A model generated the notes under the pieces. The model was not told where the DNA came from. It saw only the letters and a program-made list of their open reading frames with translations, and ran no database searches. Source: Microbacterium sp. zg-B96 (GTDB lineage: Bacteria; Actinomycetota; Actinomycetes; Actinomycetales; Microbacteriaceae). Taken from it: 64,000 nucleotides of DNA. The stretch covers positions 248,001-312,000 of the forward strand of contig NZ_CP126738.1 of assembly GCF_030246865.1 (NCBI RefSeq), read 5' to 3'. Below, in pieces: positions 1 through 64,000 of this stretch (positions are counted from its first letter, which is position 1; every line of letters starts with the position of its first letter). The position numbers and the translations under genes are program-made.

Positions 1-130
1 GGTTGGGGTTCAGGGAGAAGTCGCGGTCGGCATAACCGAAGACCCGCTCGTACAGCACCGCCGCCGCGCGGTAGGCCGCAGCGTCGCCCAAGCGTTCCGC
101 GCGGAGGGGCATGGCGGGCGCGTGGGGCAC
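1..130 (-). CDS. N-terminal fragment of a probable GNAT acetyltransferase, cut by the window edge
   Basis: An open frame runs leftward from a GTG at 130 (alternative ATG at 112) to the left edge. It includes the stretch VLYERVFGYADRDFSLNP. That layout resembles the start of predicted GNAT acetyltransferases of the COG3375 type as I remember them, but only about 40 residues are visible and no acetyl-CoA motif is inside the window. No clear ribosome binding site precedes either start. It is divergent from the peptidase gene at 244, so the 131-243 gap should hold both promoters. The family call is tentative; that the frame is coding rests on its protein-like composition. Confidence 0.4.
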   Translation of the reverse strand, partial: MPHAPAMPLRAERLGDAAAYRAAAVLYERVFGYADRDFSLNPN

Positions 131-243
131 GATACGTATCCGATGTTGGGGGGTGGGGAGAGGTATGAGACTGAAATTATCCGACCACCCCCGCCGTCAC
201 AAGACCCGATATGTTACGTAAAACGAAATTCTGAGGGAGTCAC

Positions 244-1380
244 ATGAGCGACGCCATCTCCGAACAGGCGACCGTCCTGGAGCGGCTGGAGCAGCTGGTG
301 CGCCTCGAGTCGCCGTCGCGGGACATCGCCGCGAGCGAGGCGATCGCCGACCTGTTGCGCCAGTGGTGGGAGGCTCTCGGCGCCCGCGTGCGGCTCGTGC
401 GCACGGATGCCGGGCTCACCCTGGTCGCCGATCTCGACGGCGCGGGCGCCCCGATTCTGCTGGTCGGCCACTCCGACACGGTGTGGCCCCGCGGCACCCT
501 GCAGGCCGACCTGCCGTGGGCGGTCGACGGCGACATCGTGCGGGGTCCGGGTGCATACGACATGAAGAGCGGCCTGGTCGTGATGCTCGCGGCGGTGCAG
601 CGCCTCGCCGGCCGGGCGCACCGCGCGGTGCGGGTCGTGGTGGTGTGCGACGAGGAGATCGGCTCTCCCACCACGCAGGCGCTGGTGCGCGAGGCCGCGC
701 AGGGCGCCGCCGCCGCGATCGGGTTCGAATCCCCCCACCCGGACGGCGCCCTGAAGGTGGGGCGGCGCGGCAGCACGCGGCTGCGGCTGTCGGTGCGCGG
801 GCGCGCCGCACACGCCGCCCTCGACCCGGCCGCCGGCGTGTCGGCGATCGACGAGCTGGTCGATCAGCTGCTCGCGGTACGCCGGATCGCGTCGGACCCG
901 CAGCTGCCCAGCGAGGTGTTGTGCAACGTCGGCGTCATCCGCGGCGGCACCGCGGCGAACGTGGTGTCGGCCGAGGCGGATGCCGAGATCGGACTGCGCT
1001 TCATCGATCCGGTCACAGAGGAGAAGGTGCTGGCGCAGCTGGGTCGGCTCGCACCGGTCCGCGCCGGTGCGTCGGTGGAGTGCGCCCTGCTCAGCCACCG
1101 CCCCGCCTGGCTGGCATCCGACGCCGACGCCTCGCTGCTGGCTGCCATCGCGGGCGCCGGCGCGACGCGGGGCCAGCAGGTCGACGGCCGGTCGGCGGCC
1201 GGCGCGGGCGACACGAACCAGGTGGCGGGCTTCGGCATCCCCACCGTCGACGGGTTCGGTCCGCGTGGCGGCGGCGCGCACGCGCTCTCGGAACACCTGT
1301 CACTGACATCGCTGTCCGAACGCATCGCCCTGCTGGAGGCGGTGCTGCTGGCTGGAGTGAGTGCGACCGATCATCCGTAA
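244..1380 (+). CDS. M20 family metallopeptidase (CPG2/glutamate carboxypeptidase-like)
   Basis: 378 residues, a full-length M20 enzyme that would remove a C-terminal or N-acyl amino acid with two metal ions. Visible ligands and catalytic positions are H76 and D78 (GHSDT), D106 (GAYDMKSG), E137-E138 (CDEEIG) and E162. The lid/dimerisation domain follows (RGRAAHAALDP, residues about 187-197), and a late His sits in GGGAHALSEH. No signal peptide is seen, so it is probably cytoplasmic. The ATG follows GAGGGAGT a few bases upstream. It precedes the peptide transporter on the same strand but is separated by a 293-base gap with its own promoter. It probably hydrolyses an imported acyl-amino acid or peptide. 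The exact substrate cannot be read. Confidence 0.85.
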   Translation: MSDAISEQATVLERLEQLVRLESPSRDIAASEAIADLLRQWWEALGARVRLVRTDAGLTLVADLDGAGAPILLVGHSDTVWPRGTLQADLPWAVDGDIVRGPGAYDMKSGLVVMLAAVQRLAGRAHRAVRVVVVCDEEIGSPTTQALVREAAQGAAAAIGFESPHPDGALKVGRRGSTRLRLSVRGRAAHAALDPAAGVSAIDELVDQLLAVRRIASDPQLPSEVLCNVGVIRGGTAANVVSAEADAEIGLRFIDPVTEEKVLAQLGRLAPVRAGASVECALLSHRPAWLASDADASLLAAIAGAGATRGQQVDGRSAAGAGDTNQVAGFGIPTVDGFGPRGGGAHALSEHLSLTSLSERIALLEAVLLAGVSATDHP

Positions 1381-1586
1381 CGGATCATCTGATCGCGCCG
1401 GACGGCCTGAGAACGAACCGGGACTGAGCGGTGTGCGGCCCGAATTTATGCCTGGTTGCGCAGATTGACCGAAACGGAAGATTTCTTCTCGCGTCGTGGT
1501 CATTTCGTGTGTTGTTCCACGAGTGCGGCGCAATGTAACAGTCGTGTGAAATCGTGGCCGGATCCCCACGATCGGTCACAAATACG

Positions 1587-1616
1587 TTGACCGCATCGTC
1601 GACGATGAGGTTCTAT
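1587..1616 (+). promoter_or_regulatory. Candidate promoter with palindromic operator for the first peptide-transport operon
   Basis: TTGACC at 1587-1592 and TTCTAT at 1611-1616 are 18 nt apart, a plausible housekeeping promoter 58 bases before the binding-protein ATG. A perfect 14-base palindrome, CATCGTC/GACGATG (1594-1607), lies between the two boxes, where a repressor would block RNA polymerase. The rest of the 1381-1673 gap shows nothing else convincing. Regulator unknown. Confidence 0.5.
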
Positions 1617-1673
1617 GTAGTCCATCGCCGGCCCGGCCTGCCGCGGCCAAGGTTCTCCCTGAAAGGAACCCCC

Positions 1674-3527
1674 ATGCCCAATCGTCCTCGGACCCGTGCC
1701 CGCCGGGCGCTGGCAGTGGTCGCGGCAGCCGCGCTGATCGCACTGCCGGTCGGCGCCGCACACGCATCGGATACGGCCCCTGCCGCCCGTGCCGTGGCCG
1801 CCGAAGCCACGTCGACGCCTGACGCCGACGCCACGACCTTCCGCATCGCCACTTCCGGTTTCGTCGACACGTTCAACCCGTTCGTGTCCATCTACCTGAC
1901 GCCGACGAACATCCTGCGCTACGTCTACGAGTACCTCGTGCAGAACGACGCCGAGGACGGCTCGCCGACGAAGGGTCTTGCCGACAGCTGGGAGGTCGAA
2001 GACGGCGGCATGACCTGGGTCTACACGCTGCAGGACGACCTGACCTGGTCGGACGACGAGCCCATCACCTCGGCAGACGTCGTCTACACCTACGAGCAGA
2101 TGATGTCCGTGCCCGAACTGAGCGTGGCCAACGGCAACCTGGTGTCGAACTTCGAAAGCGTCGAGGCACCCGACGACAAGACCGTCGTCATCAACCTGAA
2201 GACCCCGCAGGCACCCAACCCGGGCACCGAGGTGCCGATCGTCCCCCAGCACATCTGGGAGGAGATCGACGACCCGGCGACCTTCGCCAACGACGCCGAC
2301 GTCGTCGGCTCGGGGCCCTACCTGCTCGACAGCTACAGTGCGAACCAGTCGATCACGCTGCGCGCCAACCCGAACTTCTGGCAGGGGGCTCCCGCGGTCG
2401 ACCGCATCCAGTACGTCTACTACACCAACTCCGACGCGCAGGTGCAGGCGCTGCGCTCGGGCGAGGTGGACTTCGTCTCCGGACTCACCCCGACCCAGTT
2501 CGACGCGCTGGAGGATGTGGAGGGCATCACGACGCACTCCGGTGTGGGGCGTCGCTACCACTCCATCAGCATCAACCACGGCACCGTCACCCGTGACGGG
2601 CAGGCATACGGCACCGGCAACGAAGCACTCAAGGATGTCAACGTGCGCCAGGCGCTGCGCCTGGGAACCGACACCGAGACCCTGCTCGAGCGAGTGATGG
2701 AGGGTCGTGGCGAGCTGGCCACCAGCTTCATCCCCTCGTCGTTCCCGAAGTGGGCCCTTCCCGCCGACGACGACGTGATCATGTCGTACGACCCCGAAGC
2801 GGCCATGGCCAAGCTCGAGGAAGCCGGCTGGACCGTGGGCGCGGGCGGCATCCGCGAGAAGGACGGCACCCCGCTGCAGCTGCGCCTGCTGGTGGATGCC
2901 GACGACCTCACCGAGCAGTCGATCGCCGAGTACTTCGTGCCGTGGATGGCCGAGATCGGTGTCGGCATCACGGTGGAATCCACCGACGGCGACACCATCA
3001 GCGCCCGTTCGGTCGCGGCTGACTACGACCTGTACTTCAGCGGGTGGAGCGTCAACCCCGACCCCGACTACCAGCTGGGCATCAACCTGTGCTCGACGCT
3101 GCCCACCGGCACCGACGGCTCCGGCGGCACCAGCCAGGACGGCTACTGCAACGAGGAGTTCGACGAGCTGTACGCTCAGCAGCGCTCCGAACTGGAGGAG
3201 GAGAAGCGCCAGGAGATCGTCCACGAGATGCTGGCGATGAACTACACCGACACCGCGCAGATCGCCACGTGGTACGCCAACTCGCTGGAGGCCTACCGCT
3301 CCGACCGGTTCTCCGGCTTCACGCTGCAGCCCGCCGAGGGTGGCATCATCGCCAGCCAGGCCGGCTACTGGGGCTTCCTCACCGTTGAGCCGGTCGAGGG
3401 CGCCGTCAGCGACGAGGGCGGTGTGCCCACCGGCCTCATCGTCACCGGAGTGGTCGTCGTGCTGATCGTCCTCGGCGTGCTGATCTTCGTCCTGCTGCGA
3501 CGTCGCAAGATGGCCGACGTCGAATGA
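1674..3527 (+). CDS. Peptide ABC transporter substrate-binding protein with C-terminal membrane anchor
   Basis: 617 residues of the SBP_bac_5 (DppA/OppA-like) family. The start at 1674 is chosen over an in-frame upstream ATG at 1554 because GAAAGGA lies 8 bases before it and the product then begins with a classic Sec signal ending near AHA (residue 31). There is no lipobox Cys. Instead residues about 587-608 form a single hydrophobic helix followed by RRRK, so the protein is anchored by its C-terminus. The tail resembles a sortase signal but no LPXTG motif is present. It is followed by a strong hairpin and then the permeases. It should capture an extracytoplasmic peptide for the transporter encoded at 3610-7218. 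Confidence 0.88.
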   Translation: MPNRPRTRARRALAVVAAAALIALPVGAAHASDTAPAARAVAAEATSTPDADATTFRIATSGFVDTFNPFVSIYLTPTNILRYVYEYLVQNDAEDGSPTKGLADSWEVEDGGMTWVYTLQDDLTWSDDEPITSADVVYTYEQMMSVPELSVANGNLVSNFESVEAPDDKTVVINLKTPQAPNPGTEVPIVPQHIWEEIDDPATFANDADVVGSGPYLLDSYSANQSITLRANPNFWQGAPAVDRIQYVYYTNSDAQVQALRSGEVDFVSGLTPTQFDALEDVEGITTHSGVGRRYHSISINHGTVTRDGQAYGTGNEALKDVNVRQALRLGTDTETLLERVMEGRGELATSFIPSSFPKWALPADDDVIMSYDPEAAMAKLEEAGWTVGAGGIREKDGTPLQLRLLVDADDLTEQSIAEYFVPWMAEIGVGITVESTDGDTISARSVAADYDLYFSGWSVNPDPDYQLGINLCSTLPTGTDGSGGTSQDGYCNEEFDELYAQQRSELEEEKRQEIVHEMLAMNYTDTAQIATWYANSLEAYRSDRFSGFTLQPAEGGIIASQAGYWGFLTVEPVEGAVSDEGGVPTGLIVTGVVVVLIVLGVLIFVLLRRRKMADVE

Positions 3528-3533
3528 GTGACG

Positions 3534-3572
3534 GGGGCGCCGCCGCGGGGTCCACTCCCGCGGCGGCGCCCC
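3534..3572 (+). terminator. Strong hairpin between binding protein and first permease gene
   Basis: A perfect 16-bp GC-rich stem, GGGGCGCCGCCGCGGG (3534-3549) pairing with 3557-3572, has a 7-nt loop and is followed only by TTCT. It sits 6 bases after the binding-protein stop and 38 bases before the permease ATG. It looks like a leaky terminator or RNA-stabilising hairpin that would let the binding protein be made in excess over the membrane components. Confidence 0.7.
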
Positions 3573-3609
3573 TTCTCACATCCCCGAAGCTCACTGAGGA
3601 AAGAACCGC

Positions 3610-4653
3610 ATGACCAACACGGTGCCGCCCACCGAGGAGATCCTCCTCGCCGAGTCGGGTTCGGATGGTGCCCCGCGTCGCGTCTCGGCGCTGTCCTACT
3701 TCCTCACCAAGCTCGGCGGCGCCGCGGTGAGCATGGTGATGGTGATCCTGCTCGGGTTCTTCGCCTTCAAGGTGCTCCCCGGCGACCCCGTCGCCAGCAT
3801 CGCCCGCGAGCGGCAGCTCAGCCCCGAGCAGATCGCACAGCTGCGCACCCAGATGGGGCTCGACAAGCCGCTGTGGCAGCAGTTCGTCGACTATCTGGTG
3901 AACGTGTTCACACTCAACTTCGGCGAGAGCTACGTCTACAAGATGCCGGTGGGCGAGCTCATCGGCGAGTACTTCTGGAACACGATCCTGCTCACCGGCA
4001 CCTCCGCCGTCATCGCCATCACCCTCGGCCTCTGGCTCGGGCAGAAGGCCGGCTGGAAGCCGGGCTCGCTGTTCGACCGGATCACCTCGGGCATGGCGCT
4101 GGTGCTGTGGTCGGTGCCGACGTTCTGGCTCGCGCTGATCCTGCTCATGATCTTCGGTGGCACGCTGGGGTGGTTCCCCACCGGCGGCATGACCTCCCCC
4201 GATCCGCCCGCCGACCTGTTCGCTCGGATGCTCGACGTCGCGGCGCACATGGTGCTGCCGGTGATCACGATGGTGGCGGTCGTCTACGCGCAGTACGTGA
4301 TGGTCATGCGCGCCTCGCTCATGGAGGAGAAGAGCGCCGACTACCTCACCACCGCCCGCGCCAAGGGCCTGCGCGACGACCTGGTGCGCCGCCGCCACGC
4401 CGTGCCCAACGCGCTGCTGCCCGCCGTCACGCTGATGTTCCTGCACATCGGCGGTCTCATCGCCGGTGCCGTCACGGTGGAGACGGTGTTCTCCTGGCCG
4501 GGGCTCGGAAAGCTCACGTTCGAGGCCATCAGCGGTCCCGACCTGCCGCTGCTGCAGGGCACCTTCGTCGTCTTCTCGGCGGTCATCATCGCCACCAACC
4601 TGATCGCCGACTTCATCTATCGACGGCTCGACCCGAGAGTGAGGCGCGGATGA
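3610..4653 (+). CDS. Peptide ABC transporter permease (DppB-like)
   Basis: 347 residues, BPD_transp_1 family. It has an N-terminal membrane helix (about residues 31-50), the usual GDP motif after it (LPGDP), a periplasmic segment, then five more helices. The EAA-type loop that contacts the ATPase appears as ARAKGLRDD followed by RRRHAVPNALLP (about residues 246-270). AGGAAAG lies 7 bases before the ATG. The stop overlaps the next start by 4 bases (ATGA), so the two permeases are translationally coupled. It forms the heterodimeric channel with the 4650 product. Confidence 0.9.
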   Translation: MTNTVPPTEEILLAESGSDGAPRRVSALSYFLTKLGGAAVSMVMVILLGFFAFKVLPGDPVASIARERQLSPEQIAQLRTQMGLDKPLWQQFVDYLVNVFTLNFGESYVYKMPVGELIGEYFWNTILLTGTSAVIAITLGLWLGQKAGWKPGSLFDRITSGMALVLWSVPTFWLALILLMIFGGTLGWFPTGGMTSPDPPADLFARMLDVAAHMVLPVITMVAVVYAQYVMVMRASLMEEKSADYLTTARAKGLRDDLVRRRHAVPNALLPAVTLMFLHIGGLIAGAVTVETVFSWPGLGKLTFEAISGPDLPLLQGTFVVFSAVIIATNLIADFIYRRLDPRVRRG

Positions 4654-5561
4654 GCGCGGTCACCGCATCCCGTTCGCCGCGCAGCATGGCGTGGGCGCGG
4701 CGGCGCGCCGCCTTCGGGCAGTTCGCCCGGGAGTTCTCCCACAGTCGGTCCGGCATGGTCGGGCTGATCTTCCTGGTCGTCATCGTCACGCTCGCCGTGT
4801 TCGCACCGGTGCTCGCGCCGGCGTGGATGCTCGATGTGACCCGGGTGATGGATTCGCCGCGGTTCGCGCCGCCCTCCTGGGAGCATCCGCTGGGCACCGA
4901 CCATCAGGGCCGGGAACTGTGGGTGCGGATGCTGTGGGGCGCGCAGGTGTCGCTGCTGGTCGGGTTCGCAGCCACCGCGATGTCGATGATCATCGGCACG
5001 ATCGTGGGCATCGCGGCGGGCCACTTCACCGGGTTCGCCGGAGCCGTGCTCATGCGCATCATCGACTTCTTCCTCGTGCTGCCCTCGCTCATCCTCGCCA
5101 TCGTGCTGTCCACCGTGCTCTCGCGCGGAGTGTGGACGATCGTCATCGCCATCGGCCTGACGTCATGGGCCGGTACGGCCCGGGTGGTGCGCGCGCAGAC
5201 GCTCTCGGTGGAATCCCGTGACTACGTCGAGCGTTCCCGGGTGCTCGGGGCGGGCCACTGGCACATCATCGTCAAGCACCTGCTGCCGGCCGTGCTTCCC
5301 CTGGTGCTGGCCAACACCACCCTCACCGTCGGCTCGGCGATCATCTCCGAATCCACGCTGGCGTTCCTGGGGCTGGGCGACACCACACTGCAGTCGTGGG
5401 GTGCCGTGCTGCGGAACTCGATGGACGTCTCCGCCGCCACCAGCGGCTACTGGTGGTACGTGCTCATCCCGGGCCTGGCGATCGTGCTGGTCGTGCTCGC
5501 CTTCACCCTCGTCGGCCGCGCCGTCGAGACGATCGTCAACCCGACGCTGCGGAGCCGCTGA
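4650..5561 (+). CDS. Peptide ABC transporter permease (DppC-like)
   Basis: 303 residues. The N-terminal cytoplasmic stretch, the first helix (about residues 34-54) and the DppC-type GTDHQGRELW motif after it are visible. Four to five more helices and a coupling loop follow (ERSRVLGAGHWHIIVKHLLP). The start is the ATG overlapping the preceding stop; a longer open frame upstream in this phase is only the shadow of the first permease. Partner of the preceding permease in the channel. The next gene begins 2 bases after its stop. Confidence 0.9.
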   Translation: MSAVTASRSPRSMAWARRRAAFGQFAREFSHSRSGMVGLIFLVVIVTLAVFAPVLAPAWMLDVTRVMDSPRFAPPSWEHPLGTDHQGRELWVRMLWGAQVSLLVGFAATAMSMIIGTIVGIAAGHFTGFAGAVLMRIIDFFLVLPSLILAIVLSTVLSRGVWTIVIAIGLTSWAGTARVVRAQTLSVESRDYVERSRVLGAGHWHIIVKHLLPAVLPLVLANTTLTVGSAIISESTLAFLGLGDTTLQSWGAVLRNSMDVSAATSGYWWYVLIPGLAIVLVVLAFTLVGRAVETIVNPTLRSR

Positions 5562-5562
5562 C

Positions 5563-7218
5563 ATGCCCGACCTCACGTTCGAAGATGTCTCGATCACCTA
5601 CACCACGGCGGGCCGCGGATCCCGGGGCGAGATCGCCGCGGTGCGGGGCGTGACACTGCGCCTTCCCGCCGGGGGCACTCTGGGCATCGCGGGGGAGTCG
5701 GGCTCGGGGAAGTCCACGCTCGCGATGAGCGTGCTGCGGCTGCTGCCGGGCAACGCGACCCTCACCGGCCGCGTGCTCGTCGGTGACACCGACGTGACCG
5801 AGCTGAGTTTCGGCGGGCTGCGGGCGCTGCGCTGGGCGGATGCCTCGATCGTCTTCCAGGGCGCGATGCACTCGCTCAACCCGGTGCGCACCGTCGGCCA
5901 GCAGATCCTCGAGGCCCTCGAGTTGCACGTCGCCGACTCCTGGAAGACCGAGGCGGCGCGCAAAGAACGGGTGGCGGAGCTGCTGCGCGCCGTGGACCTT
6001 CCCCCGCTGAAGGCACAGTCCTACCCGCACGAGCTGTCGGGCGGGCAGAAGCAGCGCATCATGATCGCGATGGCACTGGCGTGCGAACCGCAGATCATCA
6101 TCGCCGATGAGCCGACCACGGCGCTGGACGTGATCGTGCAGCAGCAGATCCTGGAGATGATCAGCCGGCTCGTCACCGAACGCGGCATCTCGCTGCTGAT
6201 GATCAGCCACGACCTGTCGGTGCTCGCCTCGGCGTGCGAGCGCATCGCGATCATGCGCAACGGCGAACTGGTGGAGGTGGGCGACGCCCACGAGGTGTGC
6301 ACGCAGGGCGAGCATCCCTATACGCGTCAGCTCGCCGACGCGTTCCCCACGATCGGCGACCCGGCCTCGCGCCGCAACCCGGTGACGCGGCGGGAGCGCA
6401 CGGGCGCGGCATCCGATGTCCGGCCCAGCGCCATGACCGACGAAGTACTGCTGGAGGCCAAGGGACTGAGCGTCACCTTCCACAGCCGGTCGCGGTCCGC
6501 CCGCGCCGTGAAGGGCGTGGACCTGGTGGTGCGGCGCGGCGAGATCCTGGCGCTCGTGGGCCAATCCGGATCGGGCAAGACCACCCTCGCCCGCACTCTC
6601 GTGGGGCTGCAGCAGCCCGATCCCGGGTCGGTGGTGCGCTTCCGCGGCCGGGACCTGCCCCGCAAGGGCAAGGGGCTGCACGCGTTCCGCAAGGAGGTGC
6701 AGATGGTGCTGCAGGACCCCACTGCGGCGCTGAACCCCAAGCTCAGCGTGTACGAATCGGTCGCGGAGGGGCTGCGGGTGCAGCACTTCCGGGGGGATGA
6801 GAAGCAGCGAGTGGCGCAGAGCCTGGTGGATGCCGAGCTGACGCCGCCGGAGGACTTCTTCACCGCGATCCCGCAGGAGCTCTCCGGTGGCCAGCGGCAG
6901 CGCACGGTGATCGCCGGTGCGCTGGCGGTCGGGCCGCAGCTGCTGGTGGCCGATGAGCCCGTCGCTTCGCTGGACGCGTCGGCGCGCGGTGAGATCCTGG
7001 GGCTGCTGATGTCGCTGCGGGACCGGCTGGGCCTCAGCGCCCTCGTGATCACCCACGACCTGGGGCTGGCGTGGAACATCGCCGACACCGTCGCGGTGAT
7101 GCTCGAGGGCGAGATCGTCGAGTACGGCCCCACCGAGCAGGTGCTGCTGCGCCCGCAGCACGTGTACACCCGGCAGCTGCTGTCGGCCGCTCCCACCATC
7201 CACCGGGCGATCGCGTGA
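5563..7218 (+). CDS. Double ATPase of the peptide ABC transporter (DppD-DppF fusion)
   Basis: 551 residues carrying two complete ABC ATPase domains. Domain 1 has Walker A GESGSGKST (44-52), signature LSGGQKQR (about 158) and Walker B IIIADEPT (about 179). Domain 2 has Walker A GQSGSGKTT (about 332), LSGGQRQR (about 438) and Walker B LLVADEP (about 459). Both keep the H-loop HDL. One chain therefore supplies both ATP sites that DppD and DppF normally share. GGAG lies 8 bases before the ATG. The stop overlaps the next gene. The C-terminal oligopeptide-transporter extension follows domain 1 (HPYTRQL). Confidence 0.92.
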   Translation: MPDLTFEDVSITYTTAGRGSRGEIAAVRGVTLRLPAGGTLGIAGESGSGKSTLAMSVLRLLPGNATLTGRVLVGDTDVTELSFGGLRALRWADASIVFQGAMHSLNPVRTVGQQILEALELHVADSWKTEAARKERVAELLRAVDLPPLKAQSYPHELSGGQKQRIMIAMALACEPQIIIADEPTTALDVIVQQQILEMISRLVTERGISLLMISHDLSVLASACERIAIMRNGELVEVGDAHEVCTQGEHPYTRQLADAFPTIGDPASRRNPVTRRERTGAASDVRPSAMTDEVLLEAKGLSVTFHSRSRSARAVKGVDLVVRRGEILALVGQSGSGKTTLARTLVGLQQPDPGSVVRFRGRDLPRKGKGLHAFRKEVQMVLQDPTAALNPKLSVYESVAEGLRVQHFRGDEKQRVAQSLVDAELTPPEDFFTAIPQELSGGQRQRTVIAGALAVGPQLLVADEPVASLDASARGEILGLLMSLRDRLGLSALVITHDLGLAWNIADTVAVMLEGEIVEYGPTEQVLLRPQHVYTRQLLSAAPTIHRAIA

Positions 7219-8189
7219 GCGTGACCGCCGTCACGGCGGGTCGCGCCTCCTACCTCGCATCGGCGCCGCTGCAGCCGGGCGACCGGGTGCGGTTCGTCTC
7301 GCCCTCGGGGCCCGGGAACGCCGAGAGCCTGGAACGCGCGGTGGGCTACTACCGCGACTGGGGACTGGACGTCGTCGTCGGCGACCACGTGCTCGACCCG
7401 CACCCGCGGGCGTCGTACCTCGCCGGTTCCGACGACGTCCGCCGGCAGGATCTCGTCGACGCGTGGTGCGACCCCGACACCGACGCGGTCGTGTGCCTGC
7501 GCGGCGGCTACGGCGCGATGCGGCTGCTGGACGGCATCGACTGGTCGCGCATGCGCGCCTCGGCGCTGCGCCGTGACGGGCGGCCGAAGCTGCTCACCGG
7601 CTCGTCGGATGTCACGGCGCTGCACGAGGCGTTCCGTGTGCACCTGGACGTGCCGACGCTGTTCTGCCCGATGCCCGGCAACGATGTCTTCCGCGATGCG
7701 ACGTCGGTGCGAGGCGACGTGCACCGGTGGCTGTTCGAGCCGTGGGCGGGGCGCAGCATCGTCGGCCCCCGCACCGAGGTGCTCGTGCCGGGTGCGGCTG
7801 AGGGCAGGTTCACCGGCGGGAACCTGTCGCTGCTCGCGATGGCGCTCGGCGCCGCCGAGGCCGAGGCGCGCCCCGGTGGCATCCTGTTCCTCGAAGACAT
7901 CGATGAAGAGGCCTACCGGCTGGATTCCTACCTGCTGCAGCTGCAGCGGGCGGGTCGGCTGGCCGATGCGGCGGGGATCGTGCTCGGGTCGTGGCACAAG
8001 TGCGCCGAGCCGGGAGCCGTGCGCGCGCTGATGCAGGAGTACCTGGGCGACCTCGGGGTGCCGGTGCTGTGGGAGCAGGGATTCGGCCACGACCCGGAGG
8101 CGTTGAGCGTGCCGCTGAACGTGGACGGCGTGCTCGACGCAGTTCAGGCGGGTGGCGGCATCCGCCTGGCCGTGGCGGAGGCGGTCTGA
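7215..8189 (+). CDS. LD-carboxypeptidase, S66 family (LdcA/MccF-like)
   Basis: 324 residues. S66 enzymes are cytoplasmic serine peptidases. Known members cleave the L,D bond of muropeptide stem peptides or, in MccF, inactivate the imported antibiotic microcin C. The nucleophile is S131 in GSSDVTAL. The catalytic Glu lies in LFLEDIDEEAYRLD (about residue 227) and the His is H292 in GFGHDPE. The fold start is seen as GDRVRFVSPSGP. No signal peptide. I use the GTG at 7215 that overlaps the transporter stop (GTGA); a second GTG at 7221 is possible. Placement after a peptide importer favours acting on the imported compound. Confidence 0.88.
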   Translation: MSVTAVTAGRASYLASAPLQPGDRVRFVSPSGPGNAESLERAVGYYRDWGLDVVVGDHVLDPHPRASYLAGSDDVRRQDLVDAWCDPDTDAVVCLRGGYGAMRLLDGIDWSRMRASALRRDGRPKLLTGSSDVTALHEAFRVHLDVPTLFCPMPGNDVFRDATSVRGDVHRWLFEPWAGRSIVGPRTEVLVPGAAEGRFTGGNLSLLAMALGAAEAEARPGGILFLEDIDEEAYRLDSYLLQLQRAGRLADAAGIVLGSWHKCAEPGAVRALMQEYLGDLGVPVLWEQGFGHDPEALSVPLNVDGVLDAVQAGGGIRLAVAEAV

Positions 8190-9025
8190 TGCCGATCGTG
8201 CTGCCGGCGCTGGACCCCCGCGCCACCTGGTCGGTGCGCGTCGTCGCCGACGACGGCACGGTGCTCGCCGAGCACGCGCCCGATGTCGTCTGCGAGACGG
8301 CGAGCGTCGGCAAGGTGTTCCTGCTGATCGAGGTGGCCCGCCGGCTGGAGACGGGGGAGCTCAGCGCGGACCAGCGCATCGAGATCCCCGCCGAGCACGT
8401 CGTCGCCGACTCCGGGCTGCTCTACCGCATGCGTGACCGGCAGCTGAGCGTGTACGACGCGGCGCTGCTGGTGGGCGCGGTCAGCGACAACCTCGCGACC
8501 AATGCGCTGCTGGCGATGTGCGGGCTGGCGGCGGTGCGTGCCGTGGCCCCCGCGCTCGGGTACGAGAACACGTCACTGCTGGATTTCATCCGGAACGAAC
8601 GCACCCCCGACCTGCCGTGGACGCCGTCGTACGGCACCGCGGCGGAGCTGGCCGACCTCATGCGGCGCCTGGCGGCCGGCGAGGTCATCTCGCCCGCGGT
8701 CAGCGCTCAGGTGTCGACCTGGCTCGCGGCCGACACCGACACCTCGATGGTCGCCGACGCACTGCTGCTGGATCCCCTCGCCCACGCTGAGGCGGAGTAC
8801 CAGGGGATGATCCTGCGCCACAAGACCGGATCCACGTCGTTCGCACGCATCGACGTGGGTCACCTCGCCGGTCCCGCGGCGGGCGTCGCGTACGCGGTCG
8901 CGGCGAACTGGAAGGGCGCGGCGAAGGACCTGCGCGCCCCCGTGCTGGATGCGATGCGGGCGATCGGCGAAGAACTGCGCGGCCACGTGACCGGCCGGGC
9001 TCGCGACGAGGAGGAGGCGGAATGA
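8189..9025 (+). CDS. Class A beta-lactamase-fold serine hydrolase, no signal peptide (copy 1)
   Basis: 278 residues. The three hallmark motifs of the penicillin-recognising hydrolases are present: S39-V-G-K42, S99-D-N101 and K212-T-G214. The E166-type loop is not obvious. The protein starts straight into the first beta strand, with no signal peptide or lipobox, so it should be cytoplasmic. Secreted beta-lactamases need export, which argues against a simple resistance enzyme. The start codon overlaps the previous stop (TGATG). It is a paralogue of the next gene. It may hydrolyse an imported lactam, cyclic peptide or acyl derivative. Confidence 0.82.
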   Translation: MPIVLPALDPRATWSVRVVADDGTVLAEHAPDVVCETASVGKVFLLIEVARRLETGELSADQRIEIPAEHVVADSGLLYRMRDRQLSVYDAALLVGAVSDNLATNALLAMCGLAAVRAVAPALGYENTSLLDFIRNERTPDLPWTPSYGTAAELADLMRRLAAGEVISPAVSAQVSTWLAADTDTSMVADALLLDPLAHAEAEYQGMILRHKTGSTSFARIDVGHLAGPAAGVAYAVAANWKGAAKDLRAPVLDAMRAIGEELRGHVTGRARDEEEAE

Positions 9026-9840
9026 ACATCGACTTCGCAGAAGTGGAGCACCAGGTGCCGGGGCTGCGTTTCTCGGCGCTCGCCGTCGACCTCGACGACG
9101 ACACCGTGGTGTTCGCCCATCAGCCCGACCTGGTGCTGAGCACCGCGAGCATCGGCAAGATCTTCCTGCTGCACCGGCTGCTGACCGAGGTCGATCGGGG
9201 CGAGCGCTCCCTCGAGGACACCGTGACGCGGCGCCCCGTGGAGTACATCGAGGACTCCGGGCTGTGGTACCTGCTGCAGGCCGACACCCTGTCGCTCTAC
9301 GACGTCGCGGCCCTGATCGGTGCGGTCAGCGACAACGCCGCGACCAATACCCTCTGCCGGGTGATCGGGCTGCCCGTCGTTCAGGAGCACACCCGCGAGC
9401 TCGGCTACCGGGACTCCGGCCTCGACGACATCGTGCGGTGGCCGCGTCCGGCGGGCGCTCCGCCGCGGCTGTCGCACGCCACCGCAACGGAACTCGTGCG
9501 GTTCGTGCGGCGCACCGTGCTCGCCGAGGACCTGACGCCCGCGTCGGCGGGCACGCTGCAGCGCTGGCTCGGGGCGGGCATGGATCTGTCGATGGTGGCA
9601 TCCGGGTTCCACCTCGACCCGCTCGCCCACTACGACTATGACCGCGACGTCTGGCTGTGGAACAAGACCGGCACCAACTCGTCGGTGCGCGCCGACATCG
9701 GCCTGGTGATGTCGCCGACGCGGCGCATCGCGTACGCGGTGGTGGCCAACTGGACGCGCGGCGCCGACGAGCGCGAACCGGCGATGGATGCCATGCGGCG
9801 GGCCGGCGATGTGATGCGCAGCCGGCTGGCCGAGGGCTGA
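9022..9840 (+). CDS. Class A beta-lactamase-fold serine hydrolase, no signal peptide (copy 2)
   Basis: 272 residues, paralogous to the preceding gene along its whole length. Its motifs are S43-I-G-K46, S103-D-N105 and K215-T-G217. Like its neighbour it has no signal peptide. The ATG overlaps the upstream stop by 4 bases, making this the last gene of the peptide operon. The two copies have diverged clearly, so they may act on different substrates or form a heteromer. That is inference; the sequence shows only the shared fold and intact catalytic motifs. Confidence 0.82.
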   Translation: MNIDFAEVEHQVPGLRFSALAVDLDDDTVVFAHQPDLVLSTASIGKIFLLHRLLTEVDRGERSLEDTVTRRPVEYIEDSGLWYLLQADTLSLYDVAALIGAVSDNAATNTLCRVIGLPVVQEHTRELGYRDSGLDDIVRWPRPAGAPPRLSHATATELVRFVRRTVLAEDLTPASAGTLQRWLGAGMDLSMVASGFHLDPLAHYDYDRDVWLWNKTGTNSSVRADIGLVMSPTRRIAYAVVANWTRGADEREPAMDAMRRAGDVMRSRLAEG

Positions 9841-9873
9841 GCGGCCCGCGCCGGGGCGTTGCGGGGCCGCCGG

Positions 9874-9900
9874 TAGACTCGAGGGCGACTTTCCAAGGAG
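9874..9900 (+). promoter_or_regulatory. Candidate -10 box and ribosome binding site of lysS
   Basis: TAGACT at 9874-9879 is a good -10 hexamer. AAGGAG at 9895-9900 is a strong Shine-Dalgarno 6 bases before the GTG at 9907. The leader would be about 20 nt, in contrast to the leaderless genes further on. Confidence 0.5.
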
Positions 9901-9906
9901 CCCCAC

Positions 9907-11433
9907 GTGACTGAGCAGCACCCGTCGACGCCCCCCGAGCCGTCTTCCGAAGAGGACGTTTTCGAGCAGAAGGCCGTGCGGCTGGCCAAGCGCGAACGCC
10001 TGATCGCCGAGCGAACGGATGCCGGTGGCGGCGCCTACCCGGTGTCGGTGCCGGTCACCGACACGATCCCGGAGCTGCGCGAGCGGTTCGCGGACCTCGA
10101 GGCGGGCGACGAGACCGGCGTGACCGCCGGTGTCGCCGGGCGCGTGGTGTTCAGCCGCAACACCGGGAAGCTCTGCTTCGCGTCGCTGCAGGCCGGCGAC
10201 GGCAGCCGCATTCAGGCGATGGTGTCCCTCGCCGAGGTGGGCGAGCAGTCGTTGCAGGACTGGAAGGACCTCGTCGACCTCGGTGACCACGTCTTCGTCA
10301 GCGGTCAGGTCATCTCCAGCCGCCGCGGCGAGCTGTCGATCATGGTGCGCGAGTGGACGATCGCCGCCAAGGCGCTGCTGCCGCTGCCCAACCTCTACAC
10401 CGAGCTGAGCGAGGAGAGCCGCGTTCGCTCGCGCTACCTCGACCTCATCGCGCGCGACCAGGCGCGAGACGCGGTGCTGGCGCGCGCGAAGGTCAACGCG
10501 AGCCTGCGCCGCACGTTCACCGACCACGGGTTCATCGAGGTGGAGACCCCCATGCTGCAGGTGCAGCACGGCGGGGCCGCCGCTCGCCCGTTCGTCACGC
10601 ACTCGAACGCGTTCGACACCGACCTGTACCTGCGCATCGCGCCGGAGCTGTTCCTCAAGCGGGCCGTCGTGGGCGGCATCGACCGGGTGTTCGAGATCAA
10701 CCGCAACTTCCGCAACGAGGGCGCCGACTCCACCCACAGTCCCGAGTTCGCCATGCTCGAGGCCTACCAGGCCTACAGCGACTACAACGGCATCGCCGAC
10801 CTGACGCAGGAGCTCGTGCAGAACGCCGCGATCGCCGTCACCGGCGGCACGACCGTGACCTGGGCCGACGGCACCGAGTACGACCTCGGCGGCCAGTGGG
10901 ATCGCATCTCGATGTACGAGTCGCTGTCGGCGGCATCCGGACGCACGATCACCCCGCAAACCCCGCTGGACGAGCTCACGGCGTTCGCCGCCGAGGTGGG
11001 CGTGGAGGTGCCGGCGAAGATTGCGACGCCCGGCAAGTTCGTCGAGGAGCTGTGGGAGCACTTCGTCAAGCGTGACCTCACCCGCCCCACGTTCGTCATG
11101 GACTTTCCGCTGGACACCAGCCCGCTGGTGCGCGAGCACCGGTCGATTCCCGGTGTCGTGGAGAAGTGGGACCTGTACATCCGCGGCTTCGAGCTGGCCA
11201 CCGGATACTCCGAGCTGGTGGATCCCGTCATCCAGCGGGAGCGTTTCGTGGAGCAGACGAAGCTCGCCGCCCGCGGCGACGACGAGGCGATGCGCGTGGA
11301 CGAGGAGTTCCTGCGCGCGCTCGAGCACGCCATGCCCCCCACCGGCGGCATGGGCATGGGCATCGACCGGCTCATGATGGCCATCACGGGGCTCGGCATC
11401 CGCGAGACGATCCTCTTCCCGCTGGTCAAGTAA
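9907..11433 (+). CDS. lysS: Lysine--tRNA ligase, class II
   Basis: 508 residues, the normal length for bacterial class II LysRS. It charges tRNA-Lys with lysine in the cytoplasm. The N-terminal OB-fold that binds the anticodon covers about residues 70-180. The catalytic domain has motif 2 around NRNFRNEGADSTHSPEF and motif 3 at the C-terminus (GMGMGIDRLMM, then GIRETILFPLVK). The GTG start is supported by AAGGAG six bases upstream. It is a stand-alone gene with its own promoter; the next gene is convergent 36 bases away. Core housekeeping gene. Confidence 0.97.
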   Translation: MTEQHPSTPPEPSSEEDVFEQKAVRLAKRERLIAERTDAGGGAYPVSVPVTDTIPELRERFADLEAGDETGVTAGVAGRVVFSRNTGKLCFASLQAGDGSRIQAMVSLAEVGEQSLQDWKDLVDLGDHVFVSGQVISSRRGELSIMVREWTIAAKALLPLPNLYTELSEESRVRSRYLDLIARDQARDAVLARAKVNASLRRTFTDHGFIEVETPMLQVQHGGAAARPFVTHSNAFDTDLYLRIAPELFLKRAVVGGIDRVFEINRNFRNEGADSTHSPEFAMLEAYQAYSDYNGIADLTQELVQNAAIAVTGGTTVTWADGTEYDLGGQWDRISMYESLSAASGRTITPQTPLDELTAFAAEVGVEVPAKIATPGKFVEELWEHFVKRDLTRPTFVMDFPLDTSPLVREHRSIPGVVEKWDLYIRGFELATGYSELVDPVIQRERFVEQTKLAARGDDEAMRVDEEFLRALEHAMPPTGGMGMGIDRLMMAITGLGIRETILFPLVK

Positions 11434-11469
11434 CGCCGGGGCGCGTCGCGGCGTCACCGGCGGGCGGGG

Positions 11470-12600
11470 TCAGCTGCGGCGGAAGGCCCAGTCGGGCAGG
11501 TGACCGGCTGCCACGAACGACAGCACGATTTCGCTGAGTCCGTGCTCGGGTTCGATCTGCACCGCGAGCCGTGCGTAGCGTTCGGCGTGGGTCGAGCGCC
11601 CCAGCGCCCATGACAGCCACGCGCACGTCGCGAGCGCGCCGGGGCGCAGCGGCGTCGGCGCGAGCGCGGCGGCGTGCCGGGCCACCGCGAGGGCGCGGCC
11701 GAGCCGGTCCGGGTCGGGGCGCGGGCCCTCGCCCCACATCGTCATCGCGAGGTCCGGCGGATACTCGGCGCCTTCCTCCCAGCGGCGCTGCGCCTCCAAC
11801 GCCTGGATGCCGCGTTCGGCGTCCGCGCTCCACTGCACGAGGGCAACGTCCCGCAGCGCCGGCCGAGACAGACACCACAGCAGCAGCGCGGCGTCGTACG
11901 GCGCGAGCGCGGCGGCATCCACCTCGAGCGTCTGCTCGAAGAACTCGACCACGTCGTCGAGTCGGCACGCGGCCACGAGTGCCGCCGGGTCGATGCGGGT
12001 GCCGTCGTTGTCTTCCGGTGATTCATCCGGCGCCTCGTCGCGGTCGCCGCAGAGCGTGGTCAGCGCGCTGCGCAGCGAGCGGAGGGCGGCGGCCGCCGCC
12101 TCGGCGCGGCCGGGATCGAGCGGTGGGAGCACCGCGCCGGAAGCCTGGTCGCCGGAGGCGATCTGCACGGTCGCCGGCGGCGGCAGGCTCAGCGCGGTCA
12201 GCGGGCGTCCGCCGGGCGGGAGTTGGGTATCGAAGTGAGAACCCCAGCCGTCGCAGCCGACCGTCAGCGCATCGGTCAGGTGCACCCCGCACGCCTCGGC
12301 GGCCCGTCGCAGGCTCCGCGCGAGTGCGGCGCCGGGGAGACCCTCGCCGCACGACTGGTCGGTGAACACCGCCGCCGCCAGCGCATCGGCATCCGGCAGT
12401 CGGCACACCATGCCCAGGCACGTCGCCGCGAACGCGTCGAGGTCGGCGCCGGAGTGCGGCAGGTCCAGGCGCATCGCGCCGATGCTGCGCCCGCGGTGAA
12501 ACGGCACCAGCACGAGGCTGCGGGTCGGGGTGAAACCGAGCACGGCGGGAACGAGCGAGAGGAAGTGCGCGGCATCCGCGGCTTTGACGATCGTGGTCAT
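11470..12600 (-). CDS. DUF4192 family protein
   Basis: 376 residues. The N-terminus (KAADAAHFLSLVPAVLGFTP) is the characteristic opening of DUF4192, an actinobacterial family of unknown function. Further family-like features are SLVLVPFHRG and a Cys-containing GCDGWGSHF. The C-terminal third is Ala-rich and helical, including an LSWALGRSTHAERYARLA repeat-like segment. No membrane helix or signal peptide. The ATG at 12600 is chosen because the conserved N-terminus begins there, although the frame stays open upstream. CACGCT lies 6 nt before the start, similar to the leaderless promoters elsewhere in the window. Confidence 0.75.
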   Translation of the reverse strand: MTTIVKAADAAHFLSLVPAVLGFTPTRSLVLVPFHRGRSIGAMRLDLPHSGADLDAFAATCLGMVCRLPDADALAAAVFTDQSCGEGLPGAALARSLRRAAEACGVHLTDALTVGCDGWGSHFDTQLPPGGRPLTALSLPPPATVQIASGDQASGAVLPPLDPGRAEAAAAALRSLRSALTTLCGDRDEAPDESPEDNDGTRIDPAALVAACRLDDVVEFFEQTLEVDAAALAPYDAALLLWCLSRPALRDVALVQWSADAERGIQALEAQRRWEEGAEYPPDLAMTMWGEGPRPDPDRLGRALAVARHAAALAPTPLRPGALATCAWLSWALGRSTHAERYARLAVQIEPEHGLSEIVLSFVAAGHLPDWAFRRS

Positions 12601-12708
12601 GCGCTCAGCGTGCTCGCGCCGATGCACCGGCGAGCGGCCCGATGCCGCCAATTCGGGATGAATCAGCCGGATTGCCACCGGTGCAGGAGGCGTCGCCGGC
12701 GGACCACG

Positions 12709-12714
12709 TACGAT
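12709..12714 (+). promoter_or_regulatory. Leaderless promoter (-10 TACGAT)
   Basis: TACGAT ends exactly 6 nt before the ATG at 12721, so transcription would begin at or next to the start codon. Confidence 0.5.
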
Positions 12715-12720
12715 GGGGAC

Positions 12721-12924
12721 ATGGATAGCATGTGGGCCGCCGTTGCATGGGCGCTGCTGCCCACCCTGGTCGTCTCGCTCGCGTTCTGGTTCATCCTCCG
12801 CGGCATCCTGCGGATGGATCGCACCGAGCGCCGTGTGCACGCCCGCATCGAGGCCGAGGAACGTGCCAAGCGCGGCATGCCCCCTGCCGCCGCCGACGTG
12901 GGAGTGCCCCGCAGCGCCGGATGA
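12721..12924 (+). CDS. Small single-pass membrane protein, function unknown
   Basis: 67 residues. One hydrophobic helix (about residues 4-27, AWALLPTLVVSLAFWFILRG) is followed by a strongly charged, Arg/Glu-rich cytoplasmic tail (RMDRTERRVHARIEAEERAK). Such short basic-tailed proteins are common in actinobacteria and are uncharacterised. TACGAT 6 nt upstream suggests a leaderless message. An alternative ATG lies at 12730. It sits just before cardiolipin synthase on the same strand, with the cls promoter in between, so a link to the membrane is possible but not shown. Confidence 0.7.
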   Translation: MDSMWAAVAWALLPTLVVSLAFWFILRGILRMDRTERRVHARIEAEERAKRGMPPAAADVGVPRSAG

Positions 12925-12949
12925 GCGCCACCCTCGCTACGCTGACGAA

Positions 12950-12973
12950 GTGACGAGCGAGGGGGGAAAGTGA
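12950..12973 (+). CDS. Seven-codon leaderless leader ORF coupled to cardiolipin synthase
   Basis: GTG at 12950 opens the frame V-T-S-E-G-G-K-stop. Its TGA (12971-12973) overlaps the cls GTG (12970). TACGCT at 12938-12943 lies exactly 6 nt before the GTG, the same spacing as the leaderless promoters of this window. The tiny frame also contains the GAGGGGGGAA Shine-Dalgarno of cls. It may be a leader peptide that couples translation initiation of cls; alternatively it is a chance frame and cls simply has a 20-30 nt leader. Confidence 0.4.
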   Translation: MTSEGGK

Positions 12974-14436
12974 TCAGCATCACTTTCGACTGGACATGGT
13001 GGGTCATCCTCGCCTTCGTCGTCGACATCATCGTGCGCATCACGGCGATCATCGTCATTCCCCGCAATCGGCGTCCGACGGCCGCGATGGCCTGGCTGCT
13101 GGCGATCTACTTCATCCCCTTCGTGGGCGTCTTCCTCTTCCTGCTGATCGGGAACCCGCGGCTGCCGCGCAAGCGACGCCGCAAGCAGGACCAGATCAAC
13201 GCGTACATCCACGAGACCAGCGAGCACCTCGATTTCGGCACGCTGCGCCCGCATGCCCCGGAGTGGTTCACCTCCACGGTGACCCTCAACCGCAACCTCG
13301 GTGCCATGCCGCTGGCGGGTGACAACTCCGCGCACCTGATCGCGGACTACCGCACCGCGCTGGACGAGCAGGCCGACGCGATCCGCGCCGCCGAGCGCTA
13401 CGTGCACGTGGAGTTCTACATCCTGCAGACGGACGCCACCACGGACAACTTCTTCCGCGCGCTCGAGGAGGTGTGCGCCCGCGGCGTGACGGTGCGGGTG
13501 CTGATGGACCACTGGGCCAACCGCGGCAAGCCCTTCTACAAACAGACGCTGCGCCGGCTCACCGCCATGGGCGCGCACTGGGAGCTCATGCTCCCGGTGC
13601 AGCCGTTCAAGGGCAAATACCAGCGGCCCGACCTGCGCAACCACCGCAAGCTGCTCGTGGTTGACGGCCGGGTCGCCTACATGGGGTCGCAGAACATCAC
13701 CGATTCCACCTACAACCTGCGCCGCAACATCCGCCGCGGCCTGCGCTGGGTCGACCTCATGATGCGCGTGGAAGGCCCCGTTGTGGCATCCATCAACGCG
13801 GTGTTCCTGTCCGACTGGTTCAGTGAGACCGACGAGATACTCACCGATGAGATCGACCTGTTCTCGGTACAGTCCGCCCCGGGCGATCTGGACTGCCAGA
13901 TCATCCCGTCGGGTCCCGGTTTCGAGTTCGAGAACAACCTCAAGCTGTTCCTGAGCCTGATGTATGCCGCGCAGCGCAAGCTGATCATCGTGAGCCCGTA
14001 CTTCGTGCCCGACGAATCGATGCTGCTGGCGATCACGACCGCCTGCCAGCGCGGCGTCGACGTGCAGCTGTTCGTTTCGGAGGAGGGCGACCAGGCCATC
14101 GTCTACCACGCGCAGCGCAGTTACTACGAGGCGTTGCTGCGTGCCGGGGTGCGCATCTGGATGTACCGCAAGCCCTACATCCTGCACTCCAAGTCGATGA
14201 CCGTCGACGACGAGGTGGGGGTCATCGGGTCGAGCAACATGGACATGCGCTCGTTCGGTCTGAACCTGGAGGTCTCCATGCTCGTGCGCGGCGAGGAATA
14301 CGTCCGCGAGATGCGCGATGTCGAGCAGATGTACCGCGAGCTCAGCCGCGAGCTCACGCTCGAGGAGTGGGAGCAGCAGCCGCTGCGCTCGACGGTGCTG
14401 GACAACCTCGCGCGGCTCACCTCGGCGCTGCAATGA
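12970..14436 (+). CDS. cls: Cardiolipin synthase
   Basis: 488 residues. It joins two phosphatidyl groups (or phosphatidylglycerol with CDP-diacylglycerol) to make cardiolipin in the membrane. Two N-terminal membrane helices (about residues 6-28 and 36-58) are followed by two phospholipase-D motifs: HRKLLVVDGRVAYMGSQN and HSKSMTVDDEVGVIGSSN. The GTG start follows GAGGGGGGAA. The linker after the helices is Arg/Lys rich. Full length for the family. Translation may be coupled to the leader frame at 12950. Two HKD motifs set it apart from the CDP-alcohol phosphotransferase type found in some actinobacteria. Confidence 0.93.
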   Translation: MISITFDWTWWVILAFVVDIIVRITAIIVIPRNRRPTAAMAWLLAIYFIPFVGVFLFLLIGNPRLPRKRRRKQDQINAYIHETSEHLDFGTLRPHAPEWFTSTVTLNRNLGAMPLAGDNSAHLIADYRTALDEQADAIRAAERYVHVEFYILQTDATTDNFFRALEEVCARGVTVRVLMDHWANRGKPFYKQTLRRLTAMGAHWELMLPVQPFKGKYQRPDLRNHRKLLVVDGRVAYMGSQNITDSTYNLRRNIRRGLRWVDLMMRVEGPVVASINAVFLSDWFSETDEILTDEIDLFSVQSAPGDLDCQIIPSGPGFEFENNLKLFLSLMYAAQRKLIIVSPYFVPDESMLLAITTACQRGVDVQLFVSEEGDQAIVYHAQRSYYEALLRAGVRIWMYRKPYILHSKSMTVDDEVGVIGSSNMDMRSFGLNLEVSMLVRGEEYVREMRDVEQMYRELSRELTLEEWEQQPLRSTVLDNLARLTSALQ

Positions 14437-14498
14437 GTGTTACCACGTCGTGACCGATCTTTCCTGCGTCGTTCAGCCGGAGCCGTCAAGATGGAGCG

Positions 14499-15239
14499 AT
14501 GACCCCTCGCTCCTCTTCGCTCCTCGCCGCCGCGGGTCTCGCGGTGCTGCTGGTCGGCTCGCTCTCGGCGTGCGCGACGACTTCGCCTGAGCCCGGTTCG
14601 ACCGGTGACAGCGACTCCGGTGCCGGTGCGGTGACCGAGGCCGAGGTGGATGCCGCCTGGCTCGACGCCGGGCGCATGATCGGCATCGTCACGCAGGGAT
14701 CGTCGACGTGCGTGCCGATCGCGGATGCCGCGACGGTATCGTCTGCCGGCGTGCTCGAGGTGACCCTGGTGGACCCGCCGGATGACGCCGTCTGCACGGC
14801 TGACATGGCCCCACGGGTGACGGTGGTCGCCGTCCCCGAGGGCGTCGACCCGTCGCAGGACCTGGAGATCACGGTGACCGGCGACGGCTACCGGGGCGAC
14901 ACCGACCTCGACGGCATGGTGGGGGCGACCCCGCCGTCGGGCGAGACGGACTACCTCCCCAGCGCCGGCTGGGTGGACGACGACGCCTTCGTGATCCTTA
15001 CGTGGGGCTCATCGACGTGCGTGCCGTCGATCGAGGGCATTGAGGTGACGGCGCCCGACGCGGTCATGGTCACCTTCGCCGAGCCCGAGGCCGACCAGAT
15101 GTGCACGATGGATATGGCTCCGCGCGCGGTGCTCGCCGTCGCCGGCGAGGACCTCGAGGACGACGCACCGGTGACCCTGACCCTCACCGGCGGCGGGCCC
15201 GCGTTCGAGACCCCGGTGACCACGACGATCCTCGGCTGA
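14499..15239 (+). CDS. Secreted lipoprotein with two tandem repeats
   Basis: 246 residues. A lipoprotein signal ends at LSAC with lipidated C25, followed by a Ser/Glu-rich linker. The mature part is a tandem duplication. Unit 1 (about 54-128) and unit 2 (about 157-236) share GSSTCVP, then a PxxxxxCTxDMAPR motif, then an acidic beta-rich end. Each unit has two Cys that could pair. Function unknown; it is probably a small surface beta-sandwich. CAAGAT 6 nt before the ATG suggests a leaderless transcript. No partner gene is close: cls is upstream and the XRE/DUF2975 pair is convergent. Confidence 0.75.
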   Translation: MTPRSSSLLAAAGLAVLLVGSLSACATTSPEPGSTGDSDSGAGAVTEAEVDAAWLDAGRMIGIVTQGSSTCVPIADAATVSSAGVLEVTLVDPPDDAVCTADMAPRVTVVAVPEGVDPSQDLEITVTGDGYRGDTDLDGMVGATPPSGETDYLPSAGWVDDDAFVILTWGSSTCVPSIEGIEVTAPDAVMVTFAEPEADQMCTMDMAPRAVLAVAGEDLEDDAPVTLTLTGGGPAFETPVTTTILG

Positions 15240-15251
15240 CCGCGGGGGCGG

Positions 15252-15297
15252 GGCCGCGGGCCGCGCCGGCCCGCGCCGCGCCCGGGGCCCCGCGGCC
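15252..15297 (+). terminator. GC-rich stem after the lipoprotein gene
   Basis: GGCCGCGG (15252-15259) pairs with CCGCGGCC (15290-15297) around a GC-rich interior that can fold further. There is no T run, so it is at best an atypical terminator. Confidence 0.35.
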
Positions 15298-15375
15298 GGA
15301 TGCCCAACGCCTCGGTGGTCGCGTTCGGCCCTTCCCGAGGGCGGTGAGGGTCCTTTTGCGACGACCGAGCGGGGT

Positions 15376-15420
15376 GTGGTGCCTGCGCCTGTGGTGCCGG
15401 CGCCTGTGGTGCCGGCGCCG
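15376..15420. repeat. Three tandem 15-bp units
   Basis: GTGGTGCCTGCGCCT, GTGGTGCCGGCGCCT and GTGGTGCCGGCGCCG follow each other without gaps. A frame across them would read as VPAPV-type repeats but has no start context or family. Besides this the 15240-15447 gap shows only the stem at 15252. Confidence 0.6.
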
Positions 15421-15447
15421 GCGTGCGCGCGCGGCGCCGGAGCGGGG

Positions 15448-15684
15448 TCAGCGGGGGTCGGAGCGCACCAGCAGGTCCCCGACCTCGCAATCGAGGGCCC
15501 GGCACACCGCGGAGAGCGTCGAGTACCGGATCGCGCGAGCGCGGTCGTTCTTCAGCACCGACAGGTTCACCACCGACACCCCCACCAGCTCCGACAGCCG
15601 CGCCAGGGTCATCCCGCGCTCGGCGAGCAGCTCGTCCAGCCGGCAGTGGATGCCGCTGGGGCCGTCGTCCTCCGCGGGGCTCAT
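15448..15684 (-). CDS. Small XRE-type helix-turn-helix regulator
   Basis: 78 residues, almost all helix-turn-helix: LDELLAERGMTLARLSELVG, then SVVNLSVLKNDRARAIRYST with AIRYSTL after the recognition helix. This is the YozG-like Cro/CI group that is commonly encoded directly after a DUF2975 membrane protein. The ATG at 15684 overlaps the stop of the DUF2975 gene by 4 bases, so the two are coupled. It probably represses its own operon at the inverted repeats at 16317-16356. Confidence 0.85.
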   Translation of the reverse strand: MSPAEDDGPSGIHCRLDELLAERGMTLARLSELVGVSVVNLSVLKNDRARAIRYSTLSAVCRALDCEVGDLLVRSDPR

Positions 15685-16301
15685 ACCAGCCCCTCGGTCT
15701 CGCGCTGCAGCCGGTCGCCGACGGCGAAGACGGTGGATGCCAGCCCCGCCACGAACGCCAGCATCAGCAGGGTGCTGAGATCCACCGTCATGAGGACGTT
15801 GTCGAAGGTGCGCTCCGACAGCGCGGCGAACGCCCCGTTGGCGGCCATGTTCCCGAAGAACGGATACACCGCTGCGCCCAGCAGCGCGGTGATCCCCGCC
15901 ACCGTCACCAGCCGCGTGTTCACGCGGCTGAACACCCGCTCGCGCAGCACGCCACGCGCCAGCAGCAGCAGGCACGCCACGACGGTCACGACCGTGAGCA
16001 CCATCAGCACCTGCTGGATGACGATCGCGCCGACGGATGCCGCCGGCAGGTTGTCCACGGTGAGCACCGCCGTGTCCAGGCCCACCGGGACGTCCGCGCC
16101 GTCGACGCCGATCGGCGCGAGAGCGGGGGTGCCCGCGAACTCCGCGAACACCTCGATCGCGCGTCCCGACAGCACCTCGACGATCCGCACCACCGCGGCG
16201 ATGACAGAGCCTACGGCCAGCGCGAGGCCGGCGATCATCAGTGCCATCAGGGCCCAGCGGTCACCCTTCGACACGACGGGCCGGGTGGATGCAGTGCGCA
16301 T
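15681..16301 (-). CDS. DUF2975 membrane protein
   Basis: 206 residues with four predicted membrane helices (about 17-42, 95-117, 128-150 and 173-193). An extracytoplasmic loop between helices 1 and 2 reads like a small beta domain. DUF2975 proteins are of unknown function and nearly always travel with a small XRE regulator, as here. GGAGGAG lies 6 bases before the ATG. The upstream region has repeated AACGA/TCGTT elements. The regulator-membrane pairing suggests a membrane-state or stress response, but no ligand is known. Confidence 0.8.
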   Translation of the reverse strand: MRTASTRPVVSKGDRWALMALMIAGLALAVGSVIAAVVRIVEVLSGRAIEVFAEFAGTPALAPIGVDGADVPVGLDTAVLTVDNLPAASVGAIVIQQVLMVLTVVTVVACLLLLARGVLRERVFSRVNTRLVTVAGITALLGAAVYPFFGNMAANGAFAALSERTFDNVLMTVDLSTLLMLAFVAGLASTVFAVGDRLQRETEGLV

Positions 16302-16316
16302 GAAACTCCTCCGTAT

Positions 16317-16356
16317 AACGAATATCGTTGTTATCGACAGTCGTTAACATAACGAC
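16317..16356. promoter_or_regulatory. Inverted-repeat operator region between the DUF2975 operon and clpC
   Basis: AACGA/TCGTT arms flank ATA at 16317-16329, and a perfect 7-bp inverted repeat GTCGTTA/TAACGAC with spacer ACA lies at 16340-16356. These AT-rich elements stand out from the surrounding GC-rich DNA and lie just upstream of the DUF2975 start. They are likely targets of the neighbouring XRE regulator. Confidence 0.5.
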
Positions 16357-16456
16357 TACCGATGCACACTTCAACACCGACCCCAGAACCGGTCCGGCAT
16401 CCGCCCGTGGCGAACAACGGGCATAACGCCCTGCTTCGGTCGTTACCCTTTTGCGT

Positions 16457-16477
16457 AAGCGCCAGAACTGTGCGCTT
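16457..16477 (+). promoter_or_regulatory. Inverted repeat in the clpC leader
   Basis: AAGCGC (16457-16462) and GCGCTT (16472-16477) are separated by 9 nt and end directly before the GAAGGAG ribosome binding site. It could be an operator for a Clp-gene activator or a small RNA hairpin. It does not match a CIRCE element. Confidence 0.3.
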
Positions 16478-16490
16478 GAAGGAGTCGACG

Positions 16491-19022
16491 ATGTTCGAGA
16501 GATTTACGGACCGTGCCCGTCGCGTGGTTGTGCTCGCCCAAGAAGAGGCGAAGATGCTCAACCACAACTACATCGGCACCGAGCACATCCTGCTCGGCCT
16601 CATCCACGAGGGCGAGGGGGTGGCCGCCAAGGCGCTCGAATCGCTGGGTATTTCGCTGGATGCCGTGCGCGAGCAGGTGCAGGACATCATCGGGCAGGGC
16701 CAGCAGCAGCCGACGGGGCACATCCCGTTCACGCCGCGTGCCAAGAAGGTGCTCGAGCTGTCTCTGCGCGAGGCGCTGCAGCTGGGCCACAACTACATCG
16801 GTACCGAGCACATCCTGCTCGGGCTGATCCGCGAGGGCGAAGGCGTCGCCGCGCAGGTGCTGGTCAAGCTCGGCGCGGACCTGAACAAGGTGCGCCAGCA
16901 GGTCATCCAGCTGCTCAGTGGCTACCAGGGCAAGGAGCCCGCAGGCGTCGCCGCCGGGCCCGGTGAGCAGAGCTCGCCCGCCCAGGGCGGGTCGGCGGTG
17001 CTGGACCAGTTCGGCCGCAACCTCACCCAGGCAGCCCGCGACAACAAGCTCGACCCGGTGATCGGCCGCGAGAAGGAGATCGAGCGGGTCATGCAGATCC
17101 TCTCGCGCCGCTCGAAGAACAACCCGGTCCTCATCGGCGAACCCGGCGTCGGCAAGACTGCCGTCGTCGAGGGGCTCGCGCAGGCGATCGTCAAGGGCGA
17201 GGTGCCCGAGACGCTGAAGGACAAGCAGGTCTACTCGCTGGACCTCGGGTCGCTCATCGCGGGGTCCCGCTACCGCGGTGACTTCGAGGAGCGCCTGAAG
17301 AAGGTCACCAAGGAGATCCGCACCCGCGGCGACATCATCGTGTTCATCGACGAGATCCACACCCTCGTCGGTGCAGGTGCGGCCGAGGGCGCGATCGACG
17401 CGGCATCCATCCTCAAGCCCCTGCTCGCCCGCGGTGAACTGCAGACGATCGGTGCGACCACGCTGGACGAGTACCGCAAGCACTTCGAGAAGGATGCCGC
17501 GCTGGAGCGCCGTTTCCAGCCGATCCAGGTTGCCGAGCCGAGCCTGCCCCACGCGATCAACATCCTCAAGGGCCTGCGCGACCGGTACGAGGCGCACCAC
17601 AAGGTGCAGATCACCGACGGCGCGATCGTCGCGGCGGCCAACCTGGCCGACCGCTATGTCAGCGACCGCTTCCTCCCCGACAAGGCCATCGACCTGATCG
17701 ACGAAGCAGGCGCCCGCCTGCGCCTGTCGATCCTGTCGAGCCCGCCCGAGCTGCGCGAGTTCGACGAGAAGATCGCCAAGGTCCGCGAGGACAAGGAGCG
17801 CGCCAGCGAGGAGCAGGACTTCGAGAAGGCCGCGTCGCTGCGCGACGAGGAGAAGTCCCTGCTCGCCGAGCGGCTGCGCCTGGAGAAGCAGTGGCGCTCC
17901 GGTGACGTCGCCAGCCACGCGGTGGTCGACGAGGGTCTGATCGCCGAGGTGCTCGCTCAGGCCACCGGCATCCCGGTGTTCAAGCTCACCGAGGAGGAGT
18001 CCAGCCGCCTGGTCTTCATGGAGAAGGCGCTGCACCAGCGCGTCATCGGCCAGGACGAGGCGATCGCGGCGCTGTCGCGCACGATCCGTCGTCAGCGCGC
18101 CGGGCTCAAGGACCCCAAGCGCCCCTCCGGCTCGTTCATCTTCGCCGGCCCCACGGGCGTCGGAAAGACCGAGCTGGCCAAGGCGCTGGCGGAGTTCCTC
18201 TTCGACGACGAGCACGCGCTGATCTCGCTCGACATGAGCGAGTTCGGTGAGAAGCACACCGTCTCGCGCCTGTTCGGAGCCCCTCCCGGGTTCGTCGGGT
18301 TCGAAGAGGGCGGTCAGCTCACCGAGAAGGTGCGCCGGAAGCCCTTCTCGGTCGTGCTGTTCGATGAGATCGAGAAGGCTCACCCTGACATCTTCAACTC
18401 GCTGCTGCAGATCCTGGAGGAGGGACGCCTGACCGACGGTCAGGGCCGCGTCATCGACTTCAAGAACACTGTGATCATCATGACGACAAACCTCGGTTCG
18501 TCGGCGATCGCGGGCGGCCCGGTGGGCTTCCAGGTGGAGGGCAACGCGCAGACGTCGTACGACCGGATGAAGGGCAAGGTGGACGAGGAGCTCAAGCGGC
18601 ACTTCAAGCCCGAGTTCCTCAACCGTCTCGATGACATCATCGTGTTCCCGCAGCTGAACAAGGACGAACTGCGTCAGATCGTCGGCCTGTTCACCAAGCG
18701 TCTGAGCGAGCGCCTGCTCGACCGCGACATGACGCTGGAGCTGTCGCCGGCCGCGGCGGACCGTCTCATCGAGATCGGCTTCGACCCGACGCTGGGGGCC
18801 CGGCCGCTGCGCCGCGCCATGCAGCGCGAGATCGAGGACCAGCTCAGTGAGCGGATCCTGCACGGCGAGCTCCACGCCGGCGACCACGTGAAGGTCGATT
18901 CGAACGCCACCGGATTCACCTTCGAGAGCGCCCCGCGCGGCGAGAAGGTCGCGGTAGGCGTGGGTACGGCGGGCGAGATTGCCGCGACCCCCGACCTGAT
19001 CGCAGGCGGAGACACCGCGTAA
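16491..19022 (+). CDS. clpC: ATP-dependent Clp protease ATP-binding subunit ClpC
   Basis: 843 residues. ClpC is the AAA+ unfoldase that feeds proteins to ClpP. It has two N-terminal Clp_N repeats (each with [12 protein letters not shown]), an AAA+ module 1 with Walker A GEPGVGKT at residue 217, and a middle domain with a UVR-like coiled segment (about 425-458). AAA+ module 2 follows with Walker [10 protein letters not shown] at about 553, then the D2-small domain. The start at 16491 is chosen for GAAGGAG 6 bases upstream and because [13 protein letters not shown] is the conserved N-terminus; the frame is open further upstream. A strong terminator follows. Single gene with its own promoter. 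Confidence 0.97.
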
Positions 19023-19040
19023 GGATCACCACACGACAGA

Positions 19041-19075
19041 AGAGCGGATGCCACCCGGCATCCGCTCTTCTTCGT
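19041..19075 (+). terminator. Intrinsic terminator of clpC
   Basis: A perfect 13-bp stem, AAGAGCGGATGCC (19041-19053) with 19058-19070, has a 4-nt loop and is followed by CTTCGTTT. It lies between convergent genes. The stem is built from the GGATGCC/GGCATCC word common in this genome. Confidence 0.85.
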
Positions 19076-19076
19076 T

Positions 19077-19958
19077 TCAGGCCGAGACGGGCGCGACGTC
19101 GACCGACACGCGCAGCGTCGAGGTCTTCGCCTCGGTCACGATGATGCCCTTCACCGGCGACACATCACCGTAGTCCCGGCCCCACGCCACCGTGACGTAC
19201 CGGTCATCGGCCCACTGGTCGTTGGTGGGGTCGATCGCGAGCCACTCGTCGGTGCCGGGGACCCACACCGCCAGCCACGCGTGCGACGCGTCGGCACCGA
19301 ACACCCGCTCCTTGCCGGGCGGCGGCTGGGTCGCCAGATACCCGCTGACGTATCGGGCGGCCACGCCGTGGCCGCGCAGGCACGCCAGCGCGAGGTGGGC
19401 GAAGTCCTGGCACACCCCGGCGCGCGTGCGCAGCACGTCGGCGACGGTGCTGGTGACGGTCGTGGCGGTGCTGTCGTAGGCGAAGTCGGCGTGGATGCGG
19501 CGCATCAGGTCGGTCACCGCTTCACCGAGCGGTCGGCCGGGCAGAAGGGATGCCGCGGCGTAGTGCGTCGCCTCGGGCACGTGCGCCGCCCGGGCGGATT
19601 CCAGCGCGTACTCGGTGGCCCGCCAGGCGCCCGGTGTCTGCGGGTGGTGCAGCGGCCGGGCCCGCTCCCACGGCTGCGCGAGGACCTGCTCGTCGTACGC
19701 GGGCGGGTCGACGGTGACATCGCTGGATGCTTCGATCACGAGGGTGCCGTGCGGGTCGGTGAGGTGGAAGTAGGTCACGGAGTTGCCGAAGTAGTCCACG
19801 TCCCCGCTCACGTCGCCCGGATTCGGATCGACGGTCACCGCGTGGTCGTGCACGCGCTGCCACGGCAGGTCGCGGGGCACCAGGTGGAACAGCCCCACGC
19901 TGTCTTCGACCTCCGCGCTGTACGCGTAGGCGGTGCGGTGCCACACCCGGTACCTCAT
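19077..19958 (-). CDS. Transglutaminase-like protein
   Basis: 293 residues. The N-terminal beta domain (MRYRVWHRTAYAYS onward, the bacterial transglutaminase-like N domain) is followed by a transglutaminase-like cysteine protease core. The catalytic triad is visible as Cys in GVCQDFAHLAL, His in ASHAWLAVW and Asp in IDPTNDQ. No signal peptide. The start overlaps the stop of the upstream ATP-grasp/alpha-E gene by 4 bases. These two families are co-encoded across bacteria and are suspected to make or cleave isopeptide or peptide bonds together, but the reaction is not established. Confidence 0.88.
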   Translation of the reverse strand: MRYRVWHRTAYAYSAEVEDSVGLFHLVPRDLPWQRVHDHAVTVDPNPGDVSGDVDYFGNSVTYFHLTDPHGTLVIEASSDVTVDPPAYDEQVLAQPWERARPLHHPQTPGAWRATEYALESARAAHVPEATHYAAASLLPGRPLGEAVTDLMRRIHADFAYDSTATTVTSTVADVLRTRAGVCQDFAHLALACLRGHGVAARYVSGYLATQPPPGKERVFGADASHAWLAVWVPGTDEWLAIDPTNDQWADDRYVTVAWGRDYGDVSPVKGIIVTEAKTSTLRVSVDVAPVSA

Positions 19959-22492
19959 GCGCGGGCCTGCTCTTCGATCAGGGCCAGCGACGACAGCGCC
20001 AGCGGCGGGGGACCGCTTTCGAAGTGCACGTGCGCGACGGCCTCGGCCAGCTGCTCGAGCTGGGCGATGGCATCGACGAGGAACTCCGTCAGCGCCGAGC
20101 GGTGCTCGCCGTCCGCTGCCGTCAACGCGGCGATGTCGGCGCTCGCCAGTTCCCGCTCGAGGTGCTCGCGCAGCCGCTCCGGGCGGGTCGATCCGGTCGA
20201 GGCGGGCATGGCCGCGAGGTGGGTGCCCAGGGCATCGAGCGAGAACATGAGCGAGCGGGGGTTGTCGCGATCCAGCAGCAGCAGGTCGAGGGCGTCGGCG
20301 GTGCGCAGCGACCCGCGGTAGCGGCGGCGGTAGGTGACGATGCTCTCCGCCGCCGTCAGCATGGCCTCCAGCACCTCGCGGTCGGCACGGATGGCGCGGC
20401 GGCGCGTCGCGGTGCCCACCAGCAGATGGCACAGCTGCAGGGCGCGCTCCAGGCACCGCCCTGCTTCGATCATGTGCCAGCCGGAGTCGCGCATCATGCT
20501 CGCCGTGACGCCCTGCAGCGACAGCACCGCGGTGAGCATGCGCCCGGCTGATTCCGCGGTGCGGTGGGCGTGGGGCGCGGAGCGCAGCGCGCGGGTGGCG
20601 CGGTCGACGTTCGAGAACACCCGCCAGGTGTCGCCGGAGAGCTGGTCGCGCACGCCCTCCAGGGCATCGCGCAGGCGCGCGACGGCATGGGCGGCGCTGC
20701 CGAGGCGGTCGGTGTCCAGCAGCAGGGAGCGCAGCTCGGCATCCGGATCCGCGAACCGGCTGCCCGCCAGCCGGTGCAGTGCGTCCAGCAGCACCCGTGT
20801 GCTCTCCATCGCCTCCGGGCCGTGGTGGCCGCTGATCTGCTCCAGCTGGTGGTGCGCGGTCAGCAGCAGGCGCAGCAGGTCCTCTGCGCGTTCGGCGTAC
20901 CGCCCCGCCCAGTACATGTCCGCCAGGGCGCGCGGCGCAAGTGTCGGCACGGAGGGGCCGAAGGCCAGGGGCACGCTCTCGACGAGACCCTGGTCCGGAT
21001 CGTCCGCCGAGGCCTTGAGGACCCATACGTCCTTGGTGGTCGGCCGCGCCTCGATGCCGCTGCGCACCGTCGCCAGCCCGCCGACGAGCGGGCGGTATGC
21101 CGACCCGTAGCGGAGGGTGAAGCTGCGGAAGACCAGCGGTCGCGCGGCGGCTCGAGTGCCGCCCGCCCATACCGGGGCCTGCGACAGCGGCAGCAGGTCC
21201 TGGCCGACGTAGCGATAGGGGGCGGCGAGGATGCCGGCGGTCAGCTCGGCCGCGTCGGCTCCGGACAGCGCCGCACGGGTTTCGTCGATCGTCCGCACGA
21301 TCAGGTGCGGGTCGCCTGCGGCGATGCGCTCGAGTACGCGTTCCCGTGCATCGGGGTCGCCGCACCACAGCGTCCCCACCGACGGCAGCCGCAGCTGTTC
21401 TCCCAGCAGCATCTCGCACGCGGCGGGGAGGAACGGCATGAGCGCCGGGTTCTCCAGCACTCCCGCGCCGAGTCCATTGACCAGGCGCACGCGCCCGCGC
21501 CGGACCGCTTCGGCAAGGCCCGCCACGCCGAGCCGGGAGTCGGCCCGCATCTCCAGCGGGTCGCACCACTCGGCATCCACGCGTCGCACGATCACGTCGA
21601 CGCGCTCCCGCGGCGGGGTGCTCGGCCAGCCGGCCGGCTTCATCCACACCCAGCCGTCGCGCACGACCAGGTCGCTGCCCTGAACCAGCGGCATGCCGAG
21701 CGCATTGGCGAGGAACGCCTGGTCGAAGGCCGTCTCGGAGTGGGGGCCGGGGGAGAGCACCACGACCTGCGGTGAGGCGACGCCGGGGGCCGAATCCAGC
21801 AACGAGGCACGCAGAGCCGAGAAGTACGGCTCCATCCGGTGCAGGTCGCTCTCCTGGTACAGATCGGGCAGCACCTGCGCGATCACGCGGCGGTTCTCCA
21901 TGGCGTACCCGAGACCCGACGGCGCCTGCACGCGGTCGGCCAGCACGTGCCACTCGCCGTCGGCGTCGCGGCCGAGGTCGGTGGCCGACAGCAGGAGCGG
22001 CTGCATGTCGATGACGCCGGGACGGGCCACCGGCCGGGCGAACCCGGAGTGGCCGAACACGGTCGCGGCGGGCACCGTGCCGGAGGACAGCAGCGTCTGC
22101 GGGCCGTACAGGTCACTCAGCACGGCGTTGAGCAGCTCGGCGCGCTGAGCCAGCCCCACGTCCAGCCGCGCCCACGTGGGGGCGTCGATCACGAGCGGCA
22201 TCGGGTCGAGCTGCCACGGCTGGGCGCCGGCATCCGGGGTCACATACGTCACGCCGTCATCGGCGAGGAACCGGGTGATCTCACCCTCCACGCGGCGCAG
22301 CTCGTCGGGGGTGAGGGCAAGAGCCAGGTCTGCCATGGCCTTCCACCCCGGGCGCAGCCCGCCGTCGGGGGAGATGACCTCGTCGTACCGCGCCACGGCA
22401 TCCGGGGCGAAAACCCCGTCGTGGCTCGCCGGTACGGCGAACGGCAGCGTCGGCTGGGTCACCGCCGTCGCATAATCGCGCAGCACACTCAC
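19955..22492 (-). CDS. Fused circularly permuted ATP-grasp type 2 and alpha-E protein
   Basis: 845 residues. The first part (about 1-500) is the circularly permuted ATP-grasp type 2 domain, with YDEVISPDGGLRPGW, the acidic segment after VVVLSPGPHSETAFDQAFLA, and VRLVNGLGAGVLENPALMPF. The second part (about 520-845) is the helical alpha-E domain (ADMYWAGRYAERAEDLLRLL and HMIEAGRCLERALQLCHLLV). In many bacteria these are two genes, so the fusion fixes a one-to-one complex. The GTG start has GGAGGAGG 10-12 bases upstream. It is coupled to the transglutaminase gene. ATP-grasp enzymes form amide bonds, so a peptide ligase role is likely but its substrate is unknown. Confidence 0.88.
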   Translation of the reverse strand: MSVLRDYATAVTQPTLPFAVPASHDGVFAPDAVARYDEVISPDGGLRPGWKAMADLALALTPDELRRVEGEITRFLADDGVTYVTPDAGAQPWQLDPMPLVIDAPTWARLDVGLAQRAELLNAVLSDLYGPQTLLSSGTVPAATVFGHSGFARPVARPGVIDMQPLLLSATDLGRDADGEWHVLADRVQAPSGLGYAMENRRVIAQVLPDLYQESDLHRMEPYFSALRASLLDSAPGVASPQVVVLSPGPHSETAFDQAFLANALGMPLVQGSDLVVRDGWVWMKPAGWPSTPPRERVDVIVRRVDAEWCDPLEMRADSRLGVAGLAEAVRRGRVRLVNGLGAGVLENPALMPFLPAACEMLLGEQLRLPSVGTLWCGDPDARERVLERIAAGDPHLIVRTIDETRAALSGADAAELTAGILAAPYRYVGQDLLPLSQAPVWAGGTRAAARPLVFRSFTLRYGSAYRPLVGGLATVRSGIEARPTTKDVWVLKASADDPDQGLVESVPLAFGPSVPTLAPRALADMYWAGRYAERAEDLLRLLLTAHHQLEQISGHHGPEAMESTRVLLDALHRLAGSRFADPDAELRSLLLDTDRLGSAAHAVARLRDALEGVRDQLSGDTWRVFSNVDRATRALRSAPHAHRTAESAGRMLTAVLSLQGVTASMMRDSGWHMIEAGRCLERALQLCHLLVGTATRRRAIRADREVLEAMLTAAESIVTYRRRYRGSLRTADALDLLLLDRDNPRSLMFSLDALGTHLAAMPASTGSTRPERLREHLERELASADIAALTAADGEHRSALTEFLVDAIAQLEQLAEAVAHVHFESGPPPLALSSLALIEEQARA

Positions 22493-22601
22493 GCCTTCGG
22501 ACCTCCTCCGGTCGGTGAGCGGCGCCGGTCAGCGCGCGCTATGAAACTTACCGGAGGAGCGGCGGGCACCGCGGCACGGCGGCCCGGTCCAGGCGGCGGC
22601 G

Positions 22602-22607
22602 TAGGGT
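22602..22607 (+). promoter_or_regulatory. Leaderless promoter (-10 TAGGGT)
   Basis: TAGGGT ends 6 nt before the GTG at 22614. Confidence 0.55.
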
Positions 22608-22613
22608 GAGACG

Positions 22614-23114
22614 GTGAGCAGTTTCACCGTCCGCGCCGCACGTACCTCCGACGTCCGCGGCATCCTGGCGATGCTCGACCCCTATGTGCAGCGGCGCATT
22701 CTGCTCGGCAAGGACATCGTCGTACTGTACGAATCGGTGCAGCAGTTCGTCGTCGCCGAATCCGACGGTGTGCTCGTCGGGTGCGGCGCGCTGCACGTGC
22801 TGTGGGAAGACCTCGGTGAGGTGCGCACGCTCATCGTGGTGGACGACTGGCTGCACCGTGGCGTCGGCCGCGCGATCGTCGATCACCTCGAGAACGACGC
22901 CCGGGAACTGGGCCTGTCGCGGCTGTTCTGCCTCACGTTCGAGGTGGACTTCTTCCGCGCCCGCGGTTTCGCGCCCATCGGCGAGCACATCGTCGACCCC
23001 GACGTGTACTCCCAGCTGCTGCGCAGCCCCGACGAGGGCATCGCCGAGTTCCTCGATCTGGCGCACGTGAAGCCGAACACCCTCGGCAACACGCGCATGC
23101 TCAAGCACCTGTAA
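22614..23114 (+). CDS. Amino-acid N-acetyltransferase, ArgA-like GNAT
   Basis: 166 residues, a single GNAT domain like the short actinobacterial N-acetylglutamate synthases (Mycobacterium ArgA type). These make N-acetylglutamate, the first step of arginine synthesis. The acetyl-CoA site is VDDWLHRGVGRAIVDHLE (about residues 76-93); then RLFCLTFEVDFFRARGF, typical for ArgA, and a C-terminal KPNTLGNTRMLKHL. The GTG start is 6 nt after TAGGGT, so the mRNA is probably leaderless. The gene stands alone among unrelated core genes. Confidence 0.85.
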   Translation: MSSFTVRAARTSDVRGILAMLDPYVQRRILLGKDIVVLYESVQQFVVAESDGVLVGCGALHVLWEDLGEVRTLIVVDDWLHRGVGRAIVDHLENDARELGLSRLFCLTFEVDFFRARGFAPIGEHIVDPDVYSQLLRSPDEGIAEFLDLAHVKPNTLGNTRMLKHL

Positions 23115-23153
23115 AACGCCGCGCGCCCGCCGCGCGGGCAGGATGCCGCGACG

Positions 23154-23159
23154 TAGCCT
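23154..23159 (+). promoter_or_regulatory. Leaderless promoter (-10 TAGCCT)
   Basis: TAGCCT ends 6 nt before the ATG at 23166, with no Shine-Dalgarno in between. Confidence 0.6.
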
Positions 23160-23165
23160 AGAGCC

Positions 23166-23843
23166 ATGTCCGATCCCGTCCGTCGCCGGCATTCCCCCGC
23201 CGTCTATCGTCGTCGCCGGCTGCTGGTGCTGCTGGCGGCGATCGTCGTGATCGCCGGGATCGTGCTGCTGCTGGTGTGGCAGCCGTGGAACGCCGGCGCG
23301 AGCGGACCCGATGATCGCAAGACTCCGGTGTCGACGAGCACCCCGACATCCACCCCGACCGGCTCGCCCGCACCGTCGACCCCACCGATGCCGTCGCCCG
23401 AGGCATCCGCGTCGGAGGACACTGCCGGCGCAGTGGCGGAGTGCGAGGCGGCGGCGATCGAGGTCGCCGGGCTCACCGACAAGGACACCTACGCGGCGGG
23501 CGAGAACCCGCAGCTGTCGATCTCGCTCACCAACAACGGCGGGGTGCCCTGCACGATCAACGTCGGCACCACGACCCAGACGTTCACGATCAGCAGCGGC
23601 GACGACGTCTGGTGGCGCTCGACGGACTGCCAGACCGAGCCGAGCGACCAGATCGTGACGATCGACGCCGGGCAGAGTGTCACCAGCGCCGCGCCGCTGA
23701 CGTGGGACCGCACCCGCTCGTCGGTGTCGACCTGCGGCGAGACCGGCCGGCAGAGCGCACCAGGCGGCGGGTCGTCGTTCCACCTGCGGGTGGCGATCGG
23801 CGGGATCGAATCCACCACGAGCAAGCAGTTCCTGCTCCATTGA
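23166..23843 (+). CDS. Membrane-anchored extracytoplasmic protein, function unknown
   Basis: 225 residues. A very basic N-terminus is followed by one membrane helix (about residues 18-37, LLVLLAAIVVIAGIVLLLVW). Next come a Pro/Thr/Ser linker (about 52-85) that should span the wall, and a C-terminal beta-rich domain with four Cys. The domain layout (LSISLTNNGGVPC, then DDVWWRSTDC, then TIDAGQSVTSAAPLTW) resembles immunoglobulin-like or BsuPI-like beta sandwiches, but I do not recognise a named family. It is probably a leaderless single gene. Similar proteins are, to my knowledge, uncharacterised. Confidence 0.65.
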   Translation: MSDPVRRRHSPAVYRRRRLLVLLAAIVVIAGIVLLLVWQPWNAGASGPDDRKTPVSTSTPTSTPTGSPAPSTPPMPSPEASASEDTAGAVAECEAAAIEVAGLTDKDTYAAGENPQLSISLTNNGGVPCTINVGTTTQTFTISSGDDVWWRSTDCQTEPSDQIVTIDAGQSVTSAAPLTWDRTRSSVSTCGETGRQSAPGGGSSFHLRVAIGGIESTTSKQFLLH

Positions 23844-23883
23844 CCCGAATTCGTCGCGGGTATCTAAGAGGATTCTCACTGTT

Positions 23884-23903
23884 TGTCCCCCAAAGAGGGG
23901 ACA
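23884..23903 (+). other. Hairpin in a structured intergenic region
   Basis: TGTCCCC (23884-23890) pairs with GGGGACA (23897-23903) around a 6-nt loop. Two further TGTCCCC words follow, and TCGTACGCT occurs twice (23923-23931, 23944-23952). No coding frame is seen in 23844-24106. The gap looks like a small RNA or a mobile-repeat remnant, ending at the terminator at 24030. Confidence 0.45.
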
Positions 23904-24029
23904 GCCCGCCCGAGTGGGGGTGTCGTACGCTTATACCAAGTTCTCGTACGCTGTCCCCGCTGTCCCCAGCAGTTGAGTGAAACCCTCCCCAAGAGTTTCG
24001 CATCGGGAAATCCAGCTGCGGTGAACCAT

Positions 24030-24087
24030 GGGCCCTCTCGAGTCCCCCAGTCCCCAATGGGCGGCCCGAGAGGGCCCCTTCTTTTTG
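24030..24087 (+). terminator. Intrinsic terminator without an obvious upstream gene end
   Basis: GGGCCCTCTCG (24030-24040) pairs perfectly with CGAGAGGGCCC (24067-24077) around a 26-nt C-rich loop, followed by CTTCTTTTTG. It lies 187 bases after the nearest stop, so it may end an unannotated RNA. Confidence 0.7.
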
Positions 24088-24094
24088 TCATCGG

Positions 24095-24100
24095 TAGGCT
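24095..24100 (+). promoter_or_regulatory. Leaderless promoter (-10 TAGGCT)
   Basis: TAGGCT ends 6 nt before the ATG at 24107; it starts only 8 bases after the T run of the preceding terminator. Confidence 0.55.
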
Positions 24101-24106
24101 GGAGCG

Positions 24107-24514
24107 ATGGCCGGCAAGAAGAAAGCGAAGCCCTCGGCGTCCGAGCAGTTCCGCAACACGCAGCTGGCCGATGCACTGCAGACGCAGGACATGGCAGCCG
24201 TCGCGTTCGCGCTGCGCCACGGCCCGACGGTGGTCCCGCTCATGCGCCCGGGTCAGCGTGACAACCCGCTGGACGTCGGTGAAGTGTGGACCTACCGCGA
24301 CCCTCGCACCGGCGATATCGCGCTGCTGCTGTTCAGTGACGCGAAGAACAAGCCGGCGACGCTGCCCCCGGGTGTTGCGCTGCAGTCCCCCGGGTGGCTG
24401 CGCGCATTCCTCAGCGCCCACGAGGAGCAGATCACCACGGTGTTCTTCGACATCGCCGGACCCCACCCGCTGCAGGCGACCCCGACCGACCTCATCGCCG
24501 CGCTCGACGCGTGA
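24107..24514 (+). CDS. SseB-like domain protein
   Basis: 135 residues: a Lys-rich start (MAGKKKAKPSA), then an alpha/beta unit resembling the SseB N-terminal domain (QLADALQTQDMAAVAFALRH, VVPLM, VWTYRDPRTGDIALLLFSD). That domain is widespread in actinobacteria and has no agreed function. No membrane segment. The gene is convergent with radA, whose stop lies 8 bases away. Probably leaderless, with GGAG in the 6-nt gap as a possible weak ribosome site. The family call is moderate; function cannot be inferred from neighbours. Confidence 0.55.
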   Translation: MAGKKKAKPSASEQFRNTQLADALQTQDMAAVAFALRHGPTVVPLMRPGQRDNPLDVGEVWTYRDPRTGDIALLLFSDAKNKPATLPPGVALQSPGWLRAFLSAHEEQITTVFFDIAGPHPLQATPTDLIAALDA

Positions 24515-24521
24515 GCGACGC

Positions 24522-25886
24522 TCAGAACCCGGGGGAGTCGCCCGGCTCGACGCGGTGCATGCGCGGCAAGTCGCGCAACGCGTCACGCAGGGTCTTGCTC
24601 GACGCGTCGAGCACCGTGCGGTAACCCAGCCGCGCGGCCTCGCCGTGGCGCTGGTCGCGCTGGGTGACGGGCCGGATCTCGCCGGCGAGGCTGAGTTCGC
24701 CGATCGCGGCGAGCTTGGACGGCAGGGCACGGTCGCGCACGGCGCTGGCGACGGCAAGCGCGATCGCGAGGTCGGCAGCGGGCTCGGTCAGGCGCACGCC
24801 TCCCACCGTGGAGACGTAGACGTCCAGGTTGGACACCGTGATGTTCGCGCGCTTCTCGAGCACCGCGAGGATCATCGCCACCCGTGACCCGTCGACGCCG
24901 CTGACGATGCGCCGCGGGTTGGGCGCACCGGTGGCCATAGTCAGCGCCTGCACCTCGACCGGCAGCGCGCGCCGGCCCTCGAGGGCGATCGTGACGCACG
25001 TACCGGGTTCGGGGGCGCCTTGACCGAGGAACAGCACACTCGGGTCGGGAACTTCGGCGATGCCCGCGCCGGTCATATTGAAACAGCCCACCTCGTCGGT
25101 GGCGCCGAACCGGTTCTTCAGCGCCCGCACGAACCGCAGCGACGTCTGCCGGTCGCCTTCGAAGTGGCAGACGACATCGACCAGGTGCTCGAGGATGCGC
25201 GGCCCCGCGATGGAGCCGTCCTTGGTGACGTGCCCGACGATGATCACGGGGAGGTCCCGCTCCTTCGCCACGCGGATGAGCGTGGTCGCCACTTCCCGCA
25301 CCTGCCCGGGGTGTCCCGCCATGCCGTCGGACAGTGACGAGGATACCGTCTGCACCGAGTCGACGATGAGCAGCTGCGGCTGCACCTGGTCGATGTGGCC
25401 GAGGATCGTCGCCAGGTCGGTCTCGCTGGCCAGGTACAGCTCGTCGTGCAGGGCTCCGGTGCGTTCGGCGCGCAGTCGCACCTGCCCCAGCGACTCTTCC
25501 GCGCTGACGTACAGCACCCGCCGGCCCACGCGGGCGCTCTGCGCGGCGACCTCGGTGAGCAGCGTCGACTTGCCGACACCGGGCTCGCCGGAGAGCAGGA
25601 TCGCGGCGCCGGGAACGAGTCCGCCGCCCAGCACGCGGTCGAACTCGCCGATGCCGCTGGTGGTGCGCGAGGCCTCTTGCGTCTGCACCTGCGTGATGGG
25701 CCTCGCGACGCGCGCCGCCCCGGGGGCGACGGGGGCCATGGTGCGGATGATGCCGGCCTGCTCGGCAGCCTCGACCACGGTGCCCCACTGCTGACACTCC
25801 CCGCAGCGCCCGGCCCACTTCAGGGTCGTCCAGCCGCACTCCGTGCAGCGATAGGGCGCGGTGGTCGCTGCGCGTCGTGTGGCCAT
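24522..25886 (-). CDS. radA: DNA repair protein RadA
   Basis: 454 residues. RadA is a RecA-related ATPase helping branch migration during recombination. An N-terminal zinc finger is complete (C14, C17, C28, C31). Walker A is GEPGVGKST at 100-108. The RadA-specific KNRFG motif appears as ALKNRFGATDEVG. The C-terminal Lon-protease-like domain lacks protease catalytic residues, as usual. The ATG at 25886 is preceded by TAGCCT with a 6-nt gap and no Shine-Dalgarno, so it is probably leaderless. In actinobacteria radA is typically found in the clpC region. Confidence 0.96.
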   Translation of the reverse strand: MATRRAATTAPYRCTECGWTTLKWAGRCGECQQWGTVVEAAEQAGIIRTMAPVAPGAARVARPITQVQTQEASRTTSGIGEFDRVLGGGLVPGAAILLSGEPGVGKSTLLTEVAAQSARVGRRVLYVSAEESLGQVRLRAERTGALHDELYLASETDLATILGHIDQVQPQLLIVDSVQTVSSSLSDGMAGHPGQVREVATTLIRVAKERDLPVIIVGHVTKDGSIAGPRILEHLVDVVCHFEGDRQTSLRFVRALKNRFGATDEVGCFNMTGAGIAEVPDPSVLFLGQGAPEPGTCVTIALEGRRALPVEVQALTMATGAPNPRRIVSGVDGSRVAMILAVLEKRANITVSNLDVYVSTVGGVRLTEPAADLAIALAVASAVRDRALPSKLAAIGELSLAGEIRPVTQRDQRHGEAARLGYRTVLDASSKTLRDALRDLPRMHRVEPGDSPGF

Positions 25887-25892
25887 GCATTC

Positions 25893-25898
25893 AGGCTA
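25893..25898 (-). promoter_or_regulatory. Leaderless promoter of radA (-10 TAGCCT)
   Basis: On the minus strand TAGCCT is followed by GAATGC and then the ATG at 25886. Confidence 0.6.
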
Positions 25899-26113
25899 CG
25901 GGGCGGGTCGGACACCGGCGTCCGCCGCGCGGGAGCAGATGATAGCGGCGCGGACGCGCCCCGGAAAATCGACCCCTCGCAATGTTTCGGGACGGTAAAC
26001 CCTCGCGCCGAACGGCGTCATTTGGCGAGGTGCGGTATCGCGCAACCCATAGCGTGGTGAGCGATGCGCTTGTCGCGTCCACCCCCCACACCGTTGTTCC
26101 AAGGAGTTCCGTC

Positions 26114-27325
26114 GTGCCCGCGAATCCGCAGACCGTCACCGGCCTGACCCTGTGGGACGGCGACCTCGATCGCGGTCCCGCCCAGCTCGAGTGGGCCGGC
26201 GACCGCATCACCGCGGTCACCCCGGTGCAGGCCCCGCAGACCCCGCCCGCGGAGTTCAGCATCATCCCCGGCCTCATCGACACGCACGTGCACCTGGACT
26301 CCGCTGCCGCGGCATCCGCGGTGGACTGGATGACCTGGCCGCTGATCACCCCGGCGTCGGAGCGGTCCCTGCATGTGGTCGCTCACGCGCGCACCGCCGC
26401 CGCCGCGGGCGTCACGACCCTGCGTGAGCTGGCGGGCGGCGAAGTGCAGCTGTCCGCTGCGCGGGGACTGCGCGCCGGTCTCATCCCGGGGGCGCGCGTG
26501 CTCGTCCACGGCCCCGTCGGCATGACCGCCGGTCACGGCGACCTCTTCGTGCCGCCGCACTACCCGCACCGCCCGCCGGTGGCCGATTCGCCCGACGAAT
26601 GCCGCAAGCTCGTGCGGGAATGGGCGCGTTCCGGTGCCGACGGCATCAAGATCTTCACCAGCGGCGGGGTCCTCTCCGTCGGGGACAAGGTGGGCTGGCG
26701 CAACCAGACCGACGCGGAGATCGCGGCGACGGTCGACGAGGCCCATGCGCTGGGCATGCTCGTGGCCGCACACACCCACACCGCCGAAGGCGTGGACATC
26801 GCGCTGAAGTTCGAGGTCGACTCCCTCGAGCACGGCACCGGCATCCTGCAGCGGCACTGGGACACGCTCCTCGAGCGGAACATCCCGGTCGCGCCCACGC
26901 TGCTGATCAACGACGCCATCGCCGATCGCCGCATCCCCGTCAGCGACGAGGCAGCCGAGAAGGCGCGCGCCGTCGTGGCCGAGCGCGACGCGAACTTCGC
27001 CGGAGCGGCAGCAGCCGGCATCCGGTTCGTCCTCGGCACCGACGCCAACGGGATCATGGTGAAATTCGGCGACCAGCTCGAGGAGCTTCGCCTGATGAAG
27101 CGGGCATTCGCCTGGTCCTCGGAGCGCACGCTCCGGGCGGGCACCTCCGATGCGGCCGACTCGCTCCGGCTCACCGGAACTGTCGGACGGCTCCAGCCAG
27201 GTCAGGCTGCGGACTTCGTGATCGTACGCGGCCGCCCGTGGGAGGACATCGACGTCCTCACGGCGGAGAACGTCGTCGCCGTCGTCGCCCGCGGGCAGCT
27301 GGTCGCCGGCGCGATCCCGGCGTGA
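26114..27325 (+). CDS. Amidohydrolase (imidazolonepropionase/prolidase-like)
   Basis: 403 residues, a metal-dependent amidohydrolase of the COG1228 type. The ligand motifs are HVHLD at the end of the first strand (PGLIDTHVHLD), the probable carboxylated Lys in GADGIKIFTSGG, His in AHTHT, His in LEHGTG, and Asp in LGTDANG. The composite beta domain at both ends is present. The GTG at 26114 is chosen because AAGGAG lies 7 bases before it; an upstream in-frame ATG at 25982 has no such support. It heads the second peptide transporter operon, 49 bases before it, so it probably cleaves an imported dipeptide or cyclic amide. Confidence 0.8.
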   Translation: MPANPQTVTGLTLWDGDLDRGPAQLEWAGDRITAVTPVQAPQTPPAEFSIIPGLIDTHVHLDSAAAASAVDWMTWPLITPASERSLHVVAHARTAAAAGVTTLRELAGGEVQLSAARGLRAGLIPGARVLVHGPVGMTAGHGDLFVPPHYPHRPPVADSPDECRKLVREWARSGADGIKIFTSGGVLSVGDKVGWRNQTDAEIAATVDEAHALGMLVAAHTHTAEGVDIALKFEVDSLEHGTGILQRHWDTLLERNIPVAPTLLINDAIADRRIPVSDEAAEKARAVVAERDANFAGAAAAGIRFVLGTDANGIMVKFGDQLEELRLMKRAFAWSSERTLRAGTSDAADSLRLTGTVGRLQPGQAADFVIVRGRPWEDIDVLTAENVVAVVARGQLVAGAIPA

Positions 27326-27374
27326 TCCTGCGCGTCCCCCTCACCGAGACCCCCCTGGCAATCAAGGAGAAACC

Positions 27375-28982
27375 GTGACCCACTCACGCCCCCGCCACGC
27401 ACGACGCATCGCCGCCTCGCTGACCGCCGGCCTGGCCGTCGTCGCTCTCGCCGGATGCTCCGGCGGTGCCGAGACGTCGTCGGCACCTGCCGCCGACCTC
27501 GCGCAGGACATCGTCTTCGCGCTGAAGGAGGACCCGACCTGCCTGGACCCGCAGCAGACCTCGGTGACCACCTCGCTCATCGTCGGACGCCAGCTGGCCG
27601 ACTCGCTGCTGGACCAGAACCCCGACACCGGTGAGATCGTGCCGTGGCTGGCCAGTGAGTGGGAAGCCAGCGACGACCTGACCTCGTACACCTTCACGCT
27701 GCGCGAGGGCGTCACGTTCAGTGACGGCACGGCGCTCACCTCCGAGGTCGTCGCGGCCAACTTCGACGCCATCGTCGCCCTCGGCGCCTCGGCCTCCCTC
27801 GCGAACGGCTACCTCGCCGGATACGAGGGCACCGCGATCGCCGACGACAGCACGTTCACGGTCACCTTCTCCGCACCCAACGTGCAGTTCCAGCAGGGGG
27901 CCACGACCATGTCGCTCGGCATCCTGTCCGCCGCGACGGTTGCCGCCTCCGCCGAGGACCGCTGCCAGGCCGTCGTCGGGTCGGGGCCGTTCGTGCTGGA
28001 GTCCTACGTGCCCAACGACGCGGTCGAACTGGTGGGACGCGAAGGTTACGACTGGGCGTCCCAGCTGCGCGAGCACGAGGGGCAGGCCCACCTCGACTCG
28101 ATCAGCTTCCCGATCATCGCCGAGCCGAGCGTGCGCACTGGCGGACTCGAATCCGGCGAGTACGACGTCATCCAGGACGTGCCGTATGTCGATGAGTCGC
28201 GTTTCGGCACCGACGAGTACCGCCTGTACGCCAAGGCGAACCCGGGCGTTCCGAACTCGCTGGTGCTGAACACCACGCGCGGCCCGCTGGCCGACGAGGC
28301 AGTGCGCCAGGCCATCTCGGCGGCGCTGGACCGTGAGCAGATCAATGTGCTCACCGGGTCGCTCAGCGGCTCGGCGCCCACCAGCGTGCTCACCTCCTCG
28401 ACCCCCGGATTCACCGACCTCGGCGACGTGCTCGCTTTCGACGCCGACCGGTCCGAGGAACTCCTCGAGGGCGACGGCTGGAGCCTCGGCGAGGACGGCA
28501 TCTACGAGAAGGACGGCGAGCCGCTCACGGTGACGGTCACGGCGTTCTACGCCCAGGACGTGCTCGAGGCGGCCCAGATGCAGCTGCGCGAGGCCGGCAT
28601 CGACCTGCAGCTGAAGATGGTGTCCTCCGGTGACTTCTTCGGAGCGGTCGCCTCCGGCGACTACGACGCCCTCGGTGCGGCGCTGACCCGCACCGACCCC
28701 GATGCGTTGCGCACGCTGCTGTCGACCGAGTCTGCGGCCCGCTGGGGCATCGTCGACGACGCCGAGCTGGAGGCGCTCCTGCAGGAGCAGGCGCAGACGG
28801 CGGATGCCGACGCGCGCCAGAAGCTCGTCGACGACATCCAGCAGATCGTCGCCGAGCGGGCGTACGTGATCCCGACGCTGGAGACGGTGCAGCTGCACGG
28901 CTCGCGTGCCGGCGTCGAGGGCATCACCTTCGATTCGGCCGCCCGCCTGCACCTGTACGACACGCGGGTCGTCTCGGACTGA
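27375..28982 (+). CDS. Peptide ABC transporter substrate-binding lipoprotein
   Basis: 535 residues, SBP_bac_5 family. A lipoprotein signal ends at LAGC with C28. The conserved PQQTSVTTSL and TLREGVTFSDG segments typical of DppA-like proteins are visible. Unlike the binding protein at 1674 it is lipid-anchored and has no C-terminal helix, so the two systems use different anchors. GTG start preceded by AGGAG. The stop overlaps the next gene (TGATG). It captures the substrate of the transporter encoded at 28982-32405. Confidence 0.9.
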   Translation: MTHSRPRHARRIAASLTAGLAVVALAGCSGGAETSSAPAADLAQDIVFALKEDPTCLDPQQTSVTTSLIVGRQLADSLLDQNPDTGEIVPWLASEWEASDDLTSYTFTLREGVTFSDGTALTSEVVAANFDAIVALGASASLANGYLAGYEGTAIADDSTFTVTFSAPNVQFQQGATTMSLGILSAATVAASAEDRCQAVVGSGPFVLESYVPNDAVELVGREGYDWASQLREHEGQAHLDSISFPIIAEPSVRTGGLESGEYDVIQDVPYVDESRFGTDEYRLYAKANPGVPNSLVLNTTRGPLADEAVRQAISAALDREQINVLTGSLSGSAPTSVLTSSTPGFTDLGDVLAFDADRSEELLEGDGWSLGEDGIYEKDGEPLTVTVTAFYAQDVLEAAQMQLREAGIDLQLKMVSSGDFFGAVASGDYDALGAALTRTDPDALRTLLSTESAARWGIVDDAELEALLQEQAQTADADARQKLVDDIQQIVAERAYVIPTLETVQLHGSRAGVEGITFDSAARLHLYDTRVVSD

Positions 28983-30004
28983 TGGCGTCGCCGGAGCAGC
29001 GCGCAGCACCAGCGCACGGGGAAGGCGGCGCGCGAGCGATCGCCCGCTTCCTGGTCCCGAAGATCCTGCAATGCCTCTTCGTGATCTGGGCGACCTATTC
29101 CGTCGCCTTCCTGCTGATGCACGCGTTGCCCGGCGACCCCGTCCTCGCCGCGCTCTCCCTGCGCGGCGGGGACGCCACCTCCACCGATCCCGCTGAACTC
29201 GACGCCCTCCGGGCCCGCTACGGGCTGGACGGCCCGGTGTGGCAGCAGTATCTGACCGGGTTCCTGGGACTGTTCGCCGGCGACTTCGGCATCTCGATCG
29301 CCACCGGCCAGCCGGTGATCGACATGATCGGCCGGGCGTTCCCCCACACCGCTGCGGTCGCCGTCTTCGCCCTCGTCACCGGGTTCGTCGTCGCGCTCGC
29401 CTTCACGGTGTGGGCCTACATCGCCCGACCCGCGTGGCTGCGCGACGTCGTCGCCCAGATCCCACCGCTGGGCATCGCCATCCCCGCCTTCCTCACCGGT
29501 CTCGTGCTGATCAGCGTGTTCTCCTTCGGGCTCGGCTGGTTCCCGGCATCCGGCACCGACGGATTCGCCAGCATCGTGCTGCCGGGCATCACGCTGGCCC
29601 TTCCCACCGGCGCCATCTTCTTCCAGGTGTTCTCGGCGGCGGTGTTCGACGCCGGTGCGAGCCCGTTCGTCACGACCGCCAACGCAAAGGGTCTCGCGCA
29701 GCGCACCGTCGTGACCCGTCACGTGCTGCGCAACGCGCTGCTGCCCTCCATCACGATCATCGGCCTGCAGATCGGCTATCTCGCCGGCGGCACCGCGGTG
29801 GTCGAGACGGTGTTCTCGCGAGACGGCATCGGCCGTCTCACCGTCGACGCCGTGCTCGCGCGCGACGTCAACGTCGTGATGGGCGTCGTGGTGGTCGTGG
29901 CCACCGTGTACGCGGTCGTCACGCTCATCGTCGACGGTCTGTACGGCGTGATCGACCCGCGCACCCGCACCCGGCTGCGCACCGGGAAGGCGGCCACCCG
30001 ATGA
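28982..30004 (+). CDS. Peptide ABC transporter permease (DppB-like)
   Basis: 340 residues. An N-terminal helix (about 30-48) is followed by the LPGDP motif, with five more helices after it. The coupling loop is ANAKGLAQRTVVTRHVLRNA (about 238-257). It has an unusually polar 20-residue start (AAPAHGEGGARA) before the first helix. The next permease begins inside its stop (ATGA). Same family as the 3610 permease but clearly divergent from it, so this operon is not a recent duplication. Confidence 0.9.
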   Translation: MASPEQRAAPAHGEGGARAIARFLVPKILQCLFVIWATYSVAFLLMHALPGDPVLAALSLRGGDATSTDPAELDALRARYGLDGPVWQQYLTGFLGLFAGDFGISIATGQPVIDMIGRAFPHTAAVAVFALVTGFVVALAFTVWAYIARPAWLRDVVAQIPPLGIAIPAFLTGLVLISVFSFGLGWFPASGTDGFASIVLPGITLALPTGAIFFQVFSAAVFDAGASPFVTTANAKGLAQRTVVTRHVLRNALLPSITIIGLQIGYLAGGTAVVETVFSRDGIGRLTVDAVLARDVNVVMGVVVVVATVYAVVTLIVDGLYGVIDPRTRTRLRTGKAATR

Positions 30005-30798
30005 ACGTCCTACGCAAACCCGGGCTGCTGCTGTCGATCCTGACGCTCGCGGTGGTCGTCGTCGCCGTGATGGTCCCGCAGCTGCTCGCCCCCTACGACC
30101 CGTTCGCCTCCGTCGGCACCGCGCGGCTCGCCCCGCCCAGCGCCGAGCACCTCTTCGGCACCGATCACCTCGCCCGGGACGTCTTCTCCCGCGTGGTGCA
30201 CGGGGCGCGGCTTTCGCTGTCCGCCGCCGTTCTCGCGGTGGTCGCGGGACTCGTGATCGGTTCGATCGTGGGGCTGGTGACCGGATACCTCGGCGGCCCG
30301 GTGGACTTCGTGATCATGCGGTTCGTGGACGTCCTCATCGCCATTCCCGGCATCCTGCTTGCCCTCATCGTGGTCGCCTCCCTGGGATTCGGCCCACTCT
30401 CGATCGCGCTCGGCGTAGGGCTCGGGGCCGCGGGTTCGTTCGCGCGGATCATGCGCGCCCAGGTGCTGCGGGTGAGGGCGGAGGAGTACGTCGAAGCCGC
30501 TCGCACCCTCGGGGTCCGCGGCCCGGCTGTCCTCGCGCGACACGTGCTGCCCAACGCCGCCCGGCCCATCGTCGCGATGGCGGCGATGGAGCTGGCTCTG
30601 GCCATCCTGTCGGTGTCAGCGCTGAGCTTTCTGGGCTTCGGCGCCCAGCCGCCCGCCCCGGAGTGGGGCGCCCTGGTCTCGGCCGGGCGCGATTTCGTCG
30701 CGACGGCGCCGTGGCTGAGTCTGCTGCCCGGTGCGGTGATCCTTGCCGTCGTGCTGTCGGTGAACAGCGTGGCCCGATCGATCCGAGGTGACCGATGA
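30001..30798 (+). CDS. Peptide ABC transporter permease (DppC-like)
   Basis: 265 residues, slightly short for the family because the N-terminal cytoplasmic arm is missing: the first helix begins at about residue 7. The DppC motif FGTDHLARDVFSRVVHGAR follows helix 1. The coupling loop is ARTLGVRGPAVLARHVLPNA. The ATG overlaps the previous stop; a much longer open frame upstream in this phase is the shadow of the DppB gene. Its stop overlaps the ATPase start. Confidence 0.9.
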   Translation: MNVLRKPGLLLSILTLAVVVVAVMVPQLLAPYDPFASVGTARLAPPSAEHLFGTDHLARDVFSRVVHGARLSLSAAVLAVVAGLVIGSIVGLVTGYLGGPVDFVIMRFVDVLIAIPGILLALIVVASLGFGPLSIALGVGLGAAGSFARIMRAQVLRVRAEEYVEAARTLGVRGPAVLARHVLPNAARPIVAMAAMELALAILSVSALSFLGFGAQPPAPEWGALVSAGRDFVATAPWLSLLPGAVILAVVLSVNSVARSIRGDR

Positions 30799-32405
30799 CC
30801 GCTTTGCTGCAGGTGCGCGGACTGCGCGTGGACTACGGCACCGGCCGGCGCGCCAACCCGGCCGTGCGCGGCGTCGACTTCGACATCGACGCCGGCGAGA
30901 TCGTCGCGGTGGTGGGGGAGTCCGGGTCGGGCAAGAGCACGATCGCGCACGCCCTGATGCGGCTGCTGCCGGTGGAGGCGCACATCCGCGGCGGCGAGAT
31001 CCGCTTCGACGGAGTGGAGCTGCGCACCGCATCCATCGGCGCGCTGCGACGCCTGCGCGGTCGGCGCATCGGCTTCGTTCCGCAGGACCCCTCGAACAGC
31101 CTCAACCCCCTGATGCGCGTGGGGGAGCAGATCGCCGAGAGCCTGCGCCGCCACCGCGGCCTGTCGAAGGCGGATGCCGCCGCTCGCGCGATCGAGATCA
31201 TCGCCGAGGTCGGCGTCCCCGATGCGGCCCGGCGTGCCGGTCAGTACCCGCACGAGCTATCCGGAGGCCTCCGGCAGCGCATCCTCATCGGCATCGCGTG
31301 GGCCTGTGAACCCGATCTGGTCATCGCCGACGAGCCCACCAGTGCTCTGGATGCCACCGTGCAGCGTCATGTGCTGGACCGGATGCAGGCGCTCGCGGCC
31401 GCGCACGGCACCGCGGTGCTGCTGGTCACGCACGATCTCGCCGTCGCCGCCGATCGTGCCGATCGCATCGTCGTCGTGCACAACGGCGAGATCGTCGAAA
31501 GCGGCAGGTCCCGCGACGTGCTCGCGGCACCGCAGCACGACTACACCCGGCGGCTGGTAGCCGCCGCTCCGGGGCTGCACAGCGGACGGCTGCAGCCCAG
31601 CGTCGGCGTCGCGACCCGCACCGCACCAGCCGGCGAACCGCCCCTTCTCGACGTGCGCGGGCTGGGCAAGACCTACGGAACGGGTGCGCGCGGGGTGGCC
31701 GCCGTCGAAGCGGTCGAGTTCTCCGTCCCGCGCGGGTCGACCTTCGCCCTCGTGGGCGAGTCGGGGTCGGGCAAGAGCACTACCGCGCGCATGGTCGCCC
31801 GCATCATCGAGTCCGACACCGGCACCGTCGCGTTCGACGGACGCGACATCACCGGGCTGCGCGGCAGCGAGCTGCGGCAGCTGCGCCGGCGGATCCAGGT
31901 CGTCTACCAGAACCCGTTCGGGTCGCTTGATCCGCGGATGAGTGTGGCCGGGCTCATCGCCGAACCCCTGCGGGCCTTCGGCGCCGATCGGGTCCAGACG
32001 CGCGCAACCGTGCGCGAACTGCTGGCTCAGGTGCGCCTGGCCCCGGAGATGCTCACCCGTCGCCCCGCCCAGCTGTCAGGCGGGCAGCGGCAGCGGGTGG
32101 CGATCGCCCGAGCGCTGGCGCTGCGGCCGGAGCTGGTGGTGCTCGATGAGCCGGTCTCGGCACTGGACGTCTCAGTGCAGGAGCAGGTGCTCCAGCTGCT
32201 GGTCGATCTGCAGGCAGAGCACGGCCTGACGTACCTGTTCATCTCGCACGATCTCGGGGTGATCCGCCAGATCTCCGACCGCGTCGCAGTCATGCGCGAC
32301 GGGCGCATCCTGGAGCAGGGGGCACTGGAGCAGATCTTCCAGCAGCCCGCCCACGACTACACGCGGGAACTGATCGGGTCCATCCCGGGCACGCGCGTGT
32401 CCTGA
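30795..32405 (+). CDS. Double ATPase of the second peptide ABC transporter (DppD-DppF fusion)
   Basis: 536 residues with two ABC domains: Walker A GESGSGKST in both (about residues 42-50 and 321-329), signature LSGGLRQR in domain 1 and LSGGQRQR in domain 2, and Walker B VIADEPTSALD and LVVLDEPVSALD. The Leu instead of Gln after the domain 1 LSGG is a small deviation from the canonical LSGGQ and may lower its ATPase activity. The HDYTRRL/HDYTREL tails are those of oligopeptide ATPases. Last gene of the operon; convergent with ldh 22 bases away. Confidence 0.92.
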   Translation: MTALLQVRGLRVDYGTGRRANPAVRGVDFDIDAGEIVAVVGESGSGKSTIAHALMRLLPVEAHIRGGEIRFDGVELRTASIGALRRLRGRRIGFVPQDPSNSLNPLMRVGEQIAESLRRHRGLSKADAAARAIEIIAEVGVPDAARRAGQYPHELSGGLRQRILIGIAWACEPDLVIADEPTSALDATVQRHVLDRMQALAAAHGTAVLLVTHDLAVAADRADRIVVVHNGEIVESGRSRDVLAAPQHDYTRRLVAAAPGLHSGRLQPSVGVATRTAPAGEPPLLDVRGLGKTYGTGARGVAAVEAVEFSVPRGSTFALVGESGSGKSTTARMVARIIESDTGTVAFDGRDITGLRGSELRQLRRRIQVVYQNPFGSLDPRMSVAGLIAEPLRAFGADRVQTRATVRELLAQVRLAPEMLTRRPAQLSGGQRQRVAIARALALRPELVVLDEPVSALDVSVQEQVLQLLVDLQAEHGLTYLFISHDLGVIRQISDRVAVMRDGRILEQGALEQIFQQPAHDYTRELIGSIPGTRVS

Positions 32406-32427
32406 CGACGCCGAGCGCGCCGCGTGA

Positions 32428-33381
32428 TCAGCCGCGCAGTTCGTCGGCCACGGTGCGCAGTGCGTCGGCGGAGTGGCGGAACAGTTGCAGCTCGCTCGGC
32501 GAGAACTGCGTCCCGTAGATAGGGATGGCACCGCCCGCGCTGACGATCGACGGGACCGACAGGGCGACGCCGGAGACCCCGTGGAAGTCCTCGAGCACCG
32601 TGGACACCGGCATGACCGCGTGCTCATCGCGCAGGACCGCCTCCACGATGCGGGCGCTGGACAACCCGATCGCGTAGTTGGTCGCGCCCTTGCCCTGGAT
32701 CACCTTGTACGCGGCATCCCGCACGTCGATCGCGATCTGGTCGAGCTCGTCCACCGTCATCCGGGGGTGGCCTTCGGTCTCCCAATCCAGGATCGGCACG
32801 GTGCCGATGAACGCCTTGGACCACAGCGGAAACTCGGTGTCGCCGTGCTCGCCCACGATGTAGGCGTGCACACTGGTGGATGCGACGCCGGCGCGCTGGG
32901 CCAGCTTCCACCGCAGGCGGGAGGTGTCCAGCACCGTCCCCGACGCGAAGATCCGCTCCGGGGGAAGCCCGGTGGCTTCCTGTGCCAGCACGGTGAGCAC
33001 GTCGCAGGGATTGGTCACGATGACGAACACGGCGTTGGGGGCGACTTCCAGCAGCTTCGGCATCATCGACTTCAGGATGTTCGCGTTCGTGCCGGCGAGC
33101 TCGATGCGGGTCTGCCCCGGCTTCTGCTTGGCGCCGGCCGTGATCACGATGACGTGCGAGCCCTCTGCCACGGAGATGTCGCTGCCGCCGATGATGTCGC
33201 TCGACCCGGTGAACTGCGTGCCGTGGGCGAGGTCGAGCACCTCCGCCTCGGTTTTCTCAGTGGCGATGTCGTAGAGCGCGATGTGGCGCGCGGAGCCGCG
33301 GATGAGAGCGGCATAGGCGGTGGACGATCCGACGCTGCCGGCGCCGACGACGGTCAGTTTCGAGTTCTCGATGACGCTCAT
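32428..33381 (-). CDS. ldh: L-lactate dehydrogenase
   Basis: 317 residues, NAD-dependent, interconverting pyruvate and lactate. The nucleotide site is GAGSVGSSTAY (about residues 13-23). VTNPCDVLT and the active-site HGDTEFPLWS (His is the proton acceptor) identify LDH over malate dehydrogenase, and Gln in GAKQKPGQTR sits at the substrate-specificity loop. The start at 33381 is chosen from the conserved N-terminus; the frame remains open upstream into the MFS gene. GAGACT lies 6 nt before the ATG, consistent with a weak leaderless promoter. Confidence 0.94.
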   Translation of the reverse strand: MSVIENSKLTVVGAGSVGSSTAYAALIRGSARHIALYDIATEKTEAEVLDLAHGTQFTGSSDIIGGSDISVAEGSHVIVITAGAKQKPGQTRIELAGTNANILKSMMPKLLEVAPNAVFVIVTNPCDVLTVLAQEATGLPPERIFASGTVLDTSRLRWKLAQRAGVASTSVHAYIVGEHGDTEFPLWSKAFIGTVPILDWETEGHPRMTVDELDQIAIDVRDAAYKVIQGKGATNYAIGLSSARIVEAVLRDEHAVMPVSTVLEDFHGVSGVALSVPSIVSAGGAIPIYGTQFSPSELQLFRHSADALRTVADELRG

Positions 33382-33413
33382 GGCCTCAGTCTCGCAGGAC
33401 CGGATGCCGCTGA

Positions 33414-34811
33414 CTACCGGGGTGCCGAACGCGCGTCGCTGTCGGCACCGGGGTCGCGAACGGGATTGCGGATGCCGAGGAACGACACGACGCCGCCCGC
33501 CGCCATCAGTGCGGCCGTCGCGATCGCGGCGCGGTGGAAGCCCTCGAGGTCGAGCGAACCGCCCACGATCGCCGCCAGCATCGCGATCACGATGAGGCCG
33601 GCCACGCGCGCGACGGCGTTGTTCACCGCCGAGGCGATGCCCGACCTCTCCGGTTCGATCGCGCCGAGGATCGCCGCCGTCAGGGGTGCCACCGTGATGC
33701 CCAGGCCCAGCCCGAACACCAGCATGCTCGGCAGCACCTGCCACCAGTAGTCGAAGCTCACCCCGACCGTCAGCAGCAGCAGCGACCCGGCCGCCATGAC
33801 CAGCGGGCCCACTGTCATGAACAGCCGTGGGCCGATGCGGCCGGCCAGCACCCCCACCCGCGAGCTCAGCACGATCAGCAGCAGAGTCGTCGGCATGCTC
33901 GCCAGGCCCGCGAGCGTCGCAGTCAGACCCGCGCCCTGCTGCAGATACACACCCACGACGAAGCCGTTCAGGGAGAGTGCGCCGTAGATGAACGCCGTCG
34001 CGAGGTTGCCGGTCCAGAAGTTGCGCACCCGGAACAGCCCCAGCGGCAGGATGGGGTTGCGCACCGCGCGCTGGCGCCACAGGAATGCGGCGAACAGGGC
34101 GATCCCGAACACCAGCGGCAGCCAGATCGCGGGCGACGACCACCCGAGATTCGGCTGCTCGATGAGCGCGAAGACCATGCCCCCCAGGCCCAGGGTGCAC
34201 AGGAACGCACCGAGCCAGTCGATCGAGGCATCCGCCCGGCGCTCGTCGCGCACCTCGAGGCGCGGCAGCAGCCACAGCGTGATGACGATCGGCACGACGT
34301 TGACGACGAACGCCCAGCGCCACGACAGGTAGTCGACGAACAGTCCGCCCACGACGGGGCCGGCGATCGTGGCGGCAGTCGTCAGCGCGGTCCAGACGCC
34401 GATCGCCTGTGCCTGCAGCGGTCCGCGGATGCTGGAGGTGATAAGCGCGAGCGAGCTCGGCACGAGGAACGCGCCGGCGGCGCCCTGTACGGCGCGGGCG
34501 ACGATCAGCAGCACCGGGTCGGGCGCGAGGGCGATCGCGACGGATGCCACGGCGAACCCGATCAGCCCGATGCGCAGCACCAGGATGCGCCCGTACGCGT
34601 CGCTGACGGAGCCGGCCAGCAGGATCAGTGCGCCCAGGGTGATCAGGTACGCATCGACGGTCCACTGCTGGGTGGTCAGCCCGCCGCCCAACTCTCGGCT
34701 GATCGCCGGGAGAGCGACGTTGACGATGCTGCCGTCGAGGAACGCGACGAACGAGGCGAGCACCGCGACGGCGACGACGAGCTGCTGCTGCCGTGTCATC
34801 GACGGGGACAT
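33414..34811 (-). CDS. MFS multidrug exporter, DHA2 (EmrB/QacA) type
   Basis: 465 residues with about 14 membrane helices. The DHA2 signatures are in place: LDGSIVNVALPAISREL in helix 1 (motif D1), the loop GSVSDAYGRILVLR (motif A), and the motif C region of helix 5 (AATIAGPVVGGLFVDYLSWR). It should exchange protons for hydrophobic drugs or metabolites. TAGCGT 6 nt before the ATG suggests a leaderless message; a second ATG lies five codons in. It is divergent in function from its neighbours: the lactate dehydrogenase follows 32 bases downstream, possibly co-transcribed. Confidence 0.88.
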   Translation of the reverse strand: MSPSMTRQQQLVVAVAVLASFVAFLDGSIVNVALPAISRELGGGLTTQQWTVDAYLITLGALILLAGSVSDAYGRILVLRIGLIGFAVASVAIALAPDPVLLIVARAVQGAAGAFLVPSSLALITSSIRGPLQAQAIGVWTALTTAATIAGPVVGGLFVDYLSWRWAFVVNVVPIVITLWLLPRLEVRDERRADASIDWLGAFLCTLGLGGMVFALIEQPNLGWSSPAIWLPLVFGIALFAAFLWRQRAVRNPILPLGLFRVRNFWTGNLATAFIYGALSLNGFVVGVYLQQGAGLTATLAGLASMPTTLLLIVLSSRVGVLAGRIGPRLFMTVGPLVMAAGSLLLLTVGVSFDYWWQVLPSMLVFGLGLGITVAPLTAAILGAIEPERSGIASAVNNAVARVAGLIVIAMLAAIVGGSLDLEGFHRAAIATAALMAAGGVVSFLGIRNPVRDPGADSDARSAPR

Positions 34812-34817
34812 GCCCTC

Positions 34818-34823
34818 ACGCTA
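34818..34823 (-). promoter_or_regulatory. Leaderless promoter of the MFS gene (-10 TAGCGT)
   Basis: Minus-strand TAGCGT, then GAGGGC, then the ATG at 34811. Confidence 0.55.
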
Positions 34824-34867
34824 GACCGGCTGCGGACGCAGGGGCAGGTGGTGGCGGATCGGAACGA

Positions 34868-34902
34868 GGGCGATGGATGCCGGGGTGCGGCATCCATCGC
34901 CC
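34868..34902 (-). terminator. Hairpin after the SDR gene
   Basis: A perfect 15-bp stem, GGGCGATGGATGCCG (34868-34882) with 34888-34902, has a 5-nt loop and sits 8 bases past the SDR stop. The tail lacks a T run. Like the clpC terminator it is built around GGATGCC/GGCATCC. Confidence 0.65.
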
Positions 34903-34910
34903 TGTCGGGT

Positions 34911-35711
34911 TCAGTGCGTGTCGGCCCAGGCCCAGATGTCATCTCCGCGCAGCGACGCGTCGGCGCCGCCGTCGTTGTAGATGACCTGGCCGGCGAGGTG
35001 GGTGTTCTCCACGCTGGTGAGCCAGATGAGCAGGTTGCTGATCGACTCGGCCGGCTGGTGGTAGTTCAACGGCATGGGCACCGAGGCATCCACCATCGCG
35101 GCGCCTTCGGGGGTCTTCAGCAGCTCGGTGGTCATCGGGGTGATGACGGTGCCGGGGGCGACCGCGTTCAGCGGAATGCCGGCGCCGGCCCAGGCGGGCG
35201 TGATCGCCTCGCGGCGGACCCAGCGGGACAGCGCGCGCTTCGAGGACGGGTAGACGAGGTAGCCGACCTTCGGGCCCTGCGCGGTGAGGCCTTCGGCGAT
35301 CTCGAGCGCGCGTGACTCGTCGCCGGCGAGGGCGGCGTCGACCATTTCGGTCGAGTGGGCCTGCAGGGACGCCATCGACGACACGACCGCGGCACGGGGG
35401 GCGTCGGACTTCGCCAGTGCGGGCAGGAGAGCTTCGAGCAGTTCGGTGACGCCGAAGAAGTTGACCGAGATGGTCTTCGGGATGGGTGCGGCGATGCCGG
35501 CGCACGCGATGACGGCGTCGATCGTGCCGCCGGCGAGGTCGATGGCGCTCGCTGCGGCCTGCGTGCGGCCTTCGCCGGTGGACAGGTCGGCTTCGATGTC
35601 TGCGTTGCGCAGGTCGATGCCGATGACGCGCTCGCCGCGGTCGCGCAGCAGCTGGGCGGTGGTCGCGCCGATGCCGGATGCCGATCCGGAGACGATGTAG
35701 GTGCGGGGCAT
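34911..35711 (-). CDS. Short-chain dehydrogenase/reductase (3-alpha-hydroxysteroid dehydrogenase-like)
   Basis: 266 residues, classical SDR using NAD(P). The cofactor motif is SGSASGIGATTA (about residues 8-19), CAGIAAP stands for the NNAG site, and Ser (VVSSMAS) with YPSSK form the catalytic residues. An insert between catalytic Ser and Tyr (about 125-155) resembles the HsdA-type enzymes that oxidise hydroxysteroids or xenobiotic carbonyls. AAAGAGG lies upstream of the ATG. It follows the MarR gene by 42 bases and is probably in its operon, so an aromatic or lipophilic substrate may be the inducer. Confidence 0.85.
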   Translation of the reverse strand: MPRTYIVSGSASGIGATTAQLLRDRGERVIGIDLRNADIEADLSTGEGRTQAAASAIDLAGGTIDAVIACAGIAAPIPKTISVNFFGVTELLEALLPALAKSDAPRAAVVSSMASLQAHSTEMVDAALAGDESRALEIAEGLTAQGPKVGYLVYPSSKRALSRWVRREAITPAWAGAGIPLNAVAPGTVITPMTTELLKTPEGAAMVDASVPMPLNYHQPAESISNLLIWLTSVENTHLAGQVIYNDGGADASLRGDDIWAWADTH

Positions 35712-35753
35712 GGGTGCCTCTTTCTTTTGTGGGCCCGGGGTGGGGGCCGTGGT

Positions 35754-36254
35754 TCAGGTCGCCGCGTGGTGGCGGACGGGTGGGAAATCAGGGGGAACGT
35801 CGATGCCCACCGCCCTGACGAAGCGCAGGGTGAGTTCGGCGAAGGTGCGCCGCTCGGCGGCATCCCAGTCGTGGAGGGCGCCGTCGATCATCTCGAGGCC
35901 CTGGGCTACCAGGAGGGCGAACACCCGTGCGCCTGCTTCGGTGAGGGAGACGATCGTCGCGCGCCCGTCGGCGGGGTCGGGCGACTTGGCGATCAGGCCG
36001 GCGGCGTCAAGCCGGGAGAGCTGCTTGCTCATGGTCGGACGCGTCACGCGCAGGTTGGTCGCAAGGTCGCTCGCGCGCTGGGGGCCGCCGAGGCCGAGGA
36101 TGTAGACCGGCTGGATGTCGCCGGCGTCGATGGTCAGGCCGGCCTCACGGGCGATGGCCTCTTGGCGGGTGAGCGAGGACCACTGCGCCATCAGGCGGGT
36201 GAGCGAGGACAGCAGGACTGCTTCGGCAGCGGGGGCCTTCGTTGGCGTGTCCAT
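35754..36254 (-). CDS. MarR family transcriptional regulator
   Basis: 166 residues with the MarR winged helix: PQRASDLATNLRVTRPTMSKQLSRLDAAGL forms the DNA-reading helices and DPADGRATIVSLTEAG the wing. MarR proteins usually repress their own operon until a phenolic or lipophilic ligand binds. The ATG at 36254 follows TAGGAT by 6 nt, so the message is probably leaderless. An inverted repeat over the -35 region fits autoregulation. Upstream gene of a probable MarR-SDR operon. Confidence 0.88.
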   Translation of the reverse strand: MDTPTKAPAAEAVLLSSLTRLMAQWSSLTRQEAIAREAGLTIDAGDIQPVYILGLGGPQRASDLATNLRVTRPTMSKQLSRLDAAGLIAKSPDPADGRATIVSLTEAGARVFALLVAQGLEMIDGALHDWDAAERRTFAELTLRFVRAVGIDVPPDFPPVRHHAAT

Positions 36255-36260
36255 CCGTCG

Positions 36261-36289
36261 ATCCTATGCCAGGTAGTTGCCTCAGGCAA
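36261..36289 (-). promoter_or_regulatory. marR promoter with overlapping operator
   Basis: On the minus strand TTGCCT (36289-36284) and TAGGAT (36266-36261) are 17 nt apart. The perfect inverted repeat TTGCCT-N-AGGCAA (36277-36289) contains the -35 box. The -10 ends 6 nt before the ATG. Confidence 0.7.
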
Positions 36290-36325
36290 TTAAATGCCGA
36301 GGCCGCTCCGGGCGCCCAGGCGCGA

Positions 36326-36355
36326 TTGGCGGCCGGGCCCGGCGTCACGTAGGAT
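36326..36355 (+). promoter_or_regulatory. Promoter of tRNA-Ser
   Basis: TTGGCG (36326-36331), an 18-nt spacer and TAGGAT (36350-36355) lie just before the mature tRNA at 36363. Confidence 0.55.
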
Positions 36356-36362
36356 TGTCCGC

Positions 36363-36453
36363 GGTGACGTGTCCGAGCGGCCGAAGGTGCAACTCTCGAA
36401 AAGTTGTGTAGGGTAACCCCCTACCGTGGGTTCAAATCCCACCGTCACCGCCA
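36363..36453 (+). tRNA. tRNA-Ser (anticodon CGA), CCA encoded
   Basis: 91 nt including CCA. The acceptor stem GGTGACG pairs with CGTCACC (36443-36449). The anticodon stem CAACT/AGTTG encloses the loop CTCGAAA, giving anticodon CGA for codon UCG. A long variable arm (TAGGG...CCCTA) marks a type II tRNA, as expected for serine. The T arm carries GGTTCAAATCC. It is followed by an intrinsic terminator at 36505. Confidence 0.97.
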
Positions 36454-36504
36454 TAAATCCCTGATCAGGCGGTACTTCTGAGTTCCGCTGAACGGATGGG
36501 AAAC

Positions 36505-36551
36505 AACGGGCGGGTTCAGGTCTCTGTCGAGGCCCGGATCCGCCCGTTTTT
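36505..36551 (+). terminator. Terminator of tRNA-Ser
   Basis: AACGGGCGG (36505-36513) pairs with CCGCCCGTT (36540-36548) around a 26-nt loop, and the stem runs into TTTTT. Confidence 0.85.
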
Positions 36552-36569
36552 ACGCGGTTCTCAGTGCCA

Positions 36570-37598
36570 TCAGATTCTCCGAGCGCCGGATGTCGAGCCG
36601 GTCGACTCTCGAAAGCGACTGACTCGATAGCGAACAGTGTTCACGGGCGCTTGCAGCCTGCCCGCTGCGACCTTCGCGTCCTGATCACAAGCCGTCGCCT
36701 CGACGAACTGCTGCCGCATCCAGATGTGCTCCGGATCGTGCGTGTGGATCGGATGCCACCACAGGGCGTTGCTGATGGGGGTCGGGTCGAACGGGGGCTC
36801 TATCGCGCGAACCCCGCCCATGCCGACGAGGAGGTCGGCGAGTCGCGACTGCACCATCGCGAGGCGGCGGGTTCCCGAGATGAACGGTGCCAGCGACAGG
36901 AAACTCTCCACGACGGCCTCCACGCGCGGCTCGACGCCGAGGTGCTGCAGCTGCTGGCTGACGGAGGTGAAGGCGGTGCGGGACTGGTATGTGTAGACCC
37001 ATGGTGCGGCGGCCATGTCCGCCATGCTCAGCGTCGCTCCGATGCTGTTGTTGGAGGTGGCTGCGAGGACGACCCAATAGTCCTTGTTCAACGTGAGGTG
37101 TGGGAGGTCGGCGACGAAGCCGTGCGGCAGGAGAAGGGCATCGGTCGAGCGCAGCTTTTCGTCGATGTTCTCGATGATCTGCGGTGAGTGGAGCATGAAG
37201 CGGAGCTTCACGGCGGGCGCCCGCGCCGCGGCCAGTTTCGACACCGCCTGCCCGATCGTGGCGAATCCGTAATCGGATCCGTAGACGGAGAACTCCCGGG
37301 TCGAGGTGCTCGGGACCCACTCGGTCTGACTCTCGAACACGCGCCGCGCCATCTCCAACGCGATGGAGGTGTGTTCGAGGAGGCGGATGGCCAGCGGCGT
37401 GAGCTCGTACTCGTGGCCACGGCGGGTGAGGATCGGATCGGAGAAATGCGTGCGCAGACGCGCCAGTGACGCCGAGAGTGCCGGTTGACTCAGTCGCAGT
37501 CGCTGTGCCGCCCTCGTGACGCTGCGTTCGGTCAGGAGCGCGTCCAGCGCCGTGAGCAGATTGAGGTCCAATCGGGACAGCGGTGGCTTCTCTGCCAT
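36570..37598 (-). CDS. LysR family regulator of the aromatic operon
   Basis: 342 residues, long for LysR because of an Arg/Ser-rich tail. The N-terminal winged helix is clear (LDLNLLTALDALLTERSVTRAAQRLRLSQ) and has the NodD/NahR/PcpR-group signature of regulators of aromatic catabolism. The rest is a periplasmic-binding-protein-like ligand domain. AAGGAG precedes the ATG by 6 bases. It is divergent from the ring-cleavage operon, and the 155-base gap contains inverted repeats, so it is very likely the operon's inducer-dependent activator. Confidence 0.9.
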   Translation of the reverse strand: MAEKPPLSRLDLNLLTALDALLTERSVTRAAQRLRLSQPALSASLARLRTHFSDPILTRRGHEYELTPLAIRLLEHTSIALEMARRVFESQTEWVPSTSTREFSVYGSDYGFATIGQAVSKLAAARAPAVKLRFMLHSPQIIENIDEKLRSTDALLLPHGFVADLPHLTLNKDYWVVLAATSNNSIGATLSMADMAAAPWVYTYQSRTAFTSVSQQLQHLGVEPRVEAVVESFLSLAPFISGTRRLAMVQSRLADLLVGMGGVRAIEPPFDPTPISNALWWHPIHTHDPEHIWMRQQFVEATACDQDAKVAAGRLQAPVNTVRYRVSRFRESTGSTSGARRI

Positions 37599-37641
37599 GG
37601 CGACTCCTTAAGGGACGGCGACGGTGCCGAAGAGTATCCCG

Positions 37642-37714
37642 CCACTATAAATGGGATCGATGCCCGGCATCGACAACCGGGTGTTCCCTGATAAGTCAAC
37701 GGCGTCGATAGTGG
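37642..37714. promoter_or_regulatory. Divergent control region of lysR and the aromatic operon
   Basis: A perfect 17-base palindrome, TCGATGCC-C-GGCATCGA (37657-37673), lies in the gap. CCACTAT (37642-37648) and ATAGTGG (37708-37714) form a second, wide inverted repeat. TTCCCT (37684-37689) and GATAGT (37706-37711) make a weak rightward promoter with a normal spacer of about 16 nt. The TATAGT read leftward at 37648-37643 could be the lysR -10. The arrangement fits a LysR recognition site plus activation site. Confidence 0.6.
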
Positions 37715-37753
37715 AAGCACGGGGCGCACGGAGCCCTTTCGGAAAGGTCAAGG

Positions 37754-38764
37754 ATGATCATGCTTCTCTCTCACCTCTCGTACGTCACGATCACGTCGAC
37801 GGATGTCGAGGCATCGGTGGAGTTCTACAGGGACCAGGTCGGGCTCACCGAAGTCGAGCGCGTGGGCGACGCCGTCTACCTGCGCTGCTGGGGCGACTAC
37901 TACGCCTACTCACTCGTGGTGGTGCCCGGTGACGAACCGTCGCTCGCGACGATGGCGTGGCGGACCTCCAGCGCCGAGGCGCTGAACGAGGCCGTGCGCC
38001 GGATCGAGGCCGCCGGGGTGCAGGGCGAATGGGTCGAGCAGCACGCGATCGGTCGCGCCTACCGCTTCACGGGTCCGTGGGGGCACTCGATGACGCTGCA
38101 CTGGGATGTCACTCGGCACCGCGCGGAGCCGTCGGCCGCGTCGATCTACCCCGACCGGCCCGAAAAGCGCAGTCATGTCGCCGGCGCTCCGCGCCAGCTC
38201 GACCACGTCACGATCGCCGCGAGCGACGTCGACGGGTTCGCGCGCTGGTACAACGAGGTGCTGGGCTTCCGGATCATGGCGCGTACCGTGCTCGACGAGG
38301 CGCCCATCTCGGTGTTCTCGGTGCTCACCACGAACGAGAAGTCGCACGACCTCGGCGTCGTGCTCGACGGTTCCTCGCGCGCCGGGCGGGTCAACCACTA
38401 CGCCTTCTGGGTCGACACCCGCGAGGAGCTGCTCATCGCCGCCGACGTCCTCATGGAGCGTGGCACCGCGATCGAGTACGGGCCTTCCATCCACGGCATC
38501 GGCGAGCAGAGCTTCCTCTATTACCGCGAGCCCTCGAGCATGCGGATCGAGCTGAACACCGGCGGCTACCGCAACTACGTGCCCGACTGGGAGCCGCAGA
38601 CGTGGAAACCGTCGCTGGGGTCGAGCAACGTGTACCGCAACGCTGCGATGCCGATGTCGATGACGGAGTCGTTCCCGCCCGCCGATGGGCCCACCGCCAC
38701 GGAGGAAGGCGTTCCCGACGAGATCAAGGCCGCGCTGCTGAACCCGTACACCCGTCACGGCTGA
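37754..38764 (+). CDS. Extradiol ring-cleavage dioxygenase (catechol 2,3-dioxygenase type, VOC family)
   Basis: 336 residues with two VOC domains (about 1-120 and 145-290). It should open a catechol-type ring next to the hydroxyls using Fe(II) and O2. The metal ligands in the second domain are H151 (LDHVTI), H215 (VNHYAFW) and E266 (MRIELN), with a conserved Tyr nearby. A tail of about 65 residues is longer than in BphC. The ATG at 37754 lies 6 bases after GGAAAGG. First gene of the operon; its substrate is probably made by the FAD monooxygenase or the amidohydrolase encoded downstream. Confidence 0.88.
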   Translation: MIMLLSHLSYVTITSTDVEASVEFYRDQVGLTEVERVGDAVYLRCWGDYYAYSLVVVPGDEPSLATMAWRTSSAEALNEAVRRIEAAGVQGEWVEQHAIGRAYRFTGPWGHSMTLHWDVTRHRAEPSAASIYPDRPEKRSHVAGAPRQLDHVTIAASDVDGFARWYNEVLGFRIMARTVLDEAPISVFSVLTTNEKSHDLGVVLDGSSRAGRVNHYAFWVDTREELLIAADVLMERGTAIEYGPSIHGIGEQSFLYYREPSSMRIELNTGGYRNYVPDWEPQTWKPSLGSSNVYRNAAMPMSMTESFPPADGPTATEEGVPDEIKAALLNPYTRHG

Positions 38765-38844
38765 GCGCTGCTCGTTTTGTCCCGGGGCGGCCGCCGTGTT
38801 GCTGCCGCCCTGGGACGCCGTACGTCACGACTCGAGGAGGACTC

Positions 38845-39810
38845 ATGACCCATACCCCACCTACCGCCCCCTTCGCCCTCGCCCGATACCGGCAGGGCGA
38901 TGATGTCGTTCTCGGGCTCGTCGCCGGCGACCGCATCCGTCCCCTCGGTGAGGAGGACCTGGGAGCCGCCGATCTGAACGCGTTCCTCGCGGAACCCGAA
39001 TGGGAACGTCTCGCAGCGCTCGCCGAGGCGGAGGGGCCGTGGACTCCGCTGTCCGAGGTGGTTCTGACCGCTCCGGTGCAGCCGCGCCAGGTGCTGCAGG
39101 CCGGCGCGAACTATCGCACGCATGTCGTGCAGCTGATCGTCGGCGGACTCACCAAGGGCGAGTCGGCGCTGACGCCGGAGGAGGCGCGGGCCCGTGCCGA
39201 ACGCATCATGGATGCGCGCGCCGCCAGCGGTCGCCCGTTCGTCTTCATCGGCATGCCGCAGTGCGTCGTGGGAGACGACGTCCCCCTCACGCTTCCGTCC
39301 TACAGTGACGTGCATGACTGGGAGCTCGAACTCGCCGTCGTCATCGGCCCCGAGGCGTTCCGCGTGGGCCGAGACGAGGCCATGAGCCACGTTGCGGGGT
39401 ACACGATCACCAACGACATCTCGACCCGCGATCTGCTCTTCCCCTCCGACGTGGGCGACATCGGCGCCGACTGGTTCAGCGCCAAGAACGCGCCGGGCTT
39501 CCTCCCCACGGGGCCCTACCTCGTCCCGGCGCCGTTCGTTGACCCCGCGAATCTCGCCATCCGCCTGGAGCTGAACGGCGAGGTGATGCAGGATGCCACG
39601 ACCGCGGAGCTGGTCTTCGACGTCGCCGCGCTCGTCTCGACCGCGTCCCAGACGCTGCCGCTTCTGCCGGGCGACATCCTCCTCACCGGCAGCCCCGCGG
39701 GCAACGGCCAGCACTGGAAACGATTCCTGCGCGATGGTGACGTGATGACCGGCACGATCGAGGGCGTCGGCACGCAAGTCGTCCGCTGCGTCGCGGAGGC
39801 GGCCGCATGA
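38845..39810 (+). CDS. Fumarylacetoacetate hydrolase family protein (copy 1)
   Basis: 321 residues. FAH-family enzymes cleave, decarboxylate, hydrate or isomerise ring-fission products. The metal site lies in DWELELAVVIG (Glu ligands), followed by AGYTITNDISTRDLLF and GDILLTGSPAG. An unusual insert, GGLTKGESALTPEEARARAE at about residues 100-120, precedes the core. GAGGAGG lies 5 bases before the ATG, a strong start in an otherwise long open frame. It probably acts one step after the dioxygenase. The stop overlaps the next gene (ATGA). Confidence 0.85.
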   Translation: MTHTPPTAPFALARYRQGDDVVLGLVAGDRIRPLGEEDLGAADLNAFLAEPEWERLAALAEAEGPWTPLSEVVLTAPVQPRQVLQAGANYRTHVVQLIVGGLTKGESALTPEEARARAERIMDARAASGRPFVFIGMPQCVVGDDVPLTLPSYSDVHDWELELAVVIGPEAFRVGRDEAMSHVAGYTITNDISTRDLLFPSDVGDIGADWFSAKNAPGFLPTGPYLVPAPFVDPANLAIRLELNGEVMQDATTAELVFDVAALVSTASQTLPLLPGDILLTGSPAGNGQHWKRFLRDGDVMTGTIEGVGTQVVRCVAEAAA

Positions 39811-40805
39811 CCGCGCCGAGCGAGCACCCGGCCGACCTCGACCGCAACGACCCCGAAGGCGAGATCGCCGCGCGCGTGACGGCGTATCGCAATTGGGGCC
39901 GGTGGGGTGAGGACGACGTCCTGGGCACCCTCAACTTCATCGACGAGGCCAAGCGCGTCGAGGCGGCGGCACTCGTGACGCAAGGGCGTGTCGTCTCGCT
40001 GTCGCAGGCGTTCAACACGGACGGCCCTCAGAAGGGGTGGCGGCGCCGGATCAATCCCGTCCACACCATGACCGACACCGGCACCGACGCCGAACGCGGC
40101 AACCAGCCGTTCCCGCACGGCATCGGCGGCGCCGACGACTACATCACGATGCCTCTGCAGTGCTCCACGCAGTGGGACGGCCTCGGCCACATCTTCGACC
40201 ACGGGATGGCGTGGAACGGTCGCCGTGCGGGCGATGTCGTCACCAGTGACGGCGACCTCGTCACCGGGATCGAGCACGCGGCCGCTGTCATCGTCTCCCG
40301 TGGCGTCCTGCTCGACATGGGGCGCTTCCTGCAGCCCGACACCGGAGAACTGCCCGACGGCTACGGCATCACCGCCGCCGACCTCGACGCGTGCATCGCG
40401 GCGCAGGGGGAGTCCAGCCGGGTCGGACGCGGCGACATCCTGCTGGTGCGCACGGGCCGGCTCGCCCGTGCCCGGCGGGAGGGGTGGAACGACTATGCCG
40501 GCGGCGAAGCGGCCGGCATGTCGCTGACCACCGCCGGCTGGCTGCACAGAAGCGAGGTCGCAGCGGTCGCCACCGACACGTGGGGCTTCGAAGTGCGCCC
40601 CAACGAGTTCGACGTGCCGTCGTTCCAGCCTCTGCACCAGATCGCGATCCCGAACATGGGGCTCACGATCGGTGAGATGTGGGACTTCGACGAGCTCGCC
40701 GACGCGTGCGCCGCACGCGGACGCTGGGACGTGCTGCTGTCGGCGCCACCCCTGCCGATCACCGGGGCGGTCGGTTCGCCGATCAATCCGGTGGCCGTCT
40801 TCTGA
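39807..40805 (+). CDS. Cyclase family protein (kynurenine formamidase/isatin hydrolase-like)
   Basis: 332 residues. The family hydrolyses amides or lactams with a metal bound by a HxGTHxDxxxH motif. Here the corresponding segment reads QCSTQWDGLGH, so the first His is replaced and GTH is replaced by STQ. This variant belongs to a larger sub-group often seen in soil bacteria. Other conserved parts are GVLLDMGRF, GDILLVRTG and the C-terminal QIAIPNMGLTIGE. Coupled to the FAH gene by an ATGA overlap. The altered motif makes the reaction uncertain. Confidence 0.78.
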   Translation: MTAPSEHPADLDRNDPEGEIAARVTAYRNWGRWGEDDVLGTLNFIDEAKRVEAAALVTQGRVVSLSQAFNTDGPQKGWRRRINPVHTMTDTGTDAERGNQPFPHGIGGADDYITMPLQCSTQWDGLGHIFDHGMAWNGRRAGDVVTSDGDLVTGIEHAAAVIVSRGVLLDMGRFLQPDTGELPDGYGITAADLDACIAAQGESSRVGRGDILLVRTGRLARARREGWNDYAGGEAAGMSLTTAGWLHRSEVAAVATDTWGFEVRPNEFDVPSFQPLHQIAIPNMGLTIGEMWDFDELADACAARGRWDVLLSAPPLPITGAVGSPINPVAVF

Positions 40806-40847
40806 CACACACCACCGCACACCCGAACAGAACAGAGAGGTTCTGAC

Positions 40848-41981
40848 ATGACTGCAGTGCACACCGTCGCAATCGTGGGGTCCGGCGTCGCCGGCCTGGC
40901 CGCCGGCATCCAGCTGGCCAAGGCCGGCGTCGAGGTCGATCTCTTCGAAGCCAAGCCGCAGCTGACCGCCCTCGGCTCCGGCATCAGTCTGCAGGGCAAC
41001 GCCCTGCGGGTGTTCGACGCGCTGGGCGCGTGGGACGACATCCGCGAGGCCGGATACCCGTTCGAGGGGCTCACCTTGCGCGCGCCCGGTCCCGGTGCTC
41101 CCGTGGTCGCCGAGCTTCCCGATGTGAAGACGGGAGGTCCGGATTATCCGGCCGGGATGGGGATGCCGCGGGCAGAGCTTGCCCGCATCCTCTTGGCGCA
41201 CGCCGAGCGCGCGGGCGTGCAGGTGCACTTCGGAGCGAAGCTGACCGGCCTCACCCAGGATGCGGACGGCGTCCAGATCGAGATCGAGGGCGCGCCTGCC
41301 GGCCGCTACGACCTCGTGATCGGCGCGGACGGGCTGCACTCGACGGTGCGCGAGCTCATCGGGATCGAGGCGAAGCCCGAGTCGACGGGGATGGGGATCT
41401 GGCGCACGTTCGTCTCGCGCCCGGCGGAGGTCGAACGCAGCACGCTCTACTACGGTGGGCCGGTCTACATCGCCGGCTACACCCCGACGGGTGAGGACAG
41501 CATGTACGCGTTCCTCGTGGAGAAGGCAGAAGACCGCTTCGGCGTCGACCCTGACGAGGCGCGCCGGCTCATGCTCGAGGCATCGCGTGCGTACGACGGG
41601 CCGTGGAACCAGATCCGGGCCGACATCGAAGCCGGCGCTGACGCGCACTACACGTGGTTCACGCAGCATCTCGTGGCAGAGCCGTGGAACCGTGGCCGCG
41701 TGGTCATCATCGGTGACGCCGCGCACAGCTGCCCCCCGACGATCGCCCAGGGCGCCGCGCAGGGGGTGGAGGATGCCTTCGTCCTCACCGAACTGCTCAC
41801 GCGGGGCGAGAGCCTCGACCAGGGGATGTGGGACGAGTTCCACGCCCGCCGCATCCCCCGCGCGGGGGCGGTGGTGGCAGCGTCGGTGCAGCTCGGCCAA
41901 TGGCAGATCGACGGTGATCGCAGCGCCGACGCCGGCGGGCTGATCTTCGGGATCGCGCAGAAGATGGCAGAGCCCGCATGA
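40848..41981 (+). CDS. FAD-dependent aromatic monooxygenase (salicylate hydroxylase-like)
   Basis: 377 residues, class A flavoprotein monooxygenase. The FAD motif is GSGVAG (residues 11-16), the DG motif GADGLHSTVR (about 160), and the ribose-binding GDAAHSCPPTIAQGA (about 288). These enzymes hydroxylate, sometimes with loss of a carboxyl group, using NAD(P)H and O2. AGAGAGG precedes the ATG. It probably prepares the ring for the extradiol dioxygenase. The next gene starts inside its stop. Confidence 0.88.
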   Translation: MTAVHTVAIVGSGVAGLAAGIQLAKAGVEVDLFEAKPQLTALGSGISLQGNALRVFDALGAWDDIREAGYPFEGLTLRAPGPGAPVVAELPDVKTGGPDYPAGMGMPRAELARILLAHAERAGVQVHFGAKLTGLTQDADGVQIEIEGAPAGRYDLVIGADGLHSTVRELIGIEAKPESTGMGIWRTFVSRPAEVERSTLYYGGPVYIAGYTPTGEDSMYAFLVEKAEDRFGVDPDEARRLMLEASRAYDGPWNQIRADIEAGADAHYTWFTQHLVAEPWNRGRVVIIGDAAHSCPPTIAQGAAQGVEDAFVLTELLTRGESLDQGMWDEFHARRIPRAGAVVAASVQLGQWQIDGDRSADAGGLIFGIAQKMAEPA

Positions 41982-43000
41982 CCGCGCCGCCGCAGTCCGT
42001 CACCGACGTCCACGCCCATCTTCTCCTGCCTGGGCTGCACGCCGAGGTCGCGCGCCGCGCCCCCGACCTCGTCGCCGAGGCCGCTGCACTGGAGCTCGTG
42101 CGCCACGGTGCCGACAGCCAGGCGGTGTCAGGACCGATGGTCGGTGCCCGCGTCCCCAAGCTCACCGACGTGGGCCTGCGCCTGGCTGCGATGGACGCGC
42201 AGGGCGTCGACGTGCAGTGGGTCAGCGCCTCGCCCAACCATTTCTATCCGTGGGCGCCCGAGGGACTTGCGGTGTGGGCCGCGGCTGAGGCGAACCGTCT
42301 CATCGCAGAGCACACCGCACAGGCGCCGGATCGCCTCGTGGGACTGGGACTCGTGCCCCTGCAGCATCCGGAGCGCCTCGTCGAACTGCTCGACGACGCC
42401 GTGCTCGGCCGCGGGCTCGCGGGGGTGGAGATCTCTTCCTTCGCCGGTGACGTGGAACTGTCGGACGAGCGGCTGGAGCGGTTCTGGGCGCGCGCGGCGG
42501 AGCTCGGCTGCGTCGTCTTCCTGCATCCGTTCGGCTGCTCGCTCGACGAGCGGCTCGACCGGTTCTACCTCGCCAACACCGTCGGGCAGCCCGTCGAGAA
42601 CGCCGTCGCCCTGTCGCACCTGATCTTCGCGGGGGTGCTGGACCGTCACCCCGGTCTCCGGCTCGTCGCGGCGCACGGCGGCGGGTACCTGCCGACCTCG
42701 ATCGGCCGCAGCGATCACGCGTGGCGCGTGCGTCCCGATGCGCGCGTCTGCGCGCACGAACCGTCCAGCTACCTGCGGAGGATCTGGTTCGACACGGTCG
42801 TGCACGACGCCGGCGCGCTGCGTCACCTCATCGAGGTCGCCGGCGAGAGCCAGGTCGTGCTCGGCAGCGACTTCCCGTTCGATATGGGCTTGGAGGATCC
42901 CGTCGCCTTCGTGGAGTCCGCCGGTCTCGCACCGCAGGCCGCGGAGCGCATCCTGCGCTCAAACGCGGCGGCCCTGCTGGGAAAGACGGTGGACGCATGA
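41978..43000 (+). CDS. Amidohydrolase-2 family decarboxylase/hydrolase (ACMSD-like)
   Basis: 340 residues of the TIM-barrel amidohydrolase-2 group, which includes ACMSD and gamma-resorcylate decarboxylase. The metal ligands are H12 and H14 (DVHAH), the His in VVFLHPFG, the His in AAHGGG, and the Asp in LGSDFPFDMG. In such operons the enzyme usually removes a carboxyl group from a benzoate-type intermediate or from the ring-opened semialdehyde. It overlaps the monooxygenase by 4 bases and the second FAH gene by 4 bases. Confidence 0.85.
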   Translation: MTAPPQSVTDVHAHLLLPGLHAEVARRAPDLVAEAAALELVRHGADSQAVSGPMVGARVPKLTDVGLRLAAMDAQGVDVQWVSASPNHFYPWAPEGLAVWAAAEANRLIAEHTAQAPDRLVGLGLVPLQHPERLVELLDDAVLGRGLAGVEISSFAGDVELSDERLERFWARAAELGCVVFLHPFGCSLDERLDRFYLANTVGQPVENAVALSHLIFAGVLDRHPGLRLVAAHGGGYLPTSIGRSDHAWRVRPDARVCAHEPSSYLRRIWFDTVVHDAGALRHLIEVAGESQVVLGSDFPFDMGLEDPVAFVESAGLAPQAAERILRSNAAALLGKTVDA

Positions 43001-43968
43001 GAATCGCTCGCTGGACCCACGAAGAGGTCGTGGGGGAGGGCTTCGTCGTCGACGGCCGCGTCGTGCCCTTCCCGGACGGGCTGACGGTCGCCGACGCCCT
43101 CGCCCGGGGGATCGACGGAGCCGCCGCGCTGCTGTCGCGCGTCGCCGACGCCGCCGGCATCCCGCTCGCCGACGTGGACCTCCTCGCCCCCGTCGTACCC
43201 CCATCCGTGCGCGACTTCGTCGCCTTCGAGGAGCACGTCGAAGGTGTGAGTGCCGGAGTAGAGGGGAAAATCGACGTGCCGCCCGAGTGGTACCAGGCGC
43301 CGACGTTCTACTTCACAAACCCGCACACGATCCTCGCCCCGTTCCAGGAGGTCGCGCCACCGGTCACCGAGCGCCTCGACTTCGAGCTCGAGGTCGCCGT
43401 CGTGATCGGGGCAGTGCCGGGATCGACGGGGTCGAACCTCACGCCGGACGCGGCCGCCGAGCACATCTTCGGGTACACGATCATGAACGACTGGTCGGCC
43501 CGCGACCTGCAGGCCCGCGAGATGAAGGTGCGCCTCGGGCCGTGCAAGGGCAAGGACTTCGGCACGACGCTGGGGCCCTGGATCGTGACGGCGGACGAGC
43601 TCGCGCCCTACCTCGACGCGGAGGGCTTCCTCGCCGTCCGCGCCGAGGTGTACGTCAACGACGCGCTCGTCGGCGAGGACCTCGTGTCCAACGCGGGCTG
43701 GCCGTTCCCGGAGTTGGTGGCGTACGCGTCGCGCAACTCGCGGGTGGTCCCCGGCGATGTGCTCGGCTCGGGCACCGTCGGCAACGGAGGATGCCTCGGC
43801 GAGCTGTGGGGGCGCAACCAGGGCCTCATCCCGCCTCCGCTGCAGACCGGCGACGAGGTGCGGATGGTCGTCGAGGGCATCGGCGAGATCCGCGCCCGCG
43901 TCGGCGCCCCCGTGCCGGCTCCGGTTCTGCCGCCCGCACGCCCGCGCTCACGGGCGCGTCGTCGCTGA
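42997..43968 (+). CDS. Fumarylacetoacetate hydrolase family protein (copy 2)
   Basis: 323 residues, more like the 2-hydroxyhepta-2,4-diene-dioate isomerase and FAA hydrolases than copy 1. It has PPSVRDFVAFEEHVEG, then DFELEVAVVIG with the metal Glu residues, GYTIMNDWSARDLQAREM, and GDVLGSGTVGNGGCLGELWG. A short Pro/Arg-rich tail (PARPRSRARRR) ends the protein. The start is the ATG overlapping the amidohydrolase stop; the open frame upstream is a shadow. Two unlike FAH proteins in one operon suggest consecutive steps such as isomerisation and hydrolysis. Confidence 0.85.
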   Translation: MRIARWTHEEVVGEGFVVDGRVVPFPDGLTVADALARGIDGAAALLSRVADAAGIPLADVDLLAPVVPPSVRDFVAFEEHVEGVSAGVEGKIDVPPEWYQAPTFYFTNPHTILAPFQEVAPPVTERLDFELEVAVVIGAVPGSTGSNLTPDAAAEHIFGYTIMNDWSARDLQAREMKVRLGPCKGKDFGTTLGPWIVTADELAPYLDAEGFLAVRAEVYVNDALVGEDLVSNAGWPFPELVAYASRNSRVVPGDVLGSGTVGNGGCLGELWGRNQGLIPPPLQTGDEVRMVVEGIGEIRARVGAPVPAPVLPPARPRSRARRR

Positions 43969-43987
43969 CGGCATCTCGGGACAACAG

Positions 43988-44030
43988 AAGATCGCCCCCC
44001 GCACGGTATCCGTGCGGGGGGCGATCTTTT
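43988..44030. terminator. Bidirectional terminator between the aromatic operon and the importer operon
   Basis: A perfect 19-bp stem, AAGATCGCCCCCCGCACGG (43988-44006) with 44010-44028, has a 3-nt loop and ends in TTTT on the plus strand. On the minus strand it ends in CTTCTGTTGT. It separates two convergent operons. Confidence 0.9.
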
Positions 44031-44039
44031 GCGTTGCGG

Positions 44040-45269
44040 CTATTCGACGATGCCGAGGTCCCGGAGGTCGATCACGTCGCCCTGCGGCACCCAGGTCTCA
44101 CCGTCGAACTGCGTGAGCTGAACCTGGAAGATGAGTCGCCCGCCGAATCCCGCGTCCAGCATCATGCCGTCCTGGAGGTACGGGTTCTCGGTGTCCTCGA
44201 GAGCGTCCCACGCCTCGAGCAGTCCGTCGGCGGTCAGCTCGGGAGCGTTGTTCAGCGCTTCCACCAGCGCGGCACCCAGTCCGTAGCCGTTGAACGCGAG
44301 GGCCTGCCGGGTGTCGCTCTCGTAGCCGTACTCGGTCATGACCTCGATGAAGGCCTGGGTCGCGGCATCCTCGGCGTTCTTCGGGTCGGCCGGGTCCTTG
44401 CCCCAGTGGAACGCGTAGGCGTCGACGACGGCGTCCGCGCCGGCGGGGTCGACCACGGTGACGAAGTCGGCCATGTTGCCTGCGAGCAGGAGAGTGGGCT
44501 CGTAGCCGATCTCGTCCATGTACTTCGTGACCGCGCCGATCGTGGGGGCGCCGATGTTGATGATGACGGTGTCCACGCCCGCCGCCTGGAACTGGCTGAC
44601 CTGCGCGGTGAGGTCGGCCGTGCCCGGGGGAACCATGGCGACCTGCGCGGGGGTCAGGCCACCGGCCTCGAGACCGGCGATGTGGCTCTCGCTGAGGTCG
44701 TTGTTGAACCCGATGAAGCCGACGACCGCGTCGGGGCGGTTCTCCTGCAGCCACTGGGCGTGCAACTGGCCCTCCCACACCACGTCGGGCCAGAAGGCGC
44801 GCGTATAGGGGAAGTTCTCCACGTCGCTGAGCGGGGTCTGCCCGGCCAGTGCGATCTGCGCGACCTTCTTGTCGTTGAGATACGGCCGGCCGGGAACCGC
44901 GATGCCGCCGAAGTTGACCACGGCGATGGCGCCCTCCTTCTCCACGAAGCTGCGCTGGTTGTCGGCGAGACGGGCGGGGTCATAGGCGTCGTCGGCGGTG
45001 ACGAGCTTGATCTCGCGTCCGTCGATGCCGCCTTCCGCGTTGGTCATCTCGATGTAGGCCTCGAAGCCGTGCAAGCCTGCGGCCGCCGCGGCCAGCGGCC
45101 CGCTTTGGGGCCAGCTGGCCCCGATGACGATCGGGCTGTCATCCTGCGGCTCAGCGGGTGGTTCGTTCGCGGCCTGCCGTCCCGTGCAGCCGCTGAGCAG
45201 CAGGGTGGTGACCGCTACTGCGGCGGCGGCGATGACGGCGGAGCGAGCTCGTCGTGACGTCTTCATCAT
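44040..45269 (-). CDS. Liv-type ABC transporter substrate-binding lipoprotein
   Basis: 409 residues, type I periplasmic-binding protein (LivK-like). Lipobox LSGC with C28. The family opening is IVIGASWPQSGPLAAAAAGLHGFEAYIEMTNAEGGIDGR, seen in parts, and the end is FQVQLTQFDGETWVPQG. The ATG at 45269 overlaps the permease stop (ATGA); a second ATG follows directly. It is unusual in being the last, not first, gene of its operon. The homologous group often binds aromatic acids rather than leucine, which matches the facing catabolic operon. Confidence 0.88.
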   Translation of the reverse strand: MMKTSRRARSAVIAAAAVAVTTLLLSGCTGRQAANEPPAEPQDDSPIVIGASWPQSGPLAAAAAGLHGFEAYIEMTNAEGGIDGREIKLVTADDAYDPARLADNQRSFVEKEGAIAVVNFGGIAVPGRPYLNDKKVAQIALAGQTPLSDVENFPYTRAFWPDVVWEGQLHAQWLQENRPDAVVGFIGFNNDLSESHIAGLEAGGLTPAQVAMVPPGTADLTAQVSQFQAAGVDTVIINIGAPTIGAVTKYMDEIGYEPTLLLAGNMADFVTVVDPAGADAVVDAYAFHWGKDPADPKNAEDAATQAFIEVMTEYGYESDTRQALAFNGYGLGAALVEALNNAPELTADGLLEAWDALEDTENPYLQDGMMLDAGFGGRLIFQVQLTQFDGETWVPQGDVIDLRDLGIVE

Positions 45270-46384
45270 CGATTCGCTTCCTTTCGTGTGGATGCTGTTG
45301 TTGTTTCGGGATAGGACTCGGGGTCGGTGTTACTGCCGGATTCGGTCTTGGGGTTGCGTGGGGCGGTGCTTCGGCGACCGCGCACGAGCGCGGCGCCGCG
45401 GCGGCCGATCGACGTGCTCCACGCGGCCAGGCCACCGGGCGCGAGGATCAGGCAGACACCGAGGAGCACGGCGAAGATGAGCTGGGCGAACTGCCCCGAC
45501 GCCTGGCCGGGCAGGACCTTGCTGGCGAAGTCGGGGAGGTACACGACGATCGCCGCACCCACGATCGCGCCGATCCACGAGCGGCTGCCGCCGACCGTGG
45601 CGGCCATGAGCAGGATCAGCGAGAACGTCAGCAGGTAGCTGTCGGGCGTCGCGACCGTCAGTACGAGCACGAGGATGCCGCCGGCCAGACCCGCCACGGC
45701 GGAGCTGACGACGAAGGCGATGAGCTTCAACTGGGGGACGCGCACGCCGTTGGACGCGGCGAGGATCCGGTTCGTCCGAATCGCGGCGTAGGCGCGGCCG
45801 AAGCGGCCCACCGTGATGTTGCGGAGGAGCACGAGCGTGCCCGCAAGCGCCAGGAGGGCGAAGAGGAAACCGAACTGGGCGGGCGTGAGCGCGATCCCGT
45901 CAGGAGCGACGAAGGGCGAGGTCGGCAGCGCCAGCCCCACGGTCCCGCCGGTGAAGTCACTGAACCGGCTCACCACGAGCGGGAAGACCGCGGCGATGGC
46001 TATGGTGAACAGCCCGAGGTTCAGTCCGCCGAGCTTCAGCGCCGGAATGCCGATCGCGAGGCCGACGATGAGCCCCGCGCCGATGCTCGCCATGAGGGCG
46101 AGTGGCCACGGTACGTCGAGGTTCAGCATCAGGAGCATCGTCGTGTAGCCGCCGATGCCGAAGATCGCGCCGTGCCCGACGCTGATCTGCCCTGAGAACC
46201 CGACGAGGAGGTTCAGACCCGCCACTCCCAGAGCGATCGCGAGCACGCGGGTCATGTTGAACAGGTCGTAGTCGCTCACCAGGAACGGGATCGCGACGCC
46301 CACCACGAGCAGGGCGAGGGTGAGCAGGCCTCGCGGGGTGCGGTACCAGGGCCGCGCGTGGGGGTAGGGGATGGGACTGGTCAC
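45266..46384 (-). CDS. livM: Branched-chain-type ABC transporter permease LivM
   Basis: 372 residues with about ten membrane helices. The LivM signature is visible as GLNLLVGFSGQISVGHGAIFGIGGY in parts and as the loop VGRFGRAYAAIRTN before the last helices. A hydrophilic C-terminal tail of roughly 40 residues, rich in Arg, Ser and Thr, is longer than usual. The GTG at 46384 overlaps the livH stop; the longer open frame upstream is the shadow of livH. It pairs with LivH to form the pore. Confidence 0.9.
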   Translation of the reverse strand: MTSPIPYPHARPWYRTPRGLLTLALLVVGVAIPFLVSDYDLFNMTRVLAIALGVAGLNLLVGFSGQISVGHGAIFGIGGYTTMLLMLNLDVPWPLALMASIGAGLIVGLAIGIPALKLGGLNLGLFTIAIAAVFPLVVSRFSDFTGGTVGLALPTSPFVAPDGIALTPAQFGFLFALLALAGTLVLLRNITVGRFGRAYAAIRTNRILAASNGVRVPQLKLIAFVVSSAVAGLAGGILVLVLTVATPDSYLLTFSLILLMAATVGGSRSWIGAIVGAAIVVYLPDFASKVLPGQASGQFAQLIFAVLLGVCLILAPGGLAAWSTSIGRRGAALVRGRRSTAPRNPKTESGSNTDPESYPETTTASTRKEANR

Positions 46385-47262
46385 GCGCGCACCATCCGCT
46401 CTTTTCCGAAGAGTCCGCCGGGCTTGACAAGCAGGACGATCACGATGAGGACGAAGGCGACCACGATGTTGAGGTCCCCACCGAGGAAGGGAATGTACCT
46501 GCCGGCAAACGCCGTGACGACGCCGATCAGCAGGCCACCGACGACCGCGCCCACTCGACTGGTCAAGCCTCCGAGCGTGGCGGCGGCGAGGGCCATCAAC
46601 AGCGGGAAGTTCATCATCGACGGGGACAGTCCCAGGGTGGGGGCGGCCACGACGCCGGCCACCGCGCCGACGGCGCCGGCGATCGCCCACCCGAGGGCGA
46701 GCCACACGGGGGCTGACAGCCCCAGCAGTGCCGCCGAGGGGGCATTCTGCGCGACGGCGCGCAGACGCAATCCGATCGGGGTCTTCTGGAAGAGGAGCGC
46801 GGTCAGGCCCATCGCGACGACGACGAGGAGCGCGCCACCGGCCTGCTGGTAGGTGAGGCGCAGTCCGGCGAACTCGATGAGTCCGGAGCCGAAAGGGCTG
46901 GGGTAGCTGCGCGGGTCGGTTCCCCAGATGATGCCGGCGAGCGCGCTGATCCCGAGGAGCAACGCCACACCCATCGCCATCAGGACGCCTTCGTTGCGGG
47001 TGTCGGCCCAGCGGACCACCAGCACGTGCACGAGGGCGCCGATCACGGCGGATGCGGCGACGGCGATGAGGATCGCGAGCCACGGCGAGATGCCGGTCGA
47101 GAGCATCGTGAACGCGATGAAGGCGGCCACGACGGCGAGCTCCCCCTGCGCGAAGTTCAGCATGCCGGTGCCTTGGAACACGACGCTCAGCGCCAGGGCG
47201 AGGGCGGCGTAGACGGTTCCGGTGGTGAGGCCGTCCAGGAAGATCTGGAAGAACTCAGTCAT
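46381..47262 (-). CDS. livH: Branched-chain-type ABC transporter permease LivH
   Basis: 293 residues, about eight helices. It opens with FLDGLTTGTVYAALALALSV and the GMLNFAQGELAV motif typical of LivH. The coupling segment GLRLRAVAQNAPSAALLGLS precedes the last helices. The ATG at 47262 overlaps the end of livF by 8 bases; the open frame upstream of it is the shadow of livF. GAGGAGCG lies 4 bases before the ATG. Confidence 0.9.
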   Translation of the reverse strand: MTEFFQIFLDGLTTGTVYAALALALSVVFQGTGMLNFAQGELAVVAAFIAFTMLSTGISPWLAILIAVAASAVIGALVHVLVVRWADTRNEGVLMAMGVALLLGISALAGIIWGTDPRSYPSPFGSGLIEFAGLRLTYQQAGGALLVVVAMGLTALLFQKTPIGLRLRAVAQNAPSAALLGLSAPVWLALGWAIAGAVGAVAGVVAAPTLGLSPSMMNFPLLMALAAATLGGLTSRVGAVVGGLLIGVVTAFAGRYIPFLGGDLNIVVAFVLIVIVLLVKPGGLFGKERMVRA

Positions 47263-48028
47263 CGAGCGCTCCTCGGGTCGAAGGGAACGGGCGGTCCGCA
47301 GGAGCGGACGGCGCCTCGCCGAGGTAGGCCGCACGCAGCGCGTCGTGATCCTGCAGATCCGCGGCGGGACCCTCGAGCGACACGCGACCCCGGGTGAGGA
47401 CGACCGCGCGGTCGGCCACCCGCAGCGACAATCGCGCATTCTGCTCGGCGAGCAGGATCGTCAGCGACCACGCATCCCGCAGCGACTGGAAGCGGTTGAA
47501 CAACTCGAGCGTGGTCAGGGGGGCCAGGCCCAGTGACGGCTCGTCGACCAGAAGCAGGCGGGGCCGGGCGAGAAGTGCCCGCGCCACTGCGAGCATCTGC
47601 GCCTGTCCTCCCGACAGCGCCCCCGCCTGGCGGCCGCGCATCTCGTGCAGCACCGGGAAGGTCTCATTGATCAGGTCCAGGTCCTCGTTGGCCGTCGCAC
47701 GCACGGGGCGGGGCCGGGCGAGTATGCCCAGGCGCAGGTTCTCCTCGACGGTCAGCTCCGTGAAGGTTCCGCGGCCCTCGGGGACATGGCCGATGCCGAG
47801 GCGGGCCACGCGCGCCGTCGTCATTTTGTCGATGCGGGTGCCGTCGAGAGTGATGGCACCGCTCGAATCGACCTGTCTGCAGATGGCACGGAGCAGGGTC
47901 GTCTTGCCGGCGCCGTTCGCGCCGAGCAGGGCGACGATCTCACCCTCTTCGATCGCGAGATCCACACCGTGGAGCACTTCGACCCCGCCGTAGCGCGCGC
48001 GGAGGTTCTGGGTCGTGAGGACGGTCAT
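47255..48028 (-). CDS. livF: Branched-chain-type ABC transporter ATPase LivF
   Basis: 257 residues. Walker A GANGAGKTT (about residues 34-42), Q-loop region HVPEGRGTFTELTVEENL, signature LSGGQAQM (about 134), Walker B LLLVDEPSLGLAP and a switch Gln/Asn (LAEQNARL). The PEGR-F-LTV stretch is the LivF hallmark. It works with LivG as the ATPase pair. Its start overlaps the livG stop by 4 bases. Confidence 0.92.
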   Translation of the reverse strand: MTVLTTQNLRARYGGVEVLHGVDLAIEEGEIVALLGANGAGKTTLLRAICRQVDSSGAITLDGTRIDKMTTARVARLGIGHVPEGRGTFTELTVEENLRLGILARPRPVRATANEDLDLINETFPVLHEMRGRQAGALSGGQAQMLAVARALLARPRLLLVDEPSLGLAPLTTLELFNRFQSLRDAWSLTILLAEQNARLSLRVADRAVVLTRGRVSLEGPAADLQDHDALRAAYLGEAPSAPADRPFPSTRGALDD

Positions 48029-48864
48029 GGCAGCAGCTCCCCGTCAGACGGCGCGTCGGCACCGAGGTACGCGGCGATCACGCGGGGGTCAGCGGACACG
48101 GTTGTCGGGTCGCCGTACGCGAGCAGCCGGCCGGCGTCGAGCACCGCGACGAAGCGAGCGACGCGCATGACGAGGCCGACGTCGTGCTCGACGAGGAGGC
48201 TCGTCATGTCCGTGTCGGCCCCGAAGTCGGCGATGACCTCCAGCAGTTCATCGGCTTCGTCGGCACTCAGTCCGGCGGCGGGCTCGTCGAGCAGGAGCAG
48301 CGAGGGACGTGACAGCAGCGCGCGCGCCACTTCCACTCGGCGTCGATCGGCGTGGGCCAGGCTGCTCACCGGCGCGAGCGCCAGAGGTTGCAGCGCGAGC
48401 GGACCCATCAGATCCCACGCCTCGAGGCGGACGGCGCGTTCCTCGCGGCTCGCTCGGCCGATCCGCAGCGCGGCGGACCACATTCCGGCGCGCATCCCGC
48501 CGTGCGCACCCAGCAGGACGTTTTCGAAGACGTTGAGGTCGGGAAGGAGCGCGGGCGTCTGGAAGGTGCGGGCGATGCCTGCGATCGCCCGGGCCTGCGC
48601 CGGCACGCCGCTCATGGGCCGGCCGGCCAGCTCGATCTCGCCCTCGTGGCGGTAGATCCCGCTGATGCAGTTGAACAGGGTCGTCTTGCCCGCCCCATTG
48701 GGCCCGATGACCGCGCTCGTTCCGCCGCGAGGGATCGAGAAGCTGACGGCGTCCAGCGCGCGCACGCCGCGAAAGCCGATGCCCACGTCACGGATCGTCA
48801 GGGCAGGGGCGGCCATATCGCGCTCGTCAGGGCCGACGGTCGCATCGGTGTCCAGGGTCATCAT
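48025..48864 (-). CDS. livG: Branched-chain-type ABC transporter ATPase LivG
   Basis: 279 residues from the ATG at 48864. Walker A GPNGAGKTTLFN, the LivG-type IARTFQTPALLPDLNVFENV, and Walker B LLLLDEPAAGLSADEADEL. The signature is VSSLAHADRRRVEV rather than LSGGQ-like (LAHADRR stands for the usual LSYGQQR), a notable change in the ATPase signature loop. The start is uncertain: ATGs at 48924, 48864, 48861 and 48816 are all in frame; 48864 follows CGAGG closely. First gene of the importer operon. Confidence 0.85.
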   Translation of the reverse strand: MMTLDTDATVGPDERDMAAPALTIRDVGIGFRGVRALDAVSFSIPRGGTSAVIGPNGAGKTTLFNCISGIYRHEGEIELAGRPMSGVPAQARAIAGIARTFQTPALLPDLNVFENVLLGAHGGMRAGMWSAALRIGRASREERAVRLEAWDLMGPLALQPLALAPVSSLAHADRRRVEVARALLSRPSLLLLDEPAAGLSADEADELLEVIADFGADTDMTSLLVEHDVGLVMRVARFVAVLDAGRLLAYGDPTTVSADPRVIAAYLGADAPSDGELLP

Positions 48865-48948
48865 CCTCGATGTCTCGGGTAGGCGGGGCGGCAATGCCTC
48901 ACGGCCAAACCTACGAGCGAGCATGCATGTGGGCGAGACTGATTTACC

Positions 48949-48974
48949 TATACACAGGATCGATCCTGTTTATA
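48949..48974. promoter_or_regulatory. Palindromic operator upstream of the importer operon
   Basis: ACAGGATC/GATCCTGT (48954-48969) is a perfect 16-base palindrome flanked on both sides by TATA at one-base distance, giving a near-perfect 26-base inverted repeat. It lies about 90 bases before livG in an AT-rich patch with a possible leftward -10 (TATAGG). No regulator gene is next to it. Confidence 0.65.
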
Positions 48975-49029
48975 GCGTGAGCCGTTTCGCCGTCGAGCGT
49001 GCGCGCGCGGCGCCGCTTGAAACGGGTGG

Positions 49030-49692
49030 TCAGCGCGTCCGGTGCCGGTCGACGCCGGCAGCTGTCAGCATCGCGCCGGAGACAAAGGACGCGACGGCAA
49101 TGCCGGGCGCGAGGGCGGTGCCCAGGAGCATCAAACCCACGCCGACCCACAGCACCAGTGGCGACCAGTGGCGCGACGTCAAGGCGCCCACAGCCCCTAT
49201 GAGCAGTGCGAGCGCGCACGTCGCGAGACCGGGGAGGACGGCGGAGATCCACAGGCTCGCCCCGGTCTCGCCGGCCGGTCGGGCGCCGGTGTACGCAGTT
49301 GCGGCATAGAACGTCCAGGAGCCGACCCATGCCAGTGAGACTGCCGCGAAGACGAGATACACGGCCGAGCGGGCGGTCGACGGCCGGACGACAGCGACGA
49401 CGAGCCCGGCAAGCAGCAGCACCCCCGACATCCCGCCAAGCACGACGAGCACCCCGAGGTACCCGATGCCGTCCCCGCACGCCCAGCTTCCGTCCGCGCC
49501 CCATTCACCGCCGATGCTCCACGAGCAGTTGAAGTGGAGCGTTTCGCGCATAAGGCCGACTGAGCCCCCCGCGAAGAGAAAGGCAAGGAGTCCTCCGACC
49601 ACGACCACGACCGCAACTGCCGCCGTCGCCGCGCGTTCGGATCGCGCCGATGTCGTGCTCGGCCGCGCGGGATCCATCGATGAGGTGGTCAC
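49030..49692 (-). CDS. Membrane protein with five helices, function unknown
   Basis: 220 residues from a GTG at 49692 (alternative ATG at 49677). Five hydrophobic segments are seen: AATAAVAVVVVVGGLLAFLF, then a periplasmic loop with two Cys (FNCSWSIGGEWGADGSWACG), then LGVLVVLGGMSGVLLLAGLV, AVYLVFAAVSLAWVGSW, ISAVLPGLATCALALLIG and LVLWVGVGLMLLGTALAPG. The Cys pair in the loop may form a disulfide. TAGCGT lies 7 nt before the GTG, supporting that start and a leaderless message. I do not recognise a family. Confidence 0.65.
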   Translation of the reverse strand: MTTSSMDPARPSTTSARSERAATAAVAVVVVVGGLLAFLFAGGSVGLMRETLHFNCSWSIGGEWGADGSWACGDGIGYLGVLVVLGGMSGVLLLAGLVVAVVRPSTARSAVYLVFAAVSLAWVGSWTFYAATAYTGARPAGETGASLWISAVLPGLATCALALLIGAVGALTSRHWSPLVLWVGVGLMLLGTALAPGIAVASFVSGAMLTAAGVDRHRTR

Positions 49693-49699
49693 CGTCCCG

Positions 49700-49705
49700 A
49701 CGCTA
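49700..49705 (-). promoter_or_regulatory. Leaderless promoter (-10 TAGCGT)
   Basis: Minus-strand TAGCGT is followed by 7 nt and the GTG at 49692. Confidence 0.45.
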
Positions 49706-49807
49706 CCGGTCCGCCTCAGCTCAGAGAAGGGCTCCAGGTCCGCGTAATGACGCGACCTGGAGCCTTCTCGCGGAGAACTCCGCTTCGACGGATCGAGATC
49801 GGTTCCC

Positions 49808-50518
49808 TCAGTGCGCCGTCGCCAGCGCATGCTCGGCTGCGGTGTGGATGACCTCCGAGACGACGCGGGCCTGAGTCATGAAGACGGCATGACTGGCCGA
49901 GACGTAGGTGATCTCCGCGCCCGCCCGCTCAGCCATGTGCTTCAGCATCGCCTGGTCGAAGGACTGGTCCTCGGTGGCGATGACCGCCCAAGCCGGCTTG
50001 TCGTGCCACGCGGCGTGCGCCACCGGGGTGGCGAAGGCCGACATGTTGATCGGCACCTGCGAGTCACGCAGGAACGCCGCATCCTCGTCACTGGCATCCG
50101 CCGCGAAACCGATCTTGAAGGTGTCGGGATTGAGGAACCCGAACCCGTCCTCTCCCACATCGATGGTGAAGTTCGGGGTGGGCGCAAACCCCTCGTACTG
50201 CGTGGCCGTGTTCTCGCCGCTGTCCGGAGCCAGGGCGGACACGTACACCAGTCCCGCGACGGCGGGGTGGTTGCCGGCCTCGGTGATCACCGTGCCGCCC
50301 CAGGAGTGACCGACGAGGATCGTCGGGCCCTCCTGCAGGTCGAGCACCCTTTTTGTGGCGGCGATGTCGTCTTGCAGAGAGGTGAGCGGGTTCTGCACGA
50401 TCGTGACCCGGTGTCCTTCGGCGGTCAGCGTGTCGTAGACCCGCCGCCAGCCGGAACCGTCCGCGAACGCGCCGTGCACCAGCACGACGTTCCTGATGAT
50501 GTGATCCGTGTGACTCAT
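49808..50518 (-). CDS. Alpha/beta hydrolase (esterase, salicylate/methylketone-esterase-like)
   Basis: 236 residues, compact alpha/beta hydrolase. Oxyanion motif VLVHGAFADGSGW, nucleophile elbow GHSWGG with S72, and a late His in SASHAVFM. This short form without a large cap resembles plant-like salicylate esterases and related bacterial enzymes. AAAGGAAGGG precedes the ATG. It is a paralogue of the hydrolase upstream at 50612-51328, from which it is separated by 93 bases. No signal peptide, so it acts on a compound that enters the cell. Confidence 0.85.
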   Translation of the reverse strand: MSHTDHIIRNVVLVHGAFADGSGWRRVYDTLTAEGHRVTIVQNPLTSLQDDIAATKRVLDLQEGPTILVGHSWGGTVITEAGNHPAVAGLVYVSALAPDSGENTATQYEGFAPTPNFTIDVGEDGFGFLNPDTFKIGFAADASDEDAAFLRDSQVPINMSAFATPVAHAAWHDKPAWAVIATEDQSFDQAMLKHMAERAGAEITYVSASHAVFMTQARVVSEVIHTAAEHALATAH

Positions 50519-50611
50519 GTTTCCCTTCCTTTCGTGGCCCGCGGAGCTTCACTCGCGGGAGCGTTGTCGAGATAGCGGTCGCCGACTCGATAGACGTGTG
50601 CTGTCGAGGGG

Positions 50612-51328
50612 TCACCCCGTGATGGCGGCGAGGATCGTGCGGGTCACGGCATCCGGCTGCGAGACGCCGATCGCGTGGGATGCCTCCGCCACGACCGTCG
50701 TGCCCTTCGAACCGGCGCGCGCGGCGAAGAACGCGATCGCGGCAGCAGGGATGTTTCTGTCGGCTCCGCCGGACACGAACCACGACGGGATCGATCGCCA
50801 CGCCGGCGACGACGTGGCCAGCGGCTCGCTCAGCGCACGATCGGAGATCGCACGCTGGGTCGCGGCCATGAGGGCCGCCGTGGCGTCGTCGACGTCCGCG
50901 CAGAACTGCTGGTGGAACAGCTCCGTGCGGATGGTGAGGTCGGTCCCTCCAGAGGTCAGCGGCAACGCCGACACAGTCTGACCCAGGGAGCTTCCGGGGT
51001 AGAGGTCGGTGAGCTGAGACGTCGACTCCCCGGTGTCGGGTGCAAAGGCGCCGACGTACACGAGCGCTTCGACGTTCTCGGCCGAAGCCGCCGCTTGCGT
51101 GATCACCATGCCGCCGTAGGAGTGCCCTACCAGGACGACCGGCCCGTCGACGCCCCGCACGAGGTCGGCGACGTACTCCGCGTCACCGGTCAGGCTGCGC
51201 AACGGGTTGGATGCTGCGCGTGCGCGCACGCCGTTCTGCGCGAGCTGTTCGATCACGCCGTTCCAACTGGAGTTCTCGGCGAATGCGCCGTGCACGAGGA
51301 CGACCGTGGTGTTGCTGTTGGGAGACAT
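50612..51328 (-). CDS. Alpha/beta hydrolase (paralogue of the 49808 product)
   Basis: 238 residues. VLVHGAFAENSSW, nucleophile GHSYGG with S70, and His in AEASHAIGVSQP. Same short type as its neighbour; the two share the order of all core motifs (NPL-SL, LVGHS, LVYVxAxAPDxGE). It starts only 2 bases after the stop of the HSL-type esterase, so they are co-transcribed. Acid residue probably the Asp in SGGADRNIP. Confidence 0.85.
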   Translation of the reverse strand: MSPNSNTTVVLVHGAFAENSSWNGVIEQLAQNGVRARAASNPLRSLTGDAEYVADLVRGVDGPVVLVGHSYGGMVITQAAASAENVEALVYVGAFAPDTGESTSQLTDLYPGSSLGQTVSALPLTSGGTDLTIRTELFHQQFCADVDDATAALMAATQRAISDRALSEPLATSSPAWRSIPSWFVSGGADRNIPAAAIAFFAARAGSKGTTVVAEASHAIGVSQPDAVTRTILAAITG

Positions 51329-51330
51329 GG

Positions 51331-52293
51331 TCAGCGGCCCGTGTCGTGGGTGCCGAGCGCCTTGCCCAGCACATGAATGGCCTGCTCGACTGCCGCAGTC
51401 GCGGCCGCAGACGATCGCAGGGGGTTCACCATCATGAAGTCGTGGAGGATGCCGTTGTAGCGGACGCAGGTCGTCCGAACGCCCAGCTCTGTGAGCCGGC
51501 GCGCGTAGGCTTCGCCCTCGTCGCGGAGCACGTCGTTCTCGTCGACGATGATGAACGTCTCGGGCAGTCCCGCGAGCTCTTCGTCGGACGCGCGCAGCGG
51601 GGACGCGATCGGGTCCGCCCGCGCCGCCGGGTCAGGCGTGTAGGCGTCCCAGAACCACGCCATCGACTTCGCCGTCAGGAACGGCCCGTCGGCGAACTCC
51701 CGGTAGCTGTCGGTGTCCTGCGCTGCATCGGTGACGGGGTAGTAAAGCGACTGATGGATGACTGTGACGTCCCCCCGGCGCTGGGCGAGGAGAGTGACGG
51801 CGGTGGCCATGCAACCGCCCACCGAGTCGCCTGCAACCGCGAGCCGGGTGGCGTCGAGCTTCTCCGCTTCGGCGTTCGCGACGATCCACTGTGCCGCGGC
51901 GTAGGCCTGTTCGATGGCGACGGGGAACGCGGCTTCGGGCGAGCGGTCGTACTCCACGAAGACGAGAGCCGCAGAGGCGCCGGCCGCGAGTTCGCGGGTG
52001 AGCCGGTCGTGCGTACCGGCGTTGCCGAGTATCCAGCCGCCGCCGTGGATGTACAGGACAACGGGAAGCACCTCGGTCGCGCCCTTCGGGCGCAGGATGC
52101 GGACCCGAGCATCCCCGACCTCAGCCGGAACAGTCACCCACCGCTCATCGACGTCGACTTTGTCGATCGGTGCGGCCTGAACGTCGTCGAGGACTTTCCT
52201 CGCCGCTTCCGGGCCGATCTTGTACAGGTACGGGGGCTGGGCGGTTGCGTCGGCGAACGCCTGACCCTCCTTCTCGAGCACATGCTTGCTCAT
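51331..52293 (-). CDS. HSL-family alpha/beta hydrolase (esterase)
   Basis: 320 residues of the hormone-sensitive lipase group. The oxyanion motif is HGGGW (VVLYIHGGGWILG), the nucleophile motif GDSVGG, the acid in IIVDENDVLRDEG and the His in GILHDFMM. The start at 52293 is chosen for ATAGGAGATGAC just upstream; an in-frame ATG at 52338 lacks support. No signal peptide. It is the first of three consecutive hydrolases and is divergent from the LuxR-type regulator. Confidence 0.87.
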   Translation of the reverse strand: MSKHVLEKEGQAFADATAQPPYLYKIGPEAARKVLDDVQAAPIDKVDVDERWVTVPAEVGDARVRILRPKGATEVLPVVLYIHGGGWILGNAGTHDRLTRELAAGASAALVFVEYDRSPEAAFPVAIEQAYAAAQWIVANAEAEKLDATRLAVAGDSVGGCMATAVTLLAQRRGDVTVIHQSLYYPVTDAAQDTDSYREFADGPFLTAKSMAWFWDAYTPDPAARADPIASPLRASDEELAGLPETFIIVDENDVLRDEGEAYARRLTELGVRTTCVRYNGILHDFMMVNPLRSSAAATAAVEQAIHVLGKALGTHDTGR

Positions 52294-52352
52294 GTCATCT
52301 CCTATCGATGATCCGGGGGTGGGCGGCGGTGTACCCACATGGCGATGATCTG

Positions 52353-52398
52353 CCGCCCGCGTAACGGGCGGGAAGAGTCGATCGACTGACTCGAGTCA
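52353..52398. promoter_or_regulatory. Inverted repeats in the esterase/luxR intergenic region
   Basis: CCGCCCG (52353-52359) with CGGGCGG (52365-52371), and the perfect palindrome TGACTC/GAGTCA (52387-52398). They lie between divergent genes and are candidate regulator sites. Confidence 0.4.
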
Positions 52399-52494
52399 TC
52401 AGCGGGTCAGGGCAGGTCACGGGAGTCGTCCGTCGGAAAGTCTTCCGCGGTCGTCGATAGCGGACTAAGGGATGCAGGTCAGAGGCCCTTTTCG

Positions 52495-52500
52495 TACAAT
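52495..52500 (+). promoter_or_regulatory. Leaderless promoter of the LuxR-type gene (-10 TACAAT)
   Basis: TACAAT is followed by GAACC and the ATG at 52506; no Shine-Dalgarno fits between them. Confidence 0.6.
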
Positions 52501-52505
52501 GAACC

Positions 52506-54593
52506 ATGGTGACGCGAACACCGCCGGCGACTGACGCACCTGCACCGTCCGCGCTCATCCTCCGGCACGTCGAAGATGTGTTCGGCCCGCAGGCGGCGCC
52601 AGCAGCGGTGATCGCGCGCCTGTCCCGCCGAGACCGCTGGCCGGAGGTCCTTCCCCGGCTCAGCGATCTGACCGCCGAGGGCGTGGCCGCCGCCGCTGAC
52701 TTCCAGGCCCTGTCGCCCGAGCTTCGCGCTCATGTGCTCGCGCTCGCCCTCCAGGGTGTGGCGGGCGTTGTGCCGCTGGATCCTGCGGCTGCCTCGGCCA
52801 CCGGGTTCGTCGATGTGGAGCGCGGGGGGCTCATCACCTGGAGTTCGGACGTGCACCGCGTTGCAGTCCTCGCCGGCGCTGACCTCGACGATCATCGGGT
52901 TGCCGGACGCCTCTGCTTCTCAGGCCCCTCGGACCGGCACGGTGGTGCGCTCCACCTGCTCCTGGCCCGGGAGACGGTCGAGCCCACCGACCTGGTTGCT
53001 GCGGCCGATTTCTTCGCGCGCGCGGACCGACCGTCATGGGCGATGGTCTGCCTCGTCAGCGCCGCCGACGCCGCCCCTACTCCCACCGCAGCCGCCTCGT
53101 TCGCCGCCGCCGCAGCGAACATCGCCGCGTTCGAGGGCGACTTCTCCGAGGCCGAGCGGGTGATGAGGAACTTCACCCCCAGCGACACCAAGGTGCTCAT
53201 CCGCGACAGCGCCCCTGCCAGGGCGCTGCGACAAGCGCTCGTCGAGACCAACACCGTCGCCGCGCGGGCTACCGTTCTCGCACGTCTGGAGGAGCCCGGC
53301 ATCACGGCGAGCGCAGCCGGACAGGCCCTCGCCGTCTACGCGCTCGCCAACATCATCGACGGCGATCCGACCTCCTGGGAAGGATTCTTCCGAGCATTCT
53401 CGGCCGCGCCGTCGCCTGCGCATCCCGCGTTCGTGGCCATCGTGCGTACTATCGGCGCCCCGAATACGGCATTCGAACCGCACCTGGATCCGCCCGTCAC
53501 CGACGGGCGGGGATGGTCGCAGCTGGCCGAGTGCATGTCCTCGCTGCTGGACGCATTCCGCGACATGCGCCTGGAATATTCCGCCCCTGCCGTGCTGGGT
53601 GCGCGCGCGGGCAACCGGCTCGTTCGAACGGTCGCGGCGACGTGGGTGTCGGTGACGCTCGCCCACAACCACCACTGGAGCATGCTCGACACAGAGTTGA
53701 AGGTCGCGATGGATACGACGAGCATCGTGCCCGCCCCGCTGATGCGGCTCAATGCCGAGGCTCTGTTCGCCCTTCTTGAAGCGTTCCGCGGCGAACGTGC
53801 CGCGGCGCGGGAGCGCCTGGATCGCATCCGCTCCGAGCCGGCGCTGCGGCGCGCCTATCGGCTTCGGCTGGTTCTGGACTCGGTCGACGTCATGATCGAA
53901 GGACCGCAGGGCAACTACGAGCATGCCCTGGCCCTGCTATCCACACGGGAGCCCGACATCCTCGACCTCACGGTCGGCCCGTGCGGTCCTGTGGAAATCT
54001 TCGACTTCGTCGACTACGCGCTGCTGCTCCAGCAGCACGAGGAGGCCGTCGCACGGGTGGAGCAGGCCCGGGAGATTCTGCGCCCGCATCACTCCGAACG
54101 GGCAGCCTTTGTGCTGGCCGCCTGCGAAGCGGCGATCGCCGCGCGCAACACTCTGACGCCCGCGGAGGATCTCCTCGCCCGTGCGCAGACATTGCCGTTC
54201 GTATACGAATGCGCCCGCCTCCGCCTCGTCTACGCCGAACGCCTCAGGCGGCTGAGCCGCACCGCCGAGGCCCGCCGCCAGCTCCTTCGTGTCGAGGTGG
54301 AGTTCAAGACGGTGCAGGCCGGCGCCTGGATGGACCGGGTGCACAGCGAGTTGCGCGCATGCCAGCGCGGGGCCGTGATGCACGTCGCCGATCTCACCGA
54401 ACAGGAGTCTCGGATCGCGGAGCTCGCCGCCGGCGGCTTGTCGAACAAGGAGATCGGCACCCGATTGCACCTTTCGCCCCGTACGGTCGGCGGGCACCTC
54501 TACAAGGTCTTCCCGAAGCTCGGCATTACCACCCGCGCTCAGTTGCGTGACGCGTTGGTGACCGCCAATCTCCACGACACCACAGAAGGGTAG
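52506..54593 (+). CDS. Large LuxR-family transcriptional regulator
   Basis: 695 residues. The C-terminus (about 630-690) is a LuxR/GerE helix-turn-helix: LTEQESRIAELAAGGLSNKE, then RLHLSPRTVGGHLYKVFPKL. The preceding 600 residues are Ala-rich helices resembling the TPR-like part of LAL regulators, but no Walker A motif is present, so it lacks the usual ATPase module. It is probably leaderless. Divergent from three hydrolases, it likely controls them. Its stop is 10 bases from the convergent flavin oxidoreductase gene. Confidence 0.85.
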   Translation: MVTRTPPATDAPAPSALILRHVEDVFGPQAAPAAVIARLSRRDRWPEVLPRLSDLTAEGVAAAADFQALSPELRAHVLALALQGVAGVVPLDPAAASATGFVDVERGGLITWSSDVHRVAVLAGADLDDHRVAGRLCFSGPSDRHGGALHLLLARETVEPTDLVAAADFFARADRPSWAMVCLVSAADAAPTPTAAASFAAAAANIAAFEGDFSEAERVMRNFTPSDTKVLIRDSAPARALRQALVETNTVAARATVLARLEEPGITASAAGQALAVYALANIIDGDPTSWEGFFRAFSAAPSPAHPAFVAIVRTIGAPNTAFEPHLDPPVTDGRGWSQLAECMSSLLDAFRDMRLEYSAPAVLGARAGNRLVRTVAATWVSVTLAHNHHWSMLDTELKVAMDTTSIVPAPLMRLNAEALFALLEAFRGERAAARERLDRIRSEPALRRAYRLRLVLDSVDVMIEGPQGNYEHALALLSTREPDILDLTVGPCGPVEIFDFVDYALLLQQHEEAVARVEQAREILRPHHSERAAFVLAACEAAIAARNTLTPAEDLLARAQTLPFVYECARLRLVYAERLRRLSRTAEARRQLLRVEVEFKTVQAGAWMDRVHSELRACQRGAVMHVADLTEQESRIAELAAGGLSNKEIGTRLHLSPRTVGGHLYKVFPKLGITTRAQLRDALVTANLHDTTEG

Positions 54594-54603
54594 CGCCCGG
54601 TTC

Positions 54604-55677
54604 TCACGCCGAGATCGAGCGTCCCATCAGTGCGTCGACGGAGGTGCCGCCCAGCTCGCTCTGCACAATCGGGCGCACCTGCGTTCCGAACAACTCGATC
54701 GCATGGAGGAGCTCACGCTGGGGCACTGCCCCCATGTCCATGTGGATGTACTGGCGCACATGCCCCCAGTGTTCGTGCATGAGCAGAATCCGCTCGGCGA
54801 TCTCCTCCGGTGAACCGACCAGCAATCCTCCTTGCGGGCCGGTGTCGCGCTCGTATGAATCCCGCGTCGGAGGACTGAAGCCGCGCTGCTCCCCGACGGT
54901 TTTCATGAACTGATGCCAGTGCGGCCACCACGTTTCGCGCGCGTGGTTGCCGTTCTCGAGGACGAAGCCCGGTGACCCGAGCATGACCAGCGTCTGCTGG
55001 GGTGAATTGCCGAAGTGAGCCGACGCGCGGCGATAAAGTTCAGCGTTCGCGGCGGAGCGGATCGCGCTTCCTCCCAGCACGCCGGTCGCCATCGGAAGGC
55101 CGAGTTGAGCCGCCCGGACGACGGAGCCAGGGTTTCCCCCGACGCCGAGCCAGATCGGGATGGGGCCCTGTTCAGCTCGCGGAGGGGCATACTGGCCGGT
55201 CAGCGCCGGCCGAGTCTCCCCGTGCCACGAGACGCGGGCGGATCGGTTCACTTCGATGAGAAGGTCGAGCTTCTCAGCGAACAGGCGATCGTAGTCCTGA
55301 AGGTCGTACCCGAAGAGCGGAAACGACTCGATGGAAGACCCGCGTCCGGGGATCATCTCCACTCGGCCGCCCGAGATCGCGTCGACCGTGGCGAACTGCT
55401 GGTAGACCCGGACGGGATCGTCGGTGCTGAGGACCGTGACCGCACTGGAGAGTTTGATGCGGGACGTGAGCGCGGCTGCGGCAGCGAGCACCGGTGCGGC
55501 AGCGGACACCGGGAATTCGGGGGTGTGGTGCTCGCCGACTCCGAACCAATCGAGTCCCACCTCCTCGGCGAGCGCGATCGATTCCACGACATTCCGTATC
55601 GCTTGCGCTTCAGACACGCGCGATCCCGTCGCGGGATCGCGGCTAGCATCACCGAAAGCACCGACACCTAGTTCCAC
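54604..55677 (-). CDS. Luciferase-like (LLM) flavin-dependent oxidoreductase (copy 1)
   Basis: 357 residues, TIM-barrel LLM family using FMN or F420. Family landmarks are WFGVGEHHTPEF, SAVTVLSTDDPVRVYQQFATVD, EMIPGRGSSIESFPLFGYDL and PIPIWLGVGGNPGSV. The GTG at 55677 has GGAG 7 bases upstream. It is the last gene of a three-gene operon, 29 bases after the dinucleotide-binding protein gene, and is a paralogue of the first gene (56396). Confidence 0.88.
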   Translation of the reverse strand: MELGVGAFGDASRDPATGSRVSEAQAIRNVVESIALAEEVGLDWFGVGEHHTPEFPVSAAAPVLAAAAALTSRIKLSSAVTVLSTDDPVRVYQQFATVDAISGGRVEMIPGRGSSIESFPLFGYDLQDYDRLFAEKLDLLIEVNRSARVSWHGETRPALTGQYAPPRAEQGPIPIWLGVGGNPGSVVRAAQLGLPMATGVLGGSAIRSAANAELYRRASAHFGNSPQQTLVMLGSPGFVLENGNHARETWWPHWHQFMKTVGEQRGFSPPTRDSYERDTGPQGGLLVGSPEEIAERILLMHEHWGHVRQYIHMDMGAVPQRELLHAIELFGTQVRPIVQSELGGTSVDALMGRSISA

Positions 55678-55706
55678 GATCTTCTCCAGTTCCTTCGAGG
55701 AGGTGC

Positions 55707-56399
55707 TTAGTTCGGGCTTGCATGGACAAGAGGTGCACCATGCGCCGCGTCCGTGAGCGCCCCGGCGTCAAGACGGGCCCCGAACGGCGCTTCACCGGGC
55801 TCGAGCAGGCGTCCCGCGGCAAGTGAGTCAACCTGGACGGCGTCATACCCGATGCGCTCGATGACCTGGGCAACCATCGCGACATCCCTCACATCGTCGC
55901 CGGCGACCGCGATCGCTCGACGGTCCGGATGCCGCGACGGCCGGCGATCCGGTTCCAGATCGTGATAACCCGTGTGATTGAACGACTTGACGACACGGGC
56001 TCCAGGCAGAAGCGCTTGGACGACCGAACTCGTGCCGTCCACGGCTCCATCGAACTCGGCGATCTGTCCGTCGACCGGCGGCCAATAGTTCATGGCGTCG
56101 ACCACGAGTCGTCCCTCGAGCATCGTGGCATCCACGGTCTTGATCCGGTGCAGAGGGAGCGCCAGGATGACCATGTCCGCGTCTGACACCGACTCCTCGG
56201 CCCAGGCCGCGCGGGCACCGGGTGCGACGACGGAGACGATTATCTCAACGAGCGCCGGATCGCCCGACCCGGAAATCGTCACGTCGTATCCTGCGTCGAC
56301 GAGCGCTCGGGCAAGGGCCGTACCCACGCGTCCGGCACCAAGAATGGCGATGCGACGGATCCCAGACGCGCCCGCGCGCCGCTCGTCGGCGGCCCTCAC
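55707..56399 (-). CDS. NAD(P)/F420-type dinucleotide-binding protein
   Basis: 230 residues. A Rossmann motif ILGAGRVGTALARAL (about residues 18-32) and the following VTISGSGDP and VILALPLH segments match the COG2085 group, which includes F420-dependent NADP reductase and short dinucleotide-binding proteins. VVDAMNYWPP and VVKSFNHTGY are further family marks. It sits between two LLM oxidoreductases and may recycle their reduced cofactor, though that is inference. Its GTG overlaps the stop of the upstream LLM gene. Confidence 0.82.
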   Translation of the reverse strand: MRAADERRAGASGIRRIAILGAGRVGTALARALVDAGYDVTISGSGDPALVEIIVSVVAPGARAAWAEESVSDADMVILALPLHRIKTVDATMLEGRLVVDAMNYWPPVDGQIAEFDGAVDGTSSVVQALLPGARVVKSFNHTGYHDLEPDRRPSRHPDRRAIAVAGDDVRDVAMVAQVIERIGYDAVQVDSLAAGRLLEPGEAPFGARLDAGALTDAAHGAPLVHASPN

Positions 56400-57517
56400 G
56401 CTGCACCCGCGTTCTCTTGTCCCATGTCAGCCAGGAGCCGGCGCACACGGGGAACGACCTCGAGCCCGAAGCGTTCAATGGTGTCTGTCTTGGCGGCGTG
56501 ATCCATGCGACTCGCGGCCGCAACGAAATCGAAGCGCGTGGCACCCAGCAGCCCCATCGAGGCCGCGATGCGTCGGGCCACGGTTTCGGCGGAGCCGACG
56601 AAGAGCGCGCCACCCGCTACTTCGGCGTCATAACGATCACGGCGGAACGGAGCCCAGCCGCGCTTCGGGGCCTCGGCGTTCATCATGCCGGACCACACCG
56701 GCCAGAACCGTTCGATGGCCTCTTCATCGCTATCCGCGATGAAGCCGTGCACGTGCATGCCGACGGGCTGATCGACCTGGTCGAGTGCGGACAGCGCCTG
56801 GCGATAAAGCGTGGTCAGGGGTGCGAATCGCTCGATGGTCCCCCCGATGATGCCCAGCATGAGCGGCAGCCCGAAACGGGCAGCACGGATGACGGACTGC
56901 GGACTGCCGCCGACGCCGACCCACACCGGCACTGCACCCGGAGCAAGGGTGGGCTCGAGTACCTGCTCGAACAGTGGCGGGCGGAATCTGCCCGTCCACG
57001 TGACCGGCTGGCTGCGCAGCAACTGCATCAGCAGACCGAGCTTCTCTTCGAACAGGTCCTCGTAGTCCCCCAGGTCGAAACCGAAAAGCGGAAACGATTC
57101 GATCGCCGAACCGCGCCCGACGATCATCTGGGCGCGACCGTGCGAAAGCGCGTCCAGCGTGGCGAACTCGTTGTAGACGCGCACGGGGTCCTGCGTGCTC
57201 AGGACGGTGACGGCTGTGCCGACTCGAAGAGTCGTCGTGCGCGCGGCGATGGCGCCCAGGATCACCGGTCCCGCGGAGTCCATCATTCCCTTGCGGTAGT
57301 GCTCCGCGATGCCGAAGGAGTCCAGGCCCACCCCCTCCGCCGTGACGGCCTCCTCGACGACATCGCGGATGACCTGAGCGCCGCTCACCGTCCCGGCCGG
57401 CCCCTCCGATTGGAAGGCGAACGTACCGATCCCGAAGTGGAGTGCCCCGGGCGCCGGGTCGTTGATGCGTGACTCCGACCAAGAAGGGCTGAGGGAGACT
57501 GATGCTTGGTTACTCAT
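56396..57517 (-). CDS. Luciferase-like (LLM) flavin-dependent oxidoreductase (copy 2)
   Basis: 373 residues, same LLM subfamily as the 54604 product. It has FGIAEHYRKGMM, GTAVTVLSTQDPVRVYNEF, GRGSAIESFPLFGFDLGDYE and PVWVGVGGSPQSVIRAARFG. It has a 27-residue N-terminal extension relative to its paralogue. The ATG at 57517 has no Shine-Dalgarno, and the promoter region is shared with the divergent HxlR gene. First gene of the operon, probably repressed by HxlR and involved in handling an electrophile or a xenobiotic. Confidence 0.88.
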   Translation of the reverse strand: MSNQASVSLSPSWSESRINDPAPGALHFGIGTFAFQSEGPAGTVSGAQVIRDVVEEAVTAEGVGLDSFGIAEHYRKGMMDSAGPVILGAIAARTTTLRVGTAVTVLSTQDPVRVYNEFATLDALSHGRAQMIVGRGSAIESFPLFGFDLGDYEDLFEEKLGLLMQLLRSQPVTWTGRFRPPLFEQVLEPTLAPGAVPVWVGVGGSPQSVIRAARFGLPLMLGIIGGTIERFAPLTTLYRQALSALDQVDQPVGMHVHGFIADSDEEAIERFWPVWSGMMNAEAPKRGWAPFRRDRYDAEVAGGALFVGSAETVARRIAASMGLLGATRFDFVAAASRMDHAAKTDTIERFGLEVVPRVRRLLADMGQENAGAA

Positions 57518-57535
57518 AGTTACTTGTGTACTATG
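57506..57535. promoter_or_regulatory. HxlR promoter and overlapping inverted repeat
   Basis: TTGGTT (57506-57511), a 17-nt spacer and TACTAT (57529-57534) form a good rightward promoter. The inverted repeat CATAGT-N9-ACTATG (57515-57535) overlaps its -10 box and the start codon of the leftward oxidoreductase gene, so one bound repressor could shut off both directions. Confidence 0.65.
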
Positions 57536-57594
57536 CGATAACCAGTCACTGCAACGTTACCCAGTCACCCCCATGTGACCGAGTGGAGGATCCG

Positions 57595-57987
57595 ATGGCC
57601 GATGCCGCGCCGCAAACCATGCTTCAGATCTGTACGGAAGACGACCCGCTCCTGTTCCGCTCGATCCTGGACCGGGTGGGCGACAAGTGGACGCTCATCA
57701 TCATCGGGCTGCTCGAGCAGAAGACGCATAGATTCACGGAGCTCCTCTCCGCGATTCCGGGCATCTCGCGGCGAATGCTCACGCTGAGCCTGCGATCTCT
57801 CGAACGCGACGGGCTTGTCGAGCGGACCGTCTACGCACAGGTGCCGCCGCGGGTCGAGTACCGGGTGACCCCGCTCGGCCTTGGCCTGAGCGAGCCGGTG
57901 TTGGCTCTGGCGGGGTGGGTCGCCCGACACAAGGGCGAGATCGCCGCCCACCGCACGACCTTCGACGAATCAGCGTGTGACGACTGA
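57595..57987 (+). CDS. HxlR family transcriptional regulator
   Basis: 130 residues, winged helix of the HxlR (MarR-like) family: SILDRVGDKWTLIIIGLLEQ, then RFTELLSAIPGISRRMLTLSLRSLERDGLV and the wing with VPPRVEYRVTPLG. One Cys at the N-terminus (LQICTED) could be a redox sensor, as in some family members. The ATG at 57595 follows GTGGAGGA; a longer frame from 57526 lacks support. Divergent from the LLM operon, so it probably senses the compound that the oxidoreductases remove. Confidence 0.88.
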   Translation: MADAAPQTMLQICTEDDPLLFRSILDRVGDKWTLIIIGLLEQKTHRFTELLSAIPGISRRMLTLSLRSLERDGLVERTVYAQVPPRVEYRVTPLGLGLSEPVLALAGWVARHKGEIAAHRTTFDESACDD

Positions 57988-58019
57988 CGGGAGGGCGTTG
58001 ATTTCGCAGTTCGCCCCAT

Positions 58020-58388
58020 ATGCGTCGCGGTGAGCGCGGGAAGCAGTACCCGGTCCACGAGGTCCTGCACCGTCGCCGGGTCGAGCGCCTGCCGCTGTAT
58101 GGACACGCGGCCGAAGGCCACCGAGGGAACGATGCTCGTGATCAGCGGGACCGGCGTGGAGGGGGCCACCGTGCCCCGCTCGATCCCACGCTCGATCACG
58201 GCGACGATCGCCGCGAACGGCGGACCGCCGATGGCCTCGCGGGCGGCCTCGTACAGCTCCGGGTTACGGCCGAACTCGAGCGCGCGCACCGCGGCGACGG
58301 CGAGGTCGATCTTGCCCGGCCACCGACGGTAGATGGCAGCTTTGCTGCTGCCCGCGGCGCGGGTGCGGTCAGCACGTGTTTTCGATCA
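58020..58388 (-). pseudogene. Remnant of a TetR-family regulator gene, truncated at its 5' end
   Basis: Minus-strand frame from about 58385 to 58025. It retains the end of the TetR DNA-binding domain (RAAGSSKAAIYRRWPGKIDL) and much of the ligand domain (VRALEFGRNPELYEAA through VQDLVDRVLLPAL). An in-frame TGA at 58386-58388 stands where the first helices should be, no start codon precedes the motif, and the first roughly 35 residues are missing. After LLPALTA the frame runs on into unrelated sequence. This explains the otherwise empty 57988-58464 gap. Confidence 0.75.
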
Positions 58389-58452
58389 ATCTCTCACGCG
58401 GGCCGACGGAGGCAGGCGCCGAGCACGCACTCCAGCGCGGCACCCCTTAGGC

Positions 58453-58458
58453 TAGGCT
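58453..58458 (+). promoter_or_regulatory. Leaderless promoter of the hybrid kinase (-10 TAGGCT)
   Basis: TAGGCT is followed by six C residues and the ATG at 58465; no Shine-Dalgarno is possible. Confidence 0.6.
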
Positions 58459-58464
58459 CCCCCC

Positions 58465-61284
58465 ATGTCGCCTCCCGACCCGCTCTTCGATTGCGAGGGC
58501 GAGATGGCGTCAGCAGTGGCTGCACACGACTGGTCCGGGACGCCCTTGGGGCCCGTCAGCTCTTGGACAGCCGCACTTCGGACGGCGGTGGGGCTCGTAT
58601 TGCGGAGTCGCTACCCGATGGTGCTCACGTGGGGCGAGGACCTCGTGATGCTCTACAACGACGCTTACATTCCCACGGTCGGGCCAAAGCACCCTGCGCT
58701 GGGCGAAAAGCTCAGCCACGTGTTCGCGGAGATCTGGGACGACATCGGTCCTATGCAGCGGTCGGTGCTCGCCGGAGGGCCGGCGGTCTACCTCGAGGAC
58801 TTCCGCCTCTCCATCGAGCTGGCGAGCGGCCTGACAGAGAATTTCTTCACGTTCTCGTACTCCCACGTCCCGGATGACGAAGGTCCCGGTGGAGTGCTGA
58901 CGGTCATGTCCCTCACCACCCGCCAGGTGGTGGCGGCTCGCCGCCTCGCGTTGCTGCACCGCTTGGCTTTGGAGGTCGACCGGGCGCTCGCGCCCCACGA
59001 GGCTATGGACGCAGCCCTCCAGGTCCTGTCCGGCGCGAGCGATGATCTGGTGGGTGGAGCGCTCTACACCCGCACGAAGCCGTCGGACGGCGCCGCGCCA
59101 ATCATGAGACGTTTGGGGGTTTTCGGAGAAGTCGGGTGTGCGGAGTTCCCTGAGCGAATTCAGTCGTCGTCCCATCCGGTGGTGCACGCGTGGCAGGGGC
59201 GGTCGCCCGTCCGCGCCCAGAACGGGCCGCCGCCGGCGGGCAGACTTCCGACGTCGTGGGTTGCCATTCCCGTGCACGGACAGGGCGAGGTCGAGGCCGT
59301 GCTAGCGCTGTTCCCTCACCCGCTCCGGCCAGCGGACACCGACCAGGATCGGTTCCTGGAGCTGATCGCCGACCAGGTCGGGCAGATCCTGGGCATGGCG
59401 ACGGCACGAGATCGTGAACGTGCACGCCTGGAGGCGCTGGCTGCGCTCGATGCGGCGAAGACTGCGTTCCTGTCCAATGTCAGCCATGAGTTCCGGACCC
59501 CGCTCACCCTCCTCCTCGGCCCTTTGCAGGACGTCGTTGACGGGCGGGCGTCGGCGATTGAACGTGCCGAGGCCGAGGTGATGAGATCCACTGCGCTGCG
59601 GCTCCTTTGGATGGTGAACACACTGCTGGACGTAGCCAGGATCGAGGAAGGTGGCATGGTCGCCACACCGGAGATGATCGATGTCGCTCAGATCACTGGG
59701 GACCTGCTCCGACCGTTCGAACTGGCTGCTCGGCGGACCGGGCTTCAGTTGCACAGCGATCTGGATCCGACCCTCGGGCAGGTGCTCGTTGATCCGGAGT
59801 TGTGGGAGAAGATCGTGCTCAACCTGGTCGCCAACGCGATCAAGTTCACGTTGCGCGGCTCGGTTCGTGTGATGGTCGCCGCCCGCGACGGCCGACTGGT
59901 CCTCCGCGTCTCCGATACCGGGGTGGGCATACCCTCCTCGGAGATCCCACACGTCTTCGACCGCTTTCACCGGGTTAGGGACGACGACACCCGCAGCGTG
60001 GAGGGCACCGGCCTCGGCCTCGCTCTCGTGGCCGAGGCTGCGCGGGCGATGAGCGGCACAGCGACGGTGCGCTCCGAGCCGGGGATGGGTTCCGCCTTCG
60101 AGGTGACGCTGCCGCTGGTTCGCACGGGTCCCGCCTCCCGGTGGAGCCCCCACGTCGATGTGGCCATGGCGATAGCGGAAGACCTGGTGGCGTCCGACGA
60201 CCAGGAGATCGTGCGTGTGGGCCAGCAGCCGCCCCTGGGACGGGATGGACCTGCCATCCTGGTGGTGGAGGACAACGCCGCGCTCCGCTCGCGGCTCGCC
60301 CGGTTGCTCAGCGACCTGGGGACGGTCACCGCCGTCCCGGACGGGGTTGCGGCGCTTGAGATTCTCCGGTCCGAACAGGTGAGCCTGGTGGTGACCGACG
60401 TGATGATGCCACGGATGGACGGGCTGACCCTCCTGCAGGCGATTCGTAGCGACGAGTCACTGCGCAGGATTCCGGTCGTGCTGCTCTCCGCCGTGGCGGG
60501 GTCCGAGGCAGCAGCGGGAGCGATTGAGGCGGGGGCCGACGACTACGTGGTGAAGCCGTTCACACCCGGAGAGCTGCTGGCCAGGTGCCGCATGAACCTC
60601 GAACTCGCTGAGTACCGCGCGACCGCTGCGGCCAGCAACGCACGCGGCGCGCTGCTCGCTGGCGTGAGCCACGACATGCAGACGCCCCTGTCCGTCATTA
60701 CGAGCGCCCTCGACCTCCTCAGCGAGCCCAGCATGGATGAGGGGCGTCGCCGCAGGATCCTGACCCGTGCCCAGGTGCGTGCGGCCCAGCTGAGCCGACT
60801 CGTGACGCAATTCCTGGATTGGTCGAGACTGAACATGAGCGAGCCGCTCCCGATCCGGGTCGGGGCAGTGGACCTCAAGGACATCATCAGCGAAATCGTC
60901 TCCGAGCACGAGCAGATCGCGATTCGCGTGACCGGGGACCCAGAACGGGAAGTGTGGTGTGACGACCGACGCACCGCTCAGATCCTTCATAACCTCGTGG
61001 AGAACGCGGAGCGGGTGGCCCGCACCCATATCGAGATCCGGATAGAGAGTGACGACGACCTGTGCGTTGTGCGGGTCGTCGACGATGGATCGGGGGTGAG
61101 TCCTGAGGTTTTACCGCTCCTCTTCGAGGCGTTTGGCCCGACTACGGCTGCGAAGGGCAACGGCCTCGGGCTGCACATCTCCCGAGCCGCCGCCCAAGCG
61201 CAGGGAGGCGCACTGGAGTTGGAGTCCACCGGTCCGGAGGGCTCGGTGTTCGCGTTGCGCCTTCCGAGGAGGCGACCGTGCTGA
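58465..61284 (+). CDS. Hybrid sensor kinase with two histidine-kinase cores and a receiver
   Basis: 939 residues, no membrane helix. Domain order: a PAS-like sensor opening with DWSGTPLGPVSSW (about 20-150), a GAF-like region (about 155-310), and kinase core 1 with H341 in VSHEFRTPL plus N, G1 and G2 boxes (NLVANAIKF, DTGVGIPSSE, EGTGLGLALV). A receiver with D645 (VTDVMMPRMDG) follows, then kinase core 2 with H736 (VSHDMQTPL) and an ATPase domain (NLVENAERV, DDGSGVSPEV, GNGLGLHIS). Two complete cores in one chain are unusual and allow an internal relay. It is coupled to the stand-alone receiver gene by a 7-base overlap. Confidence 0.9.
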   Translation: MSPPDPLFDCEGEMASAVAAHDWSGTPLGPVSSWTAALRTAVGLVLRSRYPMVLTWGEDLVMLYNDAYIPTVGPKHPALGEKLSHVFAEIWDDIGPMQRSVLAGGPAVYLEDFRLSIELASGLTENFFTFSYSHVPDDEGPGGVLTVMSLTTRQVVAARRLALLHRLALEVDRALAPHEAMDAALQVLSGASDDLVGGALYTRTKPSDGAAPIMRRLGVFGEVGCAEFPERIQSSSHPVVHAWQGRSPVRAQNGPPPAGRLPTSWVAIPVHGQGEVEAVLALFPHPLRPADTDQDRFLELIADQVGQILGMATARDRERARLEALAALDAAKTAFLSNVSHEFRTPLTLLLGPLQDVVDGRASAIERAEAEVMRSTALRLLWMVNTLLDVARIEEGGMVATPEMIDVAQITGDLLRPFELAARRTGLQLHSDLDPTLGQVLVDPELWEKIVLNLVANAIKFTLRGSVRVMVAARDGRLVLRVSDTGVGIPSSEIPHVFDRFHRVRDDDTRSVEGTGLGLALVAEAARAMSGTATVRSEPGMGSAFEVTLPLVRTGPASRWSPHVDVAMAIAEDLVASDDQEIVRVGQQPPLGRDGPAILVVEDNAALRSRLARLLSDLGTVTAVPDGVAALEILRSEQVSLVVTDVMMPRMDGLTLLQAIRSDESLRRIPVVLLSAVAGSEAAAGAIEAGADDYVVKPFTPGELLARCRMNLELAEYRATAAASNARGALLAGVSHDMQTPLSVITSALDLLSEPSMDEGRRRRILTRAQVRAAQLSRLVTQFLDWSRLNMSEPLPIRVGAVDLKDIISEIVSEHEQIAIRVTGDPEREVWCDDRRTAQILHNLVENAERVARTHIEIRIESDDDLCVVRVVDDGSGVSPEVLPLLFEAFGPTTAAKGNGLGLHISRAAAQAQGGALELESTGPEGSVFALRLPRRRPC

Positions 61285-61634
61285 GAGTTCTTCTCGCAGA
61301 CGACGACCCGGACATCCGCGACATGACCGCAGAACTGCTTGGCCGGCGCGGCTGCGTGGTGACCATGGTGGCGTCCGGAGAAGAAGCTCTGGCCGTTCTC
61401 GCGGCGGAAACCTTTGACGTGCTGGTTCTCGATCAGAACATGCCCCCCGGCTCCGGCACCTCGGTGGCCACCGCGCGCCGGGCACTCGGCGACACCACTC
61501 CGATCGTGCTGTGGACCGGCTGGTCAGGGACCCTCGACGCCAACGAGCTTGAGCGTCTCGAGATCCGCCTGGTGAACAAGGCCGGTCCCCGCCAGCTGAT
61601 CGCGCTGGTGCTGGAACTCGGGCAGTCGGACTGA
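61278..61634 (+). CDS. Single-domain response regulator (receiver only)
   Basis: 118 residues, one receiver domain with no output domain. The acidic pocket is D8-D10 (ADDDPD), the phosphoacceptor is D52 in VLVLDQNMPP, Thr is in VLWTGWSG and Lys in RLVNKAGPR. The GTG start overlaps the kinase gene by 7 bases. It is the natural partner of the second kinase core and may pass phosphate on or act by protein contacts. Confidence 0.9.
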   Translation: MLRVLLADDDPDIRDMTAELLGRRGCVVTMVASGEEALAVLAAETFDVLVLDQNMPPGSGTSVATARRALGDTTPIVLWTGWSGTLDANELERLEIRLVNKAGPRQLIALVLELGQSD

Positions 61635-61739
61635 CGCTCCCGCCGGTCGCTGGCGGGGTTCGCTGAGCGAGGTCTGGGCTCCACCAGCGGGTTCCCCAGA
61701 AACGACCGGATGAGTCCAGCGTTGCCGTGCCGATCCCGC

Positions 61740-62852
61740 TCAGACGGCGCCTGCGGTGGACCAGCGGTGCCCACCGGCGGCGCGGGCGCTGTCCATCGCC
61801 GTCTGTGCGGCCGTCACGAGCGCGTCGAGGTCGTAGCCGTGGGTGCGCACCGACGCCGATCCGGCGCTCGCCGAGAACTCGACGGCCAGCGGCTGGTCGG
61901 TCTGCACCGTGGATACACGCTCGAGCAGATCTCGGATGCAGTCGCGCACCGTGGTTTCGGGTCGCGACAGCAGCACCAGGAAGCCGGCGCCGCCGTCCCC
62001 GCCGATGTCGGAATCCGCGGGGAACGATGCGCGCACGTCGGCGCCGAGGCGGTCGACGATGCGGCGGAACGCGTCCTCGCCGCCCGCGATCCGCAGAGCG
62101 TCGGTGTCGTCGAGCGACAGCGCGATGAGGCTCCAGGTCGTCTCTCCCGCCGCCTCGGCTCGAGCCAGCCGATCCCTCGCCGTATGAGGGAAGAACTCCC
62201 CGGATTCGAACGTCCCGGCCTCGACGGGATTGCGCGCGAGGCCCAGCAGCGACACGAGAGCGCACGTCAGGTAGGCGATGACGCCGATCGCCTTGAGGTC
62301 GGGGAGCACGTGCTCAACGTTGCCGGACAGCCCGTTGACGATGGCGGCGACGACGCTCGCGATGCCGATGAGGGGAAGCACACCCGACACGATGAGCAGC
62401 GGGAGCAGTCGGCTCGCGTCGTGCTCATGCCTCCGGATCAGCTCGAGGACCGAGAGCGCCGCCCAGGTCGAGGCGAGGAGGTACGACGTCGAGTAGATGA
62501 GCGAGTGCCACGGCGCGTGGATGCTGGTGGCGAGCGCGGTCGCGGCGACGGCCGCCACGAGGGGTCCCACCCACATGTACCCGCGCGCGCCGCGCGCCAC
62601 CCGCAGACCCGACCAGACGAACGCCGGTGCCGCCATGACGACGCCTTCCGACACCTCCGCGAGGGTCGGCATCCCGGTCGCGTCGGAGATGAGCACGCCG
62701 AAGCTCGAGATCATCACGAGCAGGAACATCAGCGACCACAGCAGAGTCGCCACCGACGGTCGATATAGGAAGCCGAGCCCGATCATCATCATCGAGGTCA
62801 GCGTGGCCAGTACCGCCAGGATGACCGAGCCGTCCACCGTCGCGGTCGTCAT
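61740..62852 (-). CDS. Membrane protein with a degenerate GGDEF-like domain
   Basis: 370 residues. Six to seven helices occupy about residues 10-205. The C-terminal 150 residues align in layout with GGDEF domains (RDRLARAEAAG..., LIALSLDDTD, then the active-site region). The GGDEF signature is replaced by GGDGGAGFLVLL, so the catalytic Glu is lost and an insertion is present. It should not make cyclic-di-GMP but might bind GTP or act as a sensor partner. Its ATG overlaps the stop of the upstream histidine kinase gene by 4 bases, forming a kinase-membrane protein pair. Confidence 0.72.
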   Translation of the reverse strand: MTTATVDGSVILAVLATLTSMMMIGLGFLYRPSVATLLWSLMFLLVMISSFGVLISDATGMPTLAEVSEGVVMAAPAFVWSGLRVARGARGYMWVGPLVAAVAATALATSIHAPWHSLIYSTSYLLASTWAALSVLELIRRHEHDASRLLPLLIVSGVLPLIGIASVVAAIVNGLSGNVEHVLPDLKAIGVIAYLTCALVSLLGLARNPVEAGTFESGEFFPHTARDRLARAEAAGETTWSLIALSLDDTDALRIAGGEDAFRRIVDRLGADVRASFPADSDIGGDGGAGFLVLLSRPETTVRDCIRDLLERVSTVQTDQPLAVEFSASAGSASVRTHGYDLDALVTAAQTAMDSARAAGGHRWSTAGAV

Positions 62853-64000
62853 GGCGCCTCCGCAGGGATCCGGATCGTGATCGTCGTGCCGACGCCGGGT
62901 TCGCTGTCGACATGGATCGTTCCGCCGTGCGCCTCGACGATCGTGCGCACGATGCTGAGCCCGAGACCCGTGCCCGCGATGCCGCTCTCAACGGCGGTCT
63001 CGGATCTGAAGTAGGGCTCGAAGATGTGGGGGAGCTCAGTTGCCGCGATCCCCATGCCGGTGTCTGCAACGCTCAGTTCGACCGTCGATCCGTCGTGGCG
63101 GGCGCTGACGTGCACCGTCCCGCCTGCGGGGGTGTACTTCAGCGCGTTGCCGAGGAGGTTGTCGGTCAGCTGTCGCAGGCGGAAGGCATCCCCCCAGATC
63201 ATCAGTGGCTCCCCGGCATCCAGAGACAGCCGTACGTGATGGTCGTTCGCGCTCACGGCGAACGACTCGACGGAGGCCTCGACAACGGCGCGCAGATCGG
63301 TGACGGCGCGCGCATCGCGGTCGGCCCGCGTCGTGGCGTCGGGCTGGGAGGAGAGGATCGTGGACACGAGGTGCATCATGCGCTCGCTGGACTCCTCAAT
63401 GACGAGCAGGCGTTTGCGCTCGCGCTCATCGATGCGATCGCTTTCCAGAAGGCGGTCGGTGTGACCGAGGATCCCGGTGAGCGGATTGCGCAGCTCGTGC
63501 GACACCTGCGCGGCGAGTGCCTGGCGACGCTTGTCGGCAGCCACCACCTCCGTGATGTCCTCCGCGATGAGCACGGTGCTGTCTTCTTCCCCCGGCCGCG
63601 GCTGCTGATGCCGGGTCGTGATCGACAGCGCATGCCAGCGACCGTCCGGATCGAACAGCCAGACACGCTCGTCTTCGAACTCCTCGCCGCGCATCGCGCG
63701 GGCATAGGAACGCTCGCCGGTTCGGAGGGCCCGTCCGCGCAGCCCGTCGTACTCGATGGAGTGTGCACGCTGGCTCGGGTCGGACTCGTCGATCGCGTAC
63801 AGCGTGCGGTAGGCGGAGTTCGCCGACAGCAGTTCTCCGGTGGTGCTGACCTGGGCAATGGCAATGTGGACGGCGTCGAGCATGTCGCTGATGCGGCGGC
63901 GCTCGATCGAGACTGTGTCGAGCGAATGATGGATGCGACGCGATTGGCGCATGAGCAGCGTGCGATACGCGCGTGCCTGCCGCGCCGTGGCATGGACCGC
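62849..64000 (-). CDS. PAS-containing sensor histidine kinase, running off the right edge
   Basis: At least 383 residues; the frame is open to the edge with no stop, so the N-terminus is missing. An ATG at 63952 could be a start, but coding-like sequence (ATARQARAYRTLLMRQS) continues before it. Visible parts are a coiled linker, a PAS domain (ISDMLDAVHIAIAQVSTTGE onward), a PAC segment ending TVLIAEDITEV, the H-box AAQVSHELRNPLTGIL, the N box NLLGNALKYTP, G1 DTGMGIAATELPHIFEPY and G2 GTGLGLSIV. Complete kinase core. Coupled to the GGDEF-like membrane protein gene. Confidence 0.88.
   Translation of the reverse strand, partial: AVHATARQARAYRTLLMRQSRRIHHSLDTVSIERRRISDMLDAVHIAIAQVSTTGELLSANSAYRTLYAIDESDPSQRAHSIEYDGLRGRALRTGERSYARAMRGEEFEDERVWLFDPDGRWHALSITTRHQQPRPGEEDSTVLIAEDITEVVAADKRRQALAAQVSHELRNPLTGILGHTDRLLESDRIDERERKRLLVIEESSERMMHLVSTILSSQPDATTRADRDARAVTDLRAVVEASVESFAVSANDHHVRLSLDAGEPLMIWGDAFRLRQLTDNLLGNALKYTPAGGTVHVSARHDGSTVELSVADTGMGIAATELPHIFEPYFRSETAVESGIAGTGLGLSIVRTIVEAHGGTIHVDSEPGVGTTITIRIPAEAP

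Follow-up and report, generated by a model that had tools for sequence, protein, structure and literature searches.

YkfA and YkfC of Bacillus belong to the S66 and NlpC/P60 families, respectively. The ykfABCD operon has been described as a system for the catabolism of peptidoglycan peptides (PMC3305447). In Agrobacterium, YejBEF-YepA carries out the ABC-type import of muropeptides, and the authors suggest that these peptides may be degraded (PMC9790009); in the same report, yejABEF sits in a cluster with the gene of a putative D-Ala dehydrogenase, and orthologues of LD-carboxypeptidases are given as lacking. A pair of an N-succinylamino acid racemase (NSAR) and an L-succinylase is also on record (PMC7431475).

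Here we describe a two-armed conserved gene cluster of a soil-type bacterium, Microbacterium sp. zg-B96, studied in a window of 64,000 nucleotides (positions 248,001 to 312,000 of contig NZ_CP126738.1). With ykfABCD the locus shares an LD-carboxypeptidase, part of a peptide ABC transporter and the presumed dismantling of stem peptides in the cytoplasm. Among the 14 locus proteins scanned with Pfam (eight of the window and six of the left arm), neither a YkfB-like L-Ala-D/L-Glu epimerase nor an NlpC/P60 (YkfC) protein was found; unlike ykfABCD, the locus encodes an NSAR-type enzyme, a GNAT protein, an M20 and an M19 protein, a class IV aminotransferase and two class-A-fold proteins. With YejBEF-YepA it would share the ABC-type uptake of wall fragments, although the transporter is a different one and the putative peptide-degrading set is encoded beside the importer.

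An NSAR pathway of Geobacillus kaustophilus was reportedly described by Sakai et al. in 2006, and we take the racemase to be encoded there with GNAT and M20 partners. If so, a GNAT-fold protein, an NSAR-type racemase and an M20 protein occur together in both organisms. Unlike in Geobacillus, an importer and D-peptide-type hydrolases are attached here, and these could supply the D-amino acids.

We consider it fairly likely that the two arms of the locus together form one unit for the catabolism of peptides with D-amino acids, the stem and cross-bridge peptides of peptidoglycan being the likeliest candidates. The gene families are known, but their combination looks new, and no earlier account of it was found in the titles and abstract openings of the literature matches listed. 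The first-pass annotation had suggested an undescribed system; this appears to be right for the assembly, and not for its parts.

Layout of the locus

The + strand arm (244–9840) encodes an M20 metallohydrolase (244–1380), a family 5 peptide-binding protein (SBP, 1674–3527), an OppB/DppB-type permease (permB, 3610–4653), an OppC/DppC-type permease (permC, 4650–5561), a fused OppD-OppF-type double ATPase (5563–7218), an S66 LD-carboxypeptidase with a GTG start (7215–8189), a class A beta-lactamase-fold serine hydrolase (BLA1, 8189–9025) and its paralogue BLA2 (9022–9840). All eight assignments were backed by Pfam, for the M20 protein together with a PDB match. lysS, identified by eye, follows BLA2 from 9907. 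The first-pass annotation had seen here a one-strand set preceded by an M20 gene and including a peptide ABC transporter, and both points were borne out (the latter by Pfam for the SBP, the permeases and the ATPase). The stop/start overlaps that it had drawn from the permeases to the last gene were present at four junctions (permB/permC, ATPase/S66 and BLA1/BLA2, 4 nt each; S66/BLA1, 1 nt), but not between permC and the ATPase, where the stop at 5561 and the start at 5563 lie 1 nt apart.

M20 and SBP are separated by 293 nt, and SBP and permB by 82 nt (3528–3609, + strand). The latter gap contains a strong hairpin (-51.4 kcal/mol) that is possibly an attenuator. The SBP has an N-terminal hydrophobic stretch and a C-terminal segment resembling a membrane anchor; no lipobox was found by eye.

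The edge of the window splits the locus, half of which lies to its left. This left arm is divergent from M20. It starts with the gene for the GNAT-fold protein on the - strand, whose 5' end occupies positions 1–112 (full gene G000:C1:247321-248112). Beyond it, between -6822 and -686 relative to the window, the ORFs of the locus (L130) and Pfam identified a SIS protein, an NSAR-type MR_MLE enzyme, a class IV aminotransferase, an M19-GATase fusion and a PF00144 serine hydrolase. The two arms are separated by an intergenic region (113–243) with two conserved blocks. The block ATACGnnTCC, on the GNAT side, was present in 25 of 27 aligned divergent intergenic regions, GATAYG..CrTA, on the M20 side, in 23, and both together in 22. 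Judged from this alignment, the blocks are probably promoters.

BLA1, BLA2 and the S66 protein

The two paralogues are 42% identical. Their motifs, S39xxK42, S99DN and K212TG in BLA1 and S43xxK46, S103DN and K215TG in BLA2, were present, as the first reading of the sequence had it, and SxxK, SDN and KTG were invariant across 39 aligned proteins. That reading had also found no signal peptide, and we observed no N-terminal hydrophobic stretch in any of 67 BLA1-type and 40 BLA2-type proteins of this and related loci (a hydropathy scan, as opposed to a signal-peptide predictor, of the proteins that passed the coverage filter). Both proteins are thus apparently unexported.

An equivalent of Glu166 was not conserved in the BLA family. 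Two registers are possible at the level of sequence. The profile alignment, which we used, puts an invariant Arg135 of BLA1 opposite Glu166 of a TEM variant; in a register shifted by two, Glu137 would take position 166, but several BLA1 relatives have A, H, G or D in its place. For BLA2 the two candidate positions, likewise judged from sequence, were Arg139 and Pro141, neither of them a Glu, and Trp140-Pro141 was invariant in seven aligned BLA2 rows. The scores of BLA1 and BLA2 against the NCBIfam class A model (53.1 and 42.6 bits) did not reach its cut-off of 200 bits.

PBP-A was among the nearest structures to BLA1, whose fold was PBP-A-like; families missing from the fold lists were not treated as excluded. 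PBP-A of Thermosynechococcus is a DD-peptidase (PMC11189452). BLA1 is 19% identical to PBP-A in the structural alignment, and unlike PBP-A, BLA1 and BLA2 have no visible export signal and share an operon with an importer. We propose that BLA1 may be a DD-peptidase and BLA2 a D-peptidase.

The S66 protein matched both domains of its family (PF02016, 101.7 bits; PF17676, 88.9 bits), and its Ser, Glu and His, which we take to be the catalytic triad, aligned with those of LdcA (1zrs), in agreement with the first-pass annotation. Against the NCBIfam model for muramoyltetrapeptide carboxypeptidase it scored 120.1 bits, under the cut-off of 378. None of 50 S66 proteins from this and related loci had an N-terminal hydrophobic stretch in the hydropathy scan.

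The left arm and the predicted fate of D-amino acids

The NSAR-type enzyme matched TIGR01928, named o-succinylbenzoate synthase (OSBS) in NCBIfam, at 279.3 bits (cut-off 200.65), and it has the KxK and the second Lys of the NSAR/OSBS family (alignment to 2ggi). Since a separate menC gene scores above the cut-off elsewhere in the genome, a role as the menaquinone OSBS is weakened. A dipeptide epimerase was rejected (at most 91 bits, versus 290 for N-acylamino acid racemases). The GNAT protein scored under the Pfam cut-off (20.6 versus 27) and had no sequence match in the PDB; its assignment comes from the fold predicted for the L052 orthologue only and from a QxRGxG-like motif in the alignment. 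For the M20 protein the best solved relative was carboxypeptidase G2 and not a proven desuccinylase, and we propose an N-succinyl-L-amino acid desuccinylase or an acyl-Glu hydrolase. It was first noted as a peptidase preceding the set; the position stands, while it probably belongs to the D-to-L conversion route.

The class IV enzyme (PF01063) was closest to CpuTA1, a D-amino-acid transaminase, and also exceeded an aminodeoxychorismate-lyase (ADC lyase) cut-off; folate-like genes lie about 7 kb away. As a second match was present elsewhere in all 13 genomes that have the locus copy of the gene, this one included, a housekeeping ADC lyase is weakened as a reading. The M19 domain matched PF01244 (361.8 bits) and PDB 3id7 (356.8 bits), and the GATase domain fused to it matched Peptidase_C26 (24.0 versus a cut-off of 20.5). 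Secretion of the C39-like gene product was also considered and rejected, as 11 of 12 scanned proteins had no N-terminal hydrophobic stretch.

We infer the substrates and activities, the order of steps and the peptidoglycan source as follows. Peptides released from other bacteria, or from the cell's own wall, would be carried inward by the SBP, OppBC and the fused ATPase. In the cytoplasm, BLA1 and BLA2 would cut them as DD-peptidase-like enzymes and S66 would cut the L,D bond. M19 would split dipeptides that end in a D-residue, and L-Ala-D-Glu may be one of them. The GATase domain fused to it may open a gamma-glutamyl or iGln amide bond. The freed D-amino acids could then be rescued in two ways: N-succinylation by GNAT, inversion by NSAR and desuccinylation of the L-form by M20, or transamination by the class IV enzyme. 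Pfam found neither a MurNAc-L-Ala amidase nor an amino-sugar enzyme in the 14 proteins of the locus, so the pathway would depend on free peptides. That this makes up a complete cytoplasmic D-peptide pathway free of an L-Ala-D/L-Glu epimerase, with class-A-fold DD-peptidases and S66, M19 acting on L-Ala-D-Glu, and succinylation, racemisation and desuccinylation, is tentative, and we rate it as not quite an even bet.

Conservation and competing explanations

Close orthologues of M19, NSAR, GNAT, SBP, S66 and BLA1 were present in one identical set of 19 genomes among the 149 of the genus, where the six genes keep a single divergent order within 12.5–15.4 kb. The arrangement is kept well beyond chance in genomes that are related; as these 19 have a common ancestry, the counts are not independent. 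The co-occurrence with S66 and the transporter that the first-pass annotation wished to see was found for BLA1, with the SBP standing for the transporter, and was looser for BLA2 (15 of the 19 genomes). The idea that an unusual peptide is imported and dismantled in the cell is supported.

In the family, some BLA homologue was found in 143 of 199 genomes, and operon-type BLA1 and BLA2 pairs in seven (G056 and G077, with more than one homologue each, were left out). S66 accompanied five of these seven pairs, and was not found in G100 and G062. The cell might simply recycle its own wall muropeptides as a housekeeping function, without scavenging D-peptides from outside. The SIS protein may hint at sugar-phosphate sensing, as would suit such recycling, but a housekeeping role would be expected in more than 19 of 149 genus genomes and seven of 199 family genomes, and we regard it as unlikely, if a serious contender.

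The import and hydrolysis of a D-amino-acid peptide antibiotic or a beta-lactam, for detoxification or use, is improbable. The class A fold with its three motifs would fit, as would Glu137 of BLA1 in one register, and in 14 of 37 pair loci a gene of the C45/AAT (acyl-CoA:6-aminopenicillanic acid acyltransferase) family lies between BLA1 and BLA2 (Pfam in L033 and L034). However, protection does not require a wall antibiotic to be imported, and racemase-, transaminase- and dipeptidase-type genes suit nutrition better. The neighbours belong to families whose substrates are D-amino acids or peptides with D-residues, as is presumed for this locus, and together with the missing conserved Glu166 equivalent and the class A scores under the cut-off they disfavour beta-lactam degradation. 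Among the substrates first suggested, catabolism of D-peptides or peptidoglycan peptides is favoured; C45 may add peptide cleavage in some species.

Even less probable is an ordinary peptide-uptake operon with peptidases of unrelated substrates adjacent by chance. Every family is known, and 12 of 78 BLA-homologue loci had none of the listed partners, 10 of them in Mycobacteriaceae, whose homologues have a different gene context. An M13-like gene lies directly upstream of lone BLA copies in at least seven of 13 loci among those listed from other genomes (Pfam assignment for L047 only), so the lone homologues were set apart as a different unit. Against chance stand the identical 19-genome set and order of six genes, and the recurrence of the functional theme with different genes in other genera: other actinobacteria have related loci with the peptidases (S66, M19, C45, S58) partly swapped. 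The use of poly-gamma-glutamate or a D-Glu-rich polymer (gamma-bonds opened by GATase, D-Glu handled by NSAR and the transaminase, acyl-Glu by M20) is the least probable, for while the Peptidase_C26 match is barely above its cut-off and M20 is related to carboxypeptidase G2, S66 and two DD-peptidase-like proteins would be left unexplained.

If the reading as a D-peptide catabolic unit is true, actinobacteria would have a self-contained route for eating bacterial wall peptides and other D-peptides; LD-carboxypeptidase genes are described as rare among gut members of the phylum (PMC11382707). NSAR chemistry would then be set within a peptide-degrading pathway. To our knowledge, the natural source of D-amino acids for this chemistry is not settled, and such a pathway would offer one. 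BLA1 and BLA2 would add a family of class-A-fold peptidases that apparently are not exported and lack a conserved Glu166, and would give the beta-lactamase fold a nutritional role. This would bear on the origin of beta-lactamases from peptidases, and would advise caution against labelling such genes as resistance genes.

Two divergent arms of the locus

The first-pass annotation had proposed a gene set running from an M20 peptidase to the second of two class A beta-lactamase-fold paralogues, BLA1 and BLA2. We observed that this set is real, with all eight genes on the + strand and above the Pfam cut-off: M20 (244-1380), a family 5 substrate-binding protein (SBP, 1674-3527), permease B (permB, 3610-4653), permease C (permC, 4650-5561), a fused double ATPase (5563-7218), S66 with a GTG start (7215-8189), BLA1 (8189-9025) and BLA2 (9022-9840). 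The next gene, by eye, is lysS. The stop/start overlaps noted from the permeases to the last gene were present at four of the five junctions (1-4 nt), but permC and the ATPase gene lie 1 nt apart. SBP has a hydrophobic N-terminal stretch (hydropathy scan), and no lipobox cysteine was seen by eye; in place of a lipid anchor it has a C-terminal membrane-like segment, which the locus and its relatives show in 48 of 51 SBPs. The 82-nt gap between SBP and permB has a predicted fold of -51.4 kcal/mol, which may yield surplus SBP transcript.

The window begins within a divergent gene, and the remainder of this left arm was read from a stretch covering that side of the organism's own genome (L130, G000:C1:236001-249500). 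Its genes, assigned by Pfam, are all on the - strand (negative positions lie left of the window start): a GNAT-like gene (-679 to 112; weak match), SIS (-1387 to -686), an MR_MLE enzyme of the N-succinylamino-acid-racemase type (NSAR, -2508 to -1390), a class IV aminotransferase (-3402 to -2524), M19 fused to a GATase class I domain (-5263 to -3407) and a PF00144 serine hydrolase (-6822 to -5260). Further left, about 7 kb beyond the aminotransferase gene, lie folate-synthesis-like genes (folP, folB and folK by eye) at -11927 to -10292 (L130 73-1708). Between the arms, the block ATACGnnTCC was conserved in 25 of 27 aligned intergenic regions and GATAYG..CrTA in 23, with both in 22; they are compatible with paired divergent promoters.

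The triad positions of S66 align with 1zrs. The NSAR-type enzyme matched N-acylamino acid racemases in the PDB at 290 bits and N-succinylamino acid racemase/OSBS at about 270 bits, as against at most 91 bits for entries named dipeptide epimerase, and its KxK and K aligned with PDB relatives. Its NCBIfam label is OSBS; a separate menC, above cut-off, lies elsewhere in the genome. The GNAT assignment is weak at the sequence level (below the Pfam cut-off and without a PDB match), but the model of its M. pullorum orthologue (pLDDT 85.5) matched GNAT structures (best E 4.7e-7). The closest PDB relative of M20 is carboxypeptidase G2, which releases L-Glu from an N-acyl group; by analogy, such an M20 would suit the desuccinylation of N-succinyl-L-Glu. 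For M19 it is 3id7, which we take to be a Streptomyces enzyme cleaving L-D dipeptides, and for the aminotransferase it is CpuTA1 (237 bits). CpuTA1 is described as using D-Ala and not L-Ala (PMC5131300), and it was the search model in work on Rv0812, a bifunctional ADCL/DAAT (PMC8105722).

Conservation within the genus and family

We searched a sample of 149 genomes of the genus, as one set, with BLA1, GNAT, NSAR, S66, M19-GATase and SBP. Close orthologues (identity floors 70%, 52%, 68%, 64%, 66% and 64%, respectively) were found in 19 genomes each, and these were the same 19. In every one, the six genes lay on a single contig in the order M19-NSAR-GNAT / SBP-S66-BLA1, with the left arm on the opposite strand, and spanned 12.5-15.4 kb. 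The odds of two identical 19/149 sets are 2e-24 if presence is random, a guide figure only, given shared ancestry. The suggested co-occurrence of both beta-lactamase-fold genes with S66 and the importer (represented by SBP) was strict for BLA1 and looser for BLA2, which was found in 15 of the 19 (E up to 1e-55) and not in G264, G278, G302 and G324.

Among the 19, two genomes (G291 and G324) have S66 broken across two frames, and in G322 BLA1 was matched over residues 3-170 only. M19 and GATase gave a single match in 11 and two adjacent matches in 8. A locus copy of the aminotransferase was present in 13, between NSAR and M19 every time; matches anywhere occurred in 137 of the 149 genomes, the non-locus copies being 43-52% identical.

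Left out as weaker were BLA1 matches in G215 and G290 (49-51%), M19 in G262, G283, G274 and G259 (45-56%), GNAT matches below 49%, NSAR paralogues at 42-49%, and the S66 (48%) and SBP (43%) of G312. The latter two form a distant locus (G312:C1:2011185-2017546) that may represent another type of the unit; G312 itself has no close orthologue of BLA1. Several genomes carry a second, more distant pair of NSAR-type and GNAT genes elsewhere (G314:C1:3024330-3026648, G332:C3:511030-514607 and others), so the GNAT-NSAR link is not restricted to this locus.

In a sample of 199 family genomes (over 85 genera), BLA1 homologues occurred in 143. At least seven genomes had operon-type BLA pairs together with importer genes; G056 and G077, with several homologues each, lay outside the inspected group. 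In the G065 pair, the contig stops inside the ATPase gene. S66 was present in five of the seven and not found in G100 and G062; in the latter, the ATPase gene is followed by M19.

Related loci and lone homologues

A pattern scan of named genomes with seven BLA1 orthologues gave 78 loci, in which partners were identified by tblastn with the reference proteins (at least 60 bits, any identity). Both permeases and the ATPase were matched in 54, S66 in 51, M19 in 18 and C45 in 14. Left-arm matches numbered at least 28 (GNAT), 32 (SIS) and 20 (NSAR-type, one of the 20 just 27% identical), many loci extending 10 kb only. BLA1 and BLA2 occurred together in 37 loci; S66 was present in 34 of these, and the other three (L082, L085, L091) all had an M19 match. 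A C45 gene sits between the pair in 14 of the 37, identified through its PF03417 domain in L033 and L034 (Pfam) and through similarity elsewhere.

In Aeromicrobium and Nocardioides loci, the BLA homologue is divergent from importer, S66, SIS and M19, and in L094 an M20 gene adjoins it. The ten Bifidobacterium loci with a BLA homologue included a distant importer (6), GATase (6), a PF00144-type gene (5) and M19 (4); Pfam assigned S58 in L123 and PF00144 in L096. None of the tblastn partners was found in 12 of the 78 loci, ten of them from Mycobacteriaceae. The Mycolicibacterium context is a different unit: in L101 the homologue comes after a PLP decarboxylase-family gene, assigned by Pfam, and a gene that by eye resembles an amino-acid permease. 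A PucR-like regulator, likewise identified by eye, also precedes it there, and the arrangement recurs in other Mycolicibacterium loci. Separately, a divergent C39-like peptidase gene lies between M20 and SBP in L053, L055-L059, L062, L068, L070, L074 and L079; in the hydropathy scan, the N-terminus of most copies showed no hydrophobic stretch.

The organism's own genome has a third, lone BLA homologue (G000:C1:3247827-3248588; L038 about 9300-10090), downstream of what by eye is the terminal part of an M13-like peptidase gene. GLGI and TGDA replace SxxK and SDN, with KTG kept, and judged by these motifs it is likely an inactive paralogue. Among loci L039-L051 of other Microbacteriaceae, an M13-like RPQDD-start gene lies directly upstream of the lone homologue in at least 7 of 13; the L047 protein had no obvious signal peptide.

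A proposed route for peptide catabolism

In the scheme we propose, the importer would take up a peptide, BLA1 and BLA2 would trim D-Ala-D-Ala or cross-links, and S66 would take off D-Ala4. The GATase domain (C26 match of 24.0 bits versus a Pfam cut-off of 20.5) might cut the gamma-bond or the iGln amide, which is the weakest step. M19 would then cut dipeptides with a C-terminal D-residue, and D-Ala and D-Glu could be rescued through transamination, or through N-succinylation, racemisation and desuccinylation. As of 2012, according to PMC3305447, a peptidase for the L-Ala-D-Glu bond had not been described, and YkfB can epimerise L-Ala-D-Glu. The locus showed nothing resembling an epimerase gene, so M19 with NSAR would be an alternative to YkfB-type epimerisation.

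Judged by title and start of abstract, no description of the gene set was found among the matches listed, which is not proof, as subscription literature lay mostly outside this scope. Each component family is already known; the assembly of the parts appears to be a new variation on peptidoglycan-peptide catabolic operons, and its patchy occurrence argues for a role in scavenging rather than housekeeping.
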